Shown one piece after another: positions 1-64,000 of a stretch of 64,000 nt of DNA. Within the stretch, counting starts at the first letter, position 1. The number at the start of each line of letters is the position of its first letter. Origin of the DNA: Methylacidiphilales bacterium. GTDB lineage: Bacteria; Verrucomicrobiota; Verrucomicrobiia; Methylacidiphilales; UBA1321. The notes under the pieces are model-generated. The model saw nothing but the letters and a program-made list of their open reading frames with translations, was not told the DNA's origin and did no database searches. Position numbers and translations under genes: made by a program. The stretch is taken from NCBI GenBank assembly GCA_021272165.1, contig JAJSLK010000015.1, forward strand, positions 48,857 to 112,856, written 5' to 3'.

Positions 1-111
1 CATGGTGAGCTTGATGGGACGGCGGAACTTGCCGGGCAGCCCCCTGAACTCGGAGGGCTTGGTATGCTCGGCATGACCGATGGGTTTAGCAGATGATTTT
101 TTAGTACTCAT
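1..111 (-). CDS. N-terminal fragment of a hypothetical protein (runs off the window edge)
   Basis: Open reading frame of 37 codons from ATG at 111 down to the window edge (MSTKKSSAKPIGHAEHTKPSEFRGLPGKFRRPIKLTM); no recognised family. Confidence 0.4.
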   Translation of the reverse strand, partial: MSTKKSSAKPIGHAEHTKPSEFRGLPGKFRRPIKLTM

Positions 112-349
112 AAAATCAGTAAATCGGAAGATTTGCGGTGGTTATACCCTACAAAAGTATCGCAACGCGCGGTTAATCCACTAATAACTTGATCACTTTG
201 TCTGTGGGTGAATGAGACGCAGGTCATTCACCACGGCACCAAGTTTTCCGAAGACGAATCGAAGTGCGTGGAGGGATGGTTACAAAAGCGACACGAAAGG
301 GCTTTCGTTTTTATACTTAGTATAATATCAAACCCTACGCAACGCATAT

Positions 350-1417
350 TTAGCCGACAAGTTCGATCTCGGTGACCGGCTCATAAGCACAAAGGGGATC
401 GGATTCGAAAGGATCTCCGGTGGCCGCATAAGCGCGGGAACGGGAGCCGCCGCAGGCGATTCGGTATTGGCACCAGCCGCATTTTCCGCGCAGGGCGTTG
501 GGATTGCGCAGGTGCCGGAAAACAGGATGTTCGCGGTAAACCTCGAGCAGGTTGTCGGTGCGGATGTCGCCGGCAATTTCCCGCATGAAGGCACTGGGAC
601 AAATTTCGCCCGTGCTGGTTATGAAAACAATGCCGCGCCCATCACCGGTTCCCGGCGGAAGGGTGCGGGCGCTTTCGCTTCTTTTACCCCGCTGCCAGGC
701 GATCCGCCGGTAATGCATCCCCTCCGTCGTGCTTAACTTGTACCGGGCCGACTGGCTGACTTCGTAGAGGCGCTGGAAAACAGTCTCAACTTCCGCGGCG
801 GTGGGCATGTCGTCGATTTGCCCGCGCTTGACCGGCACGAGGAGAAAGATGGTCCAGGCCGCGGGCCGAATGCTTTCGATCAGGCCGGGCAGACGATCGA
901 ACTCTTCCAGGTTCCGGCGTGTGAGGATGGTATTGATCTGGATGGGAAGTTTCGCCTCGTGGGCCATGGAGATGGCGGTGACGGTGCGATGCCAGGAACC
1001 GGGAACGCCGCGAAAGGAGTCATGCGATTCAGGCGTGGCGCCATCGAGGCTGAGGGAGAGGCGGCGGACCCCCGCCTGAGCCAGCGCGCGAAAATCGGTT
1101 TTGAGCAGTTGCGGCGTGACGCTGGGATTGAGCGCGACCGGGACGCCGGCCCATCGGGCGCGGTGAAGAAGCGGGAAAATATCCTCGCGAAGCATCGGAT
1201 CACCCCCGGTGATGATGAAGATGTCAGGCGCGGCGCGGCGAACTTCCTCGATGAGATGCTCGGCCTCAAGGGTGTCGAGCTCCAGGGACGGATCGGTCCG
1301 CTCCAGACGCGCGCGGCAATGCCGGCAGTCCAGAGCGCAGGCGCGCGTGGCTTCCCAGATGATGAGGTGGGGACGTTTTGAGAGATCCTTGATGGGCTTT
1401 TCGATGAGAGCTTTCAT
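350..1417 (-). CDS. Radical SAM/SPASM domain protein
   Basis: CALDCRHC (CxxxCxxC) motif near the N-terminus, GGDPMLREDIF, and a C-terminal Cys-rich segment (CGWCQYRIACGGSRSRAYA...DPLC). Confidence 0.85.
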   Translation of the reverse strand: MKALIEKPIKDLSKRPHLIIWEATRACALDCRHCRARLERTDPSLELDTLEAEHLIEEVRRAAPDIFIITGGDPMLREDIFPLLHRARWAGVPVALNPSVTPQLLKTDFRALAQAGVRRLSLSLDGATPESHDSFRGVPGSWHRTVTAISMAHEAKLPIQINTILTRRNLEEFDRLPGLIESIRPAAWTIFLLVPVKRGQIDDMPTAAEVETVFQRLYEVSQSARYKLSTTEGMHYRRIAWQRGKRSESARTLPPGTGDGRGIVFITSTGEICPSAFMREIAGDIRTDNLLEVYREHPVFRHLRNPNALRGKCGWCQYRIACGGSRSRAYAATGDPFESDPLCAYEPVTEIELVG

Positions 1418-1419
1418 AG

Positions 1420-2877
1420 TCAGGTCTGCATGACGCCGACCTCATCAGGCAAGCCGGCCAGCAAAATTTCCACCACATCCGCCGCGCTATAGCTCAGCGA
1501 ACCACGCCGGAGGAAATAGCGAAGATGCATCAGGGAATCACCGGCTGTAACCAGCGGAGGCTCGAACTTGCCGGAGCTGTCGATCTGTCCAAGCCCCACC
1601 GTGGCGAGCAGGCCGTTGCAAATGCATTTGCGGCCCCTGGTGTTCTCGGCTTTGCCGCCCTTGCGGACGTAGTCGTTGACCGACTCGCTCGCGCATCGGT
1701 AGCCCACGGTGCCGTCCGATTTGAGATATGCCTGGCGCAGCAGACCGATATCACAGACACGATTGCGGCCGGCCTCGACCTCCGACGACGACACGGTCCC
1801 TTCAAGCTGGACGATCTTGAACGGAAAACCGGTGGGCGAGGCGAGCGGATCGGTAAAGACGTCGATCTTTCCCTCGCTGACCGCCTTGAGCACCTGTTCC
1901 TTCAACTCCGGAGCGATGCCTGACTCCTCACAGAAGGCGAAGGGCGTGCCGACCTGAATGCCGACGGCACCGGCGGCAAGCGCTTCCTCAAGTTTTCCCG
2001 GGCCCCAATAGGAACCGGCCAGCCAGAATGGATAGCCGAGCTTGCGAAACCGTTCGAGGTCAGGCAGATCGCGGGGGCCATACAGAGGCTCGCCGCGCGC
2101 GTTCAATTTGGCCGGGCCGCGCGGAGGCGCATTGTGGCCGCCGGCGGTGCTGTCCTCAACGATGAACCCGGCGATATTGCCGGGGGATTTCTTGGCCAGA
2201 CTAAGGGCCAGGGTGACGGAGGAAACGATGGGAATGAATTTGGGTTTCTTCAATGCCGGGGGAGGTCCCTGCCAGAATTTCCAGGGATCGAAGGTCATCA
2301 GATGCGAGGCGTCGCCCGAGCCGGCCACGTCGACCTTCAACGTTGCCGGCTGACCGGAGACAAGGGCATCAAGAACAGCCGGGATATGATTGGGAATGCC
2401 GGCGCCCATGAGGACGTAATCGACGCCCGCGAGCATGGCGCCGTAAAGCGCGGCGAGCGTGGGGAACTGGATTTTTTCCATGAGATTGATGCCGACCACG
2501 CCGGACTGCTTTTCCCGGGCAAGATAAACTTCCACAAAATTGGCGGCAATGAGCAGTTCCTCGTGGTCCTTCAGCATGTCAAGCCGCGGCATCGGCGCGG
2601 CGCGAAAGCTCTCCTTTTGGGATGGCGCGCCATTGGCGGGATAAAATCGGGCGATGATGGGCAAGACGACATTGAGCCGGGGAAAGTGGCCGAGGGCACG
2701 GAGCATGTGACCGCCCGGATCGCCCTGCTGCAATCTTCGGGCGAGCACGACGTCAAGGGCTGTCCCGGAAACAACGCCGAGGTGGCCAAGCTTGGATACG
2801 GCGCGGGCCAGGCGCCAGTTGGAGACGCCAATGCCCATGCCGCCCTGGATGAGGCGGGGAAGCGGGTCCACGTTCAT
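1420..2877 (-). CDS. Nitronate monooxygenase / 2-nitropropane dioxygenase-like flavoprotein
   Basis: 485 aa ORF with RLIQGGMGIGVSNWRLARAVS N-terminus, GGHNAPPRGP and AAGAVGIQVGTPFAFCEESG motifs typical of NPD-like TIM barrels. Confidence 0.8.
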   Translation of the reverse strand: MNVDPLPRLIQGGMGIGVSNWRLARAVSKLGHLGVVSGTALDVVLARRLQQGDPGGHMLRALGHFPRLNVVLPIIARFYPANGAPSQKESFRAAPMPRLDMLKDHEELLIAANFVEVYLAREKQSGVVGINLMEKIQFPTLAALYGAMLAGVDYVLMGAGIPNHIPAVLDALVSGQPATLKVDVAGSGDASHLMTFDPWKFWQGPPPALKKPKFIPIVSSVTLALSLAKKSPGNIAGFIVEDSTAGGHNAPPRGPAKLNARGEPLYGPRDLPDLERFRKLGYPFWLAGSYWGPGKLEEALAAGAVGIQVGTPFAFCEESGIAPELKEQVLKAVSEGKIDVFTDPLASPTGFPFKIVQLEGTVSSSEVEAGRNRVCDIGLLRQAYLKSDGTVGYRCASESVNDYVRKGGKAENTRGRKCICNGLLATVGLGQIDSSGKFEPPLVTAGDSLMHLRYFLRRGSLSYSAADVVEILLAGLPDEVGVMQT

Positions 2878-2930
2878 GAGTAATCCTTAGGTTGAGGGTT
2901 GACGGATACGGCATCTGGCGGCCGCATGTT

Positions 2931-3989
2931 TCACAGGAAAGTGGGGGAATACTTAACGGCCGCCTCGTTCTTATCGAGAGGCAGGCCGCGGGCAAACCGT
3001 TCGGAGGAAACCACAATGTTCTGAAGATACTGGGCGCGCTCGAAGGCGCTCGGGTCGGGGCAGTTGCGCTGGCTGAGACTGCCCTTGAGCTGCGCGACGG
3101 AATCGTATTCGTGCTCCTCGAGCCATTCGGTCATCTCGCGCTCGAGCACTTTCAGGTGGTCGATGCCGCGGCGCATGAGGACGGAGCAGAGCATGGTGAC
3201 ATCGGCGCCCGCGAGGAGCATCTTGATCGCGTCGACCGCGCGGTGAATGCCGCTGGTGGCGGCCAGGCTGGCGCGGACGCGACCGGCCAGGATGGCGATC
3301 CAGCGCATCGGCAACCGCATCGCCATGGGCGTGCTGAAAAGGATGCCGGGCGCGATGTCGATGTTATCGAGGTCGATGTCGGGCTGATAAAAACGATTGA
3401 ACAGGACGAGACCATTGACGCCGGTTTCATCGAGACAACAAGCGAAGCGGGCGAAGTTGGTGTAGAAGGGGCTGAGCTTCACCGCGACGGGAATGTGGAC
3501 CTCCTGCTTGATCGCGCGAACGATGTCGACGTGTTGCTGCTCGATCTCGGCGCCGCTTTGGGCGAAATCGGTTGGGATGCTGTAGATATTCAACTCAAGC
3601 GCGTCCGCGCCGGCCTGCTCGATCTGGCGGGCGTAGCTGATCCAACCGCCGTCGGTCGTGCCATTGAGGCTGCCGATGATGGGGATTTTCACCTCGGTCT
3701 TGGCCCGGGCAATGCGGGCCAGGTAGGTCTCGGGTCCGACCTTGAAGTCAATCGATTCGGGCACATAAGTGAGCGCCTCCGCGAAACTTTCCGTTCCTTC
3801 ACTCAAATGTCGGTTCAGGGCAAACTGGTCACCGCGGATCTGCTCCTCGAAAAGCGAATGGAAGACGATCGCGGCGGCGCCGGCGTCCTCCATGCGCTTG
3901 ATGTTGTCCGGATTTTGCGAGAGCGGCGAGGCGGAGGGAACGAAGGGCGTGCGGAGCTTGAGGCCAAGATAGGACGTGGTGAGGTTCAC
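2931..3989 (-). CDS. Dihydroorotate dehydrogenase-like protein
   Basis: 352 aa: [54 protein letters not shown]-barrel DHOD-like protein commonly found next to PFOR. Confidence 0.8.
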   Translation of the reverse strand: MNLTTSYLGLKLRTPFVPSASPLSQNPDNIKRMEDAGAAAIVFHSLFEEQIRGDQFALNRHLSEGTESFAEALTYVPESIDFKVGPETYLARIARAKTEVKIPIIGSLNGTTDGGWISYARQIEQAGADALELNIYSIPTDFAQSGAEIEQQHVDIVRAIKQEVHIPVAVKLSPFYTNFARFACCLDETGVNGLVLFNRFYQPDIDLDNIDIAPGILFSTPMAMRLPMRWIAILAGRVRASLAATSGIHRAVDAIKMLLAGADVTMLCSVLMRRGIDHLKVLEREMTEWLEEHEYDSVAQLKGSLSQRNCPDPSAFERAQYLQNIVVSSERFARGLPLDKNEAAVKYSPTFL

Positions 3990-6900
3990 GAGGTGACTCC
4001 TTTCTCGAGCAGCGGGTTTCGCGCGGCAAGATACTCGTAGCGTTTCCTCCGCACGTTCACGTCGGCCTGGGCCTCGGCGAAGATGCCAATGGCCTCGTCC
4101 GGCTTGCTTTGGCTGAGCATCCGGAACCGGTTTTCCATCTTGAAGTAGTCAGTCACCGGCATGTTGGGCGCGGTGGAGTCGAGATGGAGCGGGTTTTCGC
4201 CCGCGGCGATCAGGTCGGGATTGAAACGGTAGAGCAGCCACTGGCCCGATTGAACGGCCGCCTTCTGGTTCTGCAGGCCCTTGGTCATGTTGATGCCGTG
4301 GGCGATGCAATGACTGTAGGCGATGATGATGGACGGGCCGTTGTAGGCCTCGGCTTCGAGGAAGGCCTTAAGCGTATGCTCGTCTTTCGCGCCCATGGCC
4401 ACGGAAGCGACATAAATCGTGCCGTAATTCATGGCGATCATGCCGAGATCCTTCTTGGGCGCACGCTTGCCGCCGCTGGCATATTTCGCCACCGCACCGC
4501 GTGGAGTCGACTTGGAGCACTGGCCGCCGGTGTTGGAGTAGACCTCCGTGTCCATCAGCAGGACTTTGACGTTGCGACCGCTGGCGAGAACGTGATCGAG
4601 ACCGCCGAAGCCGATGTCGTAGCCCCAACCGTCGCCGCCAAGAATCCAGACGCTCTTGCGGACGAGCGTGTCGGCCACGGCCAGAAGCCGGCGGGCGCGA
4701 GGATCGTTGAGACCGGCGAGCTTCTTCTTCAATTCCGCGACGCGGGCGCGCTGGTCGTAAATGTCGGCCTCGTCCTTCTGGGCGGCGTTGACGATCTGGC
4801 CGGCGAGTTCGTCGCCGACCTGCCCGGCAAGTTCGCGCACCAGTTCCTGGGCGAATTCGCGCTGCTTATCAATGGAAACGCGGAAGCCCAGACCAAACTC
4901 GGCGTTGTCTTCAAAAAGCGAGTTGGACCAGGCGGGTCCCCTGCCCTCGGCGTCCTTGGTGTAAGGCGTGGTGGGAAGATTGCCGCCGTAAATCGAGGAA
5001 CAGCCTGTGGCGTTCGCGATGATGAGCCGGTCGCCGAAGAGCTGGGTGAGAAGCTTGACGTAGGGCGTCTCGCCGCAACCGGCACAGGCGCCGGAAAACT
5101 CGAAAAGCGGGAGACTGACCTGCATGCCGCGCACGCTCGACTGGGGAATGATCCGGCGGTCCATGTCGGGAATGGAGAGGAAGTAATTCCAGTTGGTCCG
5201 TTCCTGCTCGAGAATGTTCTCGACGGGGAGCATATTGATCGCCTTGAGCTTCGCTTCGGTCTTGTTGCGGGCCGGGCAGACATCGACGCAGACGGCGCAT
5301 CCGGTGCAGTCCTCGGCCGAGACCTGGATGGTAAAGTTCATGCCTTTCCACTCCGGCAGTCGGGCGGCATGGGTCTTGAGGGTGGCCGGAGCATCTTTCA
5401 GTGCCGCCGGATCGTAGGCCTTGCTGCGGATGACCGCATGGGGACAGACCATGACGCATTTGCCGCACTGGATGCAGACTTCTGGGTCCCAGACCGGGAC
5501 TTCCGTGGCCAAATTGCGTTTCTCCCATCGCGTGGTGCCAGTCGGATAGGTGCCGTCGACCGGCAGCGCGCTGACAGGAAGCTCATCGCCGCGGGCGGCG
5601 ATCATCTTACCGAGGACTTCACGGACAAAGACGGGCGCCTGCGCCGGAACGGGCGGAGGCATGGGGGCGCGGGACGAGACTTTCGAGGGAATGGCGACTT
5701 CATGAAGATTCGCCACCGTCTGGTCAACCGCCTTGATGTTCATCTGGACGATTTCCTCGCCCTTCTTGCCATAGGCCTTGCGGATCGAATCCTTGATCGC
5801 GGCGATGGCTTCCTCACGCGGTAGAACGCCGGAAACGGCGAAGAAGCAGGTCTGCATTACCGTGTTGATGCGGCGGCCCATGCCGCTGTCCTTCGCCACC
5901 TTGTTGGCGTCGATGACATAGAACTTGATCCGCTTGTCGATGAGCTGCTGCTGGTACAGTTCGGGCAGCGAGGCGCAGATTTCCTCCGGCTTGGCCGATG
6001 TGTTGAGGAGGAAAGTGCCGCCGGGGACGAGGTCCCTGAGCACGTCGTAGTGCTCGACAAAGACCGGCTGATGACAGCCGACAAAGTTGGCCTGCGTGAC
6101 GAGGTATGTCGACCGGATTGGCTTCGGCCCGAAGCGAAGATGGGAAATGGTCATGGAGCCCGATTTCTTCGAGTCGTAGACGAAATAGCCCTGGGCGTAG
6201 TTGTTCGTGTTTTCGCCGATGATCTTGATCGATTCCTTGTTGGCGCCAACGGTGCCATCGGAGCCGAGGCCGTAGAACATCGCGCGGACGACCTCCTTCG
6301 GCTCGGTGGAGAAGGCAGGATCGTAGTCGAGACTCGAATGGCTCACGTCATCGTTGATGCCGACCGTGAAATGATTCTTTGGCTCGGAGAGATAGAGGTT
6401 ATCGTAAACAGCCTTGACCATGGCCGGAGTGAATTCCTTCGACGAAAGACCGTAACGTCCGCCGATAACCCTGATGCCGGTGCGGCCCGTTTCGTAAAGC
6501 GCCTGGATGGTGTCGAGGAAGAGAGGCTCGCCGTTGGCGCCGGGCTCCTTCGTACGATCAAGAACTGCGATTTTCTTCACCGAGAGCGGAAGCGCGCCGG
6601 CGAAGAGGCCCGGATCAAAAGGCCGGTAGAGGCGAACCTTGAGGACACCGACTTTTTCGCCACTGGCGAGAAGGGCATCGACCGTTTCATGGGCGGCCTC
6701 GCAGCCGGAACCCATGAGCATAACGACCCGTTCGGCCTCGGGCGATCCGTAGTATTCGTAAAGATGGTATTGCCGGCCCGTCAGCGCGGCGAACTCATCC
6801 ATCTCCTTCTGCACGATGCCGGGACAGGCCTGGTAGAACGGATTGACCGTTTCGCGGGCCTGGAAATAGACGTCGGGATTCTGCGCGGTGCCGCGCAGGA

Positions 6901-7594
6901 CGGGACGGTCGGGCGAGAGAGCGCGGGCGCGATGTTCGAGCACGCGGTCCTCGTTGATGAGGGAGAGGATGACCTCATCCGAAACGGTCTCAATCTTCGA
7001 GACCTCATGCGAGGTACGGAATCCGTCGAAGAAATGCATGAAGGGAATGCGCGATTCCAGCGTGGCCGCGTGGGCGATAATGGCCAGGTCCTGCGCTTCC
7101 TGCACGGAAGCGGAACAAAGCATGGCCCAGCCGGTGGCGCGGGCCGCCATGACGTCGGCGTGGTCGCCGAAGATGGAGAGGCCCTGCGCCGCGAGCGATC
7201 GCGCGGCAATGTGAAAGACCGCCGAAGTCAGTTCCCCGGCGATTTTGTACATGTTGGGGATCATCAGCAGCAGCCCCTGCGATGCGGTAAAGGTAGTGCT
7301 CAGCGCCCCGGTCTGGAGGGCGCCGTGGACGGTGCCGGCAGCGCCACCCTCGCTCTGCATTTCAATCACGGAGGGAACCGTCTTCCACAGGTTGCGCTTG
7401 CCCGCAGCGGTCCAAGCGTCGGCCCATTCGCCCATGGGCGAGGAGGGGGTGATGGGGTAGATGGCGATGACTTCGCTCAAGGCATAGGCGACGCGGCTGA
7501 CGGCCTCGTTGGCGTCGAGCGTCTTATATTTCGGCTTTTTTGACGCCCCGTTGGTTTTGGCCGTAACCGCAACTTCCACATCCTGAGTTTTCAT
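3986..7594 (-). CDS. nifJ: Pyruvate:ferredoxin (flavodoxin) oxidoreductase
   Basis: 1202 aa; [27 protein letters not shown], two ferredoxin-type clusters ([27 protein letters not shown]), TPP domain [39 protein letters not shown]. Confidence 0.96.
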
Positions 7595-10329
7595 AGTTCA
7601 ATTTCCGCCTTCCAGTCATGCGCGAGTTCGTCGAAGTAGACCTTGAACCCGGTTTGTTCGCATATGTGTTTCATCCAAAGATTGTCCCGCAACATGCGGC
7701 CCGTGATCCGGCTGAGACTTTCGTCCCGGCCAACTTCGAGGAGCAACCGCAGCAACTCAGTGCCAAGGCCCTTGTTCTGCCACGGATCGCTGACGACGAT
7801 GGCGAAGACCGCCTCGTCGAGACCGTGGACCTTGTTGAGCCGACCCACGGCAAGGATTTCGTGATAACCGTCGGGCCGCTTATAATCGACCACGAGCGGA
7901 ATTTCGCAATCGTAGTCGGTGAAGCAGATGCGGGTGAGTCGCTCGTGGGCGATGCGCTGTTCGAGGTGCAGCATGCCGAGGTAGCGCTGGTTGACCGTGG
8001 TCTCCGACAGGTTCCGGTGGAACTCGACCATGAGCGGTTCGTCCTCGGGCCGAATCGGCCGGATGGTGACCGTGGTGCCGTCCTTGAGCTTCCAGTCCGT
8101 GATGTACCGCGTCGGGTAGGGCCGGATGGCGAGCTTGGGCAGGTCCGCTTCCAGCGTGTTGGCTTCATGCAGCACCACGCGGGCATCGAGCGCGGTCATC
8201 TCGTCAGCGGAGACCAGCAGCGGGTTGATGTCGATTTCCTTGATCCAGCTCTGCTCGGTGACGAGATAGCTGAATCGGACGAGAAGTTCCTCGAGCTCGG
8301 CCATGTTGACCGACTTGCGGCCGCGGACGCCCTTGAGCGCGGTGTATATCTTGGTCTGCTCCATCATACGGCGCGCCAGCGTGGCGTTAAGCGGCGGAAG
8401 GCCGAGTGAGCGGTCCTTGAAGACCTCGACCAGTTGGCCGCCCATGCCGAACAGGAGCACCGGCCCAAACTGGGGATCGATGCTGCTGCCGAGGATGAGC
8501 TCGTAGCCTTCCATCTTGATCATCCGCTGGACGGTGACGCCGAGGAAATCGGCCCGGCTCTGCTTTTCGCAGACGGCCTTTTCAATCGCGCGGTAGGCTT
8601 CGCGCACAGCATCGGGGCCGACCAGATTGAGCTTCACCCCGCCGACGTCGGTCTTGTGGGTGATTGTCTCGGAATAGATCTTGAGGACGACGGGGCCCTC
8701 GATTTTTTCGGCGATGGCCACGGCCTCCTCTTCGCTGCGGGCAATCTGGGTCAGCACGGTCGGGATGCCGTAGGCGGCCAGGACGTGCTTGGACTCGTAT
8801 TCCGTAAGGATAGTACGACCGGCTTCGCGCGCCGTCTTGATGATTTCATCGACGTAGGCGCGGTTGGCCTTGTAGCCGACGGCTTCGAGCGTCGGACTCG
8901 GTGTCTCGTAAATGGCGCGGAGGTTATTGCTGTAACGCCACATCGAAGCGAAGGCGCGTGCGGCGGTGTCCGGGTAAGTAAACGAAGGGATGCCCCCGTG
9001 GCTGAGGATGTCGGCGCCGGGACTGACTTGCGCGCCGCCCATCCAACTGGTGAGAAGCGGCTTGTCCTTGGGCATCGGGAGTTTGGTCAGAAGTTCGGCG
9101 GTCTCGATCGACTTGGTCATCGCCTGGGGCGTGAGAATGACCAGGACGCCATCGTTTTCGTCATCCTTGGCGGCAATTTCGGCGGCCTTGGCGTAACGGA
9201 CCGGGTCGGCATCGCCGAGAACGTCGATCGGATTATTATGGCTCCAGAATGGCGGCAATAGTTCGTTGAATTGCTGGAATGCGTCTTGGGAAAGAGGAGC
9301 AATCTGGCCGCCCTCGACGATAAGGGCATCGGTGGAAAGCGCAGCGGGACCGCCGGCGTTGGTGACGATGGCCAGGCGAGGGCCTTTGGGCCGGGGCTGC
9401 TTGCCAAGCACGTGGGCCATGTTGAAGAGATCAGCGATGGCGTTGACGCGCAGGACGCCGACACGGCGGAAGGCGGCTTCGAGGACCTCGTCGCTGCCGG
9501 TCAGCGAGCCGGTGTGAGACGCGGCGGCCTTGGAGGCGGCAGCGGTGCGACCGACTTTGAGGACAATGATCGGCTTGGTCAGGGAGACTTCGCGGGCGGC
9601 GGAAAGGAAGGCCCGGGCGTCGCCGATGGTTTCCATGTAAACGACGATGCTGCGGGTATTGGGATCGTCGCCCAGGTAATAGATCAGGTCGCCCCAGCCG
9701 ACATCGAGCATGGAGCCGATGGAGATAAAAGCGCTGAAACCGACATCGTGGGTGGTGCTCCAGTCGAGGACCGCGGCACAGAGGGCGCCACTTTGGCTGA
9801 TGAAGCCGACGCTGCCGGGACGGGCCATCGGCTTGGCGAAGGTGGCGTTGAGGCCAACCGTCGGGATCATGGCGCCGAGGCAGTTCGGCCCAATGATCCG
9901 CATCTTGGCACGACGGGCCCGTTCCAGGACCTGGCGCTCCAGTTCAGCGCCTTCCGCGCCGATTTCCTTGAAGCCGGCCGAGATGATAATGGCCCCCTTG
10001 ATGCCCGCCTCGATGCATTCGGTGACCACGCCGGGAACCGTTTTGGCCGGGGTGCAGATGACCGCGAGATCGACCGGGCCGGGAACCTTGCCAATGGACG
10101 GATAGGTGGGCACGCCGAGGATGGCGGATCGCTTCGGATTGACCGGGTAAACCGTGCCATGGAACGCCTCGTCCATGAGATTTTCCATCATGGTTCGGCC
10201 AACACTGCCGAGGTTTTCGGTGGCGCCGATAAGTGCCACACTGTTGGGGGCAAGCATGGTGTCGAGGACGGGACGTCGCTGACCCAGCACATTATAGGCA
10301 TTTTCAATTCGGAGTGATTGTTGGCTCAT
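7591..10329 (-). CDS. Acetate/acyl-CoA ligase (ADP-forming) fused to a C-terminal GNAT acetyltransferase domain
   Basis: 912 aa; CoA-binding N-terminus ([22 protein letters not shown]), succinyl-CoA ligase-like and ATP-grasp regions, then GNAT-like tail ([23 protein letters not shown]...[15 protein letters not shown]). Confidence 0.9.
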
Positions 10330-10640
10330 AGGAGGACGAGGTGCGTGGTTTGGTCTTGGAATTTTTGGAAAGTGACGCTGTGATCCGGCTTCTTTGCCGG
10401 TCTTGGTTCAAACTAGTGGGTTCGTCCCGGTTCAGCTTCACCGATCTTGTCAAAGACTTGCTGTTTCCTGTTCTGGAGTATCGGCAGCAGGCCCGGATCG
10501 ATGAACAATCCCGGCAATTCCAGCGTGTAACCCGTCTCCGGAGACTGTCTTAAAATCGGCTAAGCTTTAGCCAAAAGACGATGAGATGGTCCGGGGGAGA
10601 GCGGATAACCTAGGATAATATCAACTGTCAGCCTGGATAA

Positions 10641-12323
<1,683 letters not shown>

Positions 12324-12341
12324 TTCAACTAGAGAGCCGGC

Positions 12342-13409
12342 CTAACAAATCCGCGGCAACTGTTCTCCGCTGAGGAGATCGAGGATGCGGTTTGCCCCGA
12401 TCTGGCTTTTGAGGGTGACGATGGGCCGCGTTTCGGTCGTCGCCGCCACGGTGCCGATATGTGAGGCGTCGGCGCCAAGCGGATTGGCACGAAGGATCCC
12501 CAACGCCCTATCCGCCTGATTGGCGGGAACAAAGGCAATGAAGCGCCCCTCGTTCGCGACATAGATGGGATCGAAACCGAGGATTTCGCAGGCGCCGCGG
12601 ACTTCCTCGCGGACCGGCACGGCGGTTTCGTCGATGGCAATAGGCAAATTCGCCGCTTGGGCGATTTCGTTGAGCCCGCTGGCGAGACCGCCACGGGTCA
12701 AATCGCGAAGGCAATGAATTTCGATGCCCTGATCGATGAGCGCAGCAACCAGGCTCCAGAGTGGCGCGCAATCGCTTTCGATGCTCGTCTCGAATCCAAG
12801 CCCGTCGCGCACCGACATGATGGTGATGCCGTGCCGGCCGATATCGCCGCTGAGGAGGACCGCGTCGCCGGGCCGGACCGAACCGGGACCGATGGGGAGG
12901 TTGTGTTCAATCACGCCGACGCCCGCCGTATTGATGAAGATGCCGTCGCCCTTGCCCTTGTCGACGACCTTGGTGTCACCAGTGACGAGTTGCACCCCGG
13001 CCTTGTCCGCCGCCTGCTTCATCGACTGGACGATGCGCCAGAGCGTTTCCATCGGCAGCCCCTCCTCGATGATGAGGCCGGAGCTGAGATAAAGCGGACG
13101 CGCGCCGCACATGGCGAGGTCGTTGGCGGTGCCGTTCACCGCGAGCGTACCGATGTCGCCGCCGGGGAAAAAGAGAGGCTGCACCACGTAGGAATCGGTG
13201 GTGAAGGCGAGCCGCTGGCCCGCGAGGGAAAAGACCGCGCCGTCGTGGCGCTGGGAAAGCAGATCGTTTTTGAATGTCGGAACAAAGATGCTTTCGATCA
13301 GTTGCTGCATCAGCCGGCCGCCACCGCCGTGCGCCATGACGACGTTGGGGTAATCGGAAATCGGGATCGGGCAGGCCTGGGAGAATTCAGGCTTCGGCGT
13401 CGGAGTCAT
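12342..13409 (-). CDS. hypE: Hydrogenase expression/formation protein HypE
   Basis: [18 protein letters not shown]-terminal PRIC with the terminal Cys typical of HypE. Start moved from the ORF-track Met (13502) to ATG at 13409, adjacent to the hypD stop. Confidence 0.92.
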
Positions 13410-13410
13410 A

Positions 13411-14493
13411 TCAGCGGCGATAGCGATAATAGGCCGCGCAGGCGCCTTCGTTCGAGACCATCGTGGCGCCGAGCGGATGTTCCGGCGTGCATTTTTTGCC
13501 AAAGGCGGTGCAGTCGCCCGGCTTTTTCACGCCCTGCAAAATCAGGCCGCTGATGCATTCAGACGATTCCTCCGCCGTATAGCCCGCGACACCGAAACGC
13601 TTTTCAGCATCGAATTCCTCATAGGCTTCGCTGAGACCGAACCCGCTTTGCGGAATCTCCCCAATACCGCGCCATTTACGCGGAATGATGCGGAAGACTT
13701 CGCGAATCATTTTTTGCGCCGGTTCGTTTCCCTCTCGTTGCACGGCGCGGGCGTAGGCGTTCTCAACCTCGGCCCGGCCCTGTTCGCACTGCTGGATGCA
13801 GGCGTAGACGCCCCGCAGGATATCGATCGGCTCGAAGCCGGTGACGACGATGGGGACGTGGTATTTTTTCGCGATGGGATAATATTCGGTGTAGCCCATG
13901 ATGGCACAGACATGCCCGGCAGCGAGGAAGCCCTGCACGCGATTATGGGGCGAGGAAAGAACGGCCTCGATGGCGGGCGGAACCAGCACGTGCGAAACAA
14001 GGATGGAGAAATTTTTGATGCCTTTTTGCCTGGCTTGATAGACGGCCATGGCATTGGCCGGGGCGGTGGTTTCAAATCCCACGGCGAAGAAGACGACCTG
14101 CCGCGACGGATTTTCCGCGGCGATTTTTACCGCGTCGAGCGGCGAGTAGACCATCCGCACATCGCCGCCGGTCGATTTCACGGCGAGCAGGTCGCGCTTA
14201 CTCCCAGGCACGCGGAGCATGTCGCCGAACGAACAAAAAATAACGCCGGGCTGCGAGGCGATCTCGATGGCTTTATCGATCAATTCGAGCGGCGTGACGC
14301 AGACGGGACAGCCCGGACCGTGGACGAGGGTGATTTCCTTTGGCAGCAATTCGTCGATGCCAAACTTGACGATGGCGTGGGTCTGACCGCCGCAGACCTC
14401 CATGATCGTCCAGGGCCGGGTGGTGATCCGGGCGATGGCACGGGCACATTTCTCGGCGCCTTCCCGGTCGCGATATTCGTCGATGAATTTCAT
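13411..14493 (-). CDS. hypD: Hydrogenase formation protein HypD
   Basis: [46 protein letters not shown] motifs. Confidence 0.96.
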
Positions 14494-14759
14494 GGGCTGG
14501 GCGTCGGAGAAGATTCGATCTGCAATTCACCGAGCTCGTCCATTTGCCGGAGATAATCGAAAACCCGTTCGGCTTCGGCCTCGTCGACCGTGTTCAGCGC
14601 AAAGCCGACATGGACGATGACATAGTTGCCAACCGTCGCTTCGGGCGTATAGGCAAGGTTCACGTCCTTGACGATGCCGCCGAAGCTGACACGGGCAAGG
14701 CGTTCGATCGGATCAGTTCCGTCAATCGTGAGAATTTTTCCGGGTATGGCGAGACACAT
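14490..14759 (-). CDS. hypC: Hydrogenase assembly chaperone HypC
   Basis: [15 protein letters not shown]-terminus (Met-Cys start), 89 aa, 4-nt overlap with hypD. Confidence 0.95.
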
Positions 14760-14768
14760 AAGATACCT

Positions 14769-17054
14769 TTAACCTAACATTCCTCCCGCGGCAACGACCT
14801 GGCCAAGCGCGATGCCGCCGTCGTTGGCCGGGACGCGCTGGTGCCAATAGGGAGACATCCCCTCCTCGCGCAAGCGGCGGATGGCGCGCTCGGTGAGATA
14901 TTTGTTTTGGAAACAGCCGCCGGAGAGCGCAACCCGCTTTTCCCCGGAGACCCGGGCCGTACTGACAATGATCTCGGCCAGCGTGTTATGAAAAGTCACT
15001 GCAATCTCGCTGACGGAAAGGTTGCGGCCGAGATCCTCGATGATTTCACGCACCATCGGCTCCCAATCGATCATGCCGTTATCATGGCGGAAGGGGTAGG
15101 CCCGATCACTGGCGATATTCTTTATAGCGAATTCCATTTCCATTGCGGCCTGGCCTTCAAAGCTGGTTTTCTGGCGCAGGTCAAGCAGCGAGGCGACGGC
15201 ATCGAAAAGGCGGCCGGCGCTGGAGGTCAGCGGAACGTTGACTTTTTTCTGCAGCATGGTCCCGAGAGTGGCGAGCTCGGAATCCTTAAACGCCTGCAGG
15301 GGAGCGAGCTTCTTCATGTCAAAGACCGCCGGGCCAAAAATTTCGTAAAGCACGCCGAGGGCCGACCTCCTCGGTTCCCGCGCGGCGACATCACCGCCCG
15401 GCAAGCCAAAGTTCCGGAAATGAGCGAACCGGTCGAAACCGCTGGCTTTCATTTTGAGAAACTCTCCTCCCCATACCGTGCCGTCCAGCCCGTAGCCGGT
15501 GCCGTCCCACGCGACGCCGAGGGCGGGCGGCTCGAGATGATTTTCCGCCAGGCATGAATAGATATGCGCGGCGTGATGCTGGACGCTGATCACGCGGCTC
15601 TTGGTCGAGCGGGCAAAGGCGGTCGAGACGTAGTCGGGATGGGTGTCAGCGGCGGCAATCTCGGGATTGACGCCGTACATGTGCTCGAGGTCCTTGATGA
15701 CGCGATAAAACGCGGCCACAGCTGAGGCGGTCTCGAGGTCGCCGATATGCTGGCTGATAAAAACCTGCGAACCGACGGAAAGCGCGATGGTGTTCTTGAG
15801 ATGCGAACCGACGCCGAGAATGGGCGGCAACGGTTTGGGCAAGAAGACGGGCAACGGCGCGTAGCCGCGGGCCCGGCGGAACACCTGCTCGCGCCCGGCC
15901 ATTTCGCGGATGATTGAGTCATCGATGTGGCGGACGATGGGCCGGTTGTGAACAAGGAAAAGATCGGCGATGCCCGCCAGCGACCGCACTGCGTCCATCT
16001 CGTCGGTGCAGATCGGTTCGTCGGTGAAATTGCCGCTGGTGGCGACGAGCGGAAAGTGAAGCTGCGCGAGCAGGATGTGATGAAGTGGCGTGTAGGGAAG
16101 CATGGCGCCCAGGTACGGGTTGTTGGGCGCGACGGATGCGGCTATTCGGCCGGAAACATCGGGCGGAATCGATTTCCTCCGCAACAGAACGATGGGCGAC
16201 TCGGGCGAGGTGAGCAGCCGCTTCTCCAGCGGTGAGATTTCGCATTCGTTCCGGACGGCGTCCAGATCGGGAAACATCACGGCGAGCGGCTTTTCCTCGC
16301 GATGCTTGCGCTCGCGCAGCCGCCGGACCGCCTCCTCGTCGCGGGCGTCGACCATGAGGTGAAATCCACCGAGCCCCTTGACCGCGACGATGGAGCCCTT
16401 GCGCAGGGCCACCGCCGCCGCATTGATCGCGTTGTGTTTTTCCTCGAGCAAATGGCCCTCATCAGTCCACAACTCGACCTGCGGTCCGCAAACGGGGCAG
16501 GCATTGGGTTGGGCGTGAAAACGGCGGTCGCGCGGGTCCTCGTACTCGGCGCAGCACTGCTCGCACATCGGGAATTTTTTCATCGAGGTGTGCCCGCGGT
16601 CGTAGGGCAGCGCCTCGATGATGCTGAAACGCGGGCCGCAGTTGGTGCAGTTGGTGAAGGGATAAAGATGGCGGCGATTGGCCGGATCAAAAATCTCGCG
16701 CCGGCAATCCTCGCAGATGGCGATGTCGGGCAGGATTAAGGCCGTGGCCGGACCCGAGTCGTCACTGGGACGGATGTCAAATTGCCGGTAGCCGGCCGGA
16801 TCAAGCCACACCGTCTCGAAACTCTGAATCGAACTGCGAGGAGGCTTCTCCGCCTCGAGCCGATGGATGAACCGGTCGATCTGGACGCGCGGGCCCTCCA
16901 GCTCAACGAAAACGCCCTGCCCGGAATTATTGACCCAGCCTTTAAGCCCCAGCTCCATGGCCAGGCGGTAAACACACGGACGAAATCCGACGCCCTGGAC
17001 AGCGCCACGAATGATCAGCCGGGCCCGGACCGGATGCTCGGCGTTGGCATGCAC
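14769..17054 (-). CDS. hypF: Carbamoyltransferase HypF
   Basis: Acylphosphatase domain (RARLIIRGAVQGVGFRPCVYRLA), zinc fingers (CEDCRRE...CTNCGPRF...CEQCCAEY...CPVCGPQ), YrdC-like and Kae1-like regions. Confidence 0.96.
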   Translation of the reverse strand: MHANAEHPVRARLIIRGAVQGVGFRPCVYRLAMELGLKGWVNNSGQGVFVELEGPRVQIDRFIHRLEAEKPPRSSIQSFETVWLDPAGYRQFDIRPSDDSGPATALILPDIAICEDCRREIFDPANRRHLYPFTNCTNCGPRFSIIEALPYDRGHTSMKKFPMCEQCCAEYEDPRDRRFHAQPNACPVCGPQVELWTDEGHLLEEKHNAINAAAVALRKGSIVAVKGLGGFHLMVDARDEEAVRRLRERKHREEKPLAVMFPDLDAVRNECEISPLEKRLLTSPESPIVLLRRKSIPPDVSGRIAASVAPNNPYLGAMLPYTPLHHILLAQLHFPLVATSGNFTDEPICTDEMDAVRSLAGIADLFLVHNRPIVRHIDDSIIREMAGREQVFRRARGYAPLPVFLPKPLPPILGVGSHLKNTIALSVGSQVFISQHIGDLETASAVAAFYRVIKDLEHMYGVNPEIAAADTHPDYVSTAFARSTKSRVISVQHHAAHIYSCLAENHLEPPALGVAWDGTGYGLDGTVWGGEFLKMKASGFDRFAHFRNFGLPGGDVAAREPRRSALGVLYEIFGPAVFDMKKLAPLQAFKDSELATLGTMLQKKVNVPLTSSAGRLFDAVASLLDLRQKTSFEGQAAMEMEFAIKNIASDRAYPFRHDNGMIDWEPMVREIIEDLGRNLSVSEIAVTFHNTLAEIIVSTARVSGEKRVALSGGCFQNKYLTERAIRRLREEGMSPYWHQRVPANDGGIALGQVVAAGGMLG

Positions 17055-17408
17055 TCAATCCTCTTTCTGGGCGACAAGCTCGACCAGTTCCAAGTCGTGC
17101 GCCTCGTCGATCTCCTTGGTTGCCCCGCATTTCGGACAAACGAACATGTGCCCCATCAGGTCGTCGCTGGTGATGACCTGACGGTGGCCGCAGGCGCAGT
17201 TGAAATCGAGATTGACCGTCTCGATCTGCATCGGCGCTTTTTCCAGGATCGTGCCGACGGTCAACGACCGGTAGGCCTGCTCAAAAGCCTCCTCGGAGAA
17301 AGCGCTGCCGCGCTTGAATCGGACCGAAACGACCTTGGTGGCGTTTTGCTTTTTGATTGCGTCGAGCATCGAGGTGACGATCGAGTCGACGATGGAATAT
17401 TCATGCAT
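17055..17408 (-). CDS. hypA: Hydrogenase maturation nickel metallochaperone HypA
   Basis: MHEYSIVDSIVTSMLDAIKK and zinc-binding CACGH...CPKCGAT; start placed at ATG 17408 rather than the longer ORF. Confidence 0.93.
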   Translation of the reverse strand: MHEYSIVDSIVTSMLDAIKKQNATKVVSVRFKRGSAFSEEAFEQAYRSLTVGTILEKAPMQIETVNLDFNCACGHRQVITSDDLMGHMFVCPKCGATKEIDEAHDLELVELVAQKED

Positions 17409-17877
17409 GGGCCGTATGGGGGTTAAGGGTGGGATCGCAAACCTTGTCGCGAATATAACGCACAATCTCGGGCAGCGCCATCTCCACGGCGGTGGTTAGT
17501 TCATCGTTGCATTCAAAGGAACCGGCGGCGACCGAGACAACAAAAGCCTGGGGCCGGGAATGATAAAGGGTCTCGGCATAAGCGAGCAGGCCCGCGATGT
17601 TGAAATGATGTCCGAGGGGACCGACATCAGAGGCAGGCGCGACTTCCTCGCACTTCCAAGTGCCGGGGACGCCCTCGCACGAGGCGTCGACGAAAATCAC
17701 CATCTCGGCTTCGCTGATCGGCTCGGCCAGTTCCGGCGCGAGCTGGTGGACGACCTTGATTGCGACCGACTCGTCCAGAATGTTCGCGGCCAGCCGCCCG
17801 GCGACCTCCCAACCTAAACCATCATCGCCGCGAAGCGGATTACCATAACCGATAATCAGCTTGCGGCCCTTGGTCAT
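17401..17877 (-). CDS. [NiFe]-hydrogenase maturation protease
   Basis: 158 aa from ATG 17877: [26 protein letters not shown] (GxGNxxxxDDG motif), FVDAS. Confidence 0.9.
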   Translation of the reverse strand: MTKGRKLIIGYGNPLRGDDGLGWEVAGRLAANILDESVAIKVVHQLAPELAEPISEAEMVIFVDASCEGVPGTWKCEEVAPASDVGPLGHHFNIAGLLAYAETLYHSRPQAFVVSVAAGSFECNDELTTAVEMALPEIVRYIRDKVCDPTLNPHTAHA

Positions 17878-19313
17878 CTTTTTACCTCGTCGATCACGTC
17901 GCCCTGGCTGCCCAGAAGCTGGATATGCAGCGGCATCTTGCCAAGGGCATGCGTGGAACAGCTCAGGCACGGATCGTAGCTGCGGATGACGGCCTCGACC
18001 CGGTTGAGCATTCCTTCCTGCAGGCGTTCGGATCGGACGTAATGCTGGGCTACCTGCTTCACGCTCTGGTTCATGGCCAGGTTGTTGTGGCCGGTGGCGA
18101 TGATCATGTTGACCCAGGTGATCAGGCCGTTTTCGTCGATCTTGTAATGATGCATCAGCGTGCCGCGCGGCGCTTCGGATACGCCAATGCCCTCCGACCG
18201 GCTCGGCTTGGCGATGGCGCGGACGTTCTTGTCGAGGATGTCGGACTCGTTCAGGAGCTGCTCGATCCGTTCGATGCCATACAGGATTTCGATCAGCCGC
18301 GCATAGTGCTGGTGGAACGAGCTGAGAATGACCCCGCGGCGCAGGGCGCGGAATTCCGTCCATTCCTTGTCGGCCAGCGGCGTGCCGCAACGGTCGATGA
18401 TGTTGAGCCGGGCCAGCGGCCCAACCCGGTAGATCCCTTCCGGATAGCCCAGCGGCTTGAAGTAGGGCGACTTGAGATAGGTGAACGACTCGACTGATTC
18501 GGCGATGTAATCGTTGTATTTGGTCGGATCAATCTGATCGAGGACGATGTTCCCCGAAGCGTCGATGAAGCGGAGTTTGCCGTCATAATGATCGAGCAGC
18601 GCGTTGTGCTCGCCGTTAGTCTGCGGCGTGACCAGCCCCATGAACATGCTGGGAAAATTGCCAAAGGTGCGGATTTCCTCGCGAAACTGCTCGAGCAGGG
18701 TCTTGAACCACGTCAGGGTCCGCAGGCTGATGGCCTGCATCTCCGGAATCATGGCGAGCATCTGCTCGCGCATTTTCGGATCGAGCGGATTGCTCACGCC
18801 GCCGGGCACGACCCAGGCCGGGTGAATGCGCTTGCCGCCAAGCAGGGCGATGATTTCCTGGCCGAACTTGCGCAGGGCAATGCCGTCGCGGGCCAGCGAC
18901 GGACGCAGCTCCATCACCCCGACGATGTTCCGTTTCTCCGGCGTGGCGTCCATGCCAAAGAGAAGGTCGGGCGAGGAAAGATGGAAGAAGCTCAGCGCGT
19001 GCGACTGGACGATCTGAGCCAGATTCATGATCCGGCGCAGCTTGGCCGCGGTGGGAGGAATCTCCACGGCGAGCAATTGATCACACGCCTTGGCGGAGGC
19101 GATCAGGTGGCTGACCGGACAGATGCCGCAGGTGCGCCCAGTCAGGGCCGGCATTTCGCTGAAAGGGCGGCCTTCGCAGAATTTCTCAAACCCGCGGAAC
19201 TGGGTGACGTGGAACTGGGCGTCCCGCACGGAACCATCGTCATTGAGATGGATCGTGATCTTGGAGTGGCCCTCAATGCGGGTGACGGGATCAATAAGGA
19301 TTTGCTTGGACAT
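17874..19313 (-). CDS. hoxH: NAD-linked [NiFe]-hydrogenase large subunit HoxH
   Basis: N-terminal [13 protein letters not shown]1 motif [11 protein letters not shown]-terminal L2 motif DPCLSCSTH plus short cleavable tail; start at ATG 19313. Confidence 0.94.
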
Positions 19314-19318
19314 GAGGA

Positions 19319-19852
19319 TCAGGCTCCAAAATAGGTTTTTCCGGTCAGGTCGGGCATACGCCCGGCCACGAGTTCCGAAAGGGTGAAGAAAATGGTGTCG
19401 GCCTCCGGCGGACAACCCGGAACAAAGAGGTCGACCTTGACGAATTCGTGCACGGGGCGCGAATGGGGCAACATCTTCGGGATGACGCTGCGCGGCACGT
19501 GTTGATTGTTCTGCGCATTCTCGATGTAGGCGCGATGCTCAACATCCTCTATCTTGAACCGGTTTCGCATGCCCGGGACGTTGGAGGTGACGGCGCAGTC
19601 GCCGAGGGAAACCACCAGTTTCGAGCGGTGACGGATCTTATGGATCTTCTCCACGTCTTCCTCGCTGCTCACCGCGCCTTCGATCAGGACCACATCGACA
19701 TTTTCGGGATATTCCTTCGTGTCGACCAGCGGACTGTAAACCAGGTCGACGTGTTGCATCAGGTCGATCAGCCGCTCGTCCATGTCGAGCAGCGACATGT
19801 GACAGCCGGAACAACCATCCATCCAAACCGTGGCCAAACGAACCTTGCTCAT
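19319..19852 (-). CDS. hoxY: [NiFe]-hydrogenase small subunit HoxY
   Basis: [41 protein letters not shown]; start at ATG 19852. Confidence 0.92.
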
Positions 19853-20556
19853 ATTTTTTCCTCCCGCGTGGCCATCAGGTAGGGCAGGAAATCCCGTTTC
19901 TTGACCATTTCGGCCACCGACTTGCCCTTGCTTGAAAGCGCTCCGGTCGGGCAGACCTGGACGCATTTGCTGCAGCTGGTGCAGGTTTCCGAGTCGCCCC
20001 ATGGCTGATTCAGGTCGGTGATGACGCGGGAATTGGTGCCGCGTCCCATCACGTCCCAGACGTGGGCGCCTTCAACCTCATCGCAGACACGCACACAGCG
20101 CGTGCAGAGCACGCAGCGGTTGTGATCCAGGATGAACCAGTCGTGCGAGGCATCGACCGTGGTGTTGGGATATTGATAGGGGAAGCGCACGCTCATCATG
20201 CCGTGTTCCTCGGCCAGCGTCTGGAGTTCGCAATGACGATTGGCCACGCAAACCGAGCAGACGTGGTTGCGCTCGGCGAAGAGGAGCTCGAGGATCATCC
20301 GGCGATATTTCTGGATCCGCTCCGAATTGGTTTTGATCTCCATGCCTTCGGAGACCTTGGTGACGCAGGCCGGCAGGAGCTTGTTCGTGCCGGAGACTTC
20401 CGTGATACAAAGACGGCACGCGCCGACGTCGCCGAGGCCGTCAAGGTGACATAGGGTGGGAATCTTGATTCCGGCGTCCGTGGCGGCCTGAAGAATCGTA
20501 TCGGTTTCCTCGGCCGTGACCGCCTGGCCGTCGATGGTGAAAGTTTTTACAGCCAT
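19849..20556 (-). CDS. hoxU: Bidirectional hydrogenase diaphorase subunit HoxU
   Basis: 2Fe-2S N-terminus plus NuoG-like Cys motifs ([32 protein letters not shown]); start at ATG 20556. Confidence 0.92.
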
Positions 20557-20564
20557 AAATGTGT

Positions 20565-22208
20565 TCAGTGGGTCGAGCCGGCGAGATGTCCGTTGGTTTT
20601 GGCCTTTTCGCCCGGCGGCTCCGGTTGCAGCAGGGCAAGGTATTCGTTGCGGAAGTAGCGCAAAGTGCTGATGACAGGATTCGGCGCGGTCTGGCCCAGC
20701 CCGCAAAGACTGGTGTTCTTGACCATGTCGCAAAGTTCCTCGAGCGCCTCAAGGTCCTTGATCGTGCCCTGCTTGGACAGGATTTTGTTGAGCAGGTTGT
20801 ACATCTGGACCGTGCCGGCGCGGCAGGGAATGCATTTGCCGCATGATTCCTCCATGCAGAACTGCATGTAGAACCGGGCCACGTCGACCATGTTGGTACT
20901 GTTGTCCATGACGACCATGCCGCCCGATCCCATGATCGAGCCGACTTTCATCAGCGAGTCGTAATCGACCGGCGTGTCAAAAAGCTCGGCCGGAATGCAC
21001 CCGCCCGACGGACCGCCCGTCTGCACCGCCTTGATTGTGGCTCCTTCCGGCGCGCCGCCGCCGAGTTCCTCAACGATCTGGCGGATCGTGATGCCCATCG
21101 GCACTTCGATCAGGCCGTTGTTGCGAACCTTGCCGGTGAGCGCGAAGACTTTCGTTCCCTTGCTTTTTTCGGTGCCGAGCGTGGCATACCATTCGGGCCC
21201 TTTTTGAATAATGGGCACCACGTTGGCGAATGTCTCGACGTTGTTGATCAACGTGGGATAACCCCAGAGACCGCTTTCCGCCGGGAACGGCGGACGGGGC
21301 CGGGGCTGGCCGCGGCGGCCCTCGATGGAAGCCATGAGCGCCGTTTCCTCGCCGCAGACGAAGGCGCCGGCTCCAATACGGATTTCCACGTTAAAATTGA
21401 AGGTCGATTCAAAAAGTCCCTCGCCCAGAAGCCCATTCTGCTTGGCCTGGCGGATCGCGATCTGCAACCGGCTGATGGCCAGCGGATACTCGGCTCGGAC
21501 ATAAATGTAACCCTGGCTGGCGCCGACCGCGTAACCGGCGATGGCCATGCCCTCGATCACGGTGTGGGGGTCGCTTTCCAGAACGCTCCGGTCCATGAAT
21601 GCGCCCGGATCGCCCTCATCACCGTTGCAGATGACATACTTGCGGTCGCCCTTCGACTTGGCCACGGTCGCCCATTTCAGGCCAGACGGGAAACCGGCGC
21701 CGCCACGGCCGCGCAGGCCGCTCTTGGTCATTGCTTCGACCACCTGGGCCGGGGTCTGGTCATGCACGACGCGATGAAGCGCCGTGTAACCGCCCACTTC
21801 GATATAATCCTCGATCCGTTCGGGATCGATCCGGCCACCGTGGGCGCGAACGACGAGCATCTGCCGGGCGAAGAAAGGCATGTTCGGATCGCCCTTCTCC
21901 ACGTCAGTCTTTCCGCCGGCCAGCGCTTCCACAATCGAGGGCGCATTCTCGGGCGTGACGTGCTCGTAAAGCAGGCCTTCGGACTCGATGCTGACCATCG
22001 GCCCCTGGCCGCAATAACCCATGCAACCGACCCGGCGGATTTCCACCTTGTCGGTCAGTTGCTTGTCGACGACGGCCTTTTCCAGCGCCTTCTTGATTTC
22101 GACGGCCTGGGACGAAACGCAGCCCGCCGACATACAACAGCGGACGCAGATTTGTTTGCGCCCGGCCTTTTCCTTTTCGGCCAGGGCGTTGAGTTCCTCA
22201 AGAAGCAT
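20565..22208 (-). CDS. hoxF: Diaphorase flavoprotein subunit HoxF/NuoF-like
   Basis: 547 aa; [43 protein letters not shown] motifs. Confidence 0.94.
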
Positions 22209-22695
22209 GGACGTATCCTTTCAGTTTTTCGATGGCCTGATCGGGGGTGAGACGGCCGGCAACAGCGCCGTCAAAAACCACCGTCGGAGCGATGCCGCAG
22301 GCGCCGATGCACCGGGCGGTGAGCAGCGACAATTGCTTGTCCGGGGTCGTTTCGCCCTGCTTGATCTTCGCGAAAGCCTCGATGGCCTCGATGATATGGG
22401 CCGCGCCTTTGACGTAACAAGCCGTCCCCAGGCACACCACGCAGGTGTGCGCGCCTTGGGGTTTAAGCGTGAAGAAGTTATAAAAAGTTGCCACCCCATA
22501 GACCTTGCTGGGAGGGACACGGAGCGACTTGGCCACCCATTTCAGGGCCGCCTCGTCCAGATAGCCGAACGATTCCTGAACAGCATGAAGGGTTTCGATC
22601 AAGGCGTGCGACTGGTAGCCCAGTTTGCGCATCTTGGCGTCGATGATCTTCCATCGCTTGTCTTGCGATGGAAGGGCGGGTTTGACAGCTTTCAT
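22198..22695 (-). CDS. hoxE: NuoE-like [2Fe-2S] subunit HoxE
   Basis: 165 aa with CLGTACYVKGA and CIGACGIAP 2Fe-2S ligands; overlaps hoxF by 11 nt. Confidence 0.92.
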   Translation of the reverse strand: MKAVKPALPSQDKRWKIIDAKMRKLGYQSHALIETLHAVQESFGYLDEAALKWVAKSLRVPPSKVYGVATFYNFFTLKPQGAHTCVVCLGTACYVKGAAHIIEAIEAFAKIKQGETTPDKQLSLLTARCIGACGIAPTVVFDGAVAGRLTPDQAIEKLKGYVHAS

Positions 22696-22891
22696 AGGCT
22701 TTCCCCGTTCCTTTCTCCGGGAGAATGTTTTGGACAGAGGGGTTTAAAGGGGGGCCGGACAGAGGGGGAAAGTGGCTTCACACAGCCACTCTAAGTCGGC
22801 CCAAAAAACACGCCCCACCCGGCTTGTCGAAAGCTAACCGTTTCTTGTCTTCAATTGGACCAAGATCGATTTAGCCAATTTTGGCATTCCC

Positions 22892-24265
22892 CTAAGCCTG
22901 CTGGACCGCCTGGACCAGTTTCGCGAGGGTCCCCTTGGCATCGCCATAGAGAAGCCCGCAGTTTTCCATGAAAAAGAGGGGATTTTCGAGGCCGGAAAAA
23001 CCTTTTCCCTTGCCCCGCTTAAGCACCACGACCGATTTTGACCGATCCACTTCCAGGATAGGCATCCCGGCGATGGAACTGGAAGGGTTGTCGCGGGCAT
23101 CGGGGTTGACCACATCGTTGGCGCCGATGACGACCGAGACGTCGGTATGGGGGAAGTCGGGATTGATCTGCTCCAACTCGTAAAGCTGCGAGTAGGGCAC
23201 GTTCGCCTCAGCTAACAACACGTTCATGTGGCCCGGCATCCGTCCCGCGACCGGATGGACGGCAAACTTCACCGTCACGCCCCGTTTTTCGAGCGTTTCG
23301 GACAATTCATGCACTACATGCTGCGCCTGCGCCGTGGCCATGCCATAACCGGGCACGAAAACGACCTGCCGCGCATAAGCAAGCTGGGTGGCGACGTCTT
23401 CCAGGTTCAGCTCGCGCATCTCGCCCGTCCGCTCCGTCGCGACCGATTCCGAAACGCTGCCAAACGCGCCGAAGAGGACGTTGGTGATGGAACGGTTCAT
23501 CGCCTTGCACATGAGCACCGAAAGCATAAAGCCCGAAAAGCCGTTGAGCGTGCCGGCGATGATCAGCACGTTGTTGGAAATGGCGAAACCCGTCGCGGCC
23601 GCCGCCAGACCAGCGTACGAATTCAAAAGCGACATGACCACCGGCATATCGGCGGCGGCGATGGGCAGCACCAACATGAGGCCAAAGATGAACGCGATGG
23701 TCAGCATCACGTAAAATGCGACCGTCGCGCCCGGCACGGCCAGGATGTAGATGAAGGCGGCCAGCGCGACAAAGAGCAGGGTGAAATTGAAAACATTCTG
23801 GCCCTTGAAAGTCAGCGGCACGCCGGGCATGAGCCCCTGCAACTTGGCCGCGGCGACAAGACTACCCGTCGTCGTAAGCGAACCGAGCAGCACCTCGAAA
23901 TTGATCGCCACCATCTTCAGGCCGGTGAGCTCAACGCCGTGCCGGTGGAATTCCGCAATGCCGACGAGCGAGGCGGCGAAGGCGCCAAAGGCATGCGAGA
24001 GCGCCGTCTGCTGCGGCAGCGCGGTCATCGGCACGAAATGGGCGATGGCCCCGCCGATCAGGCTGCCAATGATCAGGCCGACCACGATCCATTCGTAACT
24101 GATGATTTGCTTTTGCAGCAGTGTGCCGACGATGGCCAGGAGCATCCCGACCTGCGCCATCTTCATCCCGCGCCGCGCCGATTCGGGATGGCTCAGTCCC
24201 TTCATCCCCAGGATAAAGAGCACCGAGGCGGCCAGGTAACTGAACTCGATGAAGTCGTGCTCCAT
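22892..24265 (-). CDS. pntB: NAD(P) transhydrogenase subunit beta
   Basis: Multi-span membrane N-terminus and NADP-binding domain (VVFVPGYGMATAQAQHVVHELSETLEKRG...FAVHPVAGRMPGHMNVLLAEANVPY); start at ATG 24265. Confidence 0.93.
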   Translation of the reverse strand: MEHDFIEFSYLAASVLFILGMKGLSHPESARRGMKMAQVGMLLAIVGTLLQKQIISYEWIVVGLIIGSLIGGAIAHFVPMTALPQQTALSHAFGAFAASLVGIAEFHRHGVELTGLKMVAINFEVLLGSLTTTGSLVAAAKLQGLMPGVPLTFKGQNVFNFTLLFVALAAFIYILAVPGATVAFYVMLTIAFIFGLMLVLPIAAADMPVVMSLLNSYAGLAAAATGFAISNNVLIIAGTLNGFSGFMLSVLMCKAMNRSITNVLFGAFGSVSESVATERTGEMRELNLEDVATQLAYARQVVFVPGYGMATAQAQHVVHELSETLEKRGVTVKFAVHPVAGRMPGHMNVLLAEANVPYSQLYELEQINPDFPHTDVSVVIGANDVVNPDARDNPSSSIAGMPILEVDRSKSVVVLKRGKGKGFSGLENPLFFMENCGLLYGDAKGTLAKLVQAVQQA

Positions 24266-24266
24266 C

Positions 24267-24575
24267 CTATTCCTTTTCCTTCCTGGGCGCTTCCTTGCGC
24301 CGGAAAAAACTGAGCATCCGTTCCGTGATCCAGAAGCCGCCGACCACATTGATCGTGGCGCAAATCACCGCGATCAGGCCCAGCACCGTGCTGACCGTGT
24401 CCTCATGCGCCCCGGCCGTGACCAGCGAACCGACGAGCGTAATACCCGAAAGCGCGTTGGTCGCCGACATGAGCGGCGTATGGAGCAGCGGCGGCACGCG
24501 CGAGATGACGACATAGCCAAGAAATCCGGCCAGGGTGAAAATATAAAGGCAGGCGATGAAAGAATCGGCGTTCAT
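24267..24575 (-). CDS. NAD(P) transhydrogenase subunit alpha, membrane part (split PntA-2)
   Basis: ~102 aa membrane protein: GYVVISRVPPLLHTPLMSATNALSGITLVGSL; start at ATG 24575. Confidence 0.9.
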   Translation of the reverse strand: MNADSFIACLYIFTLAGFLGYVVISRVPPLLHTPLMSATNALSGITLVGSLVTAGAHEDTVSTVLGLIAVICATINVVGGFWITERMLSFFRRKEAPRKEKE

Positions 24576-25723
24576 GAGTTTGTCGGGGTTGATTCGATCG
24601 ATTGGCGAAGCCGTTCGTGACAGATGACCCCGCCGTGCGTGACGAGGCATTCCTTGAGAATGTCATTGGCCGGGTCGAGTTTGAATGACTGGCTTTCTCT
24701 GTCCCAGAAATGACTGACGAGATGGCCGAGATTGTTCGAGTACATCTCGCTCGCGGTCCGGGCGCTGAATCCGGCGAGATTTCCATGGCCGAGTACCTTC
24801 ACATCGTTGACCACGACTTCCTCGTTCAGCCGGGAACACTCCACATTTCCGCCCGTCTCGATGGCCATGTCGACCACGACGCTGCCGGGCTTCATTTTCT
24901 CGACCATCGCGGTCGTGAGGATGCGCGGGGCCTTGCGGCCAAAGACCTGCGCCGTGGTCACGACCAGGTCGGCCTGCGCGCAATGCTCGGCCATCACTTC
25001 CCGTTGCTTGTCGAGCTGCGCGGCAGTCAGTTCCCTGGCATAACCCTGCGCCGTCTGGCCGGTCTCGCCGAGATCGACTTTAACGAATTTCGCTCCGAGC
25101 GATTTGACCTGTTCCTCCACCGCCGGTCGCGTGTCGAAGGCTTCCACCACCGCGCCCAACCGCCGCGCGGTCGCGATGGCCTGCAGCCCCGCCACACCGG
25201 CGCCGATAATGAAAACCTTTGCGGGCGGGATCGTCCCCGACGGCGTGTTCATCATCGGAAAAAGGCGGTTGAGCCGCGCCGCGCCGAGCACCACGGCGAC
25301 GTACCCGGCAATGTTGGCCTGGGAACTGAGCGCGTCCATCCGCTGGCAGATCGTCGAGCGCGGAATCATCTCCATGCAGATCGCGCTGGCACCCGCCTTC
25401 GCCAACTGCCGGATCAGCCCCGGCTCGTTGAACGGATCAAGATAGCTGATGTGGATGCAGCCCGGTTTCAGCGCGCCGATGTCCTCCGGCGAAGGCTTGC
25501 CCAGTCGCAGCACCACGCTTGCCCCAGCCAGTCCCGATTTGCGGTCGGCGGCAATAGCCGCACCCGCGGCGGCATAGTCACCGTCGGAAATGAAAATCGT
25601 GCGGCCCAGGCCGGGCTCAACGGCGATCTGCGCGCCGAGGCCTTTCAATTTGGCGACGGTCGCCGGGACGAGCGCGGCTCGCCTCTCGTGGGTATTCGTT
25701 TCCCCGGCAACAAAGATCAGCAT
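24572..25723 (-). CDS. pntA: NAD(P) transhydrogenase subunit alpha, soluble part (split PntA-1)
   Basis: 383 aa; AlaDH/PNT N-terminus, VFIIGAGVAGLQAIATARRLGAVVEAFDTRPAVEEQV. Confidence 0.93.
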   Translation of the reverse strand: MLIFVAGETNTHERRAALVPATVAKLKGLGAQIAVEPGLGRTIFISDGDYAAAGAAIAADRKSGLAGASVVLRLGKPSPEDIGALKPGCIHISYLDPFNEPGLIRQLAKAGASAICMEMIPRSTICQRMDALSSQANIAGYVAVVLGAARLNRLFPMMNTPSGTIPPAKVFIIGAGVAGLQAIATARRLGAVVEAFDTRPAVEEQVKSLGAKFVKVDLGETGQTAQGYARELTAAQLDKQREVMAEHCAQADLVVTTAQVFGRKAPRILTTAMVEKMKPGSVVVDMAIETGGNVECSRLNEEVVVNDVKVLGHGNLAGFSARTASEMYSNNLGHLVSHFWDRESQSFKLDPANDILKECLVTHGGVICHERLRQSIESTPTNS

Positions 25724-25745
25724 GATGTGAGACCGCCTTCAATGT

Positions 25746-26759
25746 TCAGATTTTAACCTCAATTTCATCGTATCGATTTAGCCGATAAATGGCCAGTGAC
25801 GCAATCCAGCTAAACACAAAAACACCGATAATCACGAACCCAAGCAGGCCGAAATTGTCATTCAAGACACCGATGGCGTCCCATAGCCTGCCCTGGAGCT
25901 TAAATTGGTCGCCGATCAACCCCAGCGCCTCGATCCCGCCGATGATCGCCGCGATCAGCACCGAAACAAACGTGATCGTCATGTTGTAGTAGAGCTTCCG
26001 GATCGGCTTCACGAAGGCCCAGCCATAGGCGCCCAGCATCAGGATGCCGTCCGTGGCATCGATCAGCGCCATGCCCGCGGCAAAAAGCGCCGGAAAAACC
26101 AGGATCGACCAGATTGGCAACCCCTTCGACGCCGCCGTGGCCGAGATCCCCAGCAGCCCCACCTCCGTCGCCGTGTCGAACCCGAGTCCAAAAAGAAAAC
26201 CGAGCAGGTACATGTGCCAGCTCCGGTTGATGAGCCGGAACAGGAAACGGAAGAACCGGCCGAAAAATCCGCGTTGGGAAAGGATCAGATCCATGTCCTC
26301 ATCGACATAGGCGCCTCCGTTGCGTACGACCTGAAACGTGCGAAAAACCGACAGGAGGATCAGCAGATTAGCCGCGGCTATGGCCAACAGAAAGAAAGCC
26401 GAAATACCCGTCCCGATCATCCCGAAACTCTCCAGCGACCCAAACCGGTCCTTGATCGCGACCGAAGTCAGCGCAATGGCCACTGAAAGTCCGAAAACAA
26501 TCGTCGAATGCCCCAGAGAAAAATAGGTCCCCACGCCCACTGGCCTCTGCCCCTGCTGCATCAGCTTCCGCGTCACATTATCGATCGCCGCAATATGGTC
26601 CGCATCGACCGCGTGCCGCAGCCCGAACGTATAAGCCAGCAATGCCGTCCCCAGCAGCACGGGATAGCCGTGAAAACAATGGATGGCCCAGATCCATGCG
26701 GCGGCATTCGCGCCCAGCAACAACATAAAACTGCCGATGATCCGGCTTTTCAATCCCAT
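25746..26759 (-). CDS. HoxN/HupN/NixA-family nickel/cobalt transporter
   Basis: GLRHAVDADHIAAIDNVTRKLMQQG and LGFDTATEVGLL motifs, multiple TM segments; start at ATG 26759. Confidence 0.92.
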   Translation of the reverse strand: MGLKSRIIGSFMLLLGANAAAWIWAIHCFHGYPVLLGTALLAYTFGLRHAVDADHIAAIDNVTRKLMQQGQRPVGVGTYFSLGHSTIVFGLSVAIALTSVAIKDRFGSLESFGMIGTGISAFFLLAIAAANLLILLSVFRTFQVVRNGGAYVDEDMDLILSQRGFFGRFFRFLFRLINRSWHMYLLGFLFGLGFDTATEVGLLGISATAASKGLPIWSILVFPALFAAGMALIDATDGILMLGAYGWAFVKPIRKLYYNMTITFVSVLIAAIIGGIEALGLIGDQFKLQGRLWDAIGVLNDNFGLLGFVIIGVFVFSWIASLAIYRLNRYDEIEVKI

Positions 26760-26861
26760 ATCGTTCAATCCTTTGATCGACGGTAGGTGAGCCTGGGAAC
26801 TGCCACTACACGGCGGTTGTCTATTTATGGCCGGTTCTTGGCCATCACTCATTCGGCCCCA

Positions 26862-28358
26862 CTAATCCCGGACCTGGGGAGCGCAAACTCGCCGGAAATG
26901 GACACCATAGATAGCCAGGCAAACCGTATGCGGCAGTAGTGTCGGCCGAACAAAAAGCGTCCAAATAAGAAGTTTCCAATAATGGAGTCGTTCACGGCCC
27001 AGGATGCCGATGGTCAGGATTGAGCGGACAAACGCGCCCAGCCGCCGCAGGCTCAGGCTTTCCTGCACCTTGGGCCGGCGATATTCGCTCAGGAAGGTTT
27101 TTAGCCGCGCGTAGTAATTCTTCGGCGAGTAAATCGCGTCGAGGATTTTCTGGTAACCGGCCGCGAGCATCTTCTCGTCCATCAGCGGCACGATATTGGT
27201 TGTGCCGTCGACATTGTCACCCGAGGTGTCACCGCGCAGTCGCCCCGCGTTTTTCATCCGATCGTAAAGCTCCGTGCCCTGAATGGCCTGCAATAGGCCG
27301 ACCATCGCCACGACAATGCCGCTCTTTTGGATGAAATCGATCTGCCGCTGGAAAATGGCCGGCGTATCGCTGTCGAAGCCAACGATGAACCCGGCCTGCA
27401 CCTCCAGACCCGCCCGCTGGATCTTCTTGATGTCCGCGATCAGGTCGCGCCGCGTGTTCTGCTTCTTGTGGCACTCGGCCAGCGAAGTCTCGCTCGGGGT
27501 CTCGATGCCGATGAAAACCGAGTCAAATCCGGCTTCGCGCATCATGTCCATCAGGTCGGGATTGTCCGAAAGATTGATCGATGCCTGGGTCAGGAACGGC
27601 ATCCGCCCCGTCCGGTTCTGCCAATCGATCAGTGGCGGCAGCAAGTCCTTCACCAACTGGCTCTTGTTCCCGATGAGATTGTCATCGACGAAGAAAACCT
27701 TCCCCTGCCAGCCCAGTTCGTGCAGGCGATCAAGCTCGGCCAATACCTGTTGCGAGGTCTTGACCCGGGGTCGATGCCCAAAAAGAGCCGTCACGTTACA
27801 GAATTCGCACTGGAAGGGGCACCCACGCGAGTACTGCAGGCTCATCGTCGCGTACTTCCGCACCTTGGCCAGCTTCCAGAGCGGCGCCGGGGTCTTCGTC
27901 ACATCGGCGAATTCCGCCGATTCGTAAATCGGCTTCGGCACACCGTGGGCCAGATCATCCAGGAACCGAGGCAACGTGATCTCCGCTTCGTTCAGAACGA
28001 AGTGGGTCACGCCGCTGAAATTCTCGCGCTCCGTCGTAAAAAGCGGACCACCTGCAACCACCGGCACTCCTGCCGCGTTGCAACGGGCAATCACCTCACG
28101 CGCGGATTCCCGCTGGACCGTCATGCCGCTGAGAAAAACGTAATCGGCCCATTTCAGGTCGCGTTCTTTCAAGCCTTCAATGTTCATATCGACCAGCCGC
28201 TTCGGCCATGCCTCGGGCAGAAGCGATGCCACCGTCAGCAGTCCCAATGGCGGGAAAGCCGCATGCTTGCCGATGAATTTCAGGGCGTGCTTGAAACTCC
28301 AGAAGGTTTCCGGAATGCGGGGATAAACGAGAAGAATATTCATGCGATGGGCCATCAA
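26862..28358 (-). CDS. B12-binding domain radical SAM protein
   Basis: 498 aa; N-terminal cobalamin-binding-like region, radical SAM motif CPFQCEFCNVTALFGHRPR. Confidence 0.88.
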   Translation of the reverse strand: MMAHRMNILLVYPRIPETFWSFKHALKFIGKHAAFPPLGLLTVASLLPEAWPKRLVDMNIEGLKERDLKWADYVFLSGMTVQRESAREVIARCNAAGVPVVAGGPLFTTERENFSGVTHFVLNEAEITLPRFLDDLAHGVPKPIYESAEFADVTKTPAPLWKLAKVRKYATMSLQYSRGCPFQCEFCNVTALFGHRPRVKTSQQVLAELDRLHELGWQGKVFFVDDNLIGNKSQLVKDLLPPLIDWQNRTGRMPFLTQASINLSDNPDLMDMMREAGFDSVFIGIETPSETSLAECHKKQNTRRDLIADIKKIQRAGLEVQAGFIVGFDSDTPAIFQRQIDFIQKSGIVVAMVGLLQAIQGTELYDRMKNAGRLRGDTSGDNVDGTTNIVPLMDEKMLAAGYQKILDAIYSPKNYYARLKTFLSEYRRPKVQESLSLRRLGAFVRSILTIGILGRERLHYWKLLIWTLFVRPTLLPHTVCLAIYGVHFRRVCAPQVRD

Positions 28359-28482
28359 CGCGGTTTCCGCGTCCTATGATCTTAGCCCGGTCGGGCACAA
28401 CCTGCGCATGATTCCGTTACGCGGTTTTTGCCCAATATCCAACCAATGTTGCTGTCGACTCTGATGGGTTTAGATTGTTCCC

Positions 28483-28998
28483 ATGACTGATCAGAAGCCT
28501 GAAACCCTGTTGCTCCAGAGAAACGACTGGGTGCCCAACAACCCGGTTCTTCCGGTGTTGCTTTATCGTAAAGCGGTGACACCGGCGCACGGCGATGAAA
28601 CCGCTTCGGCCCTCGAAGAGCTTTTTGATCAGAACGGATGGCCAGCCCAATGGCGCAACGGCGTTTATCCCTATCACCATTATCATTCTACGGCGCATGA
28701 AGTCCTCGGCTTTGCCGCCGGGACCGCTCGCCTGATGCTGGGTGGGCCGGATGGCACCGAAATTACCGTGCATCCCGGCGATGTCGCCCTGCTTCCCGCC
28801 GGCACAGGACATTGCAAGCTCGAAGCGAGCCCCGATTTTCTCGTGGTAGGCGGTTATCCGCCCGACCAGGACTGGGACGTTTGCCGCCAGGCGCCCAGTG
28901 ACGCGATGCTGCAGCGCATCGTCCGGGTGCCGTTTCCCGATACCACTCCGGTCACCGGAAAATCGCCGCCCCTGAGCGATTTCTGGAAGGAACCATAA
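28483..28998 (+). CDS. Cupin-fold protein
   Basis: 171 aa; [27 protein letters not shown]...[18 protein letters not shown] cupin motifs. Confidence 0.8.
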
Positions 28999-30810
28999 TC
29001 AGGCTGTTGCGGGCGTAAGCTGTGAGCGCTCGTCCGCCGGTCCCTCATGGTCGGAAAGATTCCGCGCCGTGTTGATGAGGCTGATGTGGGAAAAAGCCTG
29101 CGGAAAATTGCCGATCAGCCGCCCCGCCTCGACATCATATTCCTCCGACAAAAGGCCCAGCGGCGTGCAAACCTTCAGCAGCCGGTCAAAAAGCGCCCGG
29201 GCGTCCCTGTTCCGGCCGATAAGATGGAGGCAATCGACCAACCAGAACGTGCAGGGAAGAAACGCCCCCTCCCCGGGCGGCAAGCCATCTACACCAGCGG
29301 ATTCCATCGGATTATACCGTTGCACAAAGCCATCGGCCATTAACTCTTTCTCGATCAATTCGACCGTCGAGCAGACCCGCGAGTCACTCGGCGGCAGGAA
29401 ACCGACCAGTGGAATCATCAGCAAACTGGCGTCGAGGTTCTCCGAACCATAAAATTGCGTAAAGGCCTGACGCTTGAGGTTAAACCCGTGGGCGCAGACT
29501 TCGTGGTGAATTTGCTCCCGAACCTCCTGCCACCGTTCGACATCCCCTTCCAGCCCAAATTCCTCCACGGCCCGGACCGCGCGATCCATCGCGACCCAAG
29601 CCATCACCTTGGAATGAGTGAAGTGGCGCCGCGGCCCGCGAATTTCCCAGATGCCCTCGTCCGGCTTGTTCCAATTTTCCGCGACGAACTCGACCAGGTG
29701 CCGCTCGAGCCGCCAGTGGGCGGCGTCCGTGTCGATCTTCATTTTCCGGGCCAAGTACATGGCATCCATCACTTCGCCGTAAACATCCAGTTGGAACTGT
29801 TCCGAAGCGGCGTTGCCAATGCGTACCGGCGACGAATTTTCATAACCCCGCAAATGGGGCAGCAGAAGCTCCGTCAGGCGGCGCTCGCCGGCCGCTCCAT
29901 ACATAATCTGCAATTGCGATGGATCACCCGCCACGGCCCGCAGCAGCCAATTACTCCAGGCGGCCGCCTCCGCCGTGTATCCGGAATGCATCAGTGAATA
30001 GAGCGTGAACGTCGCGTCACGCAACCAGCAGAAACGGTAGTCCCAGTTACGGATGCCACCGAGCTTCTCCGGCAGCGAAGTCGTCAGGGCGGCCATGATT
30101 CCGCCCGTCGGCGCGTAGGTCAGGCCCTTGAGCGTAATCAAGGAACGCACCACAATGTCCCGCCATTTCCCGCGATAGGCGCAGTGCGAGACCCATTCCC
30201 GCCAGTAATGCTCCGTCTCCTGCAGCGAATGCTCCGCGTCGACCCGCTCCGGCGGCGGCAGATGCGCCGGGTGCCAGGTCAGCACGAATGACTTTCTCTC
30301 CCCGGCGCCGATCCGGAAATCGGCCACCGTGGAAAGGTCCTTGCCCATCGTCCGCACGGCCGAGCGCATCACCAGGGCATTCGGCCCGGCAACGGCGGTC
30401 AATCCTTCCGATGTTCGCTTCACCCACGGAACCGTCGCACCGTAATCGAACCGGACCACCAGCTTCATGTGCAGGTCGACAGTTCCATTGATGCCTTCCA
30501 CGATTCGCACCACATCACGATACCGGCCCCGCGGCGGCATGAAATCAATCACCCGCGCCGACCCGGTGCTGGTCTCAAAAGTGGTTTCCAGGATCAGCGT
30601 ATCAGGACGGTAGGCCTGCTTCCCCAGGCCGTTGCCATCCCCATCACGAGGCGCAATTCGCCAGCAACCGTTTTGATCGTTTCCTAAAAGCGCCGCGAAA
30701 CAGGCATTGGAATCGAACCGCGGCGTGCAGAGCCAGTCGATGGAACCGTTCGCTCCCACCAACGCCCCGCTGTGGGTATCGCCGATGAATCCGTAATCTT
30801 CCAGTCTCAT
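28999..30810 (-). CDS. Glycoside hydrolase family 15 protein (glucoamylase/trehalase-like)
   Basis: MRLEDYGFIGDTHSGALVGANGSIDWLCTPRFDS N-terminus; GGIRNWDYRFCWLRDATFTLYSL; start placed at ATG 30810. Confidence 0.88.
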   Translation of the reverse strand: MRLEDYGFIGDTHSGALVGANGSIDWLCTPRFDSNACFAALLGNDQNGCWRIAPRDGDGNGLGKQAYRPDTLILETTFETSTGSARVIDFMPPRGRYRDVVRIVEGINGTVDLHMKLVVRFDYGATVPWVKRTSEGLTAVAGPNALVMRSAVRTMGKDLSTVADFRIGAGERKSFVLTWHPAHLPPPERVDAEHSLQETEHYWREWVSHCAYRGKWRDIVVRSLITLKGLTYAPTGGIMAALTTSLPEKLGGIRNWDYRFCWLRDATFTLYSLMHSGYTAEAAAWSNWLLRAVAGDPSQLQIMYGAAGERRLTELLLPHLRGYENSSPVRIGNAASEQFQLDVYGEVMDAMYLARKMKIDTDAAHWRLERHLVEFVAENWNKPDEGIWEIRGPRRHFTHSKVMAWVAMDRAVRAVEEFGLEGDVERWQEVREQIHHEVCAHGFNLKRQAFTQFYGSENLDASLLMIPLVGFLPPSDSRVCSTVELIEKELMADGFVQRYNPMESAGVDGLPPGEGAFLPCTFWLVDCLHLIGRNRDARALFDRLLKVCTPLGLLSEEYDVEAGRLIGNFPQAFSHISLINTARNLSDHEGPADERSQLTPATA

Positions 30811-30982
30811 GGCGAAGGAATCAGGCGAAAGACCGTCGGCTGCGGCCGCGCAATTTCCAAGTATCGTTGATCGCCCGGCTCGGGCTGCTCCTGGAAAAAT
30901 TTCTGTCGCCAGCAGGGCAGGCGGTAATAGGTCAATGAAGAGGGCGGGTGGTTCGCGGCAACCGGTGGATGATGTGACGTAT

Positions 30983-32782
30983 TTATCGGCATAAGGTTCC
31001 CACCATGGTTTCGGGCCCCTTCCCAGAATCGTTTCCAAACCGAGCCTCGCTCGAGCGCAGAATCGTCTCGCCCGGGATCGCAGCCATTTCCCGGCGGTCA
31101 AGCGCCAGCGTCACTTTGACCAGCCGACTCGACAAATCATAGGTGAGGCTGAGTTGCGTCGAATCGAAATCGACCCGCCACGATTTGCGGTCTGGATTTT
31201 TGTTTCCAAAAAAGTCACACCGCTTTTTCAGGCCTTCGCGATAAAGGGCCAAAACTCCGGCGTATGGCGGCTTGTCCAACTCGTCCCAGCGAAGCTTCGA
31301 ATCGCGGAAAGTTGACTCCGCCTGGCAATCTGGAATCGGCCGGCCATGTTCTTGGGCGTCAAATTGAAACTCCTTTTTTCTGCCTTCGGAAACGAGTGGA
31401 CCGAAATCGCCGGGATGATCCGTAAAATAGAGAAAGGGCGTGCTGGCCGCCCATTCCTGACCCATGAAAAGCAGCGGTGTATATGGAACAAAACAGAAGA
31501 AAAGCGAAAGCGCCCGATAAGCCTCCAGTGAGATCGACTGATGCAGCCGCTCCCCAAATGCGCGGTTGCCCACCTGGTCGTGGTTCGACATGCAATAGAT
31601 AAATTGTTCCGGCGGGAGATGGTTGCAGGCCGAACCCCGGGGCTGTTCGAGTTTCGGATGATTCTGCCCGCGAAAATACCAGCCGTGCCGCAACGTGTCG
31701 GCGATTTCCTCCGCCGAACCCGTGAAACGGCCAAGATAAGAATGACTTTCTCGCGTCTGCGAAATGCGAAAGGTGTGATGAAAATCGTCCGCCCACATCG
31801 CATCCAATTCCCATCCGCCCTTGGTCAAGGGCTTGAGAAGCTCCGCGCTGTTGCGGTCATCCTCCGCCGTCGCAAATGCGCCATGGGCATGAATCAGCTC
31901 CGAAGCCAGCATTAGCCAATGCTTTTCCGATTCATCCCGAATTGCATGGGTCGCATCGAATCGGAATCCGTCGATGCAAAATTCCCGCAGCCAATAGTCA
32001 AGATTCTGCAACAGGAGATGCCGCACCGGCGCCGAATGCTTCCCGTGCAAATTGTAGCTCTTTCCCCATGCACCCGTGTTTTCCGGATGCGAAAGGAATC
32101 CCGAATAGGCATCCGTCGGATCGCCCACTGCGCCGATATGGTTATAAACGACATCGAGCATCACCGCGAGGCCATGCGCATGACATGCATCGACCAGAGC
32201 CCGCAGGTCATCCGGATGACCGTAAGCGTGATAGGGAGCGAAGAGCAGGGTCCCGTCGTAGCCCCAGTTCCGTTCCCCCGTACACTCGGCCACCGGCATG
32301 AGCTCGATCACCGTCACGCCCAGCTCATGCAGATAATCGAGCCGGTCGATCGCCGCGCGAAAAGTCCCGGCCTGGGTAAACGTCCCGACATGCAGCTCAT
32401 AAATTACGTGTCCCTGCCATCCCGGCCTCTTCCAGTCAATGGCCTGCCAGTGGTAGGCCTGTGGATCAATCACCATCGACAGCCCAAAGATACCCCGGGG
32501 CTGATAACGCGACGCCAAATCAGGCAGCCCGTCGCGTCCATCGATTTCGAAGCTATAAAGATCACCCGCCCGTCCTTCGACATCGACTCCGATGAAATAA
32601 CCGTGCTCGTTTTTGTGTAGCGCGAACCGGCGTGGCGAACCGTTCTCCTCTGCCTTCACCATCACTTCCACCTTCGTCCGCTCGGGCGCCCATGCCGTAT
32701 ACCGGACACCTTCCGGCACAATTTCCGCACCCAGATTACGGGTCGGCACGCCAACCAAAATGGAAAGATCGAAAGTCTTCAT
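30983..32782 (-). CDS. treZ: Malto-oligosyltrehalose trehalohydrolase
   Basis: GH13 motifs (VMLDVVYNHIG, DGFRFDATHAI), N-terminal CBM48-like region, YELHVGTFTQAGTF; start at ATG 32782. Confidence 0.9.
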   Translation of the reverse strand: MKTFDLSILVGVPTRNLGAEIVPEGVRYTAWAPERTKVEVMVKAEENGSPRRFALHKNEHGYFIGVDVEGRAGDLYSFEIDGRDGLPDLASRYQPRGIFGLSMVIDPQAYHWQAIDWKRPGWQGHVIYELHVGTFTQAGTFRAAIDRLDYLHELGVTVIELMPVAECTGERNWGYDGTLLFAPYHAYGHPDDLRALVDACHAHGLAVMLDVVYNHIGAVGDPTDAYSGFLSHPENTGAWGKSYNLHGKHSAPVRHLLLQNLDYWLREFCIDGFRFDATHAIRDESEKHWLMLASELIHAHGAFATAEDDRNSAELLKPLTKGGWELDAMWADDFHHTFRISQTRESHSYLGRFTGSAEEIADTLRHGWYFRGQNHPKLEQPRGSACNHLPPEQFIYCMSNHDQVGNRAFGERLHQSISLEAYRALSLFFCFVPYTPLLFMGQEWAASTPFLYFTDHPGDFGPLVSEGRKKEFQFDAQEHGRPIPDCQAESTFRDSKLRWDELDKPPYAGVLALYREGLKKRCDFFGNKNPDRKSWRVDFDSTQLSLTYDLSSRLVKVTLALDRREMAAIPGETILRSSEARFGNDSGKGPETMVGTLCR

Positions 32783-35565
32783 GATGCCGAAAAAAGAACC
32801 GCTACAGGCCAATCGGCGAAGAGCGTTTCCATGGTAATATCTCCGGCGTCTTCAGCGAATGCCTGCCCCGTCAGCATGTTCATCCATTGGCGGCTTTTAT
32901 GAATGGGCAGATGCGTCCCGCTCCACGCTTTTCCGATGCCAGGGGCTTCTATGAGATCGAGTCGCCGCGGAACAATGACCAGCAATTCCGCCGTCCGCCA
33001 CCGCCGCGAAAAGGCCACGACCTGGTCGGCCTTCGGCCCCGCCAAATGAAGCGCTTGGTAATCCCCCAGCGCAAAAAGTTCGGGCTGATCCCGCCGCAAA
33101 GAGAGCAGCGCCCGCGTGATGCGCATTTTGATTCCGCCATCTTTCCAGTTCTCAAGCAATTCCTTCGCTCCCCGCTTGGCCAGACCATCAAGCAGCGTGG
33201 TGCGGTAGACGTAATCAACGGGTCGGCGGTTGTCCGGATCGACGAGACTGAAGTCCCAGACCTCGGTCCCCTGGTAAAAATCGGGCACACCCGGCGAGGT
33301 CGCCTTAAGCACGGTCTGCGCCAGCGAAAAAATCATGCCGCGGCTCGCGATGCGCCGGGCAAAGGGCATAAAATCTTCCAGGAACGGCGTTGAGGCAAAA
33401 ATCATGTCGATAAAGGCCTCGCCCGCCTGCTGCCATTCTACACGCGGGTTGATCCAATTCGTATCCAGCTTCGCTTCGGCCTGCGCTTTCCGGAAATAAC
33501 CCTTGATGCGCTCCCGATAGACGTCATAGGAGCCGCCATTTCCCAGCGGCCAAGAGGCGAGCAGGGCCTGATAGAGAAAATATTCTTCGCGCCCATCCGG
33601 CGCCATGCGCCCATGAATTTCCCGCCGTGCACCCAGGTTCATCTTGTGCCATGTGCGCAGATGCGATTCCCATTCGCATGGCAATTCCGCCAGTGCACAG
33701 AGCCGCGCCCGCGCGTCCTCGCTCCACTTGGTGTCATGCGTCGAAGTCGCCAGCAGGCAAAGCGGGACCTGCCTGAACCGCCGCCAATTGGCCTCGTGAA
33801 ATTCCGAAACCGGCCGGCCAAAAAGAGACGGATGATGCCCAACTTCATTCGTCGCCAGCATCCGGCCAAAACGATAAAAATGGGTGTCCTCCACCGACTT
33901 CGCCATGATCGCCCCGGTGACCTGCTGAAGCTTGCACGTCCAGGCGTCGAATGCGCTTTTCCGCTCCGGCCCTTCCTCCGCTCCGGGATATTCCCCCGAA
34001 AGGACGCGAACCAGAAAACGTAGCGGCACAGGATCGAAATCAGGATTTCGCCGCAACGCCTCATCCCGAGCCACAGTCAGCCACTTCTTGTCGGTCGCAG
34101 AAATTTTTTCGCCCGGCATCCGGTAGGTCCGGTATATGGGCAGACAGGCGAGAAGATGGCGCAGCGCTCTTTCGATGTCATGCAGACTCACGTCGCGCCA
34201 ATGCCAGTCGGGTTCGATTAACGCATCGAGCTCAGCCGCCAGACTCGCCACGGCATTGGGAAAAATTTCCTGCAGGATGAAAAGCTTGTCCTGATAGGTC
34301 AGGTCGTGGCTCGTCTCTGCCTCGCCGGTGAAATCGTTGTAAATCCTCGTCCAGGCCGGCTCATCTTTCTGATCGAGAAAAAGATCAATCAGGCTCGAGG
34401 CAAATTCATAGCCGGTTGTCCCGTGGACCGCCCATGATTCCGGCAATGTTTCGCCCACGGTCAAAATTTTTTCCACCAGGGTATAGATCGCCACGTCATC
34501 CGCTCGCCGCTCAGCAATAAGATTCCTCAGGCGCTCCAAGTACTGTGCCGGATTCCACAATCCGTCGATGTGGTCGAGCCGGATCCCCGTAACCGTCCCC
34601 GCGGCGAGAAGATCGCCCAGCAACCGATGGGTCGCCGCAAAAACTTCCGGATCTTCCATCTTCAGGCCCACCAGTGTATCGATCGCGAAGAAGCGGCGGT
34701 AATTCACTTCGTGCGCGCCAACTTTCCAGTGCGCCAACCGGTAATGCTGCTGTTCCAAAAGCTCATGCAGCTTCATGAAACTCGCCGAATCGCCCCGGAC
34801 GCCGTTCATTTTTCCCAGCGCCTGCTGCAATGTCTGACTCAACATGGTATCGGACGCCAGGGCCTCCGCCCACTCCTCCAATAATTTTTCCAGCGCCGCA
34901 TCCCGCGCCTCTGGATTATCCGTCGGCAGATTTTCAAATGCCTCCGCCGACTCCTGCAATTTCCGCCGGCGCACATCGCCCGACGGCAAAAGCTCGATCA
35001 TCTGCTCGAAAATCAGCCCGTAACTCCGCGGCCGGATCGGCAACTTGAGCGAACCATAATGGACAAAAAATCGCCCCTGGAATTGCTTCAGCACCAAGCC
35101 GCCATTTTCCAGCACTGTCCCGTAATGATCTCCCAGCATCGGCACCAGCACCCGATCGTGGAGCCGCTCCAGCCGCGGATGCCATTCGATATCGAAATAG
35201 CGCGCATACTTCGAATTCGATCCATTTTCCAATACATGCCGCCACCAGACATTGTACTCCCCGTCGATGCCCATGTGGTTCGGCACAAAATCGACCAGCA
35301 GCCCGAGTTCTCTTTTTCGCAACTCCGCGCTGAGCCGGTCCAGTGCTTCGCGTCCGCCCAGAGTTGTGCTGACCCGGTTGTAATCGTTCACGTCATAGCC
35401 GTGCGTGCTCGTGGACGACGCCTGCAAAATCGGTGATGCATAAAGATCCGAAATCCCCAGCCCGGAAAGATAAGGCACGAGCTTCTCCGCCGCCGCGAAT
35501 CCAAATTGCGGCGTGAACTGAAAGCGGTATGTCGCCCGCGGAAGCGTTGTTGGCAGCGAAAGCAT
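32779..35565 (-). CDS. treY: Malto-oligosyltrehalose synthase
   Basis: 928 aa; PRATYRFQFTPQFGFAAAEKLVPYLSGLGISDLYASPI, LLVDFVPNHMGID, GIRLDHIDGLWNP. Confidence 0.92.
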   Translation of the reverse strand: MLSLPTTLPRATYRFQFTPQFGFAAAEKLVPYLSGLGISDLYASPILQASSTSTHGYDVNDYNRVSTTLGGREALDRLSAELRKRELGLLVDFVPNHMGIDGEYNVWWRHVLENGSNSKYARYFDIEWHPRLERLHDRVLVPMLGDHYGTVLENGGLVLKQFQGRFFVHYGSLKLPIRPRSYGLIFEQMIELLPSGDVRRRKLQESAEAFENLPTDNPEARDAALEKLLEEWAEALASDTMLSQTLQQALGKMNGVRGDSASFMKLHELLEQQHYRLAHWKVGAHEVNYRRFFAIDTLVGLKMEDPEVFAATHRLLGDLLAAGTVTGIRLDHIDGLWNPAQYLERLRNLIAERRADDVAIYTLVEKILTVGETLPESWAVHGTTGYEFASSLIDLFLDQKDEPAWTRIYNDFTGEAETSHDLTYQDKLFILQEIFPNAVASLAAELDALIEPDWHWRDVSLHDIERALRHLLACLPIYRTYRMPGEKISATDKKWLTVARDEALRRNPDFDPVPLRFLVRVLSGEYPGAEEGPERKSAFDAWTCKLQQVTGAIMAKSVEDTHFYRFGRMLATNEVGHHPSLFGRPVSEFHEANWRRFRQVPLCLLATSTHDTKWSEDARARLCALAELPCEWESHLRTWHKMNLGARREIHGRMAPDGREEYFLYQALLASWPLGNGGSYDVYRERIKGYFRKAQAEAKLDTNWINPRVEWQQAGEAFIDMIFASTPFLEDFMPFARRIASRGMIFSLAQTVLKATSPGVPDFYQGTEVWDFSLVDPDNRRPVDYVYRTTLLDGLAKRGAKELLENWKDGGIKMRITRALLSLRRDQPELFALGDYQALHLAGPKADQVVAFSRRWRTAELLVIVPRRLDLIEAPGIGKAWSGTHLPIHKSRQWMNMLTGQAFAEDAGDITMETLFADWPVAVLFSAS

Positions 35566-35576
35566 GATCCATCCGG

Positions 35577-37730
35577 TTAAGTTGTGCTCTTGGCCTCCTC
35601 ATCGGAGCCCGATACCTGCTGAAAAAGAACCATCGCGCGATCCGGCACTGAGAACGTCACGCCCGACTTCTCAATTCTCTCATCGACCGCAAAACCATCC
35701 TCAGATGCCGTGTCGAAAATCATTCGCCAGCTCACCTCCGGCCGACCGGGGAGCACGAAATCGACCTTTTCAAAATGCGCGTTGAAACAGAGATAAAACG
35801 TATCGTCGGCCATTACCTGTCCCTCGAAGGTCTTCACTTCCATCTCGTCGCCACACAGAAGAATGCCCAGGGCCCGCGTCTCCGCATTGTTCCAATCCTT
35901 CAGATCCATTTCCTTGCCATCGGGGCGCGTCCAGTTGATATCCTTCAGGTTGCCGATGATCTTCTTTCCCTTGAAAAACTTCGGGCGGTGGAAAATCGGA
36001 TGCGCCTTTCGGAACGCAATCAATTGGCGCGTGAATTCCAGCAGCCTCCGCTGCTCCTTGTTTTGGTTCCAGGAATACCAACTGACCTCGTTGTCCTGGC
36101 AATAAACATTGTTATTTCCCAGTTGCGTCCGGCCAAATTCATCGCCCCCGCATAACATCGGGATGCCCTGCGATAAAAACAGCGTCGCGAGAAAATTCCG
36201 CTGCTGCCGCGCGCGCAATTGCAGCACCTGCTTGTCGGTCGTCTCGCCTTCCATGCCGCAGTTCCACGAATTGTTGTTCGACTCGCCGTCCGCGTTCCCC
36301 TCCCCGTTCGCCTCGTTGTGCTTTTCGTTGTAACTGACCACGTCGCGCAACGTGAACCCGTCGTGAGCCGTGACGAAATTGATGCTCGCCGTCGGGTTTT
36401 TGCTCGAGTTCTGGTAAAGATCGGAACTGCCCGTCAGCCGATAGGCGAAATCATTCACCTGCCCCGCGTCGCCCTTCCAGTAACGCCGCACGGTGTCGCG
36501 ATACCGCCCGTTCCATTCACACCACAAGACCGGAAAGTTCCCCACCTGGTAACCGCCCTCGCCCACATCCCACGGCTCCGCAATCAGCTTCACCTGCGAA
36601 ATAATCGGGTCCTGGTGAATCACATCAAAGAAAGCCGACAGCCGGCTCACTTCGTGCAACTCCCGCGCCAGGCTTGCCGCCAGATCGAAACGGAAACCAT
36701 CCACGTGCATCTCCGTCACCCAATACCGCAGGCTGTCCATGATCATCTGCAACACGCGCGGATGCGGCGCGTTCAGCGTATTGCCCGTGCCCGTGTAATC
36801 GAAATAATAACGCGGATTGTCCCGCACCAACCGGTAATAGGCGGCATTGTCGATGCCCCGGAATGAAAACACCGGTCCCAGTTCATTCCCCTCCGCCGTA
36901 TGATTGTAAACCACGTCGAGGATCACCTCGATCCCCCCCGCGTGCAGGTTCTTCACCATTTGCTTGAACTCCGCCACCTGCTCGCCGCGCGTCCCCCAGC
37001 TCGCATAGGTCGCCTCGGGCGCAAAGAACGCGATCGAATTATAACCCCAGTAATTCGACAGCCCCCGATCAAGCAAATGCTGATCATCGATATGCACATG
37101 CACCGGCAAAAGCTCCACCGCCGTCACCCCCAGCGCCTTGAAATACTTCACTGCCGAGGGGCTTCCGATACCCGAGTAAGTCCCTCGCATCTCCGGCTCC
37201 AGCTCCTCCCACAACTGGGAAAAACCACGCACATGCGTCTCGTAAATCACCGTCTCCTCCAGCGGATGACGCGGCAGCCGGTCGTTGTCCCAATGAAATG
37301 TCTGGTCCACCACCACGCTCTTCGGCGCGAACTGCGCGTTGTCCCGATCATCCCGGACCAGGTCCGCCTCCGGATGCCCGATGGGATAACTGAACATCTC
37401 CGGAGCCCAACTCACATTTCCCATCACCGCCCGCGCATAGGGATCGAAAAGGACCTTGGCCGGATTAAACCGCAACCCCCGCGCCGGCTCCCACGGCCCG
37501 TAAACCCGGTAACCATAAAGCTGTCCCGGCCTCACCTCCGGCAAAAAAACGTGCCAGACCTCGTCCGTCCGTTCCTCCAGCTTGATCCGCGCCGTCTCGT
37601 TCGGGATGTGTGGCTCATCAAAAAGACACAACTCCACGCTTGCTGCATTCGGCGCGTAAAGCGCGAAATTCGTGCCCGTGCCCATCCAGGTGGCGCCGAG
37701 CGGATAAGGATAGCCCTTCCAGATTTTCAT
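35577..37730 (-). CDS. glgX: Glycogen debranching enzyme GlgX/TreX
   Basis: 717 aa; YPLGATWMGTGTNFALYAPNAASVELCLFD, VILDVVYNHTAEGNELGP, DGFRFDLAASL. Confidence 0.93.
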   Translation of the reverse strand: MKIWKGYPYPLGATWMGTGTNFALYAPNAASVELCLFDEPHIPNETARIKLEERTDEVWHVFLPEVRPGQLYGYRVYGPWEPARGLRFNPAKVLFDPYARAVMGNVSWAPEMFSYPIGHPEADLVRDDRDNAQFAPKSVVVDQTFHWDNDRLPRHPLEETVIYETHVRGFSQLWEELEPEMRGTYSGIGSPSAVKYFKALGVTAVELLPVHVHIDDQHLLDRGLSNYWGYNSIAFFAPEATYASWGTRGEQVAEFKQMVKNLHAGGIEVILDVVYNHTAEGNELGPVFSFRGIDNAAYYRLVRDNPRYYFDYTGTGNTLNAPHPRVLQMIMDSLRYWVTEMHVDGFRFDLAASLARELHEVSRLSAFFDVIHQDPIISQVKLIAEPWDVGEGGYQVGNFPVLWCEWNGRYRDTVRRYWKGDAGQVNDFAYRLTGSSDLYQNSSKNPTASINFVTAHDGFTLRDVVSYNEKHNEANGEGNADGESNNNSWNCGMEGETTDKQVLQLRARQQRNFLATLFLSQGIPMLCGGDEFGRTQLGNNNVYCQDNEVSWYSWNQNKEQRRLLEFTRQLIAFRKAHPIFHRPKFFKGKKIIGNLKDINWTRPDGKEMDLKDWNNAETRALGILLCGDEMEVKTFEGQVMADDTFYLCFNAHFEKVDFVLPGRPEVSWRMIFDTASEDGFAVDERIEKSGVTFSVPDRAMVLFQQVSGSDEEAKSTT

Positions 37731-37984
37731 TCGAATCTCCGTAAGAGGTTCGCCCCTCGGGCCGCCGGCCCGCGGCCTTTCCGACAGGCACCACCAAAAC
37801 AGTCATCCATATGCATGGGTTGCCCCCTTTTCCTCTCACGTTTTGCATAAGGGATGCCAACCATGCGTCAGCCCCAACCCGTGCATTTTATAGAGGAGGA
37901 ATCTCTATCGTTATGATTAGCACCCAGGCTCGGCCCTGACTTTTTGTCAGATGCCATTTCCAACCCATTGCAAGATGCAAGGAA

Positions 37985-38023
37985 AGTGCCTTAAGGAAAA
38001 TTTATTCAAGCCCTTAAGGCACT
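37985..38023. repeat. 12-bp perfect inverted repeat (agtgccttaagg / ccttaaggcact) with 15-nt loop
   Basis: Direct reading: left arm 37985-37996, right arm 38012-38023; lies between the SRPBCC 3' end and the glgX 5' end. Could be a terminator or operator. Confidence 0.75.
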
Positions 38024-38064
38024 CTCCCGCTTGCAAAAAATGGCCAAAACCGCTTTGCCTCCCC

Positions 38065-38547
38065 TCAACTCCGCTGCGACAGACAAGCTCCGCCTGCCGG
38101 CCACGTCCGCGTCACCACGAACGATTCGCCCGTTTCCAATAGACTCTTCAGGCTGGCCAAAATCATTGGCCAGCCATTTGAAACGTTCTGGATCAGCTTC
38201 GAGTTCGGCGTATCGCTTTCCTGAATCACGGTCAGCTTCACCAGTTCCTCCTGCGGCTCCAACTGGTATGTCATCAGAGACGGCCCCTCCCCTTGCAGCT
38301 CCTGCTTGAAATGGTTCTTCCACGAAAGCACCAGTTTCCGCGCCGGGTCAATCTCCAGCACCTCGCCGCTATTGATCACCCTTTCGTCCGGGACCATCAA
38401 TTTCCATGAGGCTCCTTTTTTCCAACTGCACTCCTGCCACGACCCGACCCAGAACTGCCGCGTGAACTCGGGGTCGGTGAGCGCGTGCCAGAGCTTTTCC
38501 GGCGTGGTTCGGATGTAGGTGACGTAGACGAATCTTGGCTTGTCCAT
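38065..38547 (-). CDS. SRPBCC/AHSA1-domain protein
   Basis: VYVTYIRTTPEKLWHALTDPEFTRQFWVGSWQ typical of AHSA1-like proteins that pair with ArsR regulators. Confidence 0.85.
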   Translation of the reverse strand: MDKPRFVYVTYIRTTPEKLWHALTDPEFTRQFWVGSWQECSWKKGASWKLMVPDERVINSGEVLEIDPARKLVLSWKNHFKQELQGEGPSLMTYQLEPQEELVKLTVIQESDTPNSKLIQNVSNGWPMILASLKSLLETGESFVVTRTWPAGGACLSQRS

Positions 38548-38864
38548 GGTTGTTCCTTCCTTTCTTCGAGATTTTGTTTCAGTTCATCCAGCGCCTCCAA
38601 GCGCCGGCGTTCATATTTTCCAATCCAGCGTCCGTAGATCTCCTGCAACGGAACCGGATTCAGGTAATGCAACTTCTCCCGGCCGTACCAGACGGTGGCG
38701 ATCAGGTTCGCCTCCTCCAGAATGACCAGGTGCTTCGTCACGGCCTGTCGTGTCATGTCCAACAGCTCGCATAATGCACCGAGCGATTGTCCGTTATCCC
38801 AGTGCAGCTCATCGAGCAGCTTCCGTCGGCTCGCATCCGCCAGCGCCTTGAAAACCTTGTCCAT
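38397..38864 (-). CDS. ArsR-family winged-helix transcriptional regulator
   Basis: MDKVFKALADASRRKLLDELHWDNGQSLGALCELLDMTRQAVTKHLVILEEANLI; immediately upstream of the SRPBCC gene. Confidence 0.88.
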   Translation of the reverse strand: MDKVFKALADASRRKLLDELHWDNGQSLGALCELLDMTRQAVTKHLVILEEANLIATVWYGREKLHYLNPVPLQEIYGRWIGKYERRRLEALDELKQNLEERKEQPWTSQDSSTSPTSEPRRKSSGTRSPTPSSRGSSGSGRGRSAVGKKEPHGN

Positions 38865-39042
38865 AACGCCCGCACTATATGCAACCTTTTAGTTGCATTT
38901 CAAGCCCATCGAGCATTCGACATTTTTTCGAATTTGGCGGACAGGGAGGGATTGCCCCGCCTGCGGCGGCGCTGTCGGCAGTCAGGCTTCGCCTGAAGGT
39001 CCTGTCGCTGACGCGACGCGACCGACCTGCGGTTCGAATCCA

Positions 39043-39069
39043 TAAAAACTTTGCCGCTTCGCGGCAAAA
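39043..39069 (-). terminator. Rho-independent terminator downstream of tRNA-Ser
   Basis: Minus-strand TTTGCCGC-GAA-GCGGCAAA followed by GTTTTTAT, immediately 3' of the tRNA. Confidence 0.65.
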
Positions 39070-39078
39070 GTCCGCCCG

Positions 39079-39168
39079 TGGCGGACAGGGAGGGATTCGA
39101 ACCCTCGGTGGGTTTAACCCCACACCCGCTTTCCAGGCGAGCGCACTAAACCGCTATGCGACCTGTCC
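39079..39168 (-). tRNA. tRNA-Ser(GGA)
   Basis: Minus strand GGACAGG...CTGGAAA anticodon loop (GGA), long variable arm, GGGTTCGAATCCC T-arm, CCTGTCC acceptor, encoded GCCA 3' end. Confidence 0.9.
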
Positions 39169-39304
39169 TTGCACGATATTCCCCATCCGGGGAAAGAGCT
39201 TCACCTTAGTCCATCGCCCGCCTCCCGGCAAAGCACGATTTTCGACTCGGCCGCGCGGCCGCCGAAGCCATAGACCCCGCTTCCCGGATGCGCTACAATA
39301 GGGC

Positions 39305-40228
39305 ATGACTCCCCTGCAGCAGGAAATCATCGCGCTGAAGAAGAAAAAGAACGCGGTCATCCTCGCTCATAATTACCAGGTCCGCGAAATCCAGGAAGTC
39401 GCCGATTATGTCGGCGATTCCCTCGGCCTTTCCTACCAGGCCCAGGCCTCCAATGCCGACATCATCCTCTTCTGCGGCGTCCACTTCATGGCCGAGACCG
39501 CCAAGATCGTCAATCCCGGCAAGAAAGTCCTCCTGCCTGATCTCGATGCCGGCTGTTCCCTTGCCGAGTCCTGCGACGCCGCCGAACTCGCCGCCTACAA
39601 GCAGCGCCACCCCGGTGTCTACGTCGTCGCCTACATCAATTGCACCGCCGAGGTGAAGGCCCTCAGCGATGTCATCTGCACCTCCGGCAACGCCGAGCGC
39701 ATGGTCCGCCGCGTCCCTTCCGATCGTGAGATCCTTTTCGTTCCCGACCAAAACCTCGGCGAATGGGTCATGGAAAAAACCGGCCGCAAGATGCGCCTCT
39801 GGCAGGGCAACTGTTACATCCATATCGAATTCACCCACGACAGCCTCACCAAAATCCGCCGTGAGCATCCCGGCGCCCCGCTCGTCGCCCATCCCGAATG
39901 CACGCGCCCCGTCCGCATGCTCGCCGATGAAGTCTGCTCCACGGAAAAAATGGTCGGCTATTGCCGCGACCACCCCGCGCATGAATTCATCATCGCCACC
40001 GAATCGGGCATGCTTCACCGCCTCCGCCGCGAGATGCCCAACAAGGTTTTCATTCCCGGCCCCACCGAGAAATGCGCCTGCGCCGACTGCCGGTTCATGA
40101 AAATGAACACCCTCGAAAAAACCTACGAGGCGCTCCGGGACGAAACGCCCGAGCTCGTCATGTCCCGCCATCTGCGCGACAAGGCGCTGGTTCCCTTGCA
40201 GCGGATGCTCGACTGGAGCCGGAACTAA
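39305..40228 (+). CDS. nadA: Quinolinate synthase
   Basis: AVILAHNYQVREIQEVADYVGDSLGLS, LPDLDAGCSLAESC, CPGPTEKCACADCRFMKMNTLEK-type motifs. Confidence 0.95.
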   Translation: MTPLQQEIIALKKKKNAVILAHNYQVREIQEVADYVGDSLGLSYQAQASNADIILFCGVHFMAETAKIVNPGKKVLLPDLDAGCSLAESCDAAELAAYKQRHPGVYVVAYINCTAEVKALSDVICTSGNAERMVRRVPSDREILFVPDQNLGEWVMEKTGRKMRLWQGNCYIHIEFTHDSLTKIRREHPGAPLVAHPECTRPVRMLADEVCSTEKMVGYCRDHPAHEFIIATESGMLHRLRREMPNKVFIPGPTEKCACADCRFMKMNTLEKTYEALRDETPELVMSRHLRDKALVPLQRMLDWSRN

Positions 40229-40494
40229 CGCCGGCTGCGCCAGCCCTTCCGACGGCTGTAACCACGAACGGCCATGATAGCCACGAAAACAACCACGGCT
40301 GGAACCAGCAAGCCCAACATGGGCAGAAGGCTCGCGCCAAGACTTGAGGACATAATCCTTTACATTATCCCCTTTTTCTATAAAAGGGAAAATATTTTGG
40401 AGATGTTTACAAGATTGATTTTTTCTAATCCATTCATTTTGAACGATAAAGGAACTTTACTCCGTAATATATCTATCACCTTTGGGGTGGTAAT

Positions 40495-42567
40495 TTAACC
40501 TCTTTTCGCCGCCAGATCCGGCTCTTGGTACTCAAGCACCTCGGGATCATTCGCCAAAGCCGGAAGCTCCAGGTTGTGCGCATCGAGACCAAAGCGGTGA
40601 TCACGATAAAGCGTCAGCGAGACGTCCCGATTCACCCGGATACAGTGCTTGATCGCCGATGCCTCCTTCTCGCAATAGAGCACCGTCTTCCATGATTGGA
40701 TGTGCTTCGGCTTGTGAAAATCGCTGCTTGCGATGAATGGCAGCTTCTTCAACCCCACAGGATTGAAAATATCATCCCGGTTCGCCACCTCCCACGCGTC
40801 AATTAGCGGCGCGTACTCGTCCACATGCTCCCAAAGATAAAGCGTGTTCTTGCCCCATTCGCTCTTCATCTCGTGCGGATGCGACGCGATCGCCAGCCCG
40901 CCTTGGAGATGAATCTCTGAAATCAGCCCCTTGATATCGAGCGATGGATCGATCGGCTCGTGCAGATCGACGCCGAGCAAATGGGTCGATGTCTTTGCCG
41001 TGTAGCCGTCCTTGTTGAACTCCACGCCGGTCATCAGCAGCATGTCGTACTTCGCCCACGCCCGCTTCTTCTCCCGCTCGATCTCCTCGAAATAGGCCTC
41101 GATCTCGCCCGGCGGAATCACCAGCCCTGTCAGGTTCACCAGCTTCCCCAGCAGCCGTTTTGGATCGCACAGGTGATCGGTGATGCAAAGGCAATCGAAG
41201 CCCCGCTGCCCGTAGAAATCGACGATCTCCGGCACGCTCAACTTCCCGTCCGACCACGTCGTGTGCGTGTGCAGGTCGCAAAGCAAAAGTTTCTTCGGCA
41301 GATGCCGCAGCTTGCTGTTCTTCCGTGAGGCTGTCGTCACCGCCTCCTCCGGCGCGGGCAGCGCATGCAGGTTCGGCACCGGCGACGACAATTCCGCCGC
41401 CTTCTTCAGAACAAACCGGGCCAGGTGAATCGCGGCGTCCGGCTTGCCCAGCGGTTCGAGATTTTTTTGCCAGAGCGAAAGGAGCCGGCCCTGATCACGG
41501 AATGCCCGCTCCAGCCAATCGATGACCTGCCGCGGTTTCTCCGCCGCTACTCCCGCATTCGCCTCGCGCAGGAAGGAAAAATTCCCTTCCTCCGGCCCGG
41601 AGTTGAGCTTGTAGACAATCATCGGGCAACGCGCCGCCACCGCTTCCTGCACAGTCCCGGCCTCGGCCCGGCTGATCACCACATGATGCCCCAGCAAAAG
41701 CTGCGGCATCCTTCGTGTATAGCCGACCACTTCCATCCGTTCCGGCGCCGTCGACGCCCGGGCCCGCGCCATCGCTTCCAGTTCGGGTTCGCGCCCCACC
41801 CCCACCGTCACATCCCATTCGGGATGTTCCAGCAGTGCGTCGAGGATTTTCGGCGCCTTTTTCCGTCCGCTGTTGATGAGATAAAGAATCCGGGGACGGC
41901 CCTGCTTTGCCAGATCGGGCCGCGTAATTTTTTTCTCCAGACGCGCCAGGGGCAATTGCACCGGGAACCCGAAAATTTCAATTTTCTCCCTCGGCACACC
42001 CGCCAAGGCCAGCGCCTCCGCCACGTTGTCGTTCGCCACGGCATAAAAATCGCCCGGCGTCCGCGGCCAGGGCGAATCGTGCACAATCACATCGGTAATC
42101 AGCGAAATCAGCGTGAAATCGCGCGTTCGTCCGTCGCGATAAATCTCCTCGATTAAAAAGCTGTAGATCGGGCACGTCGTCACCACCGCGTCGGGGCTCA
42201 TGCTCCGCAAAACGTCGCGCAGGGAATTCCGCAGCCGCGTCAGCCCGTCGAGCTGTCCCTCCATAAACTGGGTGCTGCCCAGCAATTGGTAAAGCCCATG
42301 CCAAAGTTTTGGCGCCCGGTTCAGCGCGGCCAAAAAAGTATGCCGCAACAGATCGTGAAACCGGCCATAGCTCGAATCAAGCAGATCCAGCACTTCCAGC
42401 CGCGCGTCCTCCGGTGCCAGGTGTTCAATCGCGTCTCGCAGGTTCCACGCGGCGACGTCTTCCCCTTCGCCGAGCGCGGCGGTAAGAATAAGGATTTTTT
42501 TCAAAAGCCTGGGCGGGGTTTTTGATACGCCACCCCTGTGAATAACTTGTGAATAACCATCGGGCAA
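40495..42567 (-). CDS. Fusion of an MGDG-synthase/MurG-like glycosyltransferase with a C-terminal PHP domain
   Basis: N-terminal LLKKILILTAALGEGEDVAAWNLRDAI and HHVVISRAEAGTVQEAVAARCPMIVYK (GT28-like), then LLLCDLHTHTTWSDGKLSVPEIVDFYGQRGFDCLCITDH (PHP). Confidence 0.82.
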   Translation of the reverse strand: MPDGYSQVIHRGGVSKTPPRLLKKILILTAALGEGEDVAAWNLRDAIEHLAPEDARLEVLDLLDSSYGRFHDLLRHTFLAALNRAPKLWHGLYQLLGSTQFMEGQLDGLTRLRNSLRDVLRSMSPDAVVTTCPIYSFLIEEIYRDGRTRDFTLISLITDVIVHDSPWPRTPGDFYAVANDNVAEALALAGVPREKIEIFGFPVQLPLARLEKKITRPDLAKQGRPRILYLINSGRKKAPKILDALLEHPEWDVTVGVGREPELEAMARARASTAPERMEVVGYTRRMPQLLLGHHVVISRAEAGTVQEAVAARCPMIVYKLNSGPEEGNFSFLREANAGVAAEKPRQVIDWLERAFRDQGRLLSLWQKNLEPLGKPDAAIHLARFVLKKAAELSSPVPNLHALPAPEEAVTTASRKNSKLRHLPKKLLLCDLHTHTTWSDGKLSVPEIVDFYGQRGFDCLCITDHLCDPKRLLGKLVNLTGLVIPPGEIEAYFEEIEREKKRAWAKYDMLLMTGVEFNKDGYTAKTSTHLLGVDLHEPIDPSLDIKGLISEIHLQGGLAIASHPHEMKSEWGKNTLYLWEHVDEYAPLIDAWEVANRDDIFNPVGLKKLPFIASSDFHKPKHIQSWKTVLYCEKEASAIKHCIRVNRDVSLTLYRDHRFGLDAHNLELPALANDPEVLEYQEPDLAAKRG

Positions 42568-42722
42568 GCCCGAAAATGTTACGGTATTATGGCATTTATG
42601 ACTTCGCGCAACTCATTGGTGATAAAATTATTTAAATACTTATCACAAAAAATATGGAAATAACCCTCCCAGTGAAGCCGTCACAATTGCCGAAGCCGCG
42701 TTTATCCTGTTCACAAGTCAGC

Positions 42723-44249
42723 TTATGGGATCCACTTTTGCGCCCGGAGAAAGGCTGTGAAATCGGCGTTATCCGTCGAAAGCGCCGGCAGCCAGAGTCC
42801 CAGCCGATCCCGCGTCCAGTAGACATGCTCAGGATTGCCCGGTTGGGCGAAATGATAAATATAAAGCACGCAACGAATATACCTCGGCGGATGGTCCGGG
42901 AACGGATTCGGGCCCATCAATCCGAGCGTCGCCGGATCGTTGTGCAACAGCTTCCAGACCAGGTTTAGCGTCCACGGATAATCGTCCGGTCTTCCCATCG
43001 CGGCGAACCATAGCTGCCAGTCGAGATGCGGCTGATAAGGCGCGATCTGGATCGGCGCACGGTTGAGATCGTCCGGCAGCGCCACGCAATGGTACTCCTT
43101 CCAATCGGTCGCCGTGTCCGGATTGGCGCTCTCCGTCCCTTCAAAAACCAGCACCGCCCGCTCCTTCCCGACCGAGCCGAATGCGCCGTAGGTGTTGACG
43201 AGGTGCAGCCGGTCGAATGACGTGTTCATCATCTGATTGGCAGACAAAAGATTCAGCACCGGCTGAATGCTCAACAACACGATAACCGCCGTCACCGCCC
43301 AGCCGGTCACGATCATCGCCGTGCTCGGCCGCGATTGCTGCCGCGCCTGGTTCGCCCAGGCCACGAGCCGCACCGGCAGAATCCGTTCCCACGCCCGGTC
43401 GTCGAAACAGGCCAGCGCCGGCAGGATGGTCAGCCAGTTGAAGAACGAAAAATTTCCCGAGATGATCAGCGTAAGTTGAAAACCGATCATCAGTGCCCCG
43501 GCCATGTACCGCCCCCATCTGGGCCAGAAGACGAACCATGGCGCGATCAACTCCACCAGATAGGTCATCCCTACCCCGAATTGCAGGAGTGGATGCGGCA
43601 AGAAATGAAAAAGGCGGCTGATCGGATTCGGGATCGGCTGCGTTTCGAAAAACGTGTAAAGCGCCGTGAAATCCCTCCAGCACGAATCGCCCCGCAGCTT
43701 GATCAGCGCCGACCCCAACATGATTCGCACGATCAGCCATCGAAAAAGAAAAATGACCGTCAGCGGCGGCGGGCGCAGTGGAAACGGCCGCGCGTCCAGC
43801 AGCGGGCAGAGAAAAATCGACAGGAACCCGGTTTCCAGCATCTGGATTTCCCATCCGTATCCATACCAATCCTGCCCGGCATGGACGATGGAAAGATAAA
43901 GAACCCAGAGCACCGCCAGCATCGGCGCGTTGGCATAACCCGCCAGCAAAACGCAGGAGAGGATCAGCCCAATCCATGGCACCGTCTGCAGCCATGCGTC
44001 GGAGCAGTTGATCCAGAAAATCGACGGCAGCAGTTCAAACCCCGCCCACGAGGAACCGACATGTTCCCGGATCTGGTCGAAAAAAAGAGATGCCGGTGTC
44101 AGCCCATTCGTCCCCACCAGCGGAACCAATTGCCGAACCGCAGTCAAGTAAGCGAAGAAATAGACGAACCCCAGCCACCGCAGCATCACGAACCGGGTCA
44201 GCCAATAGGTATCGGACGGACGTTGAGGCTGCGCCGGGGCTTGTTCCAT
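42723..44249 (-). CDS. Lipase maturation factor (LMF)-like membrane protein
   Basis: Multi-TM protein with MLETGFLSIFLCPLLD, RWLIVRIMLGSALIKLRGDSCWRDFTALYTFFETQPIPNPISRLFHFLP. Confidence 0.82.
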   Translation of the reverse strand: MEQAPAQPQRPSDTYWLTRFVMLRWLGFVYFFAYLTAVRQLVPLVGTNGLTPASLFFDQIREHVGSSWAGFELLPSIFWINCSDAWLQTVPWIGLILSCVLLAGYANAPMLAVLWVLYLSIVHAGQDWYGYGWEIQMLETGFLSIFLCPLLDARPFPLRPPPLTVIFLFRWLIVRIMLGSALIKLRGDSCWRDFTALYTFFETQPIPNPISRLFHFLPHPLLQFGVGMTYLVELIAPWFVFWPRWGRYMAGALMIGFQLTLIISGNFSFFNWLTILPALACFDDRAWERILPVRLVAWANQARQQSRPSTAMIVTGWAVTAVIVLLSIQPVLNLLSANQMMNTSFDRLHLVNTYGAFGSVGKERAVLVFEGTESANPDTATDWKEYHCVALPDDLNRAPIQIAPYQPHLDWQLWFAAMGRPDDYPWTLNLVWKLLHNDPATLGLMGPNPFPDHPPRYIRCVLYIYHFAQPGNPEHVYWTRDRLGLWLPALSTDNADFTAFLRAQKWIP

Positions 44250-44252
44250 GAA

Positions 44253-44771
44253 TTATTGGCCAGCGGAATAAATGCCAAAAAATTGCCCGGAACCCAAGAT
44301 GTGTCCACTCATGGCGCCCAGCAACTGGCTCCGTTCCGAACCCGGCGGCAAGGATAGCGGCTCATCGAGCGCGTAGATATGAAAGAAGTAGCGGTGCGTC
44401 CCACTGGGCGGTGCCGGGCCGTCATACCCGACATGCCCGAAACTGTTTTTTCCTTCGACTGCCCCCGACGGCAATGCTCCCTCGGTGATCTTCGTCATGC
44501 TGGCCGGCAGGTTCCAGACCAGCCAGTGAGTCCATAACCCGGCAGGCGCGTCAGGGTCGTCCACGATCAGGACAAGGCCACGGGCTCCTCCCGGAATGTT
44601 CTCGATCCGCAGTTCCGGCGAAAGGTTACCCCCGTTGAGCGAATGCTTCCCTGGCATCGGCTTTCCTGCCGCAAAAGACGGTGAGGAAATCGTTATCGCT
44701 GCCGCTGCATTTACCTGTTCTCCGATGCCCATCGCTGTCAGGGCAACCATCATCAGCCACGCCAGCTTCAT
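44253..44771 (-). CDS. YbhB/YbcL (PEBP/Raf kinase inhibitor-like) family protein
   Basis: Signal-peptide-like N-terminus; LVLIVDDPDAPAGLWTHWLVWNLP, GYDGPAPPSGTHRYFFHIYALD. Confidence 0.92.
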   Translation of the reverse strand: MKLAWLMMVALTAMGIGEQVNAAAAITISSPSFAAGKPMPGKHSLNGGNLSPELRIENIPGGARGLVLIVDDPDAPAGLWTHWLVWNLPASMTKITEGALPSGAVEGKNSFGHVGYDGPAPPSGTHRYFFHIYALDEPLSLPPGSERSQLLGAMSGHILGSGQFFGIYSAGQ

Positions 44772-44992
44772 GGCTTAAAGTTATCTCGCCCCATTCCCGT
44801 CTACAACCGAAAGAAGATATAATTACATGTATCGCCATGCATTGAAGAATCCCAAAAGTCCTCTCATAGTTAAATCGGAATGCTTAACTTCCATTTGCGC
44901 GCTGCCGATTTCCAAAGAATATTATTTTGTTCGCCGAGAAACTCTTTCACTGTGTCGAAGCAACCAAAGTATTTTGATTTGCCCGATGACTT

Positions 44993-46558
44993 ATGGAGCA
45001 AACCTTGCACGTCCTTCATATTGAAGATTCAGAAGGAGATTCCGAATTGGTTCGGCAGTTATTGGTCGATGAGGGTATCGACTGCCATCTGACCCGGGTC
45101 GAAACCCGCGGCGCGCTTTTCGACGCGCTTCAAAATAAATCCTTCGATCTCATCCTCTCCGACTGCAAGCTACCGAATTTTAGCGGGCTCGACGCGCTCG
45201 AAATTTCCCACGCCCTAAAACCCGAAACTCCCTTCGTCTTCGTCTCCGGCACCATCGGCGAGGAAGCCGCCATCGAATCGCTCCGCAACGGCGCCACTGA
45301 TTACGTGCTGAAAGACCGTCTTTCACGACTTGCCCCCGCCGTCCGCCGCGCTGTCGCGGAAGCCGAGGAACACACTCTCTGCCGTCAGATGCAGCATCGC
45401 CTGCACGAAATGGCGCGGCTCGAAGCCGTCGGCACACTCTCCACCGGAATCGCCCATAACTTCAACAACATCCTCACCATCATCCTCGGCCATGCCTCAC
45501 TGCTCAAGGAAGCCTCGGGCAACCCGGAACAGGTTGAACGAATGGCCGATACCATCACGGAAGCCGCCCGCCGCGCCACCGACGTCGTCCAGCAACTCAT
45601 GGCCTTTGCGCACAAAAGTTCCGCCCGCGCCACGTGGATCAACCTCAACCGCTGGATTGCTGAGAACCTCGACTCGTTCACGGAAAGACTGCCCACCGGC
45701 GTTAACCTCACCTTCGCACCCAATCTCGGCCTGCCCGATTTCCTCGCTGATTCCAGCCAGCTCAAACACATCCTCACCAACCTCATCGAGAATGCTGTCG
45801 AATCGATACCCCAAAGCGGCACAATCACCATTTCGACCCAGCTTGCCTCCGCCGACGAACTACCCCACCGCCTTCCCGGCACGACTCATAACCACTATGT
45901 CTGCCTGAAAGTGACCGATACCGGCGCGGGCATGGACCTCTCCACGCGCGAACACGCCTTCGAACCCTTCTACACCACCAAGGACCGCGGCCGCGGCACT
46001 GGCCTCGGTCTCGCCGTCGTCTACGGCCTCATGCAGGCCCACAAAGGCTGCGTCGACGTCGAATCAGAAACCGGCGCCGGCACCACCGTCTCCCTCTTCT
46101 TTCCCGTCCCGAAGACCGCCTCCACCCACGCGCCGTCGACTACCGCCGGATCGAATCCGCGCCTCCGGGGCTCGGAAACCATTCTCGTGGTTGAAGACGA
46201 AGTCGACGTCAGCTACTTCCTCGAAACCATCCTCCAAAGCCACGGCTACCGCGTCTACTGCGCCCACGATTACAACGAAGCCATGACCCTCTTTCAGGAG
46301 CATAAAAACGAAATCGTCCTCGTCTTCTCTGATGTTGGCCTCCCCCGCACGGATGGTATCACGCTCTGCACCCGGCTCAAGGCCCTGAAACCCGGCCTCC
46401 CTGTCATCCTCGCCAGCGGCTACTCTCCCCAGGAATTCAAAACGCAGATGGACCAGCTCGGCAATCGCGCCTTTCTCTCCAAGCCCTACCACGCCCACGA
46501 AATCCTCCAGTCCGTTCGCCGTGTTCTCGATGCCTCCGATGTCCTTGTCCCGGCATGA
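44993..46558 (+). CDS. Hybrid two-component protein: REC - histidine kinase - REC
   Basis: N-terminal REC (HIEDSEGDSELVRQLL), HisKA EAVGTLSTGIAHNFNNILTIILGH, HATPase (TDTGAGMD...GRGTGLGLAVVYG), C-terminal REC (ILVVEDEVDVSYFLETIL...FSDVGLPRTDG). No TM segment apparent. Confidence 0.9.
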   Translation: MEQTLHVLHIEDSEGDSELVRQLLVDEGIDCHLTRVETRGALFDALQNKSFDLILSDCKLPNFSGLDALEISHALKPETPFVFVSGTIGEEAAIESLRNGATDYVLKDRLSRLAPAVRRAVAEAEEHTLCRQMQHRLHEMARLEAVGTLSTGIAHNFNNILTIILGHASLLKEASGNPEQVERMADTITEAARRATDVVQQLMAFAHKSSARATWINLNRWIAENLDSFTERLPTGVNLTFAPNLGLPDFLADSSQLKHILTNLIENAVESIPQSGTITISTQLASADELPHRLPGTTHNHYVCLKVTDTGAGMDLSTREHAFEPFYTTKDRGRGTGLGLAVVYGLMQAHKGCVDVESETGAGTTVSLFFPVPKTASTHAPSTTAGSNPRLRGSETILVVEDEVDVSYFLETILQSHGYRVYCAHDYNEAMTLFQEHKNEIVLVFSDVGLPRTDGITLCTRLKALKPGLPVILASGYSPQEFKTQMDQLGNRAFLSKPYHAHEILQSVRRVLDASDVLVPA

Positions 46559-46664
46559 CACAGGATTCGACTTCTCTCAAATGATGTCGTGACGGCCTCT
46601 CGGCCGGTCGATATAAAACCTCCGAGAAAAACCTTGGGCCGAAAGTTCTTCCGCCAGCACTTTC

Positions 46665-47327
46665 ATGCATCCACTCGACCCCCTCTTCAAAAAAAATCGC
46701 GAATGGTCGGAAAGCATCCGCCGCCGCGACCCCGACTTCTTCCCCACCCTCTCCCGCCAGCAGGCCCCCGCCTACCTCTGGATCGGCTGCTCCGACAGCC
46801 GCGTTCCCGCCAACGAAATCTGCGGCCTGCTCCCCGGCGAAATCTTCGTCCACCGCAACGTCGCCAACATCGTCGTCCACAGCGACCTCAACTGCCTTTC
46901 CGTCATGCAGTATGCGATCGACGTCCTCCAGGTGAAGCACATCCTCGTCGTCGGCCATTACGGCTGCGGCGGCGTCCGCGCCGCCCTTAGCAACCAGAAA
47001 TTCGGCCTCATCGATAACTGGCTCCGCCACGTCCAGGACGTCAAAGGCAAATACACCGACCATCTCGCCTGCATCGCCGACGAATCGGCCCGCATCGACC
47101 GCCTCTGCGAACTCAACGTCATCGACCAGGTCATCAATGCCGCCGAGACCACCCTCGTCCAGAACGCCTGGGAAAGAGGCCAGGAACTCGCTGTCCATGG
47201 CTGGGTCTATGGCCTCCATGACGGCCTTGTCCGGCATCTCGGCATCAGTCTTTCCAATGCGGACGAACTCGCCGCCGCCCTCAAAACCGACTGGGCCAGG
47301 AAAAAGGCGGCGCTCGTCGATGTCTGA
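46665..47327 (+). CDS. Beta-class carbonic anhydrase
   Basis: YLWIGCSDSRVPANEICGLLPGEIFVHRNVANIV and VVGHYGCGGVRAAL. Confidence 0.94.
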   Translation: MHPLDPLFKKNREWSESIRRRDPDFFPTLSRQQAPAYLWIGCSDSRVPANEICGLLPGEIFVHRNVANIVVHSDLNCLSVMQYAIDVLQVKHILVVGHYGCGGVRAALSNQKFGLIDNWLRHVQDVKGKYTDHLACIADESARIDRLCELNVIDQVINAAETTLVQNAWERGQELAVHGWVYGLHDGLVRHLGISLSNADELAAALKTDWARKKAALVDV

Positions 47328-47346
47328 TCCGGCGGCGACACCTCCG

Positions 47347-48420
47347 TTATTTTGCCGCCTGCTCCCGCTGCAATAGCTTCCGCTTCCGATCCACGCCCCA
47401 GCGATAACCCGAAATCGCACCGCCGGATCGCAGCACGCGGTGGCACGGAATCGCCACCGCAATCGGATTTGCCCCGCAGGTCTGCGCCACCGCCCGCACC
47501 GCCTTGGGCTGGCCCATCCACGTTGCAATTTCACGGTAACTCACCGTCGAGCCGGCCGGGATCTTCTGCAACTGGTCCCATACCTTTTGCTGAAACGCCG
47601 TTCCTCTCACATCCAGCGGAAGGTTGAGGCCCCGCTTCGGCGTTTCCACCATTTGGATGACCTTTTTCAGGCTGCGCTCGAAGCCCCCTCCGCCCTCCTT
47701 TAATCTCGCGCGGCAAAATCGGTGTCGCAGATCTTCGATCAGCAACTTCGCGTTATCTCCCAACAGGATGGCGCAAATCCCCTTCTCCGATGCCGCGACC
47801 AGTACTTTGCCCAGGGAACATTTGGCCACAACGTAACGGATTATTTCTCCCTCACCACCCCGCTGGAAATTCCTCGGTTTCATGCCGAGCATCTGCCTTG
47901 ATTTTGCATAAAATCGCCCATTCGAATTGAATCCTGCTCCATAAATTGCCTCCGTCACGGTGGGCCGCCGCGACAACTCCTTCCGCACGCGCCCCGAGCG
48001 ATGGGCCATGGCATAAGCCTTGGGCGTAAGACCCGTCGCCGCCTTGAAACAACGGTGAAAATGGTATCGGCTCAGGCCCGCAACCTTCGCCAAATCATCC
48101 AGAGAGGGCGTCTGGTCGCTCAACTCCAGCATCCGGCACGCTTTTACCATGCCTGCCATTTTCTTTTCAAAAGGAAATCGGATATGGGGATGACAACGCT
48201 GGCAGGCCCGAAATCCGGCCTTCTCCGCCTCCGCTATACTATAATGAAAAATCACGTTCCGCCGCAAGGGATGCTTCGCCCCACACGACGGCCGGCAATA
48301 GATGCCCGTGGTCTTCACCGCAAACCAGAACTTGCCGTCAGCATCGATATCCCGCCGTAATACGGCCCGCCATTTTTCCTCATCGCTGGCGAAGATTCGG
48401 GACTTGGAAACGCTTGTCAT
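47347..48420 (-). CDS. ada: Bifunctional Ada regulator / O6-methylguanine-DNA methyltransferase
   Basis: TTGIYCRPSCGAKHP...CQRCHP Zn/methyl-acceptor domain, AraC-type HTH, C-terminal IPCHRVLRSGGAISGYRWG. Confidence 0.95.
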   Translation of the reverse strand: MTSVSKSRIFASDEEKWRAVLRRDIDADGKFWFAVKTTGIYCRPSCGAKHPLRRNVIFHYSIAEAEKAGFRACQRCHPHIRFPFEKKMAGMVKACRMLELSDQTPSLDDLAKVAGLSRYHFHRCFKAATGLTPKAYAMAHRSGRVRKELSRRPTVTEAIYGAGFNSNGRFYAKSRQMLGMKPRNFQRGGEGEIIRYVVAKCSLGKVLVAASEKGICAILLGDNAKLLIEDLRHRFCRARLKEGGGGFERSLKKVIQMVETPKRGLNLPLDVRGTAFQQKVWDQLQKIPAGSTVSYREIATWMGQPKAVRAVAQTCGANPIAVAIPCHRVLRSGGAISGYRWGVDRKRKLLQREQAAK

Positions 48421-48501
48421 GAAGAAACCATAACCGCTTTCCTGAAGGGGAAAACTCCGCTTCTTGCTTTTGAATTTTCCTATACGGAATCAAAGGAGAA
48501 A

Positions 48502-48547
48502 TGGGCCCTATAGGATTCGAACCTATGGCCTCCTGATCCGTAGTCAG
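48502..48547 (-). repeat. attL: 46-bp duplication of the tRNA-Arg 3' end
   Basis: tgggccctataggattcgaacctatggcctcctgatccgtagtcag, identical to 58457-58502; sequences diverge immediately outside. Confidence 0.93.
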
Positions 48548-48656
48548 TAGGACATCCCTCTCGAGCTTCCTTTTACAGAGGTAATTGCGTTTCCATTCGT
48601 TTTTAATCTTGCACGATAATGCTTGTTTTATGGGCACTATGAGGCACACTGCTTCT

Positions 48657-49847
48657 ATGCCGAAACGATCCAGTATCGCCCCGAACAAAGTTCAAGGCCG
48701 CGTCAAACCGTGGAAGATCGACCTTCCCTCCTCACTTAGTCCAACGGGAAAACGCCAACGGTTCTTCTTCGCCACTAAGCAGGAAGCTTCCAATTTTGGC
48801 GATGAACAGCGCACCCGAATTGATAACTACGGCACGGCCGGCCTCTCTGGCCTCTCCCCTGCCCAGCTTGAGCAAGCAGCCCTGGCCTTCGATGCCATCA
48901 AACCGCATGGCGTTACACTGAATGAAGCCATCAAGGAATGGTGCGCCCTGCGCGTGGCCCGCGATGCCACGGTTACGTTTTCCGTTGCCGAAGAACAGTA
49001 CATGGCTTACATCGCCACAAAAAAGGTGAAAGGCCGTCCGGTATCGGATTCTTACCGATCACAAATCAAACAAACCTTCCCCCGCTTTCCGTCCCTTCAC
49101 AGTCTCCCCCTCACCGACATTGACGGGAAGAAAATCGCCGGGGACATGGTGAAGATGACGCCAGCCACTAAAAACGCTCTCCTGCGGGTTTTAAGCGCAT
49201 TTTTCTCATGGTGTGGTCAAACCCCTCGTGAATGGATCAAGACGAATCCAGCGGCCAAGGTGCCCCGCGAAAGCATAGGTGCTGGAGAGGTTGCCCTTTA
49301 CGCCCCGGATGAAGTGAAGCGGATTTTAGCAGCGTCACCGGATGACCTCTTGCCGCATTTCCTCTTTGGCTTTTTCGCCGGAATCAGGCCAGAGGAATTA
49401 GAGCGGCTACAGTGGGAGCACGTGAACATAGCGGAGGGTCATATTGAAATGCCCGCTTCCATTACCAAGACGGCTACCCGCCGCGTTGTCGCGATTGATC
49501 CCACCCTCTCCGCTTGGTTGCGGTCGTACATTTCCCGCCGTGGAATCCCACGAGGGAACGTGACACCGTTAAAAAACCTTCGCCGCCGGTTACGGGCTAC
49601 CCGAAAAGCGGCCAAGGTGGAAACGATTCAAGACGGCATGAGGCATAGCTACGCCAGCTATTGGCTTGCCGTGAATAAGGACGAGCACCGGCTACGCGAG
49701 AACCTTGGACACCGTAGCAGCGATGAATTGTGGGATCATTACCACCGCGCTTGCACGGAAAAGGAAGCGAAGCAATTTTGGGCCATTCGACCGGAAGAGA
49801 AAAAGCAAAGGAAGATCGTTCTGTTCAAGCGGGAGAAGGCTGCATGA
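48657..49847 (+). CDS. Tyrosine-type site-specific integrase
   Basis: Catalytic-domain motifs GIRPEELERLQWEHVNI, DGMRHSYASYWLA, LGHRSSDELWDHYHR; 38-110 bp inside attL. Start at ATG 48657 (MPKRSS) preferred; the ORF is open from 48585. Confidence 0.9.
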   Translation: MPKRSSIAPNKVQGRVKPWKIDLPSSLSPTGKRQRFFFATKQEASNFGDEQRTRIDNYGTAGLSGLSPAQLEQAALAFDAIKPHGVTLNEAIKEWCALRVARDATVTFSVAEEQYMAYIATKKVKGRPVSDSYRSQIKQTFPRFPSLHSLPLTDIDGKKIAGDMVKMTPATKNALLRVLSAFFSWCGQTPREWIKTNPAAKVPRESIGAGEVALYAPDEVKRILAASPDDLLPHFLFGFFAGIRPEELERLQWEHVNIAEGHIEMPASITKTATRRVVAIDPTLSAWLRSYISRRGIPRGNVTPLKNLRRRLRATRKAAKVETIQDGMRHSYASYWLAVNKDEHRLRENLGHRSSDELWDHYHRACTEKEAKQFWAIRPEEKKQRKIVLFKREKAA

Positions 49848-50488
49848 ACTCCCCGCAGTTTCTACAGGTTTTTTTCGACATCGGCGCGAAGAGGGAATTG
49901 ATTCCGATCCATCGCCGCAACAGAACAAAGGAAACTAGGTATTTCCTTACTCGTTATCCAATCGTCAGAGATTTTCCCATAGCTATCTGGATTTCACCGC
50001 CAGCGCCCGGAAGACCTCGATTTCAAATCAGACCACGTCCGGTGGACTTTTTGGCTAAAGGCATTCGACCCAAGACCTCTTTAATATTGTTGGAAAGAGG
50101 GCAACCGGAAAATCGTCCGTGCGAACATCTGCCGCAATTCAATATCAGATGCCTGGACGAGATGATGAAGGTTGCCGAGCGATATTGGTCTTTTTTGTCG
50201 GGGAATCCTGCGCTCGCAGGTGAGGCCACCGTTAGCTCAAAGCCGAGTTTTAATTTGCTCAAGCAAAGCGGAGATAGGAGGCAAAAAGCAGAGGACGACG
50301 CAATCTGCGACCTAATGGTTTGCTACCTCTACCCTGAATGGGTGACGCGCGGGCGAAGCCTCAATAAATGCGTGGAGATATTGAAACTGGCGGTCAAGAC
50401 AAGTGGTGGCAATGGCGAATGGCTTCGCAAGGAATTACAGCGGCTGAGACTACCGGGGATGCGGGAGGCACGGAGACAGTTGGAATAA
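49844..50488 (+). CDS. Hypothetical protein, translationally coupled to the integrase
   Basis: ATGA overlap with the integrase stop (49844-49847); 214 aa MNSPQFLQVFFDIGAKRELIPIHRRN...; no family recognised. Confidence 0.7.
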   Translation: MNSPQFLQVFFDIGAKRELIPIHRRNRTKETRYFLTRYPIVRDFPIAIWISPPAPGRPRFQIRPRPVDFLAKGIRPKTSLILLERGQPENRPCEHLPQFNIRCLDEMMKVAERYWSFLSGNPALAGEATVSSKPSFNLLKQSGDRRQKAEDDAICDLMVCYLYPEWVTRGRSLNKCVEILKLAVKTSGGNGEWLRKELQRLRLPGMREARRQLE

Positions 50489-50533
50489 CAAAGTTGTCCC
50501 GGTTGTTTAGGGAATAAGTCCGATTAGGGATAA

Positions 50534-50755
50534 ATGGATAGGCACATGAGTGCCACCGACTTAGTTAGTAAACGGGAAACGGCATCGCTACTTGGCGGAC
50601 ACGGCGAGCCGGTTTCCATATCGTTTGTAAATCAGCTTCTCGCCAAGAAGAAGCTCCCCAAAGTGCGGTTGTCGTACCGCGTTTGTCGTATTCCTCGAAA
50701 AGCAGTTGAGGACTATATCGCCGCGCATACGACCGCGCAGAGGGGAGGCATCTAA
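50534..50755 (+). CDS. Small HTH/excisionase-like DNA-binding protein
   Basis: 73 aa: DLVSKRETASLLGGHGEPVSISFVNQLLAKKKLPKVRLSYRVCRIPRKAVEDYIAAH, MerR/excisionase-like pattern. Confidence 0.6.
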   Translation: MDRHMSATDLVSKRETASLLGGHGEPVSISFVNQLLAKKKLPKVRLSYRVCRIPRKAVEDYIAAHTTAQRGGI

Positions 50756-51087
50756 TGCACTCTCCTCCCGAAAACGGAAAAGCCGGATGCGGTCCTACCC
50801 GCTCCGGCCTATCCGAGAAACACAACTTTGAAACTTCAGAAACAGTAACCGATCAAGCGTTGCCCGTCAACGTGGCGCGACTCAAAAACCTAGGGGTCAG
50901 ATTCAATTACAGCACGCGGGACCGCCAGATCATCCTGCCCTGTCCGATATGCCGTGGTCGTTTGGTTCTTCACGATGAACAGCCTTGGCAATGGTGCGTT
51001 GACATCAAATGCAAATCGCGCCGTCTGACTTTTGAGCAGATCATTTACCGAATCGTGAAACCGAGCGCAGCGCAGGAGCCGGGATGA
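50755..51087 (+). CDS. Hypothetical zinc-ribbon-like protein
   Basis: 110 aa with CPICRGRLVLHDEQPWQWCVDIKC; TAATG overlap with the preceding gene. Confidence 0.6.
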   Translation: MHSPPENGKAGCGPTRSGLSEKHNFETSETVTDQALPVNVARLKNLGVRFNYSTRDRQIILPCPICRGRLVLHDEQPWQWCVDIKCKSRRLTFEQIIYRIVKPSAAQEPG

Positions 51088-51938
51088 GCGACGAGCGATG
51101 GCTCAGGTTTCCAATTGCATTGTTGGCGTACAAACCGGATGACGCGGTTTCGACGCTTACGGCAATTCTGCACTATTGCCTATATACGATTGGTGGCTCC
51201 GCACGTGCTCAGGAAATGAGCGAAGAGGATGCCTACGTCTATGCGGTGAAAAGTAATTTCACTCACTCGAAAAACTCTGAGCATGTCAGGTTCATTCGAG
51301 GCGCAAGCATCCTTGGAACTCTTAACGGGAATTGCTCGAATATGGTCAATAGCATGGACGATATTCGCGTCTATTTATCCGGGTGCGGAAGTTCCTCCGA
51401 AAACAAGGCCAACGTAAGCAGCGAATGGTTTTGGCGGGCGATGGACACAGCACGCGGAGATGGTGAAAGAGCTGAATTACGATGGCGCGATTTTCGATTC
51501 CTCTGCGCTCTCCTTTCCAAAGTTGGAACGAGAAAGTTTGATCGTTGCGGATGGCAGGAGATACAGGCCCGCGCTGCGGGATGGTGCGGGAAGGCCGCCA
51601 TGCGTGGCGCTCCGGCATCTGTCCACAAGCATCGAGCGCCGCTGATCCTCACTCAAGATCAGATCAGGACAACACGCGATGAATTGGAAGTGAACAAGTT
51701 CTTCTGCCGGGTCAAATATCGCACCGGTGGTAAGGGGAACGGCGGAGAGTCCTGGTATTCGTTCAGCACGGGCGACCGTGCCGAATTGCTCGGATGGATC
51801 ACAGAAAAGAAGATCGGCATTAGGGCCGGAATTGCGGAAAAGCGGGCGCAGGACATGGACTTAATAGCGAAAGCCCGAACCCTGCCCGAAGTAAGCCCGA
51901 AGTCACCCCGAACATTAATAGGGAAAGGCCAGATATGA
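51084..51938 (+). CDS. Hypothetical protein, candidate replication initiator
   Basis: 284 aa, ATGA overlaps at both ends; its 3' end contains CCCGAA iteron-like repeats. Function inferred from position only. Confidence 0.55.
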   Translation: MSDERWLRFPIALLAYKPDDAVSTLTAILHYCLYTIGGSARAQEMSEEDAYVYAVKSNFTHSKNSEHVRFIRGASILGTLNGNCSNMVNSMDDIRVYLSGCGSSSENKANVSSEWFWRAMDTARGDGERAELRWRDFRFLCALLSKVGTRKFDRCGWQEIQARAAGWCGKAAMRGAPASVHKHRAPLILTQDQIRTTRDELEVNKFFCRVKYRTGGKGNGGESWYSFSTGDRAELLGWITEKKIGIRAGIAEKRAQDMDLIAKARTLPEVSPKSPRTLIGKGQI

Positions 51939-52086
51939 GCCTAAAAGCCCGAACATTAATAGTGGGTCGTTTTCACCCCGAACCCACCCCGAAGGGTAGC
52001 CCGAACCTATGCCCGAACCCTACCCCGAACATTAATCAGAAAAGACTTAGTAATCAGAAAAGGCTTCTTAATCAGAAAAGACTGAG
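51875..52086 (+). repeat. Iteron-like array: ten CCCGAA-core repeats followed by three 18-bp tandem repeats
   Basis: CCCGAA at 51875, 51886, 51897, 51908, 51949, 51977, 51988, 52000, 52012, 52024 (spacing often 11-12 bp); extended CCCGAACATTAAT at 51908, 51949, 52024; taatcagaaaagrct repeats at 52033, 52051, 52069. Confidence 0.85.
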
Positions 52087-52158
52087 AATGACCCCGTGCG
52101 TGTGCTCGGCTTCGCCTTGGACTGAAGCAAGAGGGAAACAAAACCGGGAGCCGTCACC

Positions 52159-52443
52159 ATGACGCCGCTTTCCGATGGATACTATCGGCAGCAACTCCGC
52201 TGCTTTCGCATCGTCATGGGTGATGTGCGGCGAAAGGGGTCCACCGTTAAATCAATCCGGATGCGGTATGCGGCTCTCGACCTCTGGCAGAGCGAAAGGC
52301 TATCGCGCCGGGAGCATGGCAAGGTTGTTGCCCTGGCCGAGCAATTCGGAGTGACGCCGCAAGCGGTCTATAAAACGCTCTGGCGATTCGACCAAACACA
52401 AAATATAGGTTTAGAGAAATCAGAGGGCGCGAGCATCACATAG
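52159..52443 (+). CDS. Small HTH protein, hypothetical
   Basis: 94 aa with KVVALAEQFGVTPQAVYKTLWRFDQ helix-turn-helix-like segment. Confidence 0.55.
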   Translation: MTPLSDGYYRQQLRCFRIVMGDVRRKGSTVKSIRMRYAALDLWQSERLSRREHGKVVALAEQFGVTPQAVYKTLWRFDQTQNIGLEKSEGASIT

Positions 52444-52452
52444 GTTTATAGA

Positions 52453-53487
52453 ATGCAGATAGCATTTGAGTCTATACGAGAAATGAACGACAAGAACGGC
52501 ATGGAATTAATTACAAGAAGTCAGGCCACCTGGTCGCGGATGTTAAATTCCGACGACAAGATTATTCAGGCCGAAACTACCGAGATCATATCGCGCGGCG
52601 GAAAGCGTATCACCCTCCAAGATGCCGCCCGGATGTCGAAGCGCGACCTAACCACCTCTAATTTTTCAAGCGGAGGAGCATTAGTACAGACCACAACCGA
52701 AAATGAGGTTATCGAATACCTTCGACCCAAATCTACTCTGATTCGTGCGGGAGCAACCGTTTTAGAAAACGTAGCGTTACCGCGTGTCATTCCTAGTTTG
52801 GAATCGGACCCGAAAGCGACATGGCTACCTGAAAATGTTTCTGCTACTGAATCCGATATTACCGTCGCACAGCGTCAATTAACGCCTTACCGGTTGACCA
52901 CGACCGTCACCTATTCGAAGCTAGTAGATATTCAGTCTGCGCCGGACTTTGAAGCAGTTATCGCCGATGCAGCAATGGGCGCACTGATGCAAGGAATTGA
53001 TTTTGCCGGATTGCAAGGGGTCGGAGGTGCTAGTCCTGTGGGTATTCTTAATCTGGCGGGAACGGGTGAACTGAGTTTTTCCGGCGCGCCGACACTTGCA
53101 AAAATTCTCGCTTTCGAGAACTCGCTTGAATCTTCCAATGTCGTCGATGATGGCACGATGGCCTGGTTTTTAAGTCCGAGCACGGCCACAGTTTTTAAGC
53201 AGACTCTAAAAACGGGCAATAACACTGCATATCTCATGGGGGACGACGGCCGCATCAATGGTCAGAAATCATTCCAGACAACCTCTTTGTCCGCCACTAA
53301 CCAAGTCATTTATTGCAAAGCAAGTGACGTTGTTATCACTCTTCTACATGGGGGACTTTTTCTGGTCCGGGATCCGTTCACTCGTTCCGATTCTGGAGAG
53401 ACTCGATTCACCGCGACGATCTATGCCGATATCACTCTGAAACACGTCCAATCGGCCTGTATTAGCCTAGATTCCGGCTCGGTTTAA
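52453..53487 (+). CDS. HK97-type phage major capsid protein
   Basis: 344 aa; SSGGALVQTTTENEVIEYLRPKSTLIRAGATVLENV...DPKATWLPENVSATESDITVAQRQLTPYRLTTTVTYSKLVDIQS...GGLFLVRDPFTRSDSGETRFTATIYADI, the classic HK97 major-capsid pattern. Confidence 0.88.
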   Translation: MQIAFESIREMNDKNGMELITRSQATWSRMLNSDDKIIQAETTEIISRGGKRITLQDAARMSKRDLTTSNFSSGGALVQTTTENEVIEYLRPKSTLIRAGATVLENVALPRVIPSLESDPKATWLPENVSATESDITVAQRQLTPYRLTTTVTYSKLVDIQSAPDFEAVIADAAMGALMQGIDFAGLQGVGGASPVGILNLAGTGELSFSGAPTLAKILAFENSLESSNVVDDGTMAWFLSPSTATVFKQTLKTGNNTAYLMGDDGRINGQKSFQTTSLSATNQVIYCKASDVVITLLHGGLFLVRDPFTRSDSGETRFTATIYADITLKHVQSACISLDSGSV

Positions 53488-53591
53488 ATCATGTCTTTAT
53501 CCTCCATAATTTGGACGGCGGGTCGGGGTGGTTTTCCCCCGGTGCCGATCATACACCGGTCTTTTCCGGCCCGCCGCTCCATTGAAATTGT

Positions 53592-53891
53592 ATGACATAT
53601 CCGATTATTTTGCTTCGCAGCGGACAGTTCCATTTTACTGGCCATGAGACGAAATCGAAATTTCGCAGCGGAGGCACTGTCGTCGCGGATTGCGACCGGG
53701 ATCTTGCGCTCTGGCTTGTGACTTGCGGGTATGGCCGACTTTGGGAAGGCAACGATCTTCCCTCGAATCCCGAGCGAATCGAATACCTCGACCCCACTCT
53801 TGAACGAAGCCGTCGCAATAAAATCTCGCGGGCGCGTGAGGAATTTATAATTCAGTGCGCCATCGCAGAAGCCGAGTCAACCCAACAGTAA
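53592..53891 (+). CDS. Hypothetical protein downstream of capsid
   Basis: 99 aa co-oriented ORF; no family recognised. Confidence 0.5.
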   Translation: MTYPIILLRSGQFHFTGHETKSKFRSGGTVVADCDRDLALWLVTCGYGRLWEGNDLPSNPERIEYLDPTLERSRRNKISRAREEFIIQCAIAEAESTQQ

Positions 53892-53916
53892 CCCAAAAAA
53901 ACAAAGGAAAATCCCC

Positions 53917-54393
53917 ATGCTAACCATGTCGTCATCCGCCCTCAAACCCAACGTCGAAACCCGTATGCGCCCTGGTGTCCAGACAGCGCCGCGGCTCGAA
54001 TACCGGGTGCGTATCCTTAGGGACACGATCCTATCGCGCGAAGTCGGACGCGATGCGCTCAACCGTCCGAAGTTTAAGGGCGAACAAATCTTCAAGGGCA
54101 GCGTGATTGATGTGTTCCTAGATCAATGGCCGAATTTGCGCGATACCCTCTCTGCGGTGCGCGTTGATGACACTACGCCCTTATTCGACGCGCAGCCGGC
54201 GCTAGACCCATCCACTCAACGCCCGGCCCGTTTCCTCGAATTGGTAGGCAATGGCCTTAATTCCATCGCAGACCTTGCGACAGAGTTGGCGACGACCAAG
54301 GCAACCATTGCCAGCATCGCCAGCAAGTTCATCGCGGACGGAGCGCTTAAAGTGAACGACCGGGGCTTGTATGTCCTCGCTAAGAAAGCCTGA
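53917..54393 (+). CDS. Hypothetical protein downstream of capsid
   Basis: 158 aa co-oriented ORF; no family recognised. Confidence 0.5.
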   Translation: MLTMSSSALKPNVETRMRPGVQTAPRLEYRVRILRDTILSREVGRDALNRPKFKGEQIFKGSVIDVFLDQWPNLRDTLSAVRVDDTTPLFDAQPALDPSTQRPARFLELVGNGLNSIADLATELATTKATIASIASKFIADGALKVNDRGLYVLAKKA

Positions 54394-54566
54394 GACATTT
54401 GCCTCTCGACTTACGCATAATACAAGTCAAAGCGAGCATCAAACTCGGCATCTATTCTGCCAGCGACTCCATTGATAATAAGGTACTTCCGAATGATTCA
54501 GGAGCATTGCCGGTTCCGTTTTATTAATAATCTGGTAATACAAGTTTTCGTAAATCGTACACTACA

Positions 54567-55004
54567 ATGAGAACGAAAAAAAATCAGGCAAAGGAAACGT
54601 GGATCAAGACAAAGCTTGAGCTGGCGCGGCTCCTGAAAATCAGCCGCACGACGCTGGACACCTTTATCACCCTCGAAGGTTTTCCCTCGAAGCGGGCGGA
54701 CGGCGCGTGGCCATTGGAGAAAATCCGGTCATTCACCGCCAAGAGATTAGGCCGAGACGAGGAGGCCCGAAGCCTGAAGCTTCAACGGTTGCGCCTTCAG
54801 GTTGAACGCTCCGATCGTGAACTTGAGGCCGAGGCCGGAAAGTACGTTGCCCGCGAAGCACTCTTCGATCTGGTTGCGAATTACAAACGGGAGACCCTTA
54901 AAATCGTTCGGGCATTTGGGATGGATTCTGACGCGAAGGCAAGGATTCTGGCGGGCATCGACGCCATCGACGCGGAAGCCTTCCTTAAGGAATTGACGGC
55001 ATGA
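54567..55004 (+). CDS. Nu1-like small terminase subunit / DNA-packaging protein
   Basis: 145 aa; N-terminal wHTH (LELARLLKISRTTLDTFITLEGFPSKRADGAWPLEKIRSFTAKRLG) plus KLQRLRLQVERSDRELEAEAGKYVAREAL, the Nu1/terminase-small pattern. Confidence 0.72.
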   Translation: MRTKKNQAKETWIKTKLELARLLKISRTTLDTFITLEGFPSKRADGAWPLEKIRSFTAKRLGRDEEARSLKLQRLRLQVERSDRELEAEAGKYVAREALFDLVANYKRETLKIVRAFGMDSDAKARILAGIDAIDAEAFLKELTA

Positions 55005-55282
55005 ACGCTGAGGATGAAATCTTTGAGCTTAAGCGCCGCCTTTTGAAGAACGGAATTTCGATGGAGCAAGTGGCCAAGTTACGGGCAGAGGGCGAACTGA
55101 TTTTGACGGAATTTGCCAGCATGACCCTGGCACACCTTGCCGTCTCGACCCGCAACGCGATTGGAGAGTCAGATTTGAGCGAGGCCGATAAGGAAGCACT
55201 TAGGGAACAAATCGTGGCCATAGATGCCAATGGATTCGTGCGGCACGCATACGAACAAAGAGAAGCGGAGATCGACGAATGA
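55001..55282 (+). CDS. Hypothetical protein
   Basis: 93 aa; ATGA overlaps with the Nu1-like gene and the next ORF. Confidence 0.5.
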   Translation: MNAEDEIFELKRRLLKNGISMEQVAKLRAEGELILTEFASMTLAHLAVSTRNAIGESDLSEADKEALREQIVAIDANGFVRHAYEQREAEIDE

Positions 55283-55479
55283 GCTATCACTTTAAGGACA
55301 ATAACCGCGCCCGCGTGGATAAGGAAATCGAGCGTCAACTAAGCGTGCTTTTCCGCCGTGCGCAGAGAGAGCAAGTCAGGCAGGAAAAGGCCAAGCCCCG
55401 GATACTTACTGCGGAGCAATTCGGGAAGATCATGCAAGCCGAGTGGCGCAAAGTGTGGGGACGTTTAAAGAAGCCATGA
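55279..55479 (+). CDS. Hypothetical protein
   Basis: 66 aa; ATGA overlap with upstream ORF. Confidence 0.45.
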   Translation: MSYHFKDNNRARVDKEIERQLSVLFRRAQREQVRQEKAKPRILTAEQFGKIMQAEWRKVWGRLKKP

Positions 55480-55661
55480 AAGGCCGCACCCGCCAACGGC
55501 TCGACCAGCTCGCCCGGATTGAACAGGCACCGTTGCCGCCGTCACTGGCAGAGGCATTCGAGGCCGTCGAAAACTTGGACGCCCGGCACCCTACGGCACG
55601 CGGCACTACCTACGCCGGGATACGCACCGCAGAGACGCGCGGCGGGCAGAGGGAGAAGTGA
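55443..55661 (+). CDS. Hypothetical protein
   Basis: 72 aa co-oriented ORF; may instead start at ATG 55476 with an ATG-stop overlap. Confidence 0.4.
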   Translation: MAQSVGTFKEAMKGRTRQRLDQLARIEQAPLPPSLAEAFEAVENLDARHPTARGTTYAGIRTAETRGGQREK

Positions 55662-56184
55662 GGGGGCTAAGCCTTGCGTGAACGCACGCGCCAGAAGGCG
55701 AGCAAGCCAAGACCGCCGAGCAGCATTGCCCATGTCGAGGGTTCGGGTGAGGCTAATAATTCAAAGTCAAAAGAGTAGCCGGGCAAGGGATAGCTAAAGC
55801 CGCGGGAAGGTGCGTATGTGTACGCTATTGAAGCTGGGCCGAGTGTTGTTGTCTCTGCCTCAAATCCAAATTTTTCGTAGGGGTTATCATCGTCGGTTAT
55901 ACCTAAATAATACTCTGTTCCGGCGACTAAGTTAAGTGGACTGTCAAGAGTGCCGGTAAAACTGTAATTTCCATCGTTTATGTGCGGAGGAGCAAATAAT
56001 AATGTGCGATTCAAAATTGTAAGCGTACTAGTGGCGATAAGAGTACTTGGCTCTATCGTACCTAGGTCGTGTTTGCAAAATCGATTCTTATCTCAGAAAC
56101 CTTTCGATCAGCCCCAGCAGCAGCTTCATAGCCGTGCTCTTGCTCGCACCTTGCCCGTGCTCAAAAATCCCTCTACCCTCGCGC

Positions 56185-56886
56185 ATGCGCTTGATCCTCG
56201 CCGTCCTCCTGCTCGTCCTCGCGCTACGTGGTGCCACAGCCGCACCCGCCACCCCCGAGGCCTTCATCGCCGCGATCAAGAGCGCCATCGCCGCGAAAAG
56301 AGCCGATCAAATTCTCGCGCTGACTTACACCATGGGAATGAGCGATGCCGACAAGGAGATGACTCCCTCCATCGATAAATTCCTCCTCTTCGCCAATCCC
56401 GTTACCAATATATCTTTCTTCCCTCTTCCACCGTACTACCTCCCAGCGGTTTACGTCTCGCACGGCAAAAAAAGCGAGCTGACGACTAAGCCACGAGGCA
56501 TGGTGTTCATCGGATTTGACCCAGACTCCGGCAACGGCGCTCGGAACACACTTCTCCCGTACGCCGTCATCGACGGCAGGTACTATCTCGTTGGCAGCAA
56601 GACCACCGACTTGGACTGGAAAGGGCCGCCCGACAAAACGCTATCCTTTATGGTCATGGGGCAGGGGACAAATAGCGTCCGCGTCCATATAAAGTGGGAC
56701 GCCAGCGGCGTCGAGCTGGAACGCATAATTCCAAGCGGCTCCTCCGGCTTCATGGGCCAGTATTTTGAAAGTGTGAAGGTCGTCTGCTCCGCCTCCTCCG
56801 CCGATCTCACGCTGGAACTCATGGAAAACGGCAAGGACATCGCACCGGTCCTCAAGGGCAAAGGCAGCATTACTTATAGCAAGTAA
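56185..56886 (+). CDS. Secreted hypothetical protein (passenger of the IS element)
   Basis: ~233 aa with signal peptide MRLILAVLLLVLALRGATAAPATPEAFIAAIKSAIAAKRADQ; lies wholly between the IS ends, convergent with the transposase. Confidence 0.7.
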   Translation: MRLILAVLLLVLALRGATAAPATPEAFIAAIKSAIAAKRADQILALTYTMGMSDADKEMTPSIDKFLLFANPVTNISFFPLPPYYLPAVYVSHGKKSELTTKPRGMVFIGFDPDSGNGARNTLLPYAVIDGRYYLVGSKTTDLDWKGPPDKTLSFMVMGQGTNSVRVHIKWDASGVELERIIPSGSSGFMGQYFESVKVVCSASSADLTLELMENGKDIAPVLKGKGSITYSK

Positions 56887-57012
56887 CGAAGCTTTAGCTG
56901 ATGTAAGGTCTGCGTAGCAGACGTTATGGCAGGCACTTGATGCTGCAGTCGCAAATTGTCGATGCTCCCGAAATCGTGTAGTGTACAGTTTGAACTATGG
57001 CACTCTTCAAAA

Positions 57013-57663
57013 TTATTTAAGCCAGTCGAAGACGGAAGCGACCAGAACAAAATTCAGGAAGGTGATTGCCAACTTTTCATATCGAGTGGATACGCGCTTG
57101 TAAACTTTGATCCGCTGAAAGAAGTTCTCGATTTTGTGGCGCTGGCGATAAAAGCCCCGGTGACACCATGCTGGTGAACGTCGTCCCGATCTGGGTGGAA
57201 CGCAAGCAAGACAATCTTGAGCCAACATCTTTTCCCTCAGGGCATCAGCATCAAACCCCTTGTCTCCAACCAGCAAGACACGCTTAAGATTGCCGAGAAG
57301 AGGAGCAGCAGCCTCCACTTCATACATTTGCCCCGGTGCCAACACCGCTGCCATCAGTCGTCCATTGCCTTCGACCAGAGCGCAGAGCTTGGTATTCAAT
57401 CCGCCCTTAGTGCGTCCAATGGCTTGGGCCTGTTGTCCCCCGGCAGGATTGCAGCCAAACTGGTGAAGCTTGATGTGGGAGCCATCGATAAAACGAACGC
57501 AACCCTCAGCATGCGCGGATAAAAGGCGAAGGATTTCCTGCCACAAACCCAAGGCGCACCAGCGTCGCCACCGGCTGTAAACAGAGTTCCACGGCCCATA
57601 GATTGCTGGCAAGTCTCGCCATGCCACCGCTGTGCGCAGCACATAAACAATCGCCTCAACCAT
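57013..57663 (-). CDS. IS5-family transposase (main ORF)
   Basis: VLRTAVAWRDLPAIYGPWNSVYSRWRRW, GGLNTKLCALVEGNGR, LLVGDKGFDADALRE, RHKIENFFQRIKVYKRVSTRYEKLAITFLNFV (DDE signatures). N-terminus continues upstream in another frame. Confidence 0.88.
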   Translation of the reverse strand: MVEAIVYVLRTAVAWRDLPAIYGPWNSVYSRWRRWCALGLWQEILRLLSAHAEGCVRFIDGSHIKLHQFGCNPAGGQQAQAIGRTKGGLNTKLCALVEGNGRLMAAVLAPGQMYEVEAAAPLLGNLKRVLLVGDKGFDADALREKMLAQDCLACVPPRSGRRSPAWCHRGFYRQRHKIENFFQRIKVYKRVSTRYEKLAITFLNFVLVASVFDWLK

Positions 57664-58456
57664 CAGCCGATCATCCTTGGGAGGTCGCCCTCGGCGACGA
57701 TTAACTTGACTACCTAGTAAACTAGTTCTGGCCCGCTTAGCTTAATTTTTTTACCCGCCGCCAGAGCAGGTCCGACAAATGAAACCGACTATGTGTGTTG
57801 AGCATCTTGGTTGCCCATTCGGACGCCACCTCACATCTCGTTGTTCAATCTTTTTGATTTTTAAAACACGCCCTAGGGTGCCTGTTGGCGCAACGTTATA
57901 GAGACTTAAGGTAAAGCTATCGGATGTTGGGGCAGGAGTGGTATTCGATGCCCCATTTGCGAAATATCCTCCCCCAAATATAATTTCATTTGCCGTGCCA
58001 CTTACTTCGGGCGTCAACGCATCCCCAGCCATCGTTTGAGTTGAGTAGTTAGCGTCTGCATAATAGTAGGTACCACCTGCTGGGTTAGGACTTCCGTTAT
58101 CAAAAATGATCTGTGCATCGGCGAGTTGAATACCCAACCAGAAACAAATCATACTCAGTGTAGTAACCGAGAATGTTTTCAGTTCAAAAGCCAGTGACAT
58201 TACGCCATCGACCCTAAAAGTAAAACGGAGCGAAGCAAACAAAAACCCCGCCCCGGCGTGAGCTGAGACGGGGAATCAAACTTATCAAACAGTGGTAGCT
58301 GACAGGTAATAGGCCGACACGTATTGGGGTGAACACCCTACGCCGCTCCTAAGCCATCTTGAGCGCAAGGCGGACTTGTTTGGGCACCATTCGGGCACTA
58401 CGTCAAAATATCGTCTCTAAATGCACCCTATTTTGAGGTTGGTTTTACCTCTGAAG

Positions 58457-58530
58457 TGGGCCCTATAGGATTCGAACCTATGGCCTCCTGATCCGTAGTC
58501 AGGCGCTCTAATCCGCTGAGCTAAGGGCCC
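58457..58530 (-). tRNA. tRNA-Arg(ACG)
   Basis: 74-nt cloverleaf on minus strand: GGGCCCT-TA-GCTCAGCGGATTAGAGC-G-CCTGACTACGGATCAGG-AGGCC-ATAGGTTCGAATCCTAT-AGGGCCC-A. Confidence 0.95.
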
Positions 58531-58626
58531 TTAAGTAAAACAACTTCGCCTGTTTCTTCAGGCGCTGTGACAGGAAGGGTGACTATGAAAGAACCCATCG
58601 GCAGGGTCAAGGGTTCATTTCGGTTC

Positions 58627-61500
58627 TCATCCCGGTATGGGAGAAGGCGTGGGGGTGGGGGAAGGGGTTGGTGTCGGGGTGGGCGCAGTAAAGTTGATGT
58701 TGAGCCGGATAAATCTTGTCGGTAACCCGGTGACATTCACCTCATCCTCCATGATGGGATCGCCCGTCAGCGGGTCGGTACCGATCTGCTTGGCAATCGT
58801 TGGCGCCACATTCGGCCATGTCACCAGGTCGGAGGAAGTCTGAATGTTAATCGTCAGCCCCGTCTCCATTGCGAATTGCCGGTACGTCAGTGTCAGGTAT
58901 GTCGTACCCGGCGTGGTTGTCGTATCCACGCCCGCGGCCGGCAGTGCGGCCCAGTCTGAGGCCTTCATCACAACCGTTGGATCAATATCGAAAAGATATT
59001 TCGAAAGATTGGGAATCCCATCATTCAGCGGCGTGTCACTCGGCTGGCCGGTAATTGAATAGTGGGCTTCCCACTGCGTAAAGGTCTCGGTCACTGGCGT
59101 GGGCGTGGGAGTCGGGGTTGGAGAAGGCGTTGGGCTTGGTGTCGGTGATGGCGTGGGAGTAGGCGTTGGGCTTGGCGTCAGCGTCGGGGTAGGTGTTGGA
59201 GTCGGCGAGGGAGTTGGGGTGGGCGTGGGGCTTGGTGTCGGCGTCGGCGAAGGTGTTGGAGTCGGCGATGACGTGGGGGAGGGCGTTGGGCTTGGCGTCA
59301 GTGATGGAGTTGGGGTGGGCGTCGGACTTGGTGTATGCGTTGGCGAAGGTGTTGGAGTCGGTGATGGCGTGGGAGTAGGCGTTGGGCTTGGCGTCAGCGT
59401 CGGGGTAGGTGTTGGAGTCGGCGAGGGAGTTGGGGTGGGCGTCGGACTTGGTGTATGCGTTGGCGAGGGAGTTGGAGTTGGTGATGGCGTGGGGGAAGGC
59501 GTTGGAGTGGGCGTCGGGGTAGGTCCTTGAACCGTCAGGCTAAAAGTCTGGGTCGCATTCGGCAAAACACCATTATTGGCAATAACCGTGCCGGTAAACG
59601 TTCCTCCTTGCGTCGGCGTACCGCTGATTGTGCCGTTGGTCAGCGTAAGTCCATTCGGCAGGCTCCCGCTGCCGAGCGAAACCGTCGGTGCGGGCATTCC
59701 CACTGTCGTATAGGTAAAGTTGTACGGCGTCCCCACCGACGCACTGTTCGTTGCCGGGCCGTCCGTAAAAACCGGCGCCCGCGAAGGTCCCTGGTAAGAC
59801 AAAAGAGCCTGCGCCAGGTTCTGCACGTTCGGCACCCCGATCCCCGTCGTCTCATCGTAGCCGGTCGTCGCGCTGTAGAGCCCTCCGCTATTGCCCGTGG
59901 CGTTGTTTCCGGAAACAATATCCCTAAAGCTGGAGCTACCCAACAAGGGATAAATGGCCGGCCCCAGCGCTCCCACGGAAGAGAGACTGTGATTGGCACG
60001 GTTTTGATTGATTAACGCGCAGAATCCCGCCCAGGTCGGGGTGCTCCAGCTCGTACCACCAATTTCGTACGTGGTACCGTTCAAGATCAGGATTGCCCCA
60101 GTGTAGGGATCGGCAGCGCAGGCAACATCCGGCACCTCGCGATAGGAACCGCTTACGCCGGTGCCCGTTTGCCATGAAGGCCGTGAAAAATAGATGCTGG
60201 CCCCGCCTCCACTGGCGCCGGTGCTGTTGTTCCAAACCGTTTCACTGGCAACCGTTCCGCCGGAATTGAGCGTCAGGGAGGTCCCGCCGACGGACGTGAC
60301 ATTTGGATCGCTGGCCGGCGAAGAGACCTGCAGCGGGCCGCTCTCGTCACCAGCACCGTAAAGCCCCGGCGTGGAACCACAGTCCCCCGATGAAGCAAAA
60401 ACGGTAACACCCGCGCCGGAAATCTCGGCGAAATATTGGTCGTCGGTCTGGATTTGGCTGGAGGACATATATTCCTCGCCCAACCCGTAACTCATCGACA
60501 TCTGGTGAATGTTGTATTCGGGGTGATTAATGACGTCCTGGTAGATCTGCTGGTAGACGCGGTCGAGGTTCGTAAAGCTGAGGGATTGGGCGGCGTAAAC
60601 CCTGACCTTGCCCCCCAGCGCAATCGAACTGCTCCATTCCGTATCCAGAGTTTCTTCACCTCCCGGCAGTGGCAATGTTCCGGACACAACCTGGATGAAG
60701 CTGATATTGCTGAGGGATTGATTGACACCGTAAGTCGACCAAAAAGAGGTCAGATCGCTGGAGTTGGGAAAGGTGTCGATGGCAATCGCAATTGTCTGGC
60801 CTACACCGGTGATGTTGGAGGTATAAAGCGTGTTCGCGTTATAGGCCTTAGCGATCTGACTCGGAATAAAGGGAGGGTTGTTGCCAGTCTGGGAAGCCGG
60901 TTTCATGACAAAATGCTTGTGCATCCGGAGATAGGGTTGCAGGCCATTGATGCCCACGAGGAGAGATGAAAGCGAAGCCGGCACCTGGGGCGCACTGATG
61001 GCCGCGGTATAATCCTGGTTTTCGTGCCGGACACGCGCAAAGGTGACGCCCATGGACGATTCAAGGCGATGCACCCTGCCGCGGGCGAAAATGGCAAGAT
61101 GGCTTTTGTCCTCCTGGACGATTTCAAAACCGGAATTAATCAGCCACTGACTGACTTTGTCGTAATTAGAATAAAGCGGACTATATTTCTGCGTCATTTC
61201 CTCGGAGGCAATCTTCTCACCCCGGCTGACACGCTGCTCAAGTTCAGCAAAATTGCGCATCTTCAGCACAACCTCAAAATCCATCATTGCACCCCGTTCA
61301 TCCGCATTAAGAGCCCGTCGCGTAATATAGGCCCGGTGAGGATTTACCGGCCCGACTCCGGGGCTGGTCGCTACTGGCCGCACACTTCCATCAAGCGAAA
61401 CCGGATCCTGCGCACCAGCATTTAAAGAAAAAAAGCAGACAGCAAAAATGCAGATGACAAGACTCTTGAACCTTATCCGAAGGCCTGTTCGAGAGGACAT
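58627..61500 (-). CDS. S53 (sedolisin/kumamolisin-like) secreted peptidase with putative Ig domain and PT-rich repeat linker
   Basis: Signal peptide; pro-kumamolisin-like prodomain ([26 protein letters not shown]), [46 protein letters not shown] catalytic motifs; (TPTPSP)n linker. Confidence 0.9.
59095..59524 (-). repeat. Degenerate (GTNGGN)n low-complexity tract encoding a PT/PS linker
   Basis: Direct reading; includes a higher-order repeat, 59141-59226 identical to 59357-59442 (216-bp offset). Confidence 0.92.
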
Positions 61501-61652
61501 GGAAGAATTTAACTATTAGGACAAACGAGCTCCTGTGACGAGAAAGTAATTGCAACGTTTATCACTCAAGATTTCTCAACAAAACCAATTTTGATGATGT
61601 CACCAAATCGTTGTCCAGCCGCCTCTTGCCTAAAAAATGAGCCCGACCCATA

Positions 61653-62399
61653 ATGGGCATTGTGCCGTTTTATCGCGTCGAATTGCACAGTCATTGCCAG
61701 GGCGATCCCATCGACTCGCATTTGGGACACACCATCTTTGAGCATATCGATCAGGCCAAGGCGGTCGGGCTTGATGCGATTGCCGTGACGTGGCACCAAA
61801 AGGTCTGCGATAATCCCGACGCTTTTGATTATGCGCGGGATCGCGGCATCCTGCTCATTCCCGGCATGGAGGCGGACTTGAACCGGCGTCATCTGGTCGT
61901 ACTGAATTTGAAGCCGGGTGATTTACCCGGTGATACGACCTGGGATGAAGTCCGGGCCCTGCGGAAACGCAAGCCGGAGGTTTTCATGCTCGCACCTCAT
62001 CCTTTTTATCCCCATCCCAGCTGCCTGGGCCGGGAGATGAATGATCACATCGACTGTATCGATGCGGTGGAATGGTGCATGTTGCACGTGAATTGGCTGC
62101 CGGGACGGGTGAATCCCAATTTGCGCGTGGCACGGTGGGCCCATCAGTACAACAAGCCCGTCGTCGCCTGCTCGGATTCTCATTCGCTTAATACCATCGG
62201 CAAAAATGCCAGCACGGTGGAAGCCGATGCGCTCACGCCCGAGGCGCTTTTCGCCGGCATCCGGGCGGGGCGTGTCGCATTCCATCGCCGTTCGCTCGAT
62301 TTCATTCCATTCATGTACGAGGCAGGCCGCGCGATCGTATCCCAGCCACGAACCGTTGGCCGGTGGGTGAAGAAGGCTCTTCGCGCCCGCCCCGTCTGA
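61653..62399 (+). CDS. PHP-domain metal-dependent phosphoesterase-like protein
   Basis: YRVELHSHCQGDPIDSHLGHTIFEHIDQAKAVGLDAIAVTWH, PVVACSDSHSLNTIG. Confidence 0.8.
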   Translation: MGIVPFYRVELHSHCQGDPIDSHLGHTIFEHIDQAKAVGLDAIAVTWHQKVCDNPDAFDYARDRGILLIPGMEADLNRRHLVVLNLKPGDLPGDTTWDEVRALRKRKPEVFMLAPHPFYPHPSCLGREMNDHIDCIDAVEWCMLHVNWLPGRVNPNLRVARWAHQYNKPVVACSDSHSLNTIGKNASTVEADALTPEALFAGIRAGRVAFHRRSLDFIPFMYEAGRAIVSQPRTVGRWVKKALRARPV

Positions 62400-62449
62400 T
62401 TCGTCCTCCCGGGCTTTTGCTTTGGTTTCCTCAGGCTAAAGTAGAGATC

Positions 62450-63889
62450 ATGCCGAATAATGACGCCGCCCTGCTGCTCCTGGGCCATGGCTCGACGCTC
62501 AATTCTGATTCGAGCGTGCCGACCTATGAGCATGCGGAGGAGATTCGACGGCGCGGCATGTTTACCGAAGTCCATGTTGCCTTCTGGAAAGAAGAGACAA
62601 ATTTTCGTCAGGCCTTGCACCTGACCGACTGCCGGCAGATTTACGTCGTGCCTGATTTTATCAGCTCCGGCTATTTCACGGAGCAGATCATCCCCCGGGA
62701 GCTAGGGCTCGAAGGCCCAATAACCCGACGAGAAGGCCGTGAGATTTTCTATTGCGAACCAGTGGGGCTTCATCCGTCGATGACCGAGGCGCTCCTGCGC
62801 CGAGCCAGTGAAGTTGTCGCTGCCTCGGGAGAAAGGATTGCCGAGCCCGCAAAAACGGCGTGCCTTTTTATTTGTGGGCATGGGACGTCGCTGAACGACA
62901 ATTCGACTCGCATTATCCACGAGCAGGCCGGTTTGATAAGATCACGCGGGCTTTATGCCGATTGCCAGGCCGTGCTGATGGAGCAGAGACCGCTCGTCAA
63001 GGACTGGCGGACGCTCACGAATTGTCCTGATGTCATCGTGGTGCCGTTCTTTATCTCCGACGGACTTCATTCCTTCGAAAATATCCCGGTGCTGCTTGGA
63101 CTGACTCATGACGTAAGGGAGAAATTCTTCGCCAATCCTCATCATGAAAATGGCCGTCGGCTTTGGTATGCGAGTGCCATTGGGACGGAGCCGTTCCTCG
63201 CCGATGTCATTCTCGCTCAGGTTCATCAGTTTCAGCAAAGATACGCGGATGCAGTGGCTGAAAGCCCAGGAACGCCGATCGCTCCATCCGGCCACAAAGA
63301 GCTGGAGCAATTTCTTCAAGATACTCCTCCACCATTCAAAATCGGCGAGATGGTGATTCACAAAAGGGAAGATGGCTCGTTCGAGCTACGGCATGGCGGT
63401 GATCTTGATCGCGATTCGGCTGGATTACATCGCATTGAATCGCTTGAGGAACTGCGCGATTTGGTGCGTTTTGATTCGGATGGAAATTTCCGTCCGCTTC
63501 ATGCCGCACCCCATTTGCGTTCGGGCTGGATTTATTGCGCCGGCGATTTGGCCGCTCTCCATCTGGCGCTTGATTACATTTATCCCGCCGCGCTCGCCAA
63601 TGGCATGCTGCATCGGAACGGCCGGCTCCCGGTCACATCCTGGAAGGAAACCGCCGAGCGCCAAAGTGGACGCTTTCATGTCGTCAGGGAAATCAACGAC
63701 GCATCGCTTCACGATGTTGTCCGAGATATTTGCGAGCGAAAATGCCGCAAGCGACGACTTTGGAGCCCGGCGGCACAGCCGGTGGAACCGCAACCTGGAG
63801 AAATTTCGCTGCTGTGCCCGGAAGCGTGCAATCTGTTGGTCAGCAAGGTGCGGGACAAACTAGAGCATTTTAAAATATATTGCACATAA
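62450..63889 (+). CDS. Tandem CbiX/SirB-like domain protein with C-terminal Cys motif (DR2241-like)
   Basis: LLLLGHGSTLNSDSSVPTYEHAEEIRRRG and second CLFICGHGTSLNDNSTRIIHEQA repeat; C-terminal CERKCRKRRLWS...LLCPEACN; start at ATG 62450. Confidence 0.78.
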   Translation: MPNNDAALLLLGHGSTLNSDSSVPTYEHAEEIRRRGMFTEVHVAFWKEETNFRQALHLTDCRQIYVVPDFISSGYFTEQIIPRELGLEGPITRREGREIFYCEPVGLHPSMTEALLRRASEVVAASGERIAEPAKTACLFICGHGTSLNDNSTRIIHEQAGLIRSRGLYADCQAVLMEQRPLVKDWRTLTNCPDVIVVPFFISDGLHSFENIPVLLGLTHDVREKFFANPHHENGRRLWYASAIGTEPFLADVILAQVHQFQQRYADAVAESPGTPIAPSGHKELEQFLQDTPPPFKIGEMVIHKREDGSFELRHGGDLDRDSAGLHRIESLEELRDLVRFDSDGNFRPLHAAPHLRSGWIYCAGDLAALHLALDYIYPAALANGMLHRNGRLPVTSWKETAERQSGRFHVVREINDASLHDVVRDICERKCRKRRLWSPAAQPVEPQPGEISLLCPEACNLLVSKVRDKLEHFKIYCT

Positions 63890-63916
63890 CTGGGAAGGAG
63901 GATAAGCTTGGGGTCC

Positions 63917-64000
63917 ATGCGAGCTTACTCCTTGGATTTGCGGCAGCGGGTTTTGAAGGCTTACGACGAGAACAAGTGGACGGTGGGCCAGATCGCCGAG
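63917..64000 (+). CDS. IS630-like transposase N-terminus (truncated by window end)
   Basis: MRAYSLDLRQRVLKAYDENKWTVGQIAE, typical IS630 HTH N-terminus. Confidence 0.7.
   Translation, partial: MRAYSLDLRQRVLKAYDENKWTVGQIAE

Follow-up and report, generated by a model that had tools for sequence, protein, structure and literature searches.

What is the function of the dense run of CCCGAA hexamers that begins inside the 3' end of a 284-aa open reading frame in the genome of a Methylacidiphilales bacterium? The stretch of DNA that we analyzed, hereafter the window, is 64,000 nucleotides long, and a preliminary description of it had proposed that the repeats are iterons lying at the end of a mobile element's replication initiator gene. 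Judged from the sequence, this remains the best reading. Our analysis indicates that positions 51874-52086 are probably a theta-type origin, used by a 10-kb, satellite-like integrative element and driven by an initiator from a new winged-helix family.

Iterons and A-rich repeats in the window

A pattern scan of the window found ten CCCGAA cores within 156 bp, all on the + strand, with starts at 51874, 51885, 51896, 51907, 51948, 51977, 51988, 52000, 52012, and 52024. The preliminary description had given ten cores in about 155 bp beginning at 51875; the count holds, and the placement is right to within one base, the first core starting at 51874. The array does start in the 3' end of the 284-aa gene (51084-51938), as described. 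Successive cores are 11, 11, 11, 41, 29, 11, 12, 12, and 12 bp apart, and the predominance of 11-12-bp spacings (seven of nine) is borne out (P ~5e-6 for at least seven of nine spacings of 11 or 12 bp, given ten cores in 156 bp). The density is far above that of shuffled sequence: 2000 dinucleotide-shuffled versions of 51084-52450 had at most three cores per 156 bp, and shuffles of the array's own 220 bp at most five.

Nine of the cores form two regular blocks (51874-51912 and 51977-52029), and the remaining one stands between them. Iteron block A (51874-51919, + strand) has four copies at 11 bp, the last of which has the extended form CCCGAACATTAAT. The same form is taken by the single iteron (51948-51960, +) and by the final copy (52024-52036) of iteron block B, which has five copies at 11-12 bp (51977-52036, +). 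The three extended cores noted earlier are thereby located at 51907, 51948, and 52024.

Two features are absent from the preliminary description, namely the tRNA borders of the element, discussed below, and a functional unit distinct from the iterons, made up of A-rich 18-bp repeats. The 18-bp repeat TAATCAGAAAAGACTTAG occurs in about 2.8 copies at 52033-52083, with the end at 52086 when ungapped repeat families are used. The AT content that the preliminary description proposed to plot is 69% at 52030-52090 (46% A) compared with 44% in the iterons. We predict that 52033-52086, with its three 18-bp repeats that are A-rich on the + strand, is a DNA unwinding element. No DnaA box, a feature of many though not all iteron-type theta origins, was found near the array, the nearest one-mismatch match being more than 2 kb away, and a search with the paired-core pattern found no second site in the whole 2.87-Mb assembly.

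In the window, iteron block A ends in CATTAAT, and a single A-rich unit, GGGAAAGGC (51921-51929; the whole segment spans 51907-51929), comes after it, which gives the block the appearance of an older and incomplete version of the entire origin. Partial second copies of the origin also occur at two homologous loci, L033 and L005. The array runs into the next small open reading frame, as had been stated, but only in a mechanical sense: the 75-aa frame concerned (51935-52162) simply spans the repeats and is unlikely to be a gene.

The integrative element and the 284-aa protein

A perfect 46-bp direct repeat, corresponding to the 3' part of tRNA-Arg(ACG), places the array inside a 10-kb element (48502-58502). 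The left copy, attL (48502-48547), is the 3' end of a tRNA-Arg, and the right copy, attR (58457-58502), lies within an intact tRNA-Arg(ACG) gene (58456-58530, - strand). The tyrosine integrase (48585-49847, +; Pfam Phage_integrase E 3e-8, phrog_1 E 2e-33) starts 38 bp inward of the left att copy. It is followed by a gene for a 252-aa protein without assignment, a small HTH gene that is excisionase/AlpA-like (50534-50755, +; HTH_17 E 1.5e-4, below cut-off; phrog_66 excisionase E 7.5e-4), and a gene for a small protein with a zinc-ribbon/Lar-like motif (50755-51087, +; Lar_restr_allev E 2e-4, below cut-off), the stop of which overlaps the start of the 284-aa gene. Beyond the array are a small HTH protein with weak HTH matches only (52159-52443, +), an HK97-type major capsid protein (52453-53487, +; Phage_capsid E 3e-21, phrog_617 E 2e-37), an HTH protein matched only by phrog_66 (54567-55004, +; E 4e-4), the layout of which may resemble that of Nu1-type terminase small subunits, and an IS4/5-type transposase inserted within the element (57013-57663, -; DDE_Tnp_1 E 6e-15, DUF4096). 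Besides the capsid and transposase there are several further small proteins without assignment. The right part of the element also has a protein with a PEP-CTERM sorting signal (55667-56014, -), which could be cargo or a host gene.

Neither a portal nor a terminase large subunit was found in the element, and no gene in it has a recognizable match to a helicase, primase, or pri-rep gene in Pfam or PHROGs. A search for the empty site in genus relatives showed that they retain the tRNA-Arg; the empty att site is not recognizable in them because the flanks are too diverged. The element is best read as integrative and phage-satellite-like.

The 284-aa protein, encoded on the + strand, has no match in Pfam or PHROGs up to E = 1 and no relative among 50,697 phage or 72,556 plasmid records. 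The first genome searches gave three diverged homologues, and the resulting four-member alignment, used as the next profile, found a homologue in 15 of 68 genomes of one family as well as in G647 of another. In all, the profile searches identified about 17 diverged homologues, all in Verrucomicrobiota. The L046 homologue is from an Akkermansiaceae MAG, and the same search names Verrucomicrobium sp. BvORR034 and Verrucomicrobiaceae MAGs. A match in G403 (E 2.5e-4) was set aside, as it sits within the 804-aa frame that encodes another protein.

Fourteen aligned members gave nothing convincing in Pfam, PHROGs, NCBIfam, or the PDB. The Rep_3 (RepE/TrfA-type) families were not matched in Pfam, NCBIfam, or the PDB, and at E 1 neither Pfam nor PHROGs gave a match to a phage O family. 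There was one weak match to a replication initiation family (phrog_1408, E 0.08). The only low E-value, for deoxyribonuclease IV (TIGR00587, 5e-4), was confined to a single member and looks incidental.

The conserved positions of the family are clustered (REFRVLCAILS ... IQARACGY ... LTRxQIRxTLDxLExxGFFARVRY) in a stretch that, from its sequence, would form a winged helix. Structure prediction, which the preliminary description had proposed as a check for a winged-helix Rep fold, succeeded for one member but not for the window protein itself. AlphaFold gave a poor model of the latter (pLDDT 64) and a good one of the L044 homologue (pLDDT 90, pTM 0.85), in which an N-terminal strand-helix domain precedes a helix-strand-helix-helix-helix-strand-strand unit and a long helix. 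The winged helix is clear in the C-terminal half of the L044 model, which is predicted with confidence; an unrelated fold would have spoken against the proposed role. Rep_3 initiators have two winged-helix domains, and the N-terminal strand-helix part of the model is ambiguous in this respect. Fold matches to this model were weak, none below E 1e-3, and among the matches listed nearly all were winged-helix proteins. Archaeal Orc1/Cdc6 was one of them, as was RepE54, the initiator of mini-F, with about 275 columns aligned and a TM of only 0.29-0.35. A fold search against viral models gave weak matches that include replication protein O. The 284-aa protein, with its predicted C-terminal winged helix, is likely a member of a new, previously unnamed family of replication initiators. 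One of the homologous genes (L006 8411-9190, in G365) has an in-frame TAG after about 50 codons and may therefore be decaying; the adjoining array looks intact.

Homologous loci, solo copies, and other readings of the array

At 11 homologue loci we found a common order, in which the gene is followed by lineage-specific iterons 11-12 bp apart, a near-constant junction YCAAC-ATWA (with the variants CAAC, GAAC, or CCAC joined to ATWA), and two to four A-rich units, GAGAAAGRC, at intervals of 14-18 bp. This arrangement is 3' of the gene and on the gene strand in L006, L007, L030, L031, L032, L033, L034, and L046. It is still behind the gene but on the opposite strand in L035 and L037 (CAACATTTA and CAACGTCTA, respectively), and L005 has a complete origin copy 1.9 kb upstream together with an iteron remnant at the gene end. 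The array is within the 3' end of the gene in L034 and partly so in L005; it lies wholly past the stop codon in L033, L031, L032, L046, and L007.

Comparison of the layouts locus by locus indicates that the iterons vary by lineage, whereas the junction and the purine-rich repeats hardly change. The window goes from CCCGAA through GAACATTAA to three AGAAAAGRC units. In L046, GGCCAAGGTT-type repeats every 11-12 bp are followed by GGCCAACATAA and three TGAGAAATCC-type units, and in L034, CACCAA-type repeats are followed by CACCAACATAA and GGAGAAAGAC units. L033 has CGCCAA, CGCCAACATAA, and four GAGAAAGRC units, and L032 has CCGCATT repeats and then CCCCAA repeats before CCCCAACATAA and three units. 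Three units also follow CCAGCAA every 11 bp and CGCAACATTAA in L031, and CAAC-type repeats and CAACATTAA in L007 and L030, while L006 has AACCAC every 12 bp, CCACATTAA, and two units.

Chains of at least three GAGAAAGRC-like sites (eight of nine positions matched, 12-20 bp apart) were sought on both strands of 333 kb of loci. Nine were found, eight of them within 400 bp after the gene and the ninth being the L005 upstream copy, with none elsewhere; the reversed-sequence control gave two. The window's own A-rich repeats fit the consensus less well and were left out of this count, and the counts are not fully independent and are more a description than a test because the consensus was drawn from the same loci. 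An index of 11/12-bp self-similarity that uses no motif had its locus-wide maximum at the place of the array in seven of 17 loci and placed it within the top 3% of windows in six more. There is no recognizable array behind the gene in L036, L039, or L040; L041 has A-rich repeats only, at about 17 bp, and L038 and L042 have iterons, the canonical junction being absent. A stricter DNA pattern had no match in 385 genomes of the class, yet it also missed known sites and is uninformative.

In nine loci, including the window, the initiator-type gene has a tyrosine integrase gene upstream, and these integrases belong to two clusters; a small HTH gene is ahead of the initiator-type gene in ten homologue loci. 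Four further elements are bounded by tRNA att repeats: L036 (tRNA-Thr, 47 bp; element of 8.4 kb), L038 (tRNA-Thr, 50 bp; 6.0 kb), L040 (tRNA-Leu, 56 bp; 5.7 kb), and L046 (tRNA-Pro, 29 bp; 9.2 kb). Comparison of genes across loci found no shared capsid family and no shared downstream gene family. L046 has two adjacent terminase small subunit genes (10035-11249; PF03592), a packaging trait of phage satellites, and L036 has a HigB/HigA toxin-antitoxin pair (10054-10689) right behind the initiator-type gene, at the place that the array occupies in other elements.

In the Verrucomicrobium-type loci L007, L030, and L031, gene and array occur beside the same TonB-receptor-like region with no recognized integrase, as if fixed in the chromosome. 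A role as chromosomal origin in these relatives was considered and rejected. In the complete genome G571, with GC skew computed every 0.4 Mb, the sign changes near 0/8.2 Mb and near 4.0 Mb and dnaA is at 5.09 Mb; the initiator-type gene, at 4.78 Mb, is at neither a skew switch nor dnaA.

We searched 68 genomes for solo copies with a DNA-only pattern consisting of the junction and two units. There were ten matches in five genomes, each of which has an initiator-type gene, and the reversed sequence used as control had no match; because these five genomes helped define the pattern, only its absence from the gene-less genomes is informative. Half of the ten matches have no recognizable initiator gene within about 8 kb (less at contig ends): L058 (8426), L059 (5111), L060 (2445), L061 (8201, - strand), and L062 (8504). 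All five also carry iterons, a short set in L060. L058 is similar to L031 around the origin and as far as the gene's stop-codon region, L059 has 226 bp like the gene end and origin of L034, and L062 has a 28-bp match to the L005 gene. In L058 and L062 there are tRNA genes within about 0.5 kb. These copies are probably relics of decayed elements. A broader proposal, which we regard as unlikely, is that gene and array belong to an undescribed initiator-origin family of Verrucomicrobiota mobile elements in which iterons drift with their initiator, the junction YCAAC-ATWA and GAGAAAGRC stay fixed, and solo origins dispersed over the host chromosome can be fired in trans by a resident initiator as non-autonomous passengers.

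The same loci bear on other functions for the array. It could be an operator through which the 284-aa protein regulates the transcription of downstream genes (HTH and capsid), since it lies between the 284-aa gene and the capsid gene, and winged-helix regulators are common and are among the fold matches. We think this improbable, as the array stays with the initiator-type gene while no downstream family is common to the loci, is inverted in L035 and L037, and occurs in solo form in unrelated chromosomal settings; moreover, ten iterons and three A-rich repeats far exceed the needs of an operator. The spacing of one helical turn would also suit a partition centromere, as iterons of this kind together with a small DNA-binding protein are typical of centromeres too, and in plasmid segregation iterons of 10-12 bp are bound by proteins with a winged-helix or ribbon-helix fold, TubR and ParR for example. 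We found no ParA, ParM, or TubZ-like NTPase in the window element, however, and the array is behind the gene instead of at its promoter, with a second, A-rich repeat set at a fixed place that a centromere does not need, which makes this function very improbable. There is even less to recommend a packaging (pac/cos) site or an accessory site for excision or integration: the window element has a capsid gene, and L046 has terminase small subunits, which bind repeats, but the array tracks the initiator-type gene, the capsid family is not common to the loci, and the array is more than 3 kb from attL and not at an att site. Finally, the possibility that the repeats encode a low-complexity tail and are conserved at the amino-acid level, suggested by the proline-rich translation of the L034 array, has next to no probability, codon-level repeats being ruled out by cores in all three frames and most homologue arrays lying past the stop codon.

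Proposed mechanism and relation to known origins

For the preferred reading, an origin with its own initiator, we infer that the element replicates by the 51874-52086 module through DNA binding, melting, and use of the host helicase. The 284-aa protein would bind the CCCGAA iterons by its winged helix, with one protomer per helical turn along a single face of the 11-12-bp spaced array. The bound array would then melt the adjoining A-rich repeats (52033-52086), the repeated sequence of which is likely read as a single strand by the initiator, and host helicase and replisome would be loaded there, giving an excised circle able to multiply. Loading of the host helicase by the initiator is suggested because there is no DnaA box nearby and no recognizable helicase or primase in the element.

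Iterons of the plasmids RK2 and F are 17-22 bp apart. Like RK2 oriV with TrfA and F oriS with RepE, the window has direct repeats next to an AT-rich segment, predicted to unwind, that contains short repeats of its own, and, like Rep_3-type systems, it has a winged-helix initiator for its iterons, predicted in this case. RK2 is the closest worked-out parallel. TrfA occupies the RK2 iterons, the unwinding element next to them opens, and one of its strands is bound by TrfA via four 13-mers, all of which are needed (PMC4081077). In the present module the same parts lie side by side and in the same order. Unlike RK2 and F, iterons of the window type are only 11-12 bp apart, no DnaA boxes were seen, the unwinding repeats are GAGAAAGRC and not TAAACnTTnTTTT, the initiator has no Pfam or PDB family match, and the carrier is an integrative element. 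Lambda ori, within gene O, likewise has iterons at or in the initiator gene and an adjoining A-rich segment, and uses the host helicase, as may be the case here; replication protein O is among the weak viral fold matches. In contrast to lambda, the array is behind the gene in most homologues, no helicase-loader gene (P) was recognized, and phage O families were not matched at E 1.

In PICIs the origin is just 3' of the initiator gene (PMC6092414). The window element resembles them in being a small, integrase-encoding element in an att repeat and in having the order integrase, small HTH, initiator, and origin 3' of the initiator, and its relative L046 has the terminase small subunit of PICIs and other satellites. 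Unlike PICIs, it has no primase-type Pri-Rep, and, at about 10 kb, it retains a capsid gene (52453-53487), whereas PICIs are characterized by the absence of phage structural genes. Escherichia coli PICIs have two iteron sets flanking an AT-rich part (PMC6092414); here the iterons are on one side only. The RepA of the Vibrio cholerae PLE is another initiator with no predicted helicase or primase activity, has iterons in its own origin, and its means of replisome recruitment is likewise open (PMC7145576). The PLE is similarly a satellite-type element, and it differs in the RepA_N-type N-terminal domain of its initiator, its semi-palindromic iterons, and its large serine recombinase.

An iteron origin is a known kind of origin; the novelty here lies in the family of initiators, in an origin whose two-part layout is conserved, and in a group of Verrucomicrobiota elements bounded by tRNA repeats. 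The mobile elements of this phylum, including those of the Akkermansiaceae, have been little studied, and we found only passing mentions of phage satellites in Verrucomicrobiota in the literature. The protein family, the origin layout, and the att borders together provide a means of finding such elements. With diverged initiator-iteron pairs and a near-constant unwinding motif, the shift of an initiator from double-stranded iterons to single-stranded repeats becomes directly testable. If the origin works, it would be a basis for shuttle vectors in a phylum with few genetic tools.
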